In this document: piece after piece, positions 1 to 36,622 of the stretch
Position numbering within the stretch: the first letter of the stretch is position 1
Layout of the letters: each line of letters opens with the position of its first letter
Assembly (NCBI GenBank): GCA_944391585.1
Contig: CALXUD010000008.1
Location: 1-36,622 of the forward strand
Reading direction: 5' to 3'
DNA length: 36,622 bases
Source: an uncultured Alphaproteobacteria bacterium
GTDB lineage: Bacteria; Pseudomonadota; Alphaproteobacteria; CAAHEQ01; UBA3637
Notes under the pieces: model-generated
Database searches by the model: none
Told to the model about the DNA's origin: nothing
What the model saw: only the letters and a program-made list of their open reading frames with translations
Translations under genes and position numbers: made by a program

Positions 1-21
1 CGAGTCTCTGCGCGCCCACCA
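1..21 (+). tRNA. 3' end of a tRNA (cut by window start)
   Basis: The first bases read as the end of a tRNA: part of a T-loop (CGAGT), the T-stem 3' strand CTCTG (6-10), a 7-nt acceptor strand CGCGCCC (11-17), discriminator A18 and an encoded CCA (19-21). An intrinsic terminator follows directly. The anticodon lies outside the window, so the identity cannot be given; the 5' acceptor strand should read GGGCGCG. Confidence 0.75.
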
Positions 22-65
22 TTAAAAAATAAGGCGGTTTATCCGTCTTTTTTTTATGAGTGAAG
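8..65 (+). repeat. 58-bp direct repeat, copy A (tRNA end plus terminator)
   Basis: This stretch is identical to 223-280. It starts inside the T-stem of the tRNA and includes the acceptor strand, CCA, the terminator and ten more bases (ATGAGTGAAG). Weaker similarity continues past the perfect match, with CAGAGA and AAGAAC in both downstream flanks. That suggests a duplication that has since diverged at the edges, or an old attachment-site pair. Confidence 0.9.
31..55 (+). terminator. Intrinsic terminator after the tRNA
   Basis: A 7-bp stem, AAGGCGG (31-37) with CCGTCTT (43-49) including one G-T pair, has a 5-nt loop and a T run to 55. It ends the tRNA transcript. Confidence 0.75.
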
Positions 66-88
66 CCAGAGACGAAGAACTCGTAAGA

Positions 89-238
89 GGGCGCTAAGCA
101 AAAAGGCCAATTGCTTGGCGTTTTTGTCTGCAAGCCCAATGATATCTTAATGAGCAAAGCGATATTTATATCGGGCATGCGAATTTAGATTCCATTGCAC
201 GAAATGGCGATAGCCATGTGTCCTGCGCGCCCACCATT
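89..238 (+). other. Unassigned, possibly structured stretch without a gene
   Basis: No convincing coding region lies between the tRNA end and position 405. This part is rich in local pairing. GGGCGC (89-94) is complementary to the GCGCCC of the second tRNA-end copy. GCCC (134-137) plus GATAT (141-145) can pair with ATATC (168-172) plus GGGC (173-176). ATGGC (204-208) pairs with GCCAT (213-217). It ends in an ACCA followed by a terminator. It could be a small RNA gene, a decayed tRNA, or debris between duplicated tRNA ends. No TTCGA-type T-loop is visible, so it is not an intact tRNA or a recognisable tmRNA. Positions 281-369 show nothing I can name. Confidence 0.25.
100..125. terminator. Bidirectional terminator-like hairpin
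   Basis: AAAAAGGCCAA (100-110) pairs with TTGGCGTTTTT (115-125) around a TTGC loop, with one G-G mismatch. A-runs and T-runs flank the GC core, so it could stop transcription on either strand. Confidence 0.5.
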
Positions 239-280
239 AAAAAATAAGGCGGTTTATCCGTCTTTTTTTTATGAGTGAAG
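223..280 (+). repeat. 58-bp direct repeat, copy B
   Basis: Identical to 8-65, offset by 215 bases. Unlike copy A, the bases before it (ending CATGTGTC) do not form a T-loop, so only the tRNA tail is present and not a whole tRNA. Tail-only duplication at a tRNA 3' end is the usual footprint of site-specific integration, but no integrase or element lies between the copies now. Confidence 0.9.
246..270 (+). terminator. Duplicated intrinsic terminator
   Basis: Second copy of the AAGGCGG/CCGTCTT hairpin (246-252 with 258-264), with a T run to 270. It would end any transcript coming from 89-238. Confidence 0.7.
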
Positions 281-369
281 TTTTCAGAGAAAGAACGGTT
301 AGGGGATTGGTCAGGTAGAAGGTTATTCTGGAAGAAATGTGTTTTTTTATCAAAAAATGAAAAAAGTTA

Positions 370-398
370 TTTACAAATGCTTTGAATGTGGCTACATT
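370..398 (+). promoter_or_regulatory. Sigma-70-type promoter for the DAHP synthase leader
   Basis: The -35 is TTTACA (370-375) and the -10 is TACATT (393-398), separated by 17 bp. Transcription should begin near 405-406. That is at the ATG of the leader ORF, so the leader peptide would be translated from a leaderless mRNA. Confidence 0.55.
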
Positions 399-405
399 TT
401 AAAGT

Positions 406-486
406 ATGAGAAACGATGAATTAACATATTCAGCACAAAAATTCCGCAATTTTGCGGGTTTCCCTTTTTATTTTTATTTCGCCTAA
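406..486 (+). CDS. Phe/Tyr-rich leader peptide upstream of DAHP synthase
   Basis: A 26-codon ORF ends at TAA 484-486, 75 bp before the DAHP synthase start. Six of its last 14 codons are Phe (both TTT and TTC) and two are Tyr; it ends FPFYFYFA. An upstream Tyr gives three in all. Leader peptides loaded with the codons of the pathway product are the hallmark of ribosome-mediated attenuation (known for pheA, trp and similar operons). Placing one before the first enzyme of aromatic biosynthesis fits that logic. No Shine-Dalgarno precedes the ATG, but it coincides with the predicted transcription start. Caveat: T-rich DNA yields Phe and Tyr codons by chance. No known family is claimed. Confidence 0.6.
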   Translation: MRNDELTYSAQKFRNFAGFPFYFYFA

Positions 487-494
487 AAGGCGAA
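444..494 (+). promoter_or_regulatory. Candidate attenuator hairpins in the aro leader
   Basis: Two perfect hairpins are visible. CCGCAA/TTGCGG (444-449 with 452-457) lies inside the leader ORF and is followed by the T-rich Phe/Tyr codons. TTCGCCT/AGGCGAA (478-484 with 488-494) spans the leader stop codon and is followed by a T-rich stretch to about 526. They could act as pause and terminator structures. I could not define a clear mutually exclusive antiterminator, so the switch is inferred. Confidence 0.45.
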
Positions 495-561
495 CAGATT
501 TCTCATATTTTTATTTTATTTTTCGTATTTTGGTTTCAATTTTTAATAAAAAGGTTTTGTT

Positions 562-1593
562 ATGTCATTTTCTATTATTCGTGCATTACCGACAGTGTCG
601 GAAGTTATGGAAAAATATCCGCTTTCATCTGATTTAAAAGAACTTAAGTTAAAAAGGGATTTAGAAATTCGGTCTGTTTTTGAGGGAGGAGATAATCGGT
701 TATTGGTTATTGTCGGGCCTTGTTCGGCAGATTATGAAAAATCGGTTTTGGAATATGTTTCAAAATTAGCTAAATTGCAGGAACGGGTTCGGGAGCGCTT
801 GATTTTAATTCCACGTGTTTATACCAACAAGCCTCGTACAAACGGACTTGGGTATAAGGGGTTAATGCATCAGCCGAATCCACAGGCGGCGCCGGATATT
901 TGTTCCGGATTGTTTGCTTTGCGCCGATTGCATTTAAAGTGTTTTTCTGAAACGGGATTATCGGCAGCGGATGAAATGCTTTACCCAGATGCTTTGGGGT
1001 ATGTGGCAGATTTGCTCAGTTATATTGCTGTTGGTGCGCGCAGTGTTGAAAATCAACAGCATCGGTTGGTTGCCAGTGGGATTGATGTTCCCGTCGGAAT
1101 GAAAAATCCGACCAGTGGAGATTTAAAGGTGATGTTTAATGCAATTTATGCAGCACAGAATAAGCATGTGTTTGCATATCAGAAGCAAGAGGTGCATACT
1201 TCCGGTAATTCGTTGGCGCATGTTATTTTGCGAGGCTATGCGAACAAAGAAGGTGAAAGTGTATCCAATTATCATTATGAGGATTTAAAGCATGTGGATT
1301 TATTTTATAAAAAGGAATCCGTTTTAAAAAATCCGGCCGTGATTGTGGATACCAACCATGCCAATTCAGGTAAAAATTTTAAAGAGCAGCCGCGAATTGC
1401 GCATGAGGTAATGGAAAGTCGACAAGAAAATTCTGATTTGAAAAAATTGGTGAAGGGTTTAATGATTGAAAGTTATTTAGAAGAGGGACGGCAAGAATTA
1501 GGAGAATGCAGTTATGGAAAATCCATCACAGACGCCTGTTTGGGATGGAGGGATACCGAGCGTTTGATTTTAAAGTTGGCAGAAGAAGTGTAA
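562..1593 (+). CDS. aroG: 3-deoxy-7-phosphoheptulonate (DAHP) synthase, class I
   Basis: Catalyses condensation of phosphoenolpyruvate with erythrose 4-phosphate, the committed first step of the shikimate pathway in the cytoplasm. The 343 residues match the AroF/G/H type over the full length. Visible motifs are VGPCS (metal Cys), KPRT near residue 92, GARSVENQQHR, PVGMKNPTSGD, TSGNSLAHVILRG, DTNHANSGK (metal His), MIESYLEEG (metal Glu) and SITDACLGW (metal Asp). Length is close to E. coli AroG (350). The ATG at 562 starts the conserved N-terminal region; the upstream T-rich stretch has no good Shine-Dalgarno. The gene stands alone behind the Phe/Tyr leader, which suggests regulation by aromatic amino acid supply. 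Whether it is Phe-, Tyr- or Trp-feedback-sensitive cannot be read here. Confidence 0.93.
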   Translation: MSFSIIRALPTVSEVMEKYPLSSDLKELKLKRDLEIRSVFEGGDNRLLVIVGPCSADYEKSVLEYVSKLAKLQERVRERLILIPRVYTNKPRTNGLGYKGLMHQPNPQAAPDICSGLFALRRLHLKCFSETGLSAADEMLYPDALGYVADLLSYIAVGARSVENQQHRLVASGIDVPVGMKNPTSGDLKVMFNAIYAAQNKHVFAYQKQEVHTSGNSLAHVILRGYANKEGESVSNYHYEDLKHVDLFYKKESVLKNPAVIVDTNHANSGKNFKEQPRIAHEVMESRQENSDLKKLVKGLMIESYLEEGRQELGECSYGKSITDACLGWRDTERLILKLAEEV

Positions 1594-1638
1594 ATGTTTT
1601 TTTGTAATAATTTGAAATATATCTTGTGTTTTGTATGC

Positions 1639-1668
1639 TTGACCGCAATATCATTCTATGTCTAAAAT
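1639..1668 (+). promoter_or_regulatory. Promoter for the outer-membrane protein gene
   Basis: The -35 is TTGACC (1639-1644) and the -10 is TAAAAT (1663-1668) with an 18-bp spacer; each matches consensus at five of six positions. The untranslated leader would be about 30 nt, with AAAGGAG before the ATG at 1707. Confidence 0.65.
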
Positions 1669-1706
1669 GGTATGTGTCTTTAGACAAATTAACAAAGGAG
1701 AAAAGC

Positions 1707-2453
1707 ATGAAAAAATTATTATTCGCTTCAACTTTATTGGTTTTATCCACTCCGGTATTCGCATTGGAAGTGACTCATCCGTTTTATTTACCGGAACAAG
1801 GCGGTGTTGCTTCATTCACAACGGCGGATTATCTGTATCAAAATACGGATAAATCCAATTTTAAAACAACGTCTAAAACATTAAAAGAAGAAGTTGCTGT
1901 TGGTTTGACAGATACAGTTTCTGTATACGGAAATATTTCAAACACATGGTTGGATTTAAGAGAACCGCCTTATACCCGTTCTTTTAATGACAATACAGAG
2001 TGGAATGTGGGAGCTAAATGGAACATTGTTCAACAATGTTGTTGGTTTGTTCAAGCACGCGGTGCTTTTGGTATTGCTCATGATGATATCTCATCCGGCG
2101 ATCGCCAATCTATTACGGCTGGTTTAAGTGCCGGTTATCAATTTGGTTCGGTTTTAGGCTATGTTAAAGCGGATGGAAATTTCCCGGTTAATGAAGGTAA
2201 AGAAGATAATGAGTTCGCTCTGGCCACGGCAATCGGCGCTTATGGTTTGGTTGCAGATAAAGTAGCTTTAGACGGATCTTTTGAAAACTTCTATGACAAA
2301 GAAGATAATACAAAAGATTGGACAGTGCGTTTAGGGGCTAATTATCTGTTCACTGAAAAATTGGCTGTTGGATTATTCGGACGGTATTTATTGCATGGTT
2401 CTGAAGATGCCAGTGGATATCAAGTGGGTGTTAACTTGAATGTTGCTTTTTAA
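1707..2453 (+). CDS. Outer-membrane beta-barrel protein, secreted
   Basis: 248 residues starting at ATG 1707, preceded by AAAGGAG. A Sec signal peptide is clear: two lysines, a hydrophobic stretch and a VFA cleavage site near residue 20. The mature part alternates polar and hydrophobic residues in many short strands and ends in Phe, the usual C-terminal signal for BAM-dependent insertion. It probably sits in the outer membrane as a monomeric barrel. A CCW motif in the middle is unusual for a barrel. I cannot name a family or a ligand. The gene has its own strong promoter and terminator, so it is monocistronic and probably well expressed. Confidence 0.75.
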   Translation: MKKLLFASTLLVLSTPVFALEVTHPFYLPEQGGVASFTTADYLYQNTDKSNFKTTSKTLKEEVAVGLTDTVSVYGNISNTWLDLREPPYTRSFNDNTEWNVGAKWNIVQQCCWFVQARGAFGIAHDDISSGDRQSITAGLSAGYQFGSVLGYVKADGNFPVNEGKEDNEFALATAIGAYGLVADKVALDGSFENFYDKEDNTKDWTVRLGANYLFTEKLAVGLFGRYLLHGSEDASGYQVGVNLNVAF

Positions 2454-2467
2454 AGCATTTTAATGAT

Positions 2468-2499
2468 AAAAAGGTCGTCCGCTTGGGCGGCCTTTTTTT
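2468..2499 (+). terminator. Intrinsic terminator after the barrel gene
   Basis: A long stem of AAAAAGGTCGTCC with GGGCGGCCTTTTT around a short GCTT-type loop ends in a T run. It is a textbook terminator 15 bp past the stop. Confidence 0.85.
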
Positions 2500-2509
2500 A
2501 TAGAAAAAT

Positions 2510-2538
2510 TTGATTTTTATTCCGTTTTATGTTACTAT
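2510..2538 (+). promoter_or_regulatory. Promoter for the acetyltransferase gene
   Basis: TTGATT (2510-2515) and TACTAT (2533-2538) are separated by 17 bp and lie 22 bp before the ATG at 2561. Confidence 0.45.
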
Positions 2539-2560
2539 CCTTTCTTAAAGGAAGGAAGAA

Positions 2561-3235
2561 ATGTCAGTCTATGAAGAAACGCCGTTTTTTCGGCTCAGAG
2601 AGTTTAAAAAAAAGGATTTTTATCGCTTGACAGAAATTGCGCGAGCAATTAATCGGAAGGCTCTTAGGTGCCAAAAACAGGGCTATTTCCCGTTTTATGC
2701 ATTTCAAGTTGATCAAACGGTTTCTGATGTTGATACGATTTTGAGAAAAAAAGTGCAAATTTTTTTGGAAAAGGCTCAAAAAGAACGTTCAGTTTGGCCG
2801 CGCTCCACATATCGATTAGCGGTGGAGAATCAAAAGGGAGATTTAATCGGCAATGTAACGGTGGATATGCTGCCGATTTTAGAAGATGGTAAAATTATTT
2901 ATGGTGATTTGGGATATTTTGTGGATCCTCGTGCAGCCGGACGCGGTATAATGACACAAGCAGTTTGTCAGGTTTTAAGGTATTATTTTAAAAATAATGA
3001 ACGTTTGGATATTACGGCCCATCCGGATAATGTTTATTCCAGTCGATTGATTGAGCGTATTGGTGGAAAAGCGGTTGGTTTTGTTCAGCAATCACATTAT
3101 CAAAATGAGCCACGGCGTGTTTTTGTTGTTTTGAAAAAGGATTTTGAAAAAGCGTTATTGCATTTAGAACGATTGCACAAAATTAGGAGTCATAGTGTAT
3201 GTTTTCGGACGCACATTTGCCAGAACCAAAGATAA
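2561..3235 (+). CDS. GNAT-family N-acetyltransferase (RimJ/RimL-like)
   Basis: 224 residues. The N-terminal FRLREFKKKDFYRL pattern, the central beta strand LGYFVDPRAAGRGIMTQA and the later AHPDNVYSSRLIERIG are typical of the GNAT fold that transfers acetyl from acetyl-CoA to an amine. The RxxGRG stretch corresponds to the acetyl-CoA pyrophosphate-binding loop. The substrate is unknown; relatives of this layout modify ribosomal protein N-termini or small amines. AAGGAAGGAAGA lies just before the ATG. The last 37 bases overlap the next gene, so the two are probably translated together. Confidence 0.85.
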   Translation: MSVYEETPFFRLREFKKKDFYRLTEIARAINRKALRCQKQGYFPFYAFQVDQTVSDVDTILRKKVQIFLEKAQKERSVWPRSTYRLAVENQKGDLIGNVTVDMLPILEDGKIIYGDLGYFVDPRAAGRGIMTQAVCQVLRYYFKNNERLDITAHPDNVYSSRLIERIGGKAVGFVQQSHYQNEPRRVFVVLKKDFEKALLHLERLHKIRSHSVCFRTHICQNQR

Positions 3236-3828
3236 TTAGCGAAGTTGAAAATCCGCCGGATTTATGTGTAATTCAGGAAGCAGATGGTATTTTTTTTGAC
3301 ACACGGTTTACAACCGAGCGACGGATTCGTCGATATATTTATAAAATGTTATTGAAAGCTCACTCGCTTTTGCCGGTAGGGTATTACTTTAAAATTTATG
3401 AAGCGTATCGTCCGTTGCAGGCACAAATTCAACTGTGGAAAAATGTTGTAGCAGAACAAAAAAAATTACATCCGGATTTGTCAACTGATTCTGAAGAATT
3501 TATTGCCTTATGTGATGTGTTTGCGGCTAATCCGTATCGTCAGGGCAGTGGGCATCAAAGTGGCGCGGCAATTGATGTTTCTTTATGTGATGCTGAAGGA
3601 AAAGATTATGATATGGGTGGTCAAGTGCGTGGTTTTGACACTTCGGCAGATTTCGAATATCCAGTATCTGAAACCGCACGTCATCATCGTTTGATTTTGC
3701 GCGCAGCATTGGAAAATGTCGGTTTTGTGAACTATCCGGCCGAATGGTGGCATTATTCTTTCGGTGATCGCTTATGGGCGCGACTGACCGGTTCAAAAAT
3801 TGCTATTTTTTCTCGATTAGATTTATAA
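3199..3828 (+). CDS. ddpX: D-alanyl-D-alanine dipeptidase (VanX/DdpX family)
   Basis: 209 residues of the M15D zinc peptidase family. Zinc ligands and catalytic residues are visible: SGHQSGAAID (His119, Asp126), EWWH (Glu182, His185) and the YRP motif (Arg71). The enzyme cleaves free D-Ala-D-Ala. In glycopeptide-resistant bacteria it removes the normal precursor, and in E. coli DdpX recycles cell-wall dipeptide. There is no VanH/VanA partner here, so peptidoglycan recycling is more likely than resistance. No signal peptide is seen, implying a cytoplasmic enzyme. The start overlaps the acetyltransferase by 37 bp, with AGGAG 10 bp upstream. Whether the overlapping acetyltransferase acts on the same metabolites is unknown. 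Confidence 0.9.
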   Translation: MFSDAHLPEPKIISEVENPPDLCVIQEADGIFFDTRFTTERRIRRYIYKMLLKAHSLLPVGYYFKIYEAYRPLQAQIQLWKNVVAEQKKLHPDLSTDSEEFIALCDVFAANPYRQGSGHQSGAAIDVSLCDAEGKDYDMGGQVRGFDTSADFEYPVSETARHHRLILRAALENVGFVNYPAEWWHYSFGDRLWARLTGSKIAIFSRLDL

Positions 3829-3829
3829 G

Positions 3830-4260
3830 TTAAAAATGATGCTTTTCTAAAATCCAGCGGGAGGAATTCATTTTTATTTCGCCACCGATTCCAAAAGCCA
3901 GTTCTATCTGACAAGAACGGCAGGTCGGGATTTCCGGAATATTGTCTTTCCCCCGATCGCCCCCATTCGCAAAAACCAGTGTTTCCGTTGGATATTTTAA
4001 GCGTGCTTTTTTTAGTCCATCGTTGGCTGAATTATCCGAATCGTCAAACTCAATCACATCAATCACACCTTTAATGTTTTCCATAATGGTGCGGCGGGTG
4101 AAGGCTGTCATAAAATTTTTTCCTTTTTTGCGGCAAAGCCAATCATCGGAATTCAACAGAACAATAACGCCGTCAGATTGTTGTGCGCTTTGTTTTATCA
4201 TTTCAATATGTCCTTCATGAATCGGATCAAAACCGCCAGATACAATATAATATGTTGTCA

Positions 4261-4261
<1 letters not shown>
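3830..4261 (-). CDS. Cytidylyltransferase-like nucleotidyltransferase
   Basis: 143 residues. The N-terminus has the nucleotidyl-transferase signature GGFDPIHEGHI (HxGH at 15-18), followed by VIVLLNSDDWL and a conserved FANGGDRGKDN. These proteins join a nucleotide to a phosphorylated small molecule such as glycerol-3-phosphate, a sugar phosphate or phosphopantetheine. The exact substrate cannot be told. The canonical C-terminal ISSTxxR motif is not evident; instead the protein ends in a short NSSRWILEKHHF tail. Its ATG overlaps the epsilon-subunit stop codon (TAATG), so it is translationally coupled to the last atp gene, which is an unusual neighbour. Confidence 0.8.
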
Positions 4262-7271
<3,010 letters not shown>

Positions 7272-9083
7272 GTGTTTTAAAATTTTCCGTAAATGTGGTT
7301 AAGAATTGCATTAAAGTTGTTTTTATTTCGTCTGTTAAATCTTTTTGAGTGGCCAGTTTATCTAAAATTTCAGCCCCCTCTTTTTTAATTTTTTCTTGTA
7401 AAAGCGTTTCATAATGACTAATTTCCCCGATTTCAATACCATCTAAAAAACCGTTTACTCCGGCAAAGAGAGACACAAGTTCCTGTGGCATGCTCATGGG
7501 CTGATATTGTTTTTGATTTAAAATTTCGGTTAAGCGTCCGCCCCGTTTTAACAGATTTTGTGTGCTTGGATCTAAGTCTGAGGCAAATTGAGCAAATGAC
7601 AAAACTTCCCGATATTGCGCCAAATCCAGTTTTAGGGAACCTGCTACTTTTTTCATTGCTTTTGTTTGAGCGGATGAACCGACACGGGAAACAGATAGAC
7701 CAACATTGATTGCCGGTCGGATTCCTTTATGGAACAGGTCACTTTCTAGGAAAATTTGACCATCCGTAATGGAAATAACATTGGTCGGGATATAAGCTGA
7801 AACATCGCCCTCCTGTGTTTCAATCACGGGAATAGCCGTTAAAGAGCCTCCGCCTTTATCCGAACTGAGTTGCGCTGCACGTTCCAAGAGGCGAGAGTGT
7901 AGATAAAATACATCGCCCGGGTAAGCTTCACGACCGGATGGACGACGTAATAATAAAGATATTTGCCGATAAGCGACAGCATGTTTAGATAAATCATCAA
8001 AAAAGACAATTGCATTCATTCCATTATCACGAAAGTATTCACCCATTGCACAACCAGCGTAGGGAGCCAAATATTGCAAGGAAGCGTTATCCGCCGCCGT
8101 TGAAGCTACGATGGTTGTATATTCCAAAGCACCATGTTTTTCAAGCAGTCGAACGATATCCCGAATTGTGGATTGTTTTTGACCGATGGCGACATAAATA
8201 CAATAAAGTTTTTCTTTTGGATTTTTAGTTGATTCATTAATTGCTTTTTGTGCCAAAATGGTATCTATAATCAAAGCGGTTTTTCCGGTTTGGCGATCCC
8301 CAATAATGAGTTCGCGTTGACCGCGGCCGATAGGAACTAGTGCGTCAATCCCTTTAATCCCCGTTTGAACAGGGTGTTTTACTTTATCTCGATCAATAAT
8401 GGCGGGAGCTGATCTATTAATGGGGAAATATGCATCCGGTGTTAATTCTTCTTTTCCATCAATAGGTTTTCCCAATGCATTGACAACACGCCCCAACAAG
8501 CTTATCCCGACCGGAACGGTATTTGGTTTACCCGTTCGGTAGACGCGTTCACCTTCTTGAATGGTATCATCATCATTGAAAATCATGATATCCACCGTAT
8601 CGGGATTTAAATTTAGGGCAATGCCTTCTTGATGTGAAGCAAATTGAACCCGTTCTCCCATTTCAATATTTTTTAGACCGTTAACACGGGCAATGCCATC
8701 AGAAACAGATAAGACTTCACCGACTTCAACAACACGCGGCGCTGCGGATAGTTTGCCGATTTCTTTTTGAAATTTAGCTGCAATTTTTTTTGCATCCATA
8801 GATTGAACTGTCGTTTTCTTTAATTCAGACTCAAATTGCGATAATATTCCTTTTAAGGAAGCGTCAATGACAACCGATCCGACTTTGACGGAAATCCCGC
8901 TGATAAGTTTAGGTTTGACTTTTAAATTAAATTGAAGTTGATTAATTTTTAAAAGAGATTTTAATCGTTCTTGCAGACTTTCTAATTGTTGAGGTGTTAA
9001 GGGAATGGCGGATTCCACTTCAACAAGCGTTGGTTTTTCCTTTGTTTTTGGCATTTTAAATCCTTTTTTCAATTATTGAGAGC

Positions 9084-9112
9084 ATTTTATCATTTTATAT
9101 TTAATGTTGCAA
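9084..9112 (-). promoter_or_regulatory. Promoter of the atp operon
   Basis: Read on the minus strand: TTGCAA (9112-9107), 17-bp spacer, TAAAAT (9089-9084), with TG one base before the -10 (extended -10). It starts the transcript about 23 nt before the fusion-gene ATG, so the operon begins with the delta-alpha gene. Confidence 0.6.
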
Positions 9113-9228
9113 GCGGATGTTATGCCTTATAGGTTTATTTATATGGAGTTAATTTTGCTGCAATAAAGCTGTTTTTTGACGCAGATTACACTAATAAATC
9201 TTGTTTTTTAAAGAATTTTTACCCATGA

Positions 9229-9262
9229 AAAATCCCTTTTCTCGGTATATGAGGAAAAGGGA
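9229..9262 (-). terminator. Terminator of the small membrane-protein gene
   Basis: TCCCTTTTC (9233-9241) pairs perfectly with GAAAAGGGA (9254-9262). On the minus strand a T run follows (9233-9229). It separates the 94-residue gene from the atp operon. Confidence 0.6.
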
Positions 9263-9279
9263 AGTGATTTTAATATAAA

Positions 9280-9564
9280 CTATTGGTTGAATTCTTCGGC
9301 AATGTTGTTGCCGGTTGTGGAAACGGATTGTCCCATATTTGAAATTTTTTCATTTGTTTTTTCCACTAATTGTTCAGATAAATTTGAAGCTGATTTAAGT
9401 GTTGCCGAGGTGTTTTCAGTTGTTGAAGCGTATAGAGAATGAATTTTCCCCGTGATTTTTTGCCAAGAATCCATTGGTTTGATATCCAGAAAAATCCAAG
9501 CACATAAAATAAAAGCAATAATAAAGCCAATTAATTTAATGATGAAACGAACCAAAGTTTCCAT
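9280..9564 (-). CDS. Small membrane-anchored protein of unknown function
   Basis: 94 residues. One hydrophobic segment (about 5-27, rich in Ile and Phe) is followed by a soluble, Ser/Thr/Asn-rich helical tail with heptad-like spacing (SATLKSASNLSEQLVEKTNE). It looks like a single-pass inner-membrane protein with a coiled-coil tail. I do not recognise a family. AAGGAG lies before the ATG at 9564. Its own terminator follows, and it shares an AT-rich divergent promoter region with the metallopeptidase gene. Confidence 0.65.
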   Translation of the reverse strand: METLVRFIIKLIGFIIAFILCAWIFLDIKPMDSWQKITGKIHSLYASTTENTSATLKSASNLSEQLVEKTNEKISNMGQSVSTTGNNIAEEFNQ

Positions 9565-9583
9565 TTTTTTTCTCCTTAATTTA

Positions 9584-9592
9584 TGATATAAT
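9584..9592 (+). promoter_or_regulatory. Extended -10 promoter for the metallopeptidase gene
   Basis: TGA followed by a perfect TATAAT (9587-9592) lies 36 bp before the ATG at 9629. No good -35 is visible, which is common with an extended -10. The region is AT-rich enough to serve the divergent gene as well. Confidence 0.45.
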
Positions 9593-9628
9593 ATGAACTA
9601 TATATAACAAATAGAGTAATTTGTCTAG

Positions 9629-10306
9629 ATGCAAAGTATAAAAGTAGGGGCGCTTGAAGTTTTGATTGAGAAAAACAAACGTGCCCGTCATTTGAAATTA
9701 CGATTTAATAAAGAAGGTGTTCCGTCGGTAACGATTCCGTGGTGGGTGTCATATCGAGTCGGGGCGCAATTCGCACGAGAAAACGAAGAATGGATTTTGA
9801 AAAATCAGAAAAAATATCAGGCGCCTAAGCGATTTAAAGATGGGGAGGTAATAACGGTTTTAGGAAAAACATTGATTATTATCCATCAACCGCAGGCACG
9901 ACGGGGTGTTTGGATAGAGGGAGAAAACTTGTTTGTTTCAGGACCATTAGAGCATTTACATCGGCGTGTGCGGGATTTTATTAAACAAAAAGCTTATGCT
10001 GTTATTCAGGAAAAAAGTTTGATATTGGCAGCACAAATTGGAAAGCGCCCGACTCGTATTACTTTGCGAGATACTTCATCACGTTGGGGAAGTTGTTCAA
10101 TGCAAGGACATCTCAATTTTTGTTGGAAATTAGCGTTGGCGCCCGACTATGTTTTGGAATATATTATTGCGCATGAAGTAGCTCATTTACAGGAAATGAA
10201 TCATAGCTCTGCTTTTTGGAAAATTGTTACAACTTTAACGATGCATCAAGCAGATGCACATATTTGGTTGAAAAAAAATGGTTCTTCCCTGCAAGCGTGG
10301 GAGTAG
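9629..10306 (+). CDS. YgjP/DUF45-type zinc metallopeptidase
   Basis: 225 residues. The C-terminal part has HEVAHLQEMNHSSAFW, the HExxH zinc motif with the third ligand in the NHSxxFW element, preceded by the hallmark TSRWGSCS and LNFCWKLALAP. This is the SprT-like M48-related DUF45 family, cytoplasmic and in several cases paired with nucleic-acid restriction or DNA-protein crosslink repair; the substrate is unknown. No signal peptide is present. The N-terminal half (IEKNKRARHLKLRF) is also typical. It converges on the PH-domain gene with only 21 bp between stops and no clear terminator. Confidence 0.85.
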   Translation: MQSIKVGALEVLIEKNKRARHLKLRFNKEGVPSVTIPWWVSYRVGAQFARENEEWILKNQKKYQAPKRFKDGEVITVLGKTLIIIHQPQARRGVWIEGENLFVSGPLEHLHRRVRDFIKQKAYAVIQEKSLILAAQIGKRPTRITLRDTSSRWGSCSMQGHLNFCWKLALAPDYVLEYIIAHEVAHLQEMNHSSAFWKIVTTLTMHQADAHIWLKKNGSSLQAWE

Positions 10307-10327
10307 GGCTGTTGATGGAAAAGTAGC

Positions 10328-10780
10328 TTACATATGCAAGTTTTCCAGAACGACAGTTCCCTTTTTCTGGCGAGCAATGGTATAAGCTTGCCGCAAAGAA
10401 TCGCGTACATAATAAGGTTGTGGGATTTTTTCCATTGTGGCGATGCCGGTTTGATCCGTCGAAGAGACAACGATTGTGCCGATATTAGCCATCCGATCAA
10501 TGAAAGATTGGATTGTTCGACTGTCAACAATACGGAACAATTCGATTTCATCAATTGTTTTACCAAAAATTCCCGTAATGATAATCAACCGCTGATTGGT
10601 AAGAACATAAGTTCGAAAAATTCGTTTGAAATAAAGAGCAATTAGAAAAATGCCTAAAGTTATAATTGTTAATAACAAATAAGCAGGATTATATTTTACA
10701 TCGGCAATAGAACCTGTTACTTCCCAGATAAAGTCTTCATCAGGATTAATAATGCTTTGAATAATATCAAGATTGCTCAT
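10328..10780 (-). CDS. Bacterial PH-domain membrane protein
   Basis: 150 residues. After a short N-terminal segment comes one or two membrane passes (PAYLLLTIITLGIFLIALYF, about 34-53), then the bacterial PH-like module YVLTNQRLIIITGIFGKT with IDEIELFRIVDS. Such bPH2 (YdbS/YdbT-like) proteins are inner-membrane proteins of mostly unknown role, sometimes linked to envelope stress. The ATG at 10780 has AAAAGGAG-type sequence upstream. It is transcribed alone on the minus strand. Confidence 0.8.
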   Translation of the reverse strand: MSNLDIIQSIINPDEDFIWEVTGSIADVKYNPAYLLLTIITLGIFLIALYFKRIFRTYVLTNQRLIIITGIFGKTIDEIELFRIVDSRTIQSFIDRMANIGTIVVSSTDQTGIATMEKIPQPYYVRDSLRQAYTIARQKKGTVVLENLHM

Positions 10781-10909
10781 AAAAACTCCTTTTTTTTGAT
10801 TTCATTACGTTTAGTTTAATTAAAAAGCCTTTAAAAAGCAACTTTTTTCTCATTTTATTCAAAAAAAACATACAATCATATTTATTTTACATTTTACACG
10901 TTTTTTGTG

Positions 10910-10938
10910 TTGACATTCATTTTTTTACTATCTAAAGT
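10910..10938 (+). promoter_or_regulatory. Promoter for the porin-like barrel gene
   Basis: A perfect -35, TTGACA (10910-10915), a 17-bp spacer and TAAAGT (10933-10938) lie 34 bp before the ATG. The strong -35 and AGGAGG site suggest high expression. Confidence 0.7.
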
Positions 10939-10972
10939 TGTATTGATGTTTTTAATTAACTAGGAGGTTATT

Positions 10973-11581
10973 ATGAAAAAATATCTATTAGGTGCAGTTG
11001 CATTCGCTTGTTTATTAGGCGCATCTTTTGATGCAAGTGCACAAATGAAAAACTCAATGCAATCTGATAAGGGTACTTATGTGCTGGCCGATGTCGGATA
11101 TGGTTTTGGGACAGGCGCTTTTGATGATACTGTTTTGTTTGGTGTCGGTGCCGGTTACAAAATGGATAAGTATTTGCGTTCAGATGTGATTGTTGAATAC
11201 CGCGGTTGGGGTGATGTTGACTATCAAACAACAACGGGAAAACACCATTCCGATGTTTGGTCTGTTCCTGTATTAATGAATGTATATGGAACATACCCGA
11301 TTTATGATGGTATTGGTGTTTACGCAATGGGGGGACTTGGTGTTTCCTATAATAAAACAGACGATTTCTATGCCGCTAAAGGTGAAGGTAAATTTGACTT
11401 TGCTTGGAACCTTGGTGCCGGTATTGAATATGAACTCAACGATTGCTGGTCTATGGATTTAGGTTATCGTTACACGGATTTGGGCAAAGCCAAAGTGAAA
11501 GTTCGTGAAGGATTCCTAGATCGCAAAGGAAAAGACTTAGAATCTCATGATATCAAGTTAACTGTTAGATATCATTTCTAA
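10973..11581 (+). CDS. Outer-membrane beta-barrel (opacity/OmpA-barrel-like)
   Basis: 202 residues. Signal peptide of about 23 residues (MKKYLLGAVAFACLLGASFD, cleavage after ASA). The mature part resembles an eight-stranded Opa/OmpW-type barrel: YVLADVGYGFGTGAFD, GVGAGYKMDKYLRSDV, VPVLMNVYGTYP, GVYAMGGLGVSYN, FAWNLGAGIEYELND, MDLGYRYTDLG and a C-terminal VRYHF ending in Phe. No OmpA peptidoglycan-binding domain follows. It probably forms a small surface barrel for adhesion or stability; no ligand is predicted. AGGAGG precedes the ATG. Strong promoter and terminator make it a single-gene unit. Confidence 0.85.
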   Translation: MKKYLLGAVAFACLLGASFDASAQMKNSMQSDKGTYVLADVGYGFGTGAFDDTVLFGVGAGYKMDKYLRSDVIVEYRGWGDVDYQTTTGKHHSDVWSVPVLMNVYGTYPIYDGIGVYAMGGLGVSYNKTDDFYAAKGEGKFDFAWNLGAGIEYELNDCWSMDLGYRYTDLGKAKVKVREGFLDRKGKDLESHDIKLTVRYHF

Positions 11582-11598
11582 TCTTTTTGAAAGAAGAG

Positions 11599-11630
11599 GA
11601 AAACGGGTCGTTCTTCGACCCGTTTTTTTT
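11599..11630 (+). terminator. Intrinsic terminator after the barrel gene
   Basis: AAAACGGGTCG pairs with CGACCCGTTTT around TTCTT, followed by T8. A strong terminator. Confidence 0.85.
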
Positions 11631-11659
11631 ATTATATAAAAAGAAATTAAGCCGTTTAT

Positions 11660-11803
11660 TTAATCTTTCATTTCTTCAAAGGCACTTTTAGGTTCACCGC
11701 AAACGGGACAAACATAGTCATCTGGCAAGTCGGCAAAAGAGATGCCTTCAATTGCCTCATCATAGACGTATCCACAAACGGTGCAAATATATTTTTTAGT
11801 CAT
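11660..11803 (-). CDS. Rubredoxin
   Basis: 47 residues. The two iron-binding CxxC pairs are plain: CTVCGYVY (Cys7, Cys10) and CPVCGEPK (Cys32, Cys35), with the usual PDDYVCP before the second. It is a small one-electron carrier. The ATG at 11803 overlaps the end of the flavin reductase gene by 8 bp, so the pair forms one transcript. Together they resemble, as two separate chains, the flavin reductase-rubredoxin fusions (high-molecular-weight rubredoxin) that feed electrons to flavodiiron proteins against oxygen or NO. That role is inference. Confidence 0.93.
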
Positions 11804-12296
11804 GAGTATTCTCCTTTCTTTGTTTTATTTTTGATTGAATATAGTTTTGATATTCGCCATAGGTAATCGGTTCGCCCATGGTGCCGGGAAATAATTTTTC
11901 AACAGAGCATAGAAAAACAGTGTGTGTTTTTGTTTCTTTTGTTTCTAGCACATGCCCCTCCATTCCGGCAACGGCGTTTGTTAAGGCGGGCAATCCATTG
12001 ATTAAGGTATGCGGAATATCCTTCCATTTATCTATTTTACGGGAAGAATGAAAACCAAATCGTTCAATCAACGGGTATGGATTTTCTTTTCCTAAAACAG
12101 ATAAAAAAAAGTATTTTGTTTTTAAAATTTGTTCGGCGGTATAGGATATTTTTCCCAATGAAACAATGATTTGTGGTGGATTTGCTTCCACAACCATCAC
12201 AGAATCAATACAGCTGCCGATCAGTCGTCCATTCGGTTCTGCAGCACCAATAATATAAAGACCATGAGAAATTTTAAAAAGAGTTTGTGTGTCCAT
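11796..12296 (-). CDS. Flavin reductase-like FMN-binding protein
   Basis: 166 residues from the ATG at 12296; the longer frame adds an unrelated, Phe-rich leader. Features of the flavin_reduct family are visible: an N-terminal [19 protein letters not shown] segment (FMN phosphate region), [18 protein letters not shown], and FFLSVLGKE. It should bind FMN and pass electrons from NAD(P)H or to a partner. The stop overlaps the rubredoxin start, which makes rubredoxin the likely partner. No separate domain is attached. Confidence 0.82.
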
Positions 12297-12328
12297 TTTG
12301 TTTTTATCCGTTTTTAAGTTTATTTTTC

Positions 12329-12356
12329 TTGAAAAGAATCGTAAAAATGATATAGT
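12329..12356 (+). promoter_or_regulatory. Promoter for the LOG-family gene
   Basis: TTGAAA (12329-12334), 16-bp spacer and TATAGT (12351-12356), 28 bp before the ATG at 12385. It faces away from the flavin reductase gene, whose start lies 33 bp upstream. Confidence 0.5.
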
Positions 12357-12384
12357 AATTTTGACAAAAAGTAAAGGATTAAGA

Positions 12385-12981
12385 ATGAAACACAAATATA
12401 AAATGATAACAGTTTTTGCCGGTGCATCCGGCTCTATTTCATCAGTGCATCATGCACCGATGCGTCAGACGGGAGAATTATTAGCTTCTCATGGTATTAC
12501 AATGGTTTATGGTGTGGGTGATGAAGGAATGATGGGGAGTGCTTTTCAAGGAATTCGTAACAAAAATGGTTCTGTAATCGGAATTACCACACCAAAGTTA
12601 TTGGAATTGCAATGTCGGGATAAAGGTGTTTTCCGCCCCGGTGAAATTGAAATTGTTAAAACGTTATCTGAACGTAAACGCAAGATGTTTGAATTGGGGG
12701 ATGTGATTTTAGTTGGCCCCGGAGGATGGGGTACAATGGATGAGTTTGCTGAATTTGCGGTGACGATCCAAACAGGTGAAATTCCTAAAAAACCAATGAT
12801 TTTTTTGAATTATAATGAATTTTGGAAACCATTACAGGAATTAATTTTAAACATGCTGCAAGAAGGAACGCTTAATCAGGACAAAGTCGATTTTATCGAA
12901 TTTATAGAACATCCGGATGAAATTTTTGAAGCCATTGAAAAAGTTCAAAATCGGATTGATGCCAATTTGAAAGGTTTTTAG
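12385..12981 (+). CDS. LOG-family protein (cytokinin riboside 5'-monophosphate phosphoribohydrolase-like)
   Basis: 198 residues from the ATG at 12385 behind AAAGGA. The Rossmann-type fold carries VFAGASGS at the start and the family signature PGGWGTMDEF, preceded by MFELGDVILVG. LOG proteins split nucleoside monophosphates into base and ribose 5-phosphate; in bacteria most are general nucleotide-cleaving or detoxifying enzymes rather than hormone makers. The cytoplasmic protein is followed 5 bp later by lnt, so the two are co-transcribed, although no functional link is known. Confidence 0.88.
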   Translation: MKHKYKMITVFAGASGSISSVHHAPMRQTGELLASHGITMVYGVGDEGMMGSAFQGIRNKNGSVIGITTPKLLELQCRDKGVFRPGEIEIVKTLSERKRKMFELGDVILVGPGGWGTMDEFAEFAVTIQTGEIPKKPMIFLNYNEFWKPLQELILNMLQEGTLNQDKVDFIEFIEHPDEIFEAIEKVQNRIDANLKGF

Positions 12982-12986
12982 TTTTA

Positions 12987-14486
12987 ATGTTGAAAAAAAT
13001 GCCTTTTCTCTCAAAAGAGCCGGTTGTTATTGGTTCAATGATGCTTTTGGGTGCATTGTCGACATTGGCATTTGCTCCGTATCATCAGATTTGGATTTTG
13101 TTTTTGACGTTTGCGGTGCTTATGAGTGTTCTGAATCAAAAAAGATCTTGGCGTATCTTATTGGGGCGGGTATTTGTTTTTGGGTTTGGTTTTGGTGCTG
13201 TTTCCATGGGATGGGTTTGCCAGGCATTAATGATTGACGGAGGTCAATTCGCTTGGCTGATTCCATTAGCTTTAATCGGATTGGGTATTTTTTTCGGCTT
13301 TTGTTTTGTTTTACCTGCATGGGGTGCTTTATTTGTGCCGATTGGTGTGCGGCGATGGTTGGTTTTCGGGGCTTTATTCGTTTTGGTTGAATGGGGGCGT
13401 TCGTGGTTTATTTTTGGCGGATTGCCTTGGAATTTATTAGGGAATGTATGGACGGGTTTTTTGCCTGTTTTGCAAGTGGCTAGCGTATTTGGTGTTTACG
13501 GTCTTTCTTTGTTGAGTGTTTTATTGTTTACGGCGCCTGCGTTGTGGAAAAATAAGCCAAAATTGGTTGTGGCTGTTTTTGGGGGTGCTTGTTTTGTGGC
13601 GTTGATGGGGGGAATTCGCCTTTATACAACCAATGTAAACAGTGTTTGGGGAGTGCGTTTGCGATTGGTTCAGCCTAACATTCCTCAGACATTAAAATGG
13701 GATTGGACGCAGTATGAAAATAATTTTTCAAAATTGATTCGTTTATCGCGGAAAGATAATCAAAAAATTACGCATGTGATTTGGCCGGAAAGCGCTGTAC
13801 CATTTATTATGAATGAAAATGAAGGAGAGCGCATTCGTTTAATGTCGGCTGTGCGGCAGGGCAGTTTTTTATTAACAGGTGGATTGCGACGTGTTGCCGA
13901 AACAAATGAGATAGCTAACAGTTTTTTCATTTTAGATGATTTAGCGGATATTCGGGGATATTATGATAAAGCTCATTTGGTGCCGTTTGGAGAATATGTG
14001 CCGCTGCGCGGGATTTTGCCGATTGATAAAATTGTGCCGTTTGAAAGTGATTTTTATCGGGGAAGTGGTGTGACAACAATGATAGTTCCAAAAGCACCTC
14101 CTGTTAGTCCGTTGATTTGCTATGAAATTATTTTTTCAAAGGCTGTTGTAGATTCAAAAAATCGACCGGCATGGATTGTGAATGTGACTAATGATGCATG
14201 GTTTGGATTGTCGGCCGGTCCTTATCAACATTATGATGCGGCGGTGATGCGTGCCGTGGAAGAAGGATTGCCTGTGGTGCGTGTAGCAAATCATGGTGTT
14301 TCGGGAGTCATTGATCCATTGGGTCGCAGTGTCGGACGTTTACCGTTAGGACAGGAGGGAATTTTGGATGCCGATTTGCCGGTAGCATTACCGGAAACGA
14401 TTTTTGCACGCTTTGGACAGGGGATTTGGGCGATTTTAGTTGCTTTGATTCTGCTTTTTTCCGTAAAAAGGCAAAATAAGTCTTGA
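12987..14486 (+). CDS. lnt: Apolipoprotein N-acyltransferase
   Basis: 499 residues. The N-terminal half has about six to seven membrane helices (first FAPYHQIWILFLTF). The C-terminal half is the nitrilase-like domain with the catalytic triad: Glu near 268 (WPESAVPF), Lys near 328 (YDKAHLVPFGEYVP) and Cys near 378 (LICYEIIF). It adds the third acyl chain to the N-terminal cysteine of lipoproteins in the inner membrane, allowing sorting to the outer membrane. A last membrane helix closes the protein. The stop codon overlaps the -35 of the next promoter. Confidence 0.95.
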   Translation: MLKKMPFLSKEPVVIGSMMLLGALSTLAFAPYHQIWILFLTFAVLMSVLNQKRSWRILLGRVFVFGFGFGAVSMGWVCQALMIDGGQFAWLIPLALIGLGIFFGFCFVLPAWGALFVPIGVRRWLVFGALFVLVEWGRSWFIFGGLPWNLLGNVWTGFLPVLQVASVFGVYGLSLLSVLLFTAPALWKNKPKLVVAVFGGACFVALMGGIRLYTTNVNSVWGVRLRLVQPNIPQTLKWDWTQYENNFSKLIRLSRKDNQKITHVIWPESAVPFIMNENEGERIRLMSAVRQGSFLLTGGLRRVAETNEIANSFFILDDLADIRGYYDKAHLVPFGEYVPLRGILPIDKIVPFESDFYRGSGVTTMIVPKAPPVSPLICYEIIFSKAVVDSKNRPAWIVNVTNDAWFGLSAGPYQHYDAAVMRAVEEGLPVVRVANHGVSGVIDPLGRSVGRLPLGQEGILDADLPVALPETIFARFGQGIWAILVALILLFSVKRQNKS

Positions 14487-14511
14487 CAAGATTGTTTTTT
14501 TTAGATAGTAT
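14483..14511 (+). promoter_or_regulatory. Promoter for L36
   Basis: TTGACA (14483-14488) overlaps the lnt stop; TAGTAT (14506-14511) follows after 17 bp. The L36 start is 54 bp downstream of the -10. Confidence 0.6.
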
Positions 14512-14564
14512 GCAGCTTCAAGTTTTCTGTCATAAGGCAGTTTGTCAGTGAAAGGTGAAGTATT

Positions 14565-14690
14565 ATGAAAGTTCGTTGTTCCTTAAAGTCCGCAAAAACA
14601 CGGGATAAAGATTGTAAAGTGGTCAAAAGAAAAGGCCGTGTGTATGTGATTAATAAAAAGAAGCCTAAATTAAAGGCTAGACAAGGCTAA
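14565..14690 (+). CDS. rpmJ: 50S ribosomal protein L36
   Basis: 41 residues beginning [20 protein letters not shown] and ending KARQG, the form usual in alphaproteobacteria. Only two cysteines (5 and 17) remain, so the zinc-ribbon of the four-ligand form is lost; this is the C-minus type. It binds 23S rRNA in the large subunit. The gene is monocistronic with its own promoter and terminator, as is common when rpmJ lies outside the main ribosomal operon. Confidence 0.95.
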
Positions 14691-14715
14691 TGCCTTAAAC
14701 GGCTTTGGTGTTTTT

Positions 14716-14745
14716 AAAAGGTTCATGATTCATGAGCCTTTTTTT
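14716..14745 (+). terminator. Intrinsic terminator after rpmJ
   Basis: AAAAGGTTCATG pairs over 12 positions with CATGAGCCTTTT around a 3-nt loop, with a T run. It ends the rpmJ transcript. Confidence 0.85.
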
Positions 14746-14796
14746 ATTTATTTTTCCTAGATTTTGTCTTATACTGAATAAAAAAGGGAGGATAAA

Positions 14797-14937
14797 ATGG
14801 CGGATAGGTTTGTTTTAATTATTCTGCTGATGATAATCGGTATTTTGTTAGTTTATCAATCAAACATGATGGGCAACCCAGCCGGTGAAACATACTTGGC
14901 AGCGCAAGAATTCAAACGATCCGTGGATTTAAATTGA
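14797..14937 (+). CDS. Small single-pass membrane protein
   Basis: 46 residues, ATG 14797 behind GGGAGG. A hydrophobic helix spans about residues 5-20 (VLIILLMIIGILLVYQ), followed by a short soluble tail. No family is recognised. It lies between the rpmJ terminator and the S24 regulator, with convergent ends 11 bp apart. It could be a host gene at the edge of the phage-derived cassette. Confidence 0.6.
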   Translation: MADRFVLIILLMIIGILLVYQSNMMGNPAGETYLAAQEFKRSVDLN

Positions 14938-14948
14938 TATGTTTTTAA

Positions 14949-15581
14949 CTATTGGCTAACCCAAATAACACGTGTCATCCATAAAACTTCATTTGCTTTT
15001 AAATGAATATCCGGATGTTGAGGGTTGAGTGATTTTAAATCAACATGTAAGGCCGTTTTTTTTATGAGTTCTTTTACCATTACTTCTCCGGTTGTTAATT
15101 TTACGACAACTCTGTCTCCTTTTCGGACTTCAGAATCAGGTGCTACAATCAATTTATCGCCATCCCGATAAGCCGGTTCCATGCTGTTCCCAGATACTTC
15201 CAAAGCGTACACGTTTTTGTTTATCATAAAGGGAAAATCAATCCCATCCCAATTATCCGTCGACAAGGGATAGCCGAAATTGTCAAAATATCCATCTCGG
15301 CCTGCTTGTGCTAAACCCAGTAACGGAATTGTGAAATGATGTGGTTCCGATTCGCCGGCTAGCTCCATAAATTCAAAAATAGTGGTGTTTGTGGCTTCCA
15401 GAACTTTATTCATGCTTTCAGTGGAAGGCCATCGTTTCCGACCATCGCTTCCCAAACGTTTGGATTTATTAAAGCTGGTTGGGTCTAAACCGGATTTGAT
15501 TGCCATTGCGGAAAGAGAGAGACCTTTTGTTTCTGCTAAATTGTCAATGCCGCGCCAAATTTCTGAATAAGTGAGTTGCAT
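14949..15581 (-). CDS. S24-family autocleavable repressor (LexA/CI-like)
   Basis: 210 residues. The N-terminal part is a helix-turn-helix of the type found in many alphaproteobacterial chromosomes (LSLSAMAIKSGLDPTSFNKS, RWPSTESMNKVL). The C-terminal half is a LexA-type serine protease: cleavage site candidate Ala93-Gly94 (AQAGRD), Ser133 (SGNSMEP) and Lys170 (VMVKEL). The Ser-Lys spacing of 37 equals that of LexA, so RecA-stimulated self-cleavage is expected. It is divergent from the phage-derived cassette and probably represses it, with release on DNA damage. Its promoter has TTGACA/TATGGT, and a palindrome shared with the XRE gene at the other end lies in its leader. Confidence 0.88.
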   Translation of the reverse strand: MQLTYSEIWRGIDNLAETKGLSLSAMAIKSGLDPTSFNKSKRLGSDGRKRWPSTESMNKVLEATNTTIFEFMELAGESEPHHFTIPLLGLAQAGRDGYFDNFGYPLSTDNWDGIDFPFMINKNVYALEVSGNSMEPAYRDGDKLIVAPDSEVRKGDRVVVKLTTGEVMVKELIKKTALHVDLKSLNPQHPDIHLKANEVLWMTRVIWVSQ

Positions 15582-15601
15582 GTTCGTTCCTTTTTTTTAT
15601 A

Positions 15602-15615
15602 CATATGAAAATATG
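15602..15615. promoter_or_regulatory. Palindromic operator candidate, left copy
   Basis: CATAT-GAAA-ATATG, a perfect 5-bp inverted repeat with a 4-bp spacer, lies between the S24 transcription start and its ribosome-binding site. The same arms and spacing occur at 26353-26366 in the XRE promoter. It probably binds one of the two flanking regulators. Confidence 0.5.
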
Positions 15616-15633
15616 CTCTTATTAGTTGAGTTT

Positions 15634-15662
15634 ACCATAACACAGAAAAAATATCCTGTCAA
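15634..15662 (-). promoter_or_regulatory. Promoter of the S24 repressor gene
   Basis: On the minus strand TTGACA (15662-15657), 17-bp spacer, TATGGT (15639-15634). Transcription should start near 15627, about 45 nt before the ATG. Confidence 0.6.
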
Positions 15663-15711
15663 TAGGAATTTTTTCATAAAAAGGGATTGACATATAGTTT
15701 TTTATGTATTA

Positions 15712-15733
15712 GTTCTTGTTTTGTTCTTGTTTG
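15712..15733 (+). repeat. Tandem 11-bp direct repeats upstream of the cassette
   Basis: GTTCTTGTTTT (15712-15722) is followed at once by GTTCTTGTTTG (15723-15733). The 11-bp period is about one helical turn, as in tandem activator half-sites. CATAAT (15737-15742), a fair -10, follows directly, and the first cassette gene starts at 15771. A TTGACA at 15687-15692 has no good -10 at the normal distance. Confidence 0.45.
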
Positions 15734-15770
15734 GAACATAATTATTGCGTTTATTAAGAGGAGTTTATGG

Positions 15771-16130
15771 ATGAAAAAAAAGCAGTTTTATCAGAATTTG
15801 GTTGATAATCGGGAATATATTCCTTTTGAAAATTCAGAAGAAGCCTGGTTATGGTGTTGTCTATGTGAAAGTCTTGGAAATCAAAGAGCAAAAGGCTCAT
15901 CCGGGCGAATCGCTCGGCCATGCGAATCGTCTGACATTATTTTATCGGTTAAAAAATTGGTTCAAGCAGGGCAGCTCAATCAAAATCATTTAAAGGTTTT
16001 GTCTAAGTATGGACTCTTGCAAATCCCGCCGCATGAAAATTTTGGGCAGCCCCCTAGAGAATGCTCTTTGTGGCGAGAAGGGTTGAAATTGTTGGAAAAT
16101 ATTTTAAGACTGAAAGGAATTGTTGCATGA
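15771..16130 (+). CDS. Conserved-looking protein of unknown function, first gene of the cassette
   Basis: 119 residues from the ATG at 15771, which has AAGAGGAG upstream; the longer frame would add a hydrophobic stretch without a ribosome site. The middle reads FENSEEAWLWCCLCES, then RIARPCESSDIILSVKKL and HLKVLSKYGL, and the end SLWREGLKLLENILRLKGIV. The pattern looks like a small all-helical soluble protein with three to four cysteines. I do not know its function. Its stop overlaps the next start (ATGA), so the pair is one operon in front of the virion genes and could be regulatory or packaging-related. Confidence 0.65.
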   Translation: MKKKQFYQNLVDNREYIPFENSEEAWLWCCLCESLGNQRAKGSSGRIARPCESSDIILSVKKLVQAGQLNQNHLKVLSKYGLLQIPPHENFGQPPRECSLWREGLKLLENILRLKGIVA

Positions 16131-16513
16131 AAAAAACAGGATTGGGATATCGTTATCCATTTGCAATTGTCGGTTTTGGAGGACGTCGGACAAAATGGTG
16201 GATGCGCTTTTTAAAAAAAGGTTTTTATCATTGTGTGTTGGTTTTAGGAAATGGATATGAATGGATTTTTATTGATCCGTTGGCACATTATACAGATGCA
16301 ATCATTCTACGAGATATTGATGTGATTTCCTTTTTGAAAAAGAACGGTTATCAGGTTTTGACGGCACAACCCGAAATTCCGCAAGATACACGGATGCGTT
16401 TTCGTCCCTATACATGTGTTGAAACGGTGTTGCGGTTTTTAGGTATAAAAAGTCCTTTTATTTTAACACCTTATCAACTTTTTTGTTTTTTATCACAAAA
16501 AATAGGAAAATAA
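16127..16513 (+). CDS. Possible permuted papain-like (NlpC/P60-related) cysteine peptidase
   Basis: 128 residues. A histidine in FYHCVLV (His35) is followed by an acidic strand FIDPLAHYTDAIIL and, much later, by a cysteine in YTCVETVLRFLGI (Cys97). Histidine before cysteine is the order seen in circularly permuted NlpC/P60-like folds. That would suit a virion-associated peptidoglycan or amide hydrolase. This is inferred from motif layout only. Its start overlaps the preceding stop, and the strong virion-operon promoter begins 4 bp after its own stop. Confidence 0.5.
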   Translation: MKKTGLGYRYPFAIVGFGGRRTKWWMRFLKKGFYHCVLVLGNGYEWIFIDPLAHYTDAIILRDIDVISFLKKNGYQVLTAQPEIPQDTRMRFRPYTCVETVLRFLGIKSPFILTPYQLFCFLSQKIGK

Positions 16514-16516
16514 TCC

Positions 16517-16545
16517 TTGACAAAGGAAAAAAAGTATGGTATAAG
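16517..16545 (+). promoter_or_regulatory. Strong promoter of the virion operon
   Basis: A perfect -35, TTGACA (16517-16522), 17-bp spacer and TATAAG (16540-16545, five of six). Transcription should start near 16552, 109 nt before the portal start codon, and it meets a terminator on the way. Confidence 0.75.
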
Positions 16546-16560
16546 GAGACTCAGTTAGCA

Positions 16561-16578
16561 GCCAGAACTGTATCTGGT
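16561..16578 (+). promoter_or_regulatory. Leader hairpin before the portal gene
   Basis: GCCAGA (16561-16566) pairs with TCTGGT (16573-16578) around ACTGTA. It lies near the 5' end of the leader RNA, just ahead of the terminator, and may bind a factor or alter readthrough. Confidence 0.4.
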
Positions 16579-16584
16579 GTTTTT

Positions 16585-16617
16585 AAAGGCAGTCCGATAA
16601 AGGGCTGTCTTTTTTTT
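16585..16617 (+). terminator. Intrinsic terminator inside the virion-operon leader
   Basis: An 11-bp stem, AAAGGCAGTCC (16585-16595) with GGGCTGTCTTT (16602-16612), and a T8 run lie between the promoter and the portal gene, only 43 bp before its ATG. Alone it would give an RNA of about 65 nt. Portal expression must therefore depend on readthrough or antitermination. Confidence 0.8.
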
Positions 16618-16660
16618 ATCGCAATTTAACGTTGTGTTTTATTAAAGGAGAAAAATTTAA

Positions 16661-18169
16661 ATGCCTGATATCCAATTACTGTATCAACAATACCAAAAAG
16701 CAAAATCACGGCGTGATTTATGGGAAAATGTGTGGAAGGAATGTTATGAATATGCTTTGCCACAACGGGAAAGTGTTTTTAGTGAATCCACCAGCAAGCA
16801 AAACAATTTGTTTGATGGGACAGCGCCCGATTGTGTGGATCAGTTATCGGCTTTGATGCTCAGCGAAGTGACCCCACCTTGGATGCGCTGGTTTTCTTTA
16901 ACGGCCGGAACGGATTTGACGACAGAAGAAGTGCAAAGTGTTCAAGGGGGATTAGATAAAATTTCCGAAAACCTGCAAATTCATTTTGATCGCTCGAATT
17001 TTGCAATGGAAGTGCATCAATGTTATTTGGATTTAATTACGGTTGGAACGGCTTGTTTATTATTTGAGGAGGCTCCGATTGGATCTTCATCGGCTTTTCG
17101 TTTTACATCCATTCCGTTATCGGAAGTGTGTTTAGATGAAGGAGCAACCGGTCGATTAGATATTACATTCCGCCGTTCTCAAATGGATTTTTTAACCTTG
17201 AAAAATCGATTTCCACAAGTTGAGTTTTCGGATCGTTTTGTCAAGCAAGCTAAAGAAAAAGAAATTAAATTTCAGGTCATTGAATCTGTTCAGCCGCGGT
17301 TGAAAGGCGGATATGATTATGTGGCCTTTTTGGAACCCGATAGCCAGTATGATTCCATAAAGGGATTGAATCCTATTTTAAAAGAAGGTGTTTTTGAAAC
17401 CTCTCCCTTTATTTCATTCCGCTGGCTGAAAGCACCGGGCGAGGTTTATGGGCGTTCTCCCGTGATGAAAGCATTGCCTGATATTAAAACAGCAAACAAG
17501 GTGGTGGAATTAATTTTAAAAAATGCCACAATCGCTGTCACGGGTATTTGGCAGGCCGAGGATGACGGAGTTTTAAATCCGGCGAATATCCGCTTAATGC
17601 CCGGTGCGATTATTCCAAAAGCGGTCGGATCAAAAGGTTTGACACCTTTGGAGGCGCCGGGAAAATTTGATGTATCCCAGTTAATGATTGATGATTTGCG
17701 TTCGCGGATTCGTCATGCCTTATTAGGCGATAAATTAGGACAGTTGGATGATGAGCGGATGACGGCAACAGAGGTATTGGAGCGCTCAAATGAAATGGTT
17801 CGAATTTTGGGAGCAACCTATGGGCGGCTTCAAACCGAATTATTGATGCCGATGGTGGATCGAGCGGTTTCTATTTTACGTCGCCGAGGAGAAGTTCCTG
17901 AAATTTATATTGATGGTCGACTGTTAAAAGTATCCTATAAATCAACACGCGGGGATGATCAGGCACAAAAAGACGCTAACAATGCACTACTTTGGTTAAA
18001 TTCAGTTTTACCGTTAGGTCAAGAGGCATTGCAGACGGTTGATATTGCAGCATTTGTTCATTGGTTAGGAGATAAATTAGGGGTTCCGGCGGATATTTTT
18101 AAATCTCAAATTGCACCGGTTTTACAGTTCCCGACATCTTTAGGAGGAATGGATGCTGCAGAACATTGA
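16661..18169 (+). CDS. Head-tail connector (portal) protein, T7 gp8 type
   Basis: 502 residues. The protein matches the podovirus portal family: an N-terminal AKSRRDLWENVWKECYEYAL followed by DGTAPDCVDQLSALML, then the hallmark APGEVYGRSPVMKALPDIKT around 265 and RMTATEVLER near 365. Twelve copies normally form the ring through which DNA is pumped and to which the tail attaches. Length fits T7 gp8 (536). AAAGGAG precedes the ATG. The gene overlaps the next by 17 bp. No frameshift or decay is visible. Confidence 0.93.
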   Translation: MPDIQLLYQQYQKAKSRRDLWENVWKECYEYALPQRESVFSESTSKQNNLFDGTAPDCVDQLSALMLSEVTPPWMRWFSLTAGTDLTTEEVQSVQGGLDKISENLQIHFDRSNFAMEVHQCYLDLITVGTACLLFEEAPIGSSSAFRFTSIPLSEVCLDEGATGRLDITFRRSQMDFLTLKNRFPQVEFSDRFVKQAKEKEIKFQVIESVQPRLKGGYDYVAFLEPDSQYDSIKGLNPILKEGVFETSPFISFRWLKAPGEVYGRSPVMKALPDIKTANKVVELILKNATIAVTGIWQAEDDGVLNPANIRLMPGAIIPKAVGSKGLTPLEAPGKFDVSQLMIDDLRSRIRHALLGDKLGQLDDERMTATEVLERSNEMVRILGATYGRLQTELLMPMVDRAVSILRRRGEVPEIYIDGRLLKVSYKSTRGDDQAQKDANNALLWLNSVLPLGQEALQTVDIAAFVHWLGDKLGVPADIFKSQIAPVLQFPTSLGGMDAAEH

Positions 18170-18386
18170 TCAGCTTTTTGCCCGTGTGTTTAACACATCA
18201 TCGGGAAAAGAACTTATGGCGTATTTGCGTTCAATAACTTTAGAACGGGTTTTAAGTGCAGATGCGTCTGATGCCGCCATTCGTTTTTTAGAAGGGCAGC
18301 GTTTTTTAGTGCGTCAGATGGAAAATTTTACTCAACGCGGAAGTGTGGCGTACTCAACTATGGAAAAAGGAGAAACAGATGGTTGA
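18153..18386 (+). CDS. Bbp19-like phage protein
   Basis: 77 residues: LFARVFNTSSGKELMAYL, then SADASDAAIRFLEGQRFLVR. This layout (a short helix, F-x(4)-G, then the EGQRxLV helix) resembles the small Bbp19-like proteins encoded next to portal genes in podoviruses. Their function is not established; they have been placed with head-assembly genes. It overlaps portal by 17 bp and scaffold by 8 bp, so the three are tightly coupled. Confidence 0.7.
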   Translation: MLQNIDQLFARVFNTSSGKELMAYLRSITLERVLSADASDAAIRFLEGQRFLVRQMENFTQRGSVAYSTMEKGETDG

Positions 18387-19092
18387 AAAAAATAGAGAAG
18401 CTGTTTTGGTTTCAAAGGCCGAATCGGCTCAAAATGAATTGTCTGAATCAATGGCAATTCCCAGTAAATTTAGAAAACAGGATGGAACAATTAATGTGAT
18501 GGAATTGTTAAAATCCTATTTGGCTTTAGAAAGAAAATTGGCTGAACGCAGTCAAAAAAACATTTTGCAAAATCAAAAAGGCTTCATGCCGGCTAGTGCG
18601 GATGAATATCAGATTGATTTAAAAGCATCCGGCTTAACGATTGATCCGGAAATTAACCGGCGTTTGTTTGAATTAGGTTTTACGCAAGAGCAAGTTCAAG
18701 CAGTTTATGACTTGGCAGCTGAAAAAGTTGTGCCGGTGATTCAGCAATTGGCAGCAGATTATCGGACGGATCGGGAATTAGCTGATTTAGAAAAAGAATT
18801 CGGCGGTGCCGATCGGTTTAATCAAGTGGCACGTCAAATTTTCTTATGGGGACAACAAAATTTGGATTCAGATGTGTTCCAAGCCTTGTCTTGCTCCAAA
18901 GAAGGGATTTTGACAATGTATAAAATGATGAATTCAAACGAACCTGTTCTTTTAAAAGAAAAAGCAAATCAAAGAGAGGTTGTGAGTGAGGAAGAATTGC
19001 GCAAAATGATGCAAGATCCCCGCTATTGGAAGCAAAATGATCCGGCTTTTGTGAAGAAAATTGAAGACGGGTTTAAAAAATTATATGGATAA
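18379..19092 (+). CDS. Capsid assembly scaffold protein
   Basis: 237 residues from the ATG at 18379 behind AAAAGGAG. The protein is acidic and helical, with many Glu, Gln and Lys residues. A conserved-looking segment LDPEINRRLFELGFTQEQVQ-like (here TIDPEINRRLFELGFTQEQV) and AEKVVPVIQQLAADY lie in the middle, and a basic end (KKIEDGFKKLYG) fits scaffolds that bind capsid through a charged tail. Position between portal and capsid is that of T7 gp9. Assignment rests on position and composition more than on a motif. Confidence 0.75.
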   Translation: MVEKNREAVLVSKAESAQNELSESMAIPSKFRKQDGTINVMELLKSYLALERKLAERSQKNILQNQKGFMPASADEYQIDLKASGLTIDPEINRRLFELGFTQEQVQAVYDLAAEKVVPVIQQLAADYRTDRELADLEKEFGGADRFNQVARQIFLWGQQNLDSDVFQALSCSKEGILTMYKMMNSNEPVLLKEKANQREVVSEEELRKMMQDPRYWKQNDPAFVKKIEDGFKKLYG

Positions 19093-19144
19093 TCTTTTCA
19101 AAAGACCCATAAAAAGGCGTTAGAAAAAAGGCAGAAAATCTTTC

Positions 19145-19172
19145 TATAACCTTTTATTTTAACAGGTATCGG
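19145..19172 (+). promoter_or_regulatory. Weak promoter candidate before the capsid gene
   Basis: TATAAC (19145-19150) could be a -10. No good -35 lies at 16-18 bp (TTAGAA at 19 bp). Transcription would begin near 19157, just before a terminator-like hairpin. Confidence 0.3.
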
Positions 19173-19200
19173 AATTGTCTTTTAAAAGGCAATTTTTTTT
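19173..19200 (+). terminator. Terminator-like hairpin upstream of the capsid gene
   Basis: AATTGTCTTT (19173-19182) pairs with AAAGGCAATT (19185-19194) and T8 follows. It lies 24 bp before the capsid ATG, the second case in this operon of a terminator just before a gene. It could limit scaffold-to-capsid readthrough or act as an RNA-stabilising 5' hairpin. Confidence 0.65.
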
Positions 19201-19223
19201 ATTAAAAACAAAAGGAGAAAAAA

Positions 19224-20078
19224 ATGTCAGAAACGACAGAAGTCAGTACAGCAATTGATGCGTCTTTTATGAAACATTTTGAAGCAGATGTTCATAATGC
19301 GTATCAACAACAGGGTTCTAAATTACAATCAACCGTGCGTTCTAAAAGCGGTGTTAAAGGGGTTTCCACAACTTTTCAAGTTTTAGGAAAATCCGTTGCC
19401 GGCACGAAAACACGTAATGCTCAAATTGCAACAACTGCCGTAACACATGAACCGGTGGAATGCACATTAACGGATTATTATTCCGGTCAATGGGTGGATT
19501 CATTGGATGAATTGAAAGTGGGTCATGATGAGCGCAAAGCATTGGCTTTATCCGGTGCGTATGCATTGGGGCGTAAAACCGATGATTTGATTATCACGGC
19601 GTTGAATGGCGCGACTCAAACTGTTGGAGAAGCAACAGAGGGATTAACAAAAGCGCGTATTTTAAAAGCCTTTACAACACTGAATAATAATGATGTTCCG
19701 GATGATGGGGAACGGTATGGTTTGGTTTCGCCGGAACAATGGAATCAATTATTAAACATTGAAGAATTCTCTTCTTCCAATTATGTAGGGGAAGCTTATC
19801 CGATGATTAACGGATCTGAAGCTCGTAAATGGATGGGAATTGTTTGGATTATGCATACAGGTTTACCAGCCAGCGGTTCGGACACGACAGCAGCTCATAC
19901 TTGCTTTATTTATCACAAATCCGCAGTGGGACATGCATCGGGACAAGATATTAAAACCGATATTACATGGCACGGTGATTATGCCGCTCATTTCGTGAAC
20001 AATATGATGAGTCAAGGGGCTTGTTTGATTGATCCGAAAGGCGTTGTGAAAATGACGGTTTTGGATAATCCAAGCTAG
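19224..20078 (+). CDS. Major capsid protein (podovirus type, HK97-like fold expected)
   Basis: 284 residues. The N-terminus (FMKHFEADVHNAYQQQGSKL) and the pattern QWVDSLDELKVGHDERKALA with SGAYALGRKTDDLI are characteristic of short-tailed phage capsid proteins of about 300 residues, and the C-terminus ends with QGACLIDPKGVVKMTVLDNP. No decoration domain or proteolytic N-arm is seen. It lies between its own leader hairpin and a terminator, so it may be the most abundant product. The ATG has AAAAGGAG upstream. Confidence 0.9.
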   Translation: MSETTEVSTAIDASFMKHFEADVHNAYQQQGSKLQSTVRSKSGVKGVSTTFQVLGKSVAGTKTRNAQIATTAVTHEPVECTLTDYYSGQWVDSLDELKVGHDERKALALSGAYALGRKTDDLIITALNGATQTVGEATEGLTKARILKAFTTLNNNDVPDDGERYGLVSPEQWNQLLNIEEFSSSNYVGEAYPMINGSEARKWMGIVWIMHTGLPASGSDTTAAHTCFIYHKSAVGHASGQDIKTDITWHGDYAAHFVNNMMSQGACLIDPKGVVKMTVLDNPS

Positions 20079-20089
20079 TTTTTTTATAG

Positions 20090-20115
20090 AGGGCGGTTTT
20101 AAAGCCGCCCTTTTT
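20090..20115 (+). terminator. Terminator after the capsid gene
   Basis: GGGCGG (20091-20096) pairs with CCGCCC (20105-20110) and a T run follows. It stands where T7 has its T-phi terminator after gene 10, and would lower expression of the tail genes. Confidence 0.8.
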
Positions 20116-20136
20116 ATTTTGAATAGGAGTTATAAA

Positions 20137-20706
20137 ATGTCTTTAAATCCCATTCGGTTGTGTTCGGGGGCGTTGGTTAAAATCGGCGCGAATGCAATCA
20201 CATCTTTGGAGGAGGAAACAGCAGAAGCACGTGTGGCAAAGCAGTTATATCCGTTAGTGCGGGATAGTTTGTTGGCTTGTTATCCATGGCGTTTTGCGTT
20301 GATGCAAAAACGGTTGAACCAGCTCCTAGAAAAACCGGTGGCTGATTATCAATTCTCTTATCAGTTGCCGAATGATTTATTACGCATTATTTCCGCCGGT
20401 ACCGGTGAACGTGGTAAAGGGGTTGAATATCGCGTGATGCGAAATCAATTGCATACAAATGTCTCAGAGGTTATTTTAACCTATATTTCAAGACCATATG
20501 AAAGCATGTTTCCGAAGTTTTTTGAACAAGCGTTAGTTGCTGCTTTGGCAGCAGAATTTTGTTTGCCATTAACGGAAAGTACAACGCGTCAAGAGGCTTT
20601 AAAAAAACAAGCGGAAGAGTGTTTTAAACAAGCTAAATTGGTTGACAGCCAGCAAGCTGTTCCATCCGCTTTTCAGGATTTTTCGCTGATTGAGGTGCGT
20701 TCATGA
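20137..20706 (+). CDS. Tail tubular protein A (T7 gp11-like)
   Basis: 189 residues from the ATG at 20137 behind AGGAG. LCSGALVKIGANAITSL, then ARVAKQLYPLVRDSLLACYPWRFA and the later FEQALVAALAAEFCLPLT match tail tube A proteins of podoviruses. In T7 gp11 forms a ring (gatekeeper) beneath the portal. The length is normal (T7 gp11 is 196). It is 21 bp after the capsid terminator, and its stop overlaps the next start. Confidence 0.88.
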   Translation: MSLNPIRLCSGALVKIGANAITSLEEETAEARVAKQLYPLVRDSLLACYPWRFALMQKRLNQLLEKPVADYQFSYQLPNDLLRIISAGTGERGKGVEYRVMRNQLHTNVSEVILTYISRPYESMFPKFFEQALVAALAAEFCLPLTESTTRQEALKKQAEECFKQAKLVDSQQAVPSAFQDFSLIEVRS

Positions 20707-22622
20707 CGAATTTATTTACTTCTAAAACAAATTTTACATCGGGCGAAATTGCACATGATTTATTGGGACGGGTTGATTTACGCGCTTATGAAAATGGGGC
20801 AATGGCATTAAAAAATGTTTTTATTGAACCAACCGGAGGAGTTTATCGGCGTCCGGGATTGAAATATGTGTGTGAGGTTGGTGAATCGGCTCGTTTGATT
20901 CATTTTGATTTAGGTTATTTAAAATCATATTTATTGATTTTAAAAGATGAATCTATGGATATTTATTTAGATGATACATTGATTCAAACGATACAAACAC
21001 CATGGATAGATGAGCAACTTTTTTCCGTTTGTTGGTGTCAAAATTCAGACACATTATTTTTGGTTCATCCAGATGTAAAGCCCAGACTGTTAAAAAAAGA
21101 AGGGGATTCTTTTGTGCTTTCCGAATTCGTTTTTTCAACAGAAAATGAGTGTGTTTTACAGCCATATCATAAATTTTGTGATGATAACATCACTCTTGCA
21201 TCAACGGGATTAGGCGGTTCGGTTAAATTAACGGCTTCGGCAGATTATTTTAATGAATCTCATGTTGGTATGTTATTAAAAATTGCCGATGGGTATGCTT
21301 TGATTTCTTCCGTTCAAGATGCTAAAAATGCCAATGCGACAGTAAAAAAACAATTGGTTGATGATGGGGAGGATGCAACGGCTTTAGAGCCGACACGCTA
21401 TTGGTCTGAGCCGGCTTTCAGTGATGAAAAAGGGTGGCCGGCAACGGTTGCATTTTATCAATCACGTTTAGTATTCGGGGGTTCCAAGAAATTACCGAAT
21501 AATTTATGGTTTAGTGTCAGCGGGGATTTATTCAATTTTGAATTAGGATCTTCTTATGATTCAGATGCTATTGATTTTGGGCTGTTGTCGGATGGAGCCA
21601 ATAAAATTTGTGGGTTATTTTCTGGACGACATTTACAGGTTTTTACTTCAAATTCCGAATGGATGGTATCGGGAGATCCGTTGACACCAACCAGTATTCA
21701 ATTAAAGCGTCAAACGCAAGTCGGATCTTTAACAAAACGGTATGTGCCACCGGTTGGAGTAGATGGTGCAACGATTTTTGCATCCGGTAATGGACGGGAA
21801 ATTCGGGAATTTTTATTTGGTGATTTAGAAGGGGTTTATTTGGCAACGGATTTATCTTTACTAGCTGCACACCTTATTCAAAACCCGATTGATATGGCAT
21901 ATGATCCTCAAAATCGGATAGCCTATATTGTGATGGAAAATGGGCATTTATGCACGTTGACAACATTCCGTTCCGAAGATGTACAAAGTTTTAGCGAGCA
22001 AATTACGCAGGGTGATTTTTGTGCCGTTTGTGTTGTCGGCGAAAAAACATATTTCATTGTCAAGCGATTCGGTCATTATTTTTTAGAAACCTTTGATACC
22101 TCTGTTCAGGTGGATTGCGCTTGTTTATTGGAAAGCGAAACACCAACAACGCAATGGGGATATTTACAGCCATTGGCGGGGCAAACAGTAAAAGTGGTTG
22201 CAGATGGAATTGTGTTGGTTGATGCGCTTGTTTCAGCCAGTGGAGAAATTGAAGCAGATTATCCGGCGCAAAAAGCCTGTATTGGCTTGGGGTATACACA
22301 TTTAGTTGTTCCATTGCCACCCTCTGCCAGCGCTTCCAATGCGATGGCTCCGCTTTCGCAAGTGCGCTTCATCAAAGGAGTATTTCGCTTAATTGACTCG
22401 TATTCCTTGCAAATTGACACAGGAAACGGAGTGCATCAGGAATTGAATTGGCCGTTAAACGGATGTGTTCAAAATACAGATGGCTCCGTGACGGGAGATA
22501 TTGTTGTGCGCGGGCTGGGATGGAACAGACGGCCGACATATCCGCTTTGGCAAATTACGGGTGATTTGCCAAAATTTTTTAAATTGGTATCCGTTACACA
22601 AGATTTAAAGATAGGAGGTTAA
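20703..22622 (+). CDS. Tail nozzle protein (tail tubular protein B-like)
   Basis: 639 residues. The N-terminus FTSGEIAHDLLGRVDLRAYENGA and the phrase FIEPTGGVYRRPGLKYVCEV are the hallmark of short-tail nozzle proteins. The middle has AFYQSRLVFGGSKKLPNNLWFS and RHLQVFTSNSEWMVSG, typical of the beta-propeller part. T7 gp12 has 794 residues; the shorter length is common outside T7. Six copies would form the distal tail tube. No receptor-binding or fibre domain is attached, and no fibre gene follows. It overlaps the previous gene by 4 bp. Confidence 0.88.
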   Translation: MTNLFTSKTNFTSGEIAHDLLGRVDLRAYENGAMALKNVFIEPTGGVYRRPGLKYVCEVGESARLIHFDLGYLKSYLLILKDESMDIYLDDTLIQTIQTPWIDEQLFSVCWCQNSDTLFLVHPDVKPRLLKKEGDSFVLSEFVFSTENECVLQPYHKFCDDNITLASTGLGGSVKLTASADYFNESHVGMLLKIADGYALISSVQDAKNANATVKKQLVDDGEDATALEPTRYWSEPAFSDEKGWPATVAFYQSRLVFGGSKKLPNNLWFSVSGDLFNFELGSSYDSDAIDFGLLSDGANKICGLFSGRHLQVFTSNSEWMVSGDPLTPTSIQLKRQTQVGSLTKRYVPPVGVDGATIFASGNGREIREFLFGDLEGVYLATDLSLLAAHLIQNPIDMAYDPQNRIAYIVMENGHLCTLTTFRSEDVQSFSEQITQGDFCAVCVVGEKTYFIVKRFGHYFLETFDTSVQVDCACLLESETPTTQWGYLQPLAGQTVKVVADGIVLVDALVSASGEIEADYPAQKACIGLGYTHLVVPLPPSASASNAMAPLSQVRFIKGVFRLIDSYSLQIDTGNGVHQELNWPLNGCVQNTDGSVTGDIVVRGLGWNRRPTYPLWQITGDLPKFFKLVSVTQDLKIGG

Positions 22623-22624
22623 AT

Positions 22625-23098
22625 ATGGAAGTTGTTGCAGTCGGGGCTTTGGCAGCCACAGCGGCGTCAACCATTTATTCAAAACGTAATTCTGATATTC
22701 AGAGTAAACAGATTAAAAAAGCAAATGAAGCGGCTCAAAAGTCGTATGATTTAGAAAAAAGACAGGCAGAATTAGCGTTAGATGAACAACGTCGCAAAAA
22801 TTTGAATATTCTGAATCAGCAGCTCTCAACTTACAAAGCACGTTTAGGCGCTGCCGGTATGAGTACAAAACAAGGATCCGGATCAGCTCTTTTATACAAT
22901 ACGGAAAAAGAGCATGATATTGAAGATAAGTATTTGCAAGAGCAGGCGAATATTTCCTTGGAAGCTTTATTAAACGGGATTGAATCTACAAAAACACGTA
23001 ATTTATTAACGTTAAGCTCTTTAAATAATGAGAAGAAAGCTTCCCAATGGAGTTTGTTGACAGATTTAACGTCAGGAACACGTTCGTTATTAAAATAA
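22625..23098 (+). CDS. Internal virion protein (T7 gp14-like)
   Basis: 157 residues. A short hydrophobic N-terminus (VGALAATAASTIYS) is followed by a long, Lys/Gln/Ala-rich helix with heptad periodicity, then SGSALLYNTEKEHDIED. This is the layout of small podovirus core proteins that are ejected first and reach the outer membrane. The large ejection proteins gp15 and gp16 are absent, so the virion, if made, has a minimal core. AGGAGG precedes the ATG 2 bp after the previous stop. Confidence 0.75.
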   Translation: MEVVAVGALAATAASTIYSKRNSDIQSKQIKKANEAAQKSYDLEKRQAELALDEQRRKNLNILNQQLSTYKARLGAAGMSTKQGSGSALLYNTEKEHDIEDKYLQEQANISLEALLNGIESTKTRNLLTLSSLNNEKKASQWSLLTDLTSGTRSLLK

Positions 23099-23116
23099 AA
23101 CGGAAAGGGGAACAAT

Positions 23117-23401
23117 ATGAATGTGTCGGAGGAGCTTTCTTTTATATTGAACCCTGTTTTAAAAAAAATGTTAGTGCAGTATCAGAATTTTTTGGAGCAA
23201 CCGATTTCTTTGGAGGCAAAAAATTTCACAGCATATCACAATGCGTGTAAATCTGTTTTGACTCATATTTCAATTTTGTTGAAATTACTACAAAGTGAAC
23301 AAAACACCTCCAAAGACGAACCGGATTTATTGGCTTTGATTGAACGGGCAAAAGTGCAAACGGCTGATTTGGAGGATGAAATTTATGCCGAATTTGATTG
23401 A
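23117..23401 (+). CDS. Small helical protein next to terminase, possible small subunit
   Basis: 94 residues. All helical and Leu-rich, with an acidic C-terminus (DLEDEIYAEFD). No helix-turn-helix is clear. Position directly before the large terminase, overlapping it by 17 bp, is where a terminase small subunit is expected. No sequence motif confirms this, so it could also be a minor virion protein. Confidence 0.5.
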   Translation: MNVSEELSFILNPVLKKMLVQYQNFLEQPISLEAKNFTAYHNACKSVLTHISILLKLLQSEQNTSKDEPDLLALIERAKVQTADLEDEIYAEFD

Positions 23402-24797
23402 GTTTATTTGGATTTGGAATCAGATTCAAAAATTGTCCATTCCGCGTCATCATGTGAAGATGGCGCGTTTTTTATCCGATTTATGGTTAAAGGCAGAACA
23501 TAAATGGGGCTTGTTAATGGCGTTCCGTAATTCCGGTAAATCTACGTTAGTGGGATTATTTTGTGCATGGGCTTTGTTCATCAATCCGAATGTACGTATT
23601 TTGGTTTTATCTGCTGATCATGGATTGGCCAAAAAAATGGTGCGTAATATAAAAAAAATTTTGGAGCAGCATCCCTTGACGCGTTCATTGGTTCCAGAAA
23701 AAAAAGACGAATGGGCATCAGACCGTTTCACGGTGTGCCGGACTCAAAATTTACGAGATCCGTCCGTTTTAGGACGTGGATTGCTTGCTAACATGACAGG
23801 GTGTCGAGCAGATATTATTATTTGTGATGATGTAGAGGTGCCTAAAACATCTGATACTTCTTTAAAACGGCGTGATTTACGGCAAAAATTGTCCGAATTG
23901 GATTATATTTTAACTCCCGGCGGGCTTATGTTATATATTGGTACGCCACATACACGTCAAACGATTTATGACACCACTTCGGAGGGTTTTTTAAGAGATT
24001 TTCATATTTTGAAAATCCCGATTTTAAATACAAAGGGCCAATCTAACTGGCCGGAGCGTTTCCCATTAGAGCAAATTCAAGCCATTCGAGTTCGCTCCGG
24101 TCCGGCTAAATTTTTAAGTCAAATGATGTTAGAAGCGACATCATTGGAAAAGGCACGATTGAATCCGGATTTTATTCATTTTTATACAGATGAATTGGAA
24201 TACTCCGAATGCAATGGACAAGCTGTTTTAAAGCTGGGGAAGGTAGCACTTCGCTCGGTATCTTGTTTTTGGGATCCGTCATTTGCCAGTTCTGAAAAGC
24301 AGGATAACAGTGTTATTGCGTGTGTATTTTCTGATGAAGCTGGACATTATTATGTGCACCGTATTTTGTATTTAAATGTGCCGCAAGGATGTGAATCAGC
24401 CACTTGGCAATGTCAGAAAGTAGCGGATTTTGTGCGCCAGTATTTTATTCCGGCTGTTCATTTGGAAACAAACGGATTGGGAAAATTTTTACCGGCTGTT
24501 TTGCGGCGAATTATAAATCAAAATCGTATTCCTTGTGCTGTTTTGGAAGAAATTTCAAAACGTAATAAAGCAGAACGTATTTTAGCAGCTTTTGATGCGC
24601 CTTTGGCAAACGGGGCGTTATTTATGCATGAATCGGTTAAGAAAACACCTTTTTTGGAACAAATGAGAGAATGGCGGGAAAATACGTCCGTTAAAGATGA
24701 TGGATTGGATGCGGTTGCTGGTTGTTTATTAAATGAACCCGTTCGGTTAAGTCGATATATCCGTCCGTATCGGGAATATAAAGAATGGAGATTTTAA
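23385..24797 (+). CDS. Terminase large subunit (T7 gp19-like)
   Basis: 470 residues from the ATG at 23385 (GGAGG 9 bp upstream; a longer frame to 23340 lacks one). The ATPase has FRNSGKST (47-54, an atypical Walker A) and IIICDD (Walker B, Asp148-Asp149). The RNase H-like nuclease has the FWDPSF acidic strand, LETNGLGKF, and KDDGLDAVAG near the end. All expected motifs are intact, so the motor should cut and package DNA. It ends exactly where the lysin gene begins. A complete terminase argues against a tailocin, which would lack one. Confidence 0.92.
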   Translation: MPNLIEFIWIWNQIQKLSIPRHHVKMARFLSDLWLKAEHKWGLLMAFRNSGKSTLVGLFCAWALFINPNVRILVLSADHGLAKKMVRNIKKILEQHPLTRSLVPEKKDEWASDRFTVCRTQNLRDPSVLGRGLLANMTGCRADIIICDDVEVPKTSDTSLKRRDLRQKLSELDYILTPGGLMLYIGTPHTRQTIYDTTSEGFLRDFHILKIPILNTKGQSNWPERFPLEQIQAIRVRSGPAKFLSQMMLEATSLEKARLNPDFIHFYTDELEYSECNGQAVLKLGKVALRSVSCFWDPSFASSEKQDNSVIACVFSDEAGHYYVHRILYLNVPQGCESATWQCQKVADFVRQYFIPAVHLETNGLGKFLPAVLRRIINQNRIPCAVLEEISKRNKAERILAAFDAPLANGALFMHESVKKTPFLEQMREWRENTSVKDDGLDAVAGCLLNEPVRLSRYIRPYREYKEWRF

Positions 24798-25208
24798 ATG
24801 GATCAAGATGTTTTAATTATGGCAAAAACTTTATTCGGTGAAGCCAGAGGCGAAGGATTAAAGGGAATTGAAGCCGTTGCTAATGTGATTATCAATCGGG
24901 TAAAACATGCTCAAAAGGTTGGCTCTTTTTGGTGGGGAAACACCATTCAAGAAGTGTGTCAAAAGCCGTTTCAGTTTTCTTGTTGGAATGAAGGAGATGC
25001 TAATCGTTTACTCTTGGAAAAAGACTTATCGGGTGATTTGATTTTCGGAATTTGTGAGCGAGTAGCGCGTCGGGCAATAAAAGGGTTGTTGCCGGATTGT
25101 ACAAACGGCGCTACGCATTATCATCACAAAGCTATTCATCCTAAATGGGCGCATGCTGCTGTGCCTTGTGCCGAAATCGGAAATCATTTGTTTTATGCAC
25201 AGGTATAG
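24798..25208 (+). CDS. SleB-family cell-wall hydrolase (endolysin candidate)
   Basis: 136 residues, a single hydrolase_2 domain: ARGEGLKGIEAVANVIINRV with the catalytic Glu in GEARGE at about 15-18, then FQFSCWNEGD and NGATHYHH. SleB-type enzymes cut the glycan backbone of peptidoglycan. No signal peptide is present, so export needs a holin or a lysis helper. Its start follows the terminase stop directly. It is the enzymatic member of the small lysis set that follows. Confidence 0.88.
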   Translation: MDQDVLIMAKTLFGEARGEGLKGIEAVANVIINRVKHAQKVGSFWWGNTIQEVCQKPFQFSCWNEGDANRLLLEKDLSGDLIFGICERVARRAIKGLLPDCTNGATHYHHKAIHPKWAHAAVPCAEIGNHLFYAQV

Positions 25209-25216
25209 GAGGAAAT

Positions 25217-25522
25217 ATGCGATATCATCAACTGGAGTTGGGAAAATTGATGGCTCAAGTAGAAGCATTGCAAAAACAATTGACCGATATTAAAAAAGAT
25301 GTATCTGTCAGTAAAAAGCAAATTACGGATTTGCATGACGAGCTTATCAATTTCATGTCTCAGGTTCAAACGAAAAATGTGTGTCAGACACTACATGATA
25401 AATTGGGAAAAGAATTTATCCCTCGTGTAGAACTGGCTCCCATTCGGGCGGTATTAAACGTTATCGTTTTGACAACGGCAACGGCAATTTGTGCCGCTAT
25501 TCTTAATTTAATTTTAAAATGA
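25217..25522 (+). CDS. Small coiled-coil protein with C-terminal membrane anchor
   Basis: 101 residues from the ATG at 25217 behind AGGAGG; an upstream frame has no ribosome site. A helical, charged first half (KKDVSVSKKQITDLHDEL) is followed by a membrane helix at the C-terminus (VLNVIVLTTATAICAAILNL). Its place after the lysin suggests a holin or spanin-like lysis role. The family is unknown to me. Confidence 0.65.
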   Translation: MRYHQLELGKLMAQVEALQKQLTDIKKDVSVSKKQITDLHDELINFMSQVQTKNVCQTLHDKLGKEFIPRVELAPIRAVLNVIVLTTATAICAAILNLILK

Positions 25523-25537
25523 GGAAGGAAATAAAAA

Positions 25538-25717
25538 ATGATTGATTTTATTATGACGAACTTAAATGATTTATTAATTGCCGTTTCATCCATTGTGACC
25601 GGGGCCAGCGCAATTTGCGCCATTACCCCCAATGGAAAAGAAGACAATTTCTTTGCAAAAATAAAGAAAATTTTAGACGTATTGGCGTTAAATGTCGGCA
25701 ATGCTAAACGTGCTTAA
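25538..25717 (+). CDS. Small membrane protein, holin-like
   Basis: 59 residues, ATG 25538 behind AGGAAGGA. A weakly hydrophobic helix (LLIAVSSIVTGASAICAITP) is followed by KIKKILDVLALNVGNAKRA. Similar short proteins occur in lysis regions of alphaproteobacterial podoviruses, as far as I recall; this is not verified. It overlaps the following mini-gene by 17 bp. A holin or antiholin role is plausible. Confidence 0.65.
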   Translation: MIDFIMTNLNDLLIAVSSIVTGASAICAITPNGKEDNFFAKIKKILDVLALNVGNAKRA

Positions 25718-25772
25718 AGTTTTGGCTCTGCTTCGAGCAATCGGGCCATTTATTAAACGATTTTTTAAATAA
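25701..25772 (+). CDS. 23-residue cationic amphipathic peptide
   Basis: ATG 25701 to TAA 25772, in a different frame overlapping the end of the previous gene. The sequence starts MLNVLKVLALLRAIG and ends FIKRFFK, giving a net charge near +5 with hydrophobic and basic residues on opposite faces of a helix. This is the composition of membrane-active peptides. No clear Shine-Dalgarno exists, so coupling to the overlapping gene would be needed. It may be a lysis peptide or chance; the terminator follows 10 bp later. Confidence 0.4.
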   Translation: MLNVLKVLALLRAIGPFIKRFFK

Positions 25773-25781
25773 GAAAAAGAA

Positions 25782-25816
25782 GCGGCGTGGTTCTCTTGGA
25801 CACGCCGCATTTTTTA
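25782..25816. terminator. Bidirectional terminator closing the cassette
   Basis: GCGGCGTG (25782-25789) pairs with CACGCCGC (25801-25808). A T run follows on the plus strand; on the minus strand a run of T lies beyond the stem too. It ends both the cassette and the convergent XRE gene. Confidence 0.8.
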
Positions 25817-26299
25817 ATTTTCAAGGATGTTATTTTCCGGTTTTGAAGCGGATAAAGACAAAGATTTAACTAAATCTAAAATATTTTTTAAGACTTTCGG
25901 ATCTTCTATGCTGGTATAATAACGAATTAACTCCAAAACATCTTTTCGTGTGAAAATGCTTGTATCAAAAGTATGTGTTCCTTCACAAAAACTCATTCCA
26001 TGATGAACATTGCGGGGGCTTTTGCTTTTTGTTGAATCATCTAAATCTTCATAGAAAAAGCCGACAGTTGTTTCTAAAACCTGAGAAATATCCCACAGCC
26101 GAGAAGCACCGACTCGGTTCAGACCGCGCTCATATTTTTGAACTTGTTGAAAAGTAACACCTAATTTTTCGGCCAGTTTTTCTTGACTAATCCCTAGCAT
26201 TGTTCGTCGTAAACGAATCCGTGCCCCGACATGGACGTCAATCGGATTAGGTGTCCCATCTGATAATCTGCCGCGAATGCTTCCTCCTTTTTTCATCAT
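25814..26299 (-). CDS. XRE-family transcriptional regulator
   Basis: 161 residues from the ATG at 26299 (AAGGAG upstream; a TTG at 26329 is less likely). The N-terminal IDVHVGARIRLRRTMLGI is followed by the helix-turn-helix SQEKLAEKLGVTFQQVQKYE and NRVGASRLWDIS (about 22-80), a type very common in alphaproteobacterial chromosomes. The C-terminus is helical without a known ligand domain and no cleavage motif. It converges on the cassette terminator. Its own promoter contains the CATAT-N4-ATATG palindrome shared with the S24 gene, so cross- or autoregulation is likely. Confidence 0.87.
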   Translation of the reverse strand: MMKKGGSIRGRLSDGTPNPIDVHVGARIRLRRTMLGISQEKLAEKLGVTFQQVQKYERGLNRVGASRLWDISQVLETTVGFFYEDLDDSTKSKSPRNVHHGMSFCEGTHTFDTSIFTRKDVLELIRYYTSIEDPKVLKNILDLVKSLSLSASKPENNILEN

Positions 26300-26345
26300 G
26301 ATTTTCTTCTCCTTGTGGATGAAATACAACTATTACGATTACCCT

Positions 26346-26375
26346 ACAATAACATATTTTTATATGACTTGTCAA
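26346..26375 (-). promoter_or_regulatory. Promoter of the XRE gene
   Basis: On the minus strand TTGACA (26375-26370), 18-bp spacer, TATTGT (26351-26346). A palindrome occupies the spacer, a position where a bound protein would block polymerase. Confidence 0.6.
26353..26366. promoter_or_regulatory. Palindromic operator candidate, right copy
   Basis: CATAT-TTTT-ATATG lies exactly between the -35 and -10 of the XRE promoter. Same arms and spacing as 15602-15615. Confidence 0.55.
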
Positions 26376-26425
26376 ATAAAATTATATGTAAAATAAAAAA
26401 TGAAAATTTTAGAATAAGATTTGAA

Positions 26426-27415
26426 TTATAAATACTTATTTTTTAGAATTATGCAAATTTCAATATGGTCCGTATAGGCAAATTGATCCACGGCAGTTAA
26501 AGATGAAACTTGATATCCGGCATCAATAAGTATGCGTAAATCACGCGCGGCAGTTGCAGGATTGCATGAAATTAAAATGATTTTTTTTACGTTGGATTGA
26601 GCAAGTTGTTCTGTTTGAGCTTTGGCTCCGGCACGTGGTGGATCCATGACAACGAAATCAGCATCATTTAGTTCAGCAGGCAATAGGGGGTTGCGAAATA
26701 AATCACGAACAATCCCATTTTTCCCTAAAGCCTGAACGGCTTGTTTTTCACTATCGTAGCCGATCATATGGATTCCTGTTTCAAGCAGCGGTTTTGTAAA
26801 CGTGCCTGTGCCGCAAAATAAATCCAATCCTTTTTTTTCGGTTGTTAAAGCATCTTTTACCAATTGAATTAATATTTCTTCACCTGCAACGGAGGGCTGT
26901 AAAAACACATCCGGCGGAAAGGGTAAGGGTGTTTTTTCCAAAATAGGATCATTATTGAACAACAAGCGTGCCACTGGATTTTTTTGCCCAAAATCAGCCA
27001 GTAATTCCAATTGCTGCAATGTTGCGATTGTTTTCCCCATTTTAATATGCATATCAATGCCATAGGGTGTTTCCAAAAGAAAAATATCACCATTTCCTTT
27101 TAAATCATAAACTAATTTTTTGAGCGCCGGAATAAGCGCATTTAAAGCAGGTGTTAACATTGGACAGTTATCTAAATCAATAATCTGATGACTTTTGCGC
27201 TCATTAAATCCCAAATGACCTTTATAAAATGCAAAAGAGGCTCGTCTCCGAATACCGTCCGGTAATCGGATAAAAGCGGTGATTGGTATATTCAGATGCA
27301 TAAAAGAAAAGGCGCGTTCAATTTGGGTGCGTTTTAATTTTTCATAGGCATCCGGTTCTAAATTCAAATAACGGCAGCCGCCGCATTTTCCAAAATAAGG
27401 ACAGTTTATTTTCAT
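26426..27415 (-). CDS. RNA 5-methyluridine methyltransferase (RlmC/RlmD/TrmA family)
   Basis: 329 residues from the ATG at 27415; an upstream frame to 27454 is possible. A 4Fe-4S cluster motif begins the protein (CPYFGKCGGC plus a later DNCPML). The methyltransferase part has GLDLFCGTGTFTKPLL (SAM site), FVVMDPPRAGA and the catalytic SCNPATAARD. It methylates a uridine C5, most likely in 23S rRNA. There is no N-terminal TRAM domain, so it is shorter than E. coli RlmD. The start codon may be close to the transcription start: -10 TATTCT lies a dozen bases upstream. It is divergent from lysS. Confidence 0.87.
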   Translation of the reverse strand: MKINCPYFGKCGGCRYLNLEPDAYEKLKRTQIERAFSFMHLNIPITAFIRLPDGIRRRASFAFYKGHLGFNERKSHQIIDLDNCPMLTPALNALIPALKKLVYDLKGNGDIFLLETPYGIDMHIKMGKTIATLQQLELLADFGQKNPVARLLFNNDPILEKTPLPFPPDVFLQPSVAGEEILIQLVKDALTTEKKGLDLFCGTGTFTKPLLETGIHMIGYDSEKQAVQALGKNGIVRDLFRNPLLPAELNDADFVVMDPPRAGAKAQTEQLAQSNVKKIILISCNPATAARDLRILIDAGYQVSSLTAVDQFAYTDHIEICIILKNKYL

Positions 27416-27459
27416 GCTTGAAAGAATAGCAAATTTTATGCGATTTGTCATCAAATAAA

Positions 27460-27488
27460 TTGACTTTTCTTGAAAAACAGTATATGTT
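27460..27488 (+). promoter_or_regulatory. Promoter of lysS
   Basis: TTGACT (27460-27465), 17-bp spacer, TATGTT (27483-27488), 28 bp before the ATG. Confidence 0.45.
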
Positions 27489-27515
27489 GACTCATATTTA
27501 TCAAAAGGAGTTTGT

Positions 27516-28997
27516 ATGTCTGATACTGTGGAAAATTTGGGTCATGAACAACGCCAAATTCGGTTGGCAAAATTAAAAAAATTGGAAGAAATGGGGATTA
27601 ATGCTTATCCGCCTATTTATCGGCCGAATGCAACCAGTGCTTCGCTCAACGAAAAATACAAAGATTTAGCTCCGGATACACAAACGGAAGATGTGGTGAA
27701 AGTAGCGGGTCGCGTTCGGGCTATTCGTAACTCCGGAATGTTTATGGATATTTATGATGCCACGGGAAAAGTCCAAATTTATACTTCTAAAGAACATGGT
27801 TCGGCAGAGTTATTAGAAATGCTCTCGCTGGTTGATTTAGGAGATATTATCGGAGTTGAGGGAACTGTTCGTCGGACAAAACGGGGAGAATTATCCATCA
27901 ATTCCGCGCAAATTACGATGTTAGCCAAAGCATTGTTGCCACTGCCGGAAAAATTCCATGGATTACAGGATACGGATACTAAATATCGTCAACGGTATTT
28001 GGATATGATTATGAATCCCGAAACAACCACTTCTTTGGTTAAACGCAGTCAGATTATTCAGTCTATTCGCGATACATTGCTCGCTCGCGGTTTATTAGAG
28101 GTTGAAACTCCGATTTTACAGGCAATTAAAGGCGGGGCAACGGCAAAGCCCTTTATAACGCATCATAACACGTTGGATATGGATTTGTTCTTGCGTGTGG
28201 CGCCGGAACTTTATTTGAAGCGTTTAATTGTTGGAGGATTGCCTGGTGTGTTTGAAATCGGGCGTAATTTCCGCAATGAAGGAATGGATACAACACATAA
28301 TCCGGAATTCACCATGATGGAAGTTTATATTCCTTATATGGATTATAATGATATGATGGATTTATATGAAGAATTGATTCGCAATGCGTGTTTAAAAGTG
28401 AATGGCACCTTGGAAATTGAGTATGACGGGAAAAAATTTGATTTATCCAAGCCGTTTGCGCGCCGAGCGATGGCAGATATTGTTTTGGAACATACAGGAA
28501 TTGATTTTAAAGCCATTCAAAGCGATGAAGAGGCACGTTCTGCCTGTGATAAATTGGGTGTTCATGTGGATGAAAATGCCGATTGGGGACATTGTATGGC
28601 TGCAGTATTTGAAGAAAAATGCGAACAATTTATGGTGGAACCGACACATGTAATTGATCATCCGAAATCTATTTCCCCATTGACGAAAACGCATCGGACA
28701 GATGATCGATTGGTGGAACGTTTTGAAACCTTTATTAATTGTAAAGAAATGTGTAATGCATATTCTGAATTAACCAATCCGTTGGATCAACGTGCCCGTT
28801 TTGAAGAACAGGTACGCGCCCGTGATGCCGGCGATGAAGAAGCTGACATGATGGATGATGATTTTATTACGGCTTTGGAACACGGTTTGGCACCGACCGG
28901 GGGATTGGGTGTCGGGATTGACCGATTGGTCATGTTTTTAACGGGTAATACATCTATTCGTGATGTGATTGCTTTCCCCACAATGCGCAAAAAATAA
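27516..28997 (+). CDS. lysS: Lysyl-tRNA synthetase, class II
   Basis: 493 residues. The N-terminal OB-fold anticodon domain has [19 protein letters not shown] and the catalytic domain shows motif 2 ([20 protein letters not shown]) and motif 3 ([15 protein letters not shown]), both intact. It attaches lysine to tRNA-Lys in the cytoplasm. The length matches the bacterial norm. Many alphaproteobacteria use the class I enzyme instead; the presence of class II is therefore of some taxonomic note. AAAAGGAG precedes the ATG. A small membrane-protein gene follows after 12 bp. Confidence 0.95.
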
Positions 28998-29009
28998 GAG
29001 GAGAAAAAA

Positions 29010-29279
29010 ATGAATAAAGAATTTTTTAAGGATTTAATGGATTTGAAAAAAGCGGTTTTTGTACCGAAGTTTGCCGCTCAATTAAAGCAATATAATAAAT
29101 TGATTTATTATGTTGGGTTATTTTTTGTCTTTTTGATGTTGTTGCAATCGTTGATTACATTAATTCACGGTGCAATTTCCATGGCGATTTTGGAATTGGC
29201 ATGGGCCTTTATTTCATTCATTATTTTGCGGATGTTTTGTGAATTTTTGATGGATTTTCAAGGAAGATCCGGAAAATAA
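29010..29279 (+). CDS. Small membrane protein, possibly DUF4282-like
   Basis: 89 residues behind AGAGGAG, 12 bp after lysS. Two hydrophobic helices (LIYYVGLFFVFLMLLQSLI; AILELAWAFISFIILRMF) are joined by a short loop, and the end ILRMFCEFLMDFQG resembles DUF4282. Its function is unknown. Co-transcription with lysS is likely. Confidence 0.65.
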   Translation: MNKEFFKDLMDLKKAVFVPKFAAQLKQYNKLIYYVGLFFVFLMLLQSLITLIHGAISMAILELAWAFISFIILRMFCEFLMDFQGRSGK

Positions 29280-29285
29280 AAGATT

Positions 29286-29362
29286 GTTCTCGTAGCTCAG
29301 TTGGATAGAGCGCAGGATTCCTAATCCTGAGGCCGTGGGTTCAATTCCCGCCGGGAACGCCA
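29286..29362 (+). tRNA. tRNA-Arg (anticodon CCT)
   Basis: A full cloverleaf: acceptor GTTCTCG with CGGGAAC (one T-G pair), D-arm GCTC/GAGC, anticodon stem CAGGA/TCCTG around TTCCTAA with anticodon CCT, T-arm GTGGG/CCCGC around TTCAATT, discriminator G and encoded CCA. It reads AGG codons. A terminator follows. Confidence 0.95.
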
Positions 29363-29363
29363 T

Positions 29364-29388
29364 AACCACCCTTTTCAGGGTGGTTTTG
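29364..29388 (+). terminator. Terminator after tRNA-Arg
   Basis: AACCACCC (29364-29371) pairs with GGGTGGTT (29378-29385) around TTTTCA, and T residues follow. Confidence 0.8.
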
Positions 29389-29452
29389 TCTTTTCTCTTC
29401 TTTTTGACAAAAATATTTTTTTATGATATTTCTTTGATTAAAAGGAGAGTCT

Positions 29453-29938
29453 ATGTTTATTCAGGCAACCGCTGTTTCTTTTAAACAAGGAGCAATTTTA
29501 ATTCAAGGACCAATATGTTCCGGCAAGTCGATCTTGGCATTAAAATTGATAGAAAAAGGAGCCTTTTTAATAGCAGATGATGGAGTTGAGATAAGTAAAA
29601 AAGGGAGATGTCTAATAGCGGCAGCTCCCGATTCTATGCGAGGGTGTTTGGAGGTTCGCGGAATAGGAATTGTAAGTGGATTTCCTGTTTGTTCAAAAGC
29701 TAGAGTATATTGCTTTATTCGTTTGGTTCAAGATGTTTTACCGCGTTGGTCGGATCCTGTTTTTGAAATAATAGACGGTGTACGTGTTCGGGTTTTTTAT
29801 TTGAATCAAAATGATTTTGCTTTAGATTTGAAAGTGTTGACCGCTTTTCGAATTGCAATGGGAAAATTTAGTTTATTTTCTGAATTAAATATGCTAAAAC
29901 AAAAAAAGATACAATTTATGAAAAGAGGTTTAAAATGA
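29453..29938 (+). CDS. hprK: HPr kinase/phosphorylase, short form
   Basis: 161 residues. Only the C-terminal catalytic domain of HprK is present, as usual in alphaproteobacteria: Walker A GPICSGKS (19-26), LIADDGVEI and CLEVRGIGIV. It phosphorylates and dephosphorylates a serine of HPr in response to metabolites. The stop overlaps the EIIA start (ATGA), and HPr follows, so enzyme and both targets are together. AAAAGGAG precedes the ATG. Confidence 0.9.
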   Translation: MFIQATAVSFKQGAILIQGPICSGKSILALKLIEKGAFLIADDGVEISKKGRCLIAAAPDSMRGCLEVRGIGIVSGFPVCSKARVYCFIRLVQDVLPRWSDPVFEIIDGVRVRVFYLNQNDFALDLKVLTAFRIAMGKFSLFSELNMLKQKKIQFMKRGLK

Positions 29939-30336
29939 TTGGAATTGTTTTGGTTGCACACGGTAATTTAGGCAAGGAAATGCTTCATGTGTTGCAACAT
30001 GTGGTTGGGGAACAAAATAATATTGAATATGTTGGCATTTCCAATACAGATGATATGGAATTAAAGCGGCATGAAATTTTAGAAAAAACATCTGCCGTAG
30101 ATACGGGGGATGGCGTTGTGGTTGTGACGGATATGTTTGGCGGGACGCCGTCTAATTTGGCAATTTCCATGATGGAAGAGCGTAATATAGAAGTGATTTC
30201 GGGCATGAATTTACCAATGTTGGTAAAGTTGGTGCGTGTGCGAGATGAAGCTTTGGCAGATGCTGTTATGCAGGCGCAAGAGGCTGGTCAAAAATATATT
30301 AATATTGCTTCGCGGTTATTGAAATTAGATTCTTAA
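29935..30336 (+). CDS. PTS EIIA component, mannose family
   Basis: 133 residues. The N-terminus has LVAHGNLGKEM with His9 as the phosphorylation site, then VVVVTDMFGGTPSNLAIS and the later VISGMNLPMLVKLV. EIIA-Man receives phosphate from HPr. No EIIB, EIIC or EIID gene is next to it, so in this setting it most likely serves regulation and not sugar transport. Confidence 0.92.
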   Translation: MIGIVLVAHGNLGKEMLHVLQHVVGEQNNIEYVGISNTDDMELKRHEILEKTSAVDTGDGVVVVTDMFGGTPSNLAISMMEERNIEVISGMNLPMLVKLVRVRDEALADAVMQAQEAGQKYINIASRLLKLDS

Positions 30337-30337
30337 G

Positions 30338-30613
30338 ATGGTTTTTAAACAAACAGTTCGAATTCAAAACGTTAAAGGTTTACATGCACGAGCAACCTCT
30401 GTTTTTGTTCAGACAGCTGATCAATTTAAGGCGGATATTCGTGTGTCTAAGGGGGATTTGACTGTTTCCGGTAAATCCATTATGGGTTTAATGATGTTGG
30501 CTGCTGCGTTGGGGCAAGATATTGACATTGAAACATTTGGAGCTGATGATGCTGAACAGGCTTTAATTGCGTTGGTGGATTTGGTTAATCATAAATTCAA
30601 TGAAGAAAATTAG
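30338..30613 (+). CDS. ptsH: Phosphocarrier protein HPr
   Basis: 91 residues. His16 in GLHARATS is the EI phosphorylation site, and Ser47 in SGKSIMGLMML is the HprK target. The start is one base after the EIIA stop. Enzyme I is not in the window. With HprK and EIIA it forms the regulatory PTS branch known from alphaproteobacteria. Confidence 0.94.
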   Translation: MVFKQTVRIQNVKGLHARATSVFVQTADQFKADIRVSKGDLTVSGKSIMGLMMLAAALGQDIDIETFGADDAEQALIALVDLVNHKFNEEN

Positions 30614-30673
30614 TTTTGATTTCTTATCAAAATGATTCGAAACAGTTTAAGCGTTTTTCATTTTTTTAGGTGT

Positions 30674-30706
30674 AAAAAATCCCTCAAATAAAATGAGGGA
30701 TTTTTC
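30674..30706. terminator. Bidirectional terminator after HPr
   Basis: AAAAATCCCTCA (30675-30686) pairs with TGAGGGATTTTT (30694-30705) around AATAAAA. It serves HPr and the convergent FTR-like gene. Confidence 0.85.
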
Positions 30707-30715
30707 TAAAGTATG

Positions 30716-30988
30716 CTATTTTTTATAATGGCAATTACAGTGGCAAATTCCTTTTGTTTTTATATCATTTTGGCACAATTCGGAAACGCAGAAACGATTC
30801 GGATTACCCCCTTCACACGGACATCTTTTCCATTCTTCACCGGTATATTCCTCATCCGAAACGGGATCTACAAACATCCGTTTTTTTGCTCGAGCGATTT
30901 TAATACCGTTTTCATTTGTTTCAAAACCGAACTGTGCTCCGGCTTGTTTCATTTTTTCCAAAATTTCTTCTTCTGTTAATCTTTGCAT
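30716..30988 (-). CDS. Ferredoxin-thioredoxin-reductase catalytic-chain-like protein
   Basis: 90 residues. The second half carries a cluster of cysteines: CPC at 56-58, Cys67, Cys72, then CHC at 82-84 and Cys86, with histidines at 83 and 87. The classical FTR catalytic chain has CPC, CPC and CHC for a 4Fe-4S cluster beside an active disulfide. Here the middle motif is spread out (CVSELC). That may be a divergent FTR or another iron-sulfur protein. No variable chain is nearby. The gene lies 11 bp after pgpA. Confidence 0.6.
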   Translation of the reverse strand: MQRLTEEEILEKMKQAGAQFGFETNENGIKIARAKKRMFVDPVSDEEYTGEEWKRCPCEGGNPNRFCVSELCQNDIKTKGICHCNCHYKK

Positions 30989-30999
30989 TTTCTTTTTCC

Positions 31000-31515
31000 T
31001 TAGTTAAAATAAATACTCCCATATAAATAGAGCACACCCAAAGACAAGGCCGCATAAACTCCGGCGATCACATCATCCATTAAAATGCCATGGGCATTTT
31101 GAACTTCTTCATCATAATAACATGCCGGCCAAATTTTGACAATATCAAAAAAGCGAAAGAAAAGAAAACCGGCTAAAAAATACCAGCGGTTCATTTCAAA
31201 ATGCAATAAATTCCCAATAAGCACAAATGTTAATAATTGTCCGATAACCTCATCAATTACAACAAAAGAAGGATCTGTTTCATTTGTGTTTTTCAAAACG
31301 ATTTTTGTTGCCCATTTTCCAATCAAAAAGAGCAAGACGGTGAATACTAATACCCAGCCGCTACCGCCCCAATAGATGGCAAAATAGGCAAGTGGTAGGG
31401 CAAATAGGGATCCAACCGTTCCAGATGCAATCGGCGAAAATCCCGTTTGAAACCAAGAGGCTAAAATGAAAGCTGTATTTTTTTTAACCGAGTTTAAAAT
31501 TGTGTTTTTATTCAT
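31000..31515 (-). CDS. pgpA: Phosphatidylglycerophosphatase A
   Basis: 171 residues. Several membrane helices and the PgpA signatures: TGFSPIASGTVGSLFALPLA near the start, VVIDEVIGQLLTF in the middle, FRFFDIVKIWP and HGILMDDVIAGVYA. It removes phosphate from phosphatidylglycerol phosphate in the inner membrane. The start overlaps the upstream unknown gene by 8 bp. Confidence 0.93.
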   Translation of the reverse strand: MNKNTILNSVKKNTAFILASWFQTGFSPIASGTVGSLFALPLAYFAIYWGGSGWVLVFTVLLFLIGKWATKIVLKNTNETDPSFVVIDEVIGQLLTFVLIGNLLHFEMNRWYFLAGFLFFRFFDIVKIWPACYYDEEVQNAHGILMDDVIAGVYAALSLGVLYLYGSIYFN

Positions 31516-32410
31516 TTTTCAAATCCTTTTTTTGAAATGTTGATTCTATAACGGATTGAAGCGCTTCCAATTCCGGAGTTTGCGGGTTATTAAATTGCAA
31601 TAATTGAATATCGTTTTGAGCACAAATTTCTTCTGCTTCTGTCAAATCCATTAAAGAGCCTTTTGCCAAAACAATCACTTTTTTTAAGATACCAGTTGGA
31701 TTTTCGTTTTTTAAAGCAGCCTGTACTTGATTTAAAATATAAATCGGTGAAGGGATATGACCATTCTCCGAAAACCAAACACTTTCCGGTGTATTTTGTT
31801 CGGCATCAAAAAACCAAGAAACATCTGGTTTATTTAATAAAACGATAAGTAAGGCTTTTTCATCCGTTGCCAAAGATAAGTCCAATAATTGTTCATTGAT
31901 TTTTAAATTTTTAAATGACTCCAATTCAAAATCTTTTGCAAATTGAGTAATATCATTAATTACATCTAATTGTGATTGTCCATCTGGGATGGAGGTCGAT
32001 TGATTAGTTGTTTGTTGTGCCGGTGAAAGTGTAAAAACAATCCCTGTTTGCATATTGATTTTTTGTGGAATAAATTTTTTGGGACCCGTTAAACGGGGCG
32101 TCATCTTTTTTGTGTGTGGTAAGTGGATTTTTTTTAGGGTGGCTATTAAATCAATGCCACGCAGCAAATGCCAAAAGAATAACCATAATGGGTAGAAAAG
32201 AAGTAAAATGGCAAAAAAACCCAAACTGTTCCATGAATTGACCTGAAAATAACCATGTTTAAAATCAGATATTAATTGGCTCCAGTCTGTGAGAGATAAA
32301 ATATGGAATTGATACCATTGAAAAACTAGATAATTACCCACTCCTAAATAAAAAATGGACCAAATCAGTCCAATCAACAATGTGTTAGATAGCGAAACAT
32401 GTTTCGGCAT
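31508..32410 (-). CDS. Membrane-anchored protein of unknown function
   Basis: 300 residues. Two hydrophobic helices near the N-terminus (about 9-31 and 62-85) are followed by a basic, proline-rich linker and, from about 145, a soluble alpha/beta domain (ALLIVLLNKPDVSWFFD, KKVIVLAKGSLMDL). The soluble part looks Rossmann-like or nuclease-like, but I see no catalytic motif and do not recognise the family. It overlaps pgpA by 8 bp. A small hairpin in the leader covers part of its Shine-Dalgarno. Confidence 0.65.
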   Translation of the reverse strand: MPKHVSLSNTLLIGLIWSIFYLGVGNYLVFQWYQFHILSLTDWSQLISDFKHGYFQVNSWNSLGFFAILLLFYPLWLFFWHLLRGIDLIATLKKIHLPHTKKMTPRLTGPKKFIPQKINMQTGIVFTLSPAQQTTNQSTSIPDGQSQLDVINDITQFAKDFELESFKNLKINEQLLDLSLATDEKALLIVLLNKPDVSWFFDAEQNTPESVWFSENGHIPSPIYILNQVQAALKNENPTGILKKVIVLAKGSLMDLTEAEEICAQNDIQLLQFNNPQTPELEALQSVIESTFQKKDLKNE

Positions 32411-32419
32411 AATAAACTC

Positions 32420-32434
32420 CTCATAGATAATGAG
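32420..32434 (-). promoter_or_regulatory. Hairpin near the ribosome-binding site of the membrane-anchored gene
   Basis: CTCAT and ATGAG (32420-32424, 32430-32434) pair perfectly around a 5-nt loop. On the minus strand the GAGGAG site overlaps the second arm, so folding may hinder initiation. Confidence 0.3.
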
Positions 32435-32437
32435 TCT

Positions 32438-32466
32438 TATATATCAAAAAAGAACACAAAAGGCAA
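32438..32466 (-). promoter_or_regulatory. Promoter of the unknown-membrane-protein/pgpA operon
   Basis: Minus strand: TTGCCT (32466-32461), 17-bp spacer, TATATA (32443-32438). It lies just before the terminator of the next operon. Confidence 0.45.
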
Positions 32467-32470
32467 TAAA

Positions 32471-32502
32471 AAAAGACCTTCTGGAGAAGGTCTTTTCTTT
32501 TT
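32471..32502. terminator. Terminator of the three-gene operon
   Basis: AAAAGACCTTC (32471-32481) pairs with GAAGGTCTTTT (32486-32496) around TGGA. T or A runs on both sides make it bidirectional; it ends the minus-strand operon starting at 34105. Confidence 0.8.
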
Positions 32503-32738
32503 TAACGATTACGTTCTGTTGAACGAGCTTGCTGTTGCATTGGCCGTTCAACGGTTTTAGTTCTCATTTGGAATAAGTGTCGAGCAAAGGATTGCATTTT
32601 CTGAAAACGAGCTGTTAAGTTAGCACATTTTTTTTCAAAATGATTATATTGTCCAATCAATTCTTTTTTTTCCCCTCGTGTAGTTGTGGCTTTTTTACCC
32701 GCTTCTTTTAAAGAAATTTTAGAACGTGTCGTTGTCAT
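32502..32738 (-). CDS. Small basic protein, unknown
   Basis: 78 residues, rich in Lys, Arg, Thr and Gln, with a helical middle (KKELIGQYNHFEKKCANL). No family or signal peptide is recognised. It is the last gene of the operon and its stop touches the terminator. A nucleic-acid-binding role is possible from charge alone. Confidence 0.6.
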   Translation of the reverse strand: MTTTRSKISLKEAGKKATTTRGEKKELIGQYNHFEKKCANLTARFQKMQSFARHLFQMRTKTVERPMQQQARSTERNR

Positions 32739-32749
32739 GAAATACCTCC

Positions 32750-33409
32750 TTAACGTTGATGATTTAATGAAATTGTTTGTATAAACGGATTTTCTTTCGC
32801 CGTTTTCTTTAATGGTTGGCGCATTTTTTCAATTGCATTTTGATAGTTTTTTACTTCACTTGAAGCCAATTTACGGCCAAATGTTTGATTAAGGCAATTT
32901 CTAAAATCATCCATAATAACTTGTTCGCTGACTTTTGCAATGAACTTTTTTTGTTTTGTCGTTAATTGCGCACCCAAAACAGCATTGTTTTTATCTTTTG
33001 GTAGTTCTTTGTAGAAGTCAGGGTATCTTTTTTGCAACAATTCCGGTACAGAAGATTGAGAAGCTTGGATGGTTTGTGTCAATAATGAAAACAGACCAGC
33101 AGTTGTTAAATTTTTTGTTTTTAATTGTTCCGCATCCCAATTTGCACGTGCATTTTGTAGCGCCTTTCCCTTTTCGGCTTTTTGTGCATCTAAATGCTTA
33201 AAATAGCCGTTTAATAAATCCAATGGGTAATTGAGTAGACCAAAGATCCCATTTGTGATCATTTCCGGCAAATCTTTGCCACTTAAAAAAGATTTTTCTA
33301 AAGCTTCGGTTGCCTTTTTGATATGCGGATTTTTAAAGCTGATATATGGGCTATACTCATAACCAGATTTGGAAAGTAAAATTTCATCATTGACAAAAGT
33401 TTGATTCAT
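32750..33409 (-). CDS. Helical protein of unknown function
   Basis: 219 residues from the ATG at 33409 behind AGGAG; a longer frame to 33466 has no better start. Mostly helical and rich in Lys, Gln and Asn, with no signal peptide or membrane helix. No known family is seen. It lies between the two other unknowns of the operon, divergent from the VirB6-like gene, so a secreted substrate or chaperone-like role for the secretion system is conceivable but unproven. Confidence 0.6.
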   Translation of the reverse strand: MNQTFVNDEILLSKSGYEYSPYISFKNPHIKKATEALEKSFLSGKDLPEMITNGIFGLLNYPLDLLNGYFKHLDAQKAEKGKALQNARANWDAEQLKTKNLTTAGLFSLLTQTIQASQSSVPELLQKRYPDFYKELPKDKNNAVLGAQLTTKQKKFIAKVSEQVIMDDFRNCLNQTFGRKLASSEVKNYQNAIEKMRQPLKKTAKENPFIQTISLNHQR

Positions 33410-33469
33410 ACAAAGCTCCTTCTCTCTGAATGGAATAAGTATATCACACTTTTGTGAAAAAGTCAATTT

Positions 33470-34105
33470 TTAGGCAATAAGTTTTGTTAAAAACTGCCCT
33501 AACCGTTTATTTTCTGCCCGCGCTTGAGACGGCGATAATAATTCTTTTCCGTCTTTATCGTGTGTTTTAAGTGGAGAAAAGTAGGCTGGATTTTGAATTA
33601 ATTCCGCATAAGCTTTTGTTGGATCGTAGGCAGCCATATTCAAATAGTTTTGAATTAATTTTCTGGCATCAATCGGAAAACCGGCAGCCTCTATTTGCTC
33701 GGCATAAGATTGAACCTCAGTTTGATTTTCTGTTTCCAAACGTTGGATTCTTTCTAGGATAGCTTGACCGTCTTGTGATAATTTTTGACTTTCCGTTTGT
33801 AGAGTTATATCTTCTAATTTGTTCTGATAATCCAAATAATCTAAAATAACTTCCTTCCAAAACGGCTGCTCGGCATAAGCTTTTTGGCAAATGGATAAAG
33901 CGTGTTCAGGCGTAATTGTATCTACATCTTTAATTCCCAGCAAATAGCTGATGATTTGTTTCACTTCTTGCAAAGCTTGCTCCGTCGGAAAGTCGTTCGG
34001 AGATATATTCGTTACATCCAATGTCAAAGGAGGTGCTTTGGTTAAGACGGCTTTTTGAGCAAAAAGCTTTTGATAAAGGTTTTTTAATTGTTCGTTTGCG
34101 GTCAT
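33470..34105 (-). CDS. Helical, coiled-coil protein of unknown function
   Basis: 211 residues. A predicted coiled coil runs about 112-150 (SQDGQAILERIQRLETENQT), and the sequence is acidic. No catalytic motif is visible. It starts the three-gene operon, with a strong -10 and a palindrome overlapping it. Its neighbour on the other strand is the VirB6-like gene, 118 bp away. Confidence 0.6.
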   Translation of the reverse strand: MTANEQLKNLYQKLFAQKAVLTKAPPLTLDVTNISPNDFPTEQALQEVKQIISYLLGIKDVDTITPEHALSICQKAYAEQPFWKEVILDYLDYQNKLEDITLQTESQKLSQDGQAILERIQRLETENQTEVQSYAEQIEAAGFPIDARKLIQNYLNMAAYDPTKAYAELIQNPAYFSPLKTHDKDGKELLSPSQARAENKRLGQFLTKLIA

Positions 34106-34135
34106 GAAATATCCCTTTCTTCTTTTTTTGCGATT

Positions 34136-34164
34136 ATTATATCGCGATTTTTTTTGAATTTCTA
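34136..34164 (-). promoter_or_regulatory. Promoter with overlapping palindrome for the three-gene operon
   Basis: Minus strand: TAGAAA (34164-34159), 17-bp spacer, perfect TATAAT (34141-34136). GCGAT and ATCGC (34130-34145) form an inverted repeat around the -10, a likely operator. Confidence 0.55.
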
Positions 34165-34193
34165 GAAAAAAAGCTTTTCTCTCAAAATAATTA

Positions 34194-34202
34194 TGCTATA
34201 CT
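34194..34202 (+). promoter_or_regulatory. Extended -10 promoter of the VirB6-like gene
   Basis: TGC followed by TATACT (34197-34202), 21 bp before the ATG; the -35 is poor (CTTTTC). It is divergent from the operon promoter. Confidence 0.5.
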
Positions 34203-34223
34203 GATAAAAAAAGGAGTTCTCCA

Positions 34224-36494
34224 ATGCAACGCAAGATATCTTTTGCTTTTTTATTTGTCTTTTTAGCGGTTTTAATTTGTCCGATGATTGCCTCGGCTTC
34301 CTATTTTTCGGATGCTATTCAAGCGTATACGAGTGCAAAACAAGGGGGGTTTTGTTGGTTTTGTCCGGTGTTTGTTGCCATTTTCAAAGGGATTGATGTC
34401 ATTGCAACAAAAGTTTCTATTCAATTAGCCGGCGCGTTTTTGGCGTTGTTGGCGGCTGGTTTGTTATTTTGGATTGTTTTTTATGTCGGTCGGTTATTTG
34501 TGCAAATGCAGCCGATTGATATGTCTAAATTTTTTACGGATATGTTGGGGACAACCGGTCGAGCTGTTGTTGCGATGGCCCTGTTGTATAGTTTTTTCGG
34601 AATCTTTACTTACTTAATTAATCCTCTTTTAGTGATGTCTATGGGGCTTTCTTCTTCTATTATGGAAGCAGGAGGTTTTTCAAGTTCTGTTTCGAGTGCC
34701 AGTCAAACATATGCCTCTCAGGTGGAGGGGATTAAAAAGATGTCTTTATGCGAAGTTCAGCGTGATAAAAATAAAAATATCATCGGTTATTCCGGTGCCT
34801 CTAATTGTGCCGAACAATGGACAGAGGGAGATCATGCTTTTACAATGGAAACATGTTCGGCAATGGAATGTTCCATTCGCTCTATGAGTGCCTCTTTAGT
34901 TGGTGGGATGGCAGTTGGTAGTTCTATAACAAGTTCAAGTTTTTCCTTAAACCTTTTTAATTTAAATTTAGGCGGAATTGTCATTGGAATTATTATTTTG
35001 CTGGGGTATTTTCTTATTTATTTAGCTTTTCCGTTTAAAATGATCGATGCCTTGATTCGGTTGGGTTTTGTGTGTGCTCTAGCTCCTCTATTTATTGTTT
35101 TATGGGTTTTTCCCGCAACGCGCAGCTATACGCAAAAGGCGTGGCAGATGTTACTGGGAAGTTGCATGACGTTTGTGTTTTTAGCAGTTGTTATGGTTTT
35201 AATTTTATCCATATTATCTTATGCTTTGCCGCAAGGAGGAGATCAAAATCTTTTCTTAAAAGCTCTTGTAGATGGAAAAGAAAGTGCTTTGAAATATATT
35301 AATTTTACGGGATCTCAATTTTTTGTGACAATTGCGGTTTGTTTCGTTGGTTGGAAATTGTTGGGAATGGCAGAAACCTTTTCTTCTGCATTTGGAGGTG
35401 TTAATCCCCAAATTGGTGCTGGTGCTGCAGCTGCCGGTTTTGCTGCTCAGGGAACAAAATATGGTTATGCGGCTGGAAAAGTTGGGGCTAAGGGGGCTTA
35501 TGAAGCAGGTAAATGGACTACAAAGAAAACGGTTTCTGCGGGCTTACGGGGAGTAGGTATAGGGGGAGCTTTGGGACGTTCTGCTGCTCGTCGTTTGGGA
35601 TTAATTAGAAATACTTCTGATGATGCGAGTATGGCTAGGGCTTTTAAAGAACCTAATAATGCGCGCAATAATAGTGTTGTTTTCAATGATGCCGATGGAA
35701 ATGCAACGCGTGCAATTAAAAATTCAAAAGGATTAATTTCTCGCCTTGTTAAAAATCAGGATGGACAATTAAAAATTTTTGATGGAAAAGGTAATTTTAT
35801 TGGAACACATCAAAAGACTGATGACGGAGGGTATCAAATTAAAAATGATAAAGGGCAAGTTATCGAAGCTAAATCTAAAAATGCTGATGGAAGTTGGATT
35901 ACTTCGAAATTTAGCTATGATGATAAAGGAAATCAACATAAAATTTCTGATATGTGGGTTTCTCAAGAAGGTGATAGATTAATTCGAAAAACATCGAATT
36001 ATGAAAACGGACGATATACTTATGAGGAAAGTGCTCAAATGCGGCCTACAGATGCTGAAACCATGCTTGCGGATGGAGCTCATTTCTCTGCTCAACGAGA
36101 AGAAGTTTATCAAATGCAAAAAGATGATAAAGGAATTTGGGAGACTAAAACCTCAGAAAAAATTTCGGAAACAGAATTTAAACATGATAATCGAGGGAAT
36201 ATCATTTCTTCCGTGGAACATGATTTAAAAACAGGAGAAACGTTTAATAGAACCATGGATGGAGATGGTGTTGTAACGACACGAACGGATTCTAATGGAG
36301 TTGTTTATAATTCGCGGGCAACGGATTTAAATGGAAATGAACGTGGGCTATATTTTAAAGAAGAGTTTCAGTCAACTCAAATTAATCTTAAAAATAAGAC
36401 CGAAGCGGCTCGTTCTACAATCATAAACAAACCAAAGAATGCTGTTTTAAACGCTATAGACTTTGTCCGTAGAAAAATGCGCGGGGAAAAATAA
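34224..36494 (+). CDS. VirB6/TrbL-type T4SS protein with YD/RHS-like extension
   Basis: 756 residues. A signal-peptide-like N-terminus (to about 26) is followed by five or six hydrophobic segments up to about 390 (AFLALLAAGLLFWIVFYVG; LGGIVIGIIILLGYFLIYLA; MTFVFLAVVMVLILSIL), as in VirB6/TrbL inner-membrane channel proteins. After a Gly/Ala-rich stretch (about 395-450) come roughly 240 residues of short repeats such as DGQLKIFDGKGNFIG, DGGYQIKNDKGQVIE and DGDGVVTTRTDSNGVVY. These resemble YD/RHS-type beta repeats. Extended VirB6 proteins are known in some alphaproteobacteria (Rickettsiales), but this repeat tail is unusual. A signal peptide before a polytopic protein is typical of part of this family. 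Confidence 0.8.
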   Translation: MQRKISFAFLFVFLAVLICPMIASASYFSDAIQAYTSAKQGGFCWFCPVFVAIFKGIDVIATKVSIQLAGAFLALLAAGLLFWIVFYVGRLFVQMQPIDMSKFFTDMLGTTGRAVVAMALLYSFFGIFTYLINPLLVMSMGLSSSIMEAGGFSSSVSSASQTYASQVEGIKKMSLCEVQRDKNKNIIGYSGASNCAEQWTEGDHAFTMETCSAMECSIRSMSASLVGGMAVGSSITSSSFSLNLFNLNLGGIVIGIIILLGYFLIYLAFPFKMIDALIRLGFVCALAPLFIVLWVFPATRSYTQKAWQMLLGSCMTFVFLAVVMVLILSILSYALPQGGDQNLFLKALVDGKESALKYINFTGSQFFVTIAVCFVGWKLLGMAETFSSAFGGVNPQIGAGAAAAGFAAQGTKYGYAAGKVGAKGAYEAGKWTTKKTVSAGLRGVGIGGALGRSAARRLGLIRNTSDDASMARAFKEPNNARNNSVVFNDADGNATRAIKNSKGLISRLVKNQDGQLKIFDGKGNFIGTHQKTDDGGYQIKNDKGQVIEAKSKNADGSWITSKFSYDDKGNQHKISDMWVSQEGDRLIRKTSNYENGRYTYEESAQMRPTDAETMLADGAHFSAQREEVYQMQKDDKGIWETKTSEKISETEFKHDNRGNIISSVEHDLKTGETFNRTMDGDGVVTTRTDSNGVVYNSRATDLNGNERGLYFKEEFQSTQINLKNKTEAARSTIINKPKNAVLNAIDFVRRKMRGEK

Positions 36495-36529
36495 TCATTT
36501 TTAGCGGATGATCAGAGGGAAGCGCTTTT

Positions 36530-36622
36530 ATGAAGAACATGATGCAAACATCTTTTTTTAAATCAAAAAATCTGATTTTTTTCGGGATGTTTTGCTGTAT
36601 TTGTCTTTTATTAACTGGATGT
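36530..36622 (+). CDS. Lipoprotein, N-terminal part (cut by window end)
   Basis: 31 codons are visible from ATG 36530 (a later ATG at 36539 is possible). A charged start is followed by a hydrophobic stretch and the lipobox LLTGC; the window stops at the cysteine. It would be lipidated by Lgt, Lsp and then Lnt. Position after a VirB6-like gene suggests a secretion-system lipoprotein, perhaps VirB7-like. Confidence 0.6.
   Translation, partial: MKNMMQTSFFKSKNLIFFGMFCCICLLLTGC

Follow-up and report, generated by a model that had tools for sequence, protein, structure and literature searches.

A conserved phenylalanine-rich leader upstream of a DAHP synthase gene in uncultured Alphaproteobacteria: a probable Phe-tRNA sensor in genomes with no detectable route from DAHP to chorismate

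The class I DAHP synthase gene aroG in the analyzed window, a contiguous stretch of 36,622 nucleotides from an uncultured alphaproteobacterium, is preceded by a short, phenylalanine-rich open reading frame that, whatever its regulatory output, probably acts as a ribosome-read sensor of Phe-tRNA. The leader ORF (MRNDELTYSAQKFRNFAGFPFYFYFA; positions 406-486 on the + strand, as for all features of the leader region and aroG given below) comprises 26 codons from ATG to TAA, among them six Phe and three Tyr codons, and ends 75 bases before the aroG start. The Phe/Tyr codon run F-P-F-Y-F-Y-F occupies positions 460-480 and belongs to the C-terminal sequence FPFYFYFA; reading the sequence together with its translation agrees with the first-pass annotation of this DNA, which had described a 26-codon ORF with this ending. 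The T-rich DNA that it had placed between leader and aroG is present at about 508-545.

This aroG was found in three of the 43 genomes searched within the order: the window's own, G028 (locus L004; 78% aroG identity to the window) and G058 (locus L005; 74% identity); the order is a gut-associated one, its related records being MAGs from the ruminant gut under the title Alphaproteobacteria bacterium. Among the three species, synonymous divergence of aroG has reached saturation (dS 1.5-2.2) and dN/dS amounts to 0.08-0.13; purifying selection therefore acts on the gene, and flanking DNA free of selection would be expected to have diverged. At the same position before aroG, L004 nevertheless carries a leader ORF of 15 codons (MKNKQFHFFIFNFFA) and L005 one of 17 codons (MKQKNTFYFNKFFFFFA), so that the reading frame has been kept despite indels. 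Phe accounts for 6 of 24 internal codons in the window, 6 of 13 in L004 and 7 of 15 in L005; given the frame, an open frame with so many Phe codons would arise with probabilities of 0.018 and 0.001 in the relatives. All three ORFs end in GCC-TAA (Ala-stop), and the same hairpin, termed P2 here, holds the stop codon in its loop; thus the conservation in relatives that had been named as a check on the original proposal is found, as a Phe-rich ORF and a stop-codon hairpin, in every genome with this aroG. The regulatory signal had been proposed to consist of both Phe and Tyr codons; the Phe part stands, since Phe codons are kept in all three leaders, and the Tyr part falls, since the L004 leader has no Tyr codon, which makes Phe the likely signal. 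All comparisons of the leader are made among these three sequences, no further aroG-bearing species of the order having been found.

Hairpin P2 (478-494) has the form TTCGCC-TAAAA-GGCGAA in the window (arms 478-483 and 489-494) and is kept in all three species as TTCGCC-TAA-GGCGA; its folding energy is reached in 3, 30 and 44 of 1000 shuffles in the three species, the first value applying to the window, where the hairpin over the leader stop codon had already been recognized in the first reading. When 42 genomes were scanned, the pattern TCGCCTAAN(1-2)GGCGA matched solely at the three aroG leaders, and the confident matches of a covariance model built from the 3' half of the leader were the same three (E values of 7e-9 to 1.5e-11). 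Occurrence of the element ahead of further genes in the order was considered and rejected; the few further covariance matches (E values of 0.15-0.7) fell in T-rich DNA, with no leader ORFs before amino-acid genes. A second helix, P1, had been missed previously. Its 5' arm (GTATGAGAAA; 404-413) holds the leader start codon and pairs with a 3' arm (TTTCTCATAT; 499-508) that includes GATTTYTYATATTT, conserved in all three species, and that lies directly before a T-rich tract (508-525), a possible, non-canonical termination site. The P1 arms of L004 (ATATGAAAAA/TTTTTCATAT) show a two-sided change from G-C to A-U, and L005 has a weaker version with a G-U pair and one mismatch; in the three-sequence alignment 29 of 30 P1 cells are paired, and of the changes one is compensatory and two are one-sided. 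For P1 and P2 together, 96% of the cells are paired in this alignment of three, versus 42-58% for slid versions. The P1 duplex energy is matched by 3 of 1000 shuffles in the window and 4 of 1000 in L004, and is ordinary in L005 (438 of 1000); in the covariation control on three sequences, 167 of 500 shuffles scored as high, which is not statistically meaningful, and the apparent conservation of P1 pairing across the three species is suggestive only. Another hairpin, inside the ORF (CCGCAATTTTGCGG; 444-457), occurs in the window only; a role as protector was rejected, as it is missing from both relatives. Rfam covariance models at gathering score matched tRNA alone in the window, with no leader family and no T-box, and likewise tRNAs alone in L004, L005 and 38 further aroG loci.

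A candidate promoter, TTTACA-17-TACATT (370-398), lies 7 nt upstream of the leader ATG and matches the consensus at 9 of 12 positions; taken alone it does not exceed chance, and the region upstream of the leader yielded 12 promoter-like matches against 5.9 expected. Neither L004 nor L005 has a consensus promoter at the window's spacing before the leader ATG. No Shine-Dalgarno sequence precedes the leader ATG in any of the three species, a pattern that fits leaderless initiation without demonstrating it. The earlier prediction of a transcription start that renders the leader leaderless is accordingly divided: the shared lack of a Shine-Dalgarno sequence agrees with it, while the promoter is at chance level and unmatched in the relatives. 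In the window, the mRNA would have its 5' end at the leader ATG or in its immediate vicinity.

If the leader works through transcription termination, the steps might be as follows. With plentiful Phe-tRNA, the ribosome would reach the leader stop codon and depart; P2 and P1 could then form, shutting off the leader start and placing a folded structure immediately upstream of the T-rich tract, and RNA polymerase would presumably halt before aroG. With scarce Phe-tRNA, the ribosome would be expected to stall in the Phe codons; its footprint, together with another ribosome queuing at the start codon, could hold P1 and P2 open, and aroG would be transcribed. A ribosome-read Phe-tRNA sensor with this particular output is a tentative reading, placed somewhat below even chances. 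Termination had been the output proposed in the first-pass annotation; this part of its proposal is weakened, as a scan that does detect the terminator in the Ruminococcus-type locus L024 found no canonical intrinsic terminator from leader to aroG in the three species, and termination would have to depend on the AT-rich start-codon helix P1, which alone stands before the T-rich tract where a terminator would be. No conserved antiterminator pairing was found among the three leaders either, and a classical 1:2/2:3/3:4 attenuator in the window leader was rejected on both counts.

Control of translation would be about as good an output as termination through an AT-rich start-codon helix. Here the Phe-codon stretch would act as an anti-Shine-Dalgarno sequence: once the ribosome has passed, the aroG Shine-Dalgarno sequence (AAAAAGG; 548-554), whose predicted pairing partner in the ribosome's absence is the Phe-codon stretch, would be sequestered and aroG translation silenced; a stalled ribosome would free it, and P1 would prevent re-initiation on the leader. 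In the window, CCTTTTTATT (463-472) within the Phe/Tyr codon run and AATAAAAAGG (545-554) are perfectly complementary, giving 10 pairs; in the folding model, the Shine-Dalgarno sequence has a partner probability of 0.97-0.98, and a ribosome positioned over the Phe codons abolishes the pairing. In L005, 14 consecutive pairs link the Phe-codon region to the Shine-Dalgarno sequence, and none of 1000 shuffles is as strong. The pairing is not apparent in L004, however, where 344 of 1000 shuffles are as strong; moreover, TTT and TTC Phe codons are inherently complementary to A-rich Shine-Dalgarno sequences, and the pairing by itself leaves the conservation of GATTTYTYATATTT unexplained. As an explanation of the locus, translational control is possible, with odds below those of termination. 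Termination and translational control each find support in two of the three species; the conservation of this P1 3' arm throughout, and the precedent of Sinorhizobium meliloti trpL, which uses termination and starts at its own ATG (PMC7298713), would give termination a slight preference.

It is improbable that P1 and P2 instead constitute a structured RNA element, recognized by a ligand or protein or serving as a processing site, in which the ORF is incidental. The pairing potential of both helices is conserved, and the failure of all known Rfam families to match leaves room for a new element; against this, the frame has stayed open and Phe-rich through indels that leave 26, 15 and 17 codons, the position of the stop codon within the P2 loop is identical throughout the three species, and the stems are small for an aptamer. 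The F/Y density of the window leader alone is poor evidence for a sensor, the DNA being T-rich: when the window's upstream DNA is dinucleotide-shuffled, a cluster as dense appears in 15 of 1000 cases, and F/Y-dense ORFs arise in 1.5-7% of shuffles when each upstream region is taken separately. That the leader is nothing but a chance product of T-rich intergenic DNA, as those frequencies for single regions might suggest, is very improbable given the same arrangement in three species at saturated synonymous divergence and a hairpin pattern seen nowhere else in 42 genomes.

The gene downstream of this probable Phe-tRNA sensor (aroG; 562-1593; TIGR00034, PF00793) encodes a class I DAHP synthase with intact conserved catalytic motifs. 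In the phylogenetic tree, the three proteins group in a single clade (100/100) that sits on a long stem, most of the surrounding DAHP synthases being Clostridial. aroG seems to be a solitary gene in all three genomes, and the loci share no neighborhood apart from a tRNA gene or apparent tRNA end upstream; a tRNA gene lies directly upstream in L004 (2784-2859, Lys-CTT) and L005 (2711-2787, Val-GAC), and the other neighbors differ. In the window, an apparent tRNA 3' end occupies positions 1-21 at the contig start, upstream of aroG. A perfect 58-bp direct repeat (8-65 and 223-280, 215 bp apart), consisting of an apparent tRNA 3' end (CTGCGCGCCCACCA) and a terminator, resembles a duplicated attachment site, the contig beginning within the tRNA of the first copy. 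Farther downstream, at 14949-26329, a run of ORFs resembles a prophage, with repressor-, portal-, capsid- and terminase-like proteins and a large tail-like protein, as judged by eye from the translations.

What aroG is for in these bacteria is less obvious. Chorismate synthase was detected in none of 42 draft genomes of the order (control 14 of 14), and neither was DHQ synthase (0 of 42; control 11 of 14); EPSP synthase was not found above the cut-off in any of the 42 (control 14 of 14), its weaker matches presumably lying at the level expected for MurA, and shikimate dehydrogenase was absent from the nine genomes of the order that were searched (control 14 of 14). The three aroG-bearing genomes are 84, 98 and 90% complete, and it is unlikely that all four steps were lost from all three drafts through assembly gaps. 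A second isozyme in the form of a class II DAHP synthase was looked for and rejected (0 of 42 genomes); the other PF00793 matches, of about 275-310 aa and present in nearly all genomes, are by their length and ubiquity probably KdsA rather than DAHP synthase. A prephenate dehydratase domain occurs in G028 (L087), G058 (L086) and G057 (L085), all without detectable chorismate synthase and the last without aroG, so that two of the three aroG-bearing genomes have an orphan prephenate dehydratase; the proteins of L085 and L087 have about 185 aa and no other Pfam domain. A Phe leader before these pheA genes was sought at L085-L087, with no convincing candidate. Genome G000 (contig C6, 18270-18485; L091), likewise without detectable chorismate synthase, encodes a protein of 286 aa that begins with a chorismate mutase type II domain at its N-terminus and has no domain assigned to its C-terminal part.

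Where the steps from DAHP to chorismate are undetectable throughout the order, it becomes doubtful that a biosynthetic operon is being regulated by its end product, and the original proposal that Phe and Tyr govern DAHP synthase as end products is called into question on this ground. An intact, selected and Phe-linked DAHP synthase in bacteria seemingly unable to take DAHP to chorismate is a contradiction, and one of more interest than the leader itself; it could point to a new use of DAHP, to a pathway shared between organisms, or to genes missed in the draft genomes. One conceivable resolution, plausible in outline and with odds clearly short of even, is that the Phe-tRNA-sensing leader governs a DAHP synthase whose role is not phenylalanine synthesis within the same cell, either because DAHP is used otherwise or because the pathway is split, with a host or neighbor carrying DAHP to chorismate or prephenate.

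Leader peptides with Phe codons that sense Phe-tRNA are familiar from the Escherichia coli attenuators pheL-pheA and pheM-pheST; these precede other genes, have leaders led by Shine-Dalgarno sequences and form classical 1:2/2:3/3:4 hairpins, in contrast to the window leader with its lack of any Rfam leader match. Classical Tyr/Phe attenuators were found before aroG itself in four Ruminococcus-type loci, in the upstream regions L024 2785-2963, L029 2042-2220, L056 2764-2937 and L048 2800-2968, none with an Rfam match. Their leader ORFs (33-35 codons, of the type MSNHMNFTYSYFYF...YYY) contain SYFYF and YY/YF motifs and are followed by a terminator of 12-14 bp with a T-run; in L029 and L048, the folding model replaces the terminator with an alternative structure when a ribosome is placed on YFYF. 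The Ruminococcus-type DAHP synthases belong to the same subfamily as that of the window (57-58% identity) but to a different aroG clade, and their terminators and alternative antiterminators contrast with the window leader, which has no canonical terminator. Inheritance of the leader together with the gene from Clostridia was rejected, since the Ruminococcus leaders look different and belong to a distant clade; an independent origin of the two leader groups seems more likely.

Among published systems, the leader ORF trpL/rnTrpL of S. meliloti lacks a Shine-Dalgarno sequence, is transcribed from its ATG and works by termination (PMC7298713); it shares with the window an alphaproteobacterial leader ORF without a Shine-Dalgarno sequence, the start at the ATG being only a presumption in the window, and differs in its Trp codons, its target trpE(G) and its ordinary terminator. 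The closest parallel by description, as distinct from sequence, is aroR-aroF of Corynebacterium glutamicum, a known producer of aromatic amino acids, in which a Phe-Tyr-Phe leader peptide directly before the gene controls DAHP synthase, as proposed for the window, and aroF expression is reported to be raised under Phe limitation and indifferent to Tyr (Neshat et al., 2014; PMC11802643, PMC4046766); such a response to Phe and not to Tyr is what codon conservation in the window group would predict. With this published case and the four Ruminococcus-type attenuators, the initial remark that such regulation of DAHP synthase would be out of the ordinary was overstated: the principle of regulating this enzyme through a leader peptide has precedents, and the window leader is a variant of it. 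What it adds is a lineage and a layout, with no Shine-Dalgarno sequence, the start codon in a helix, the stop codon in a hairpin loop and no canonical terminator; together with the Ruminococcus cases, it suggests that leader-peptide control of DAHP synthase arose several times.
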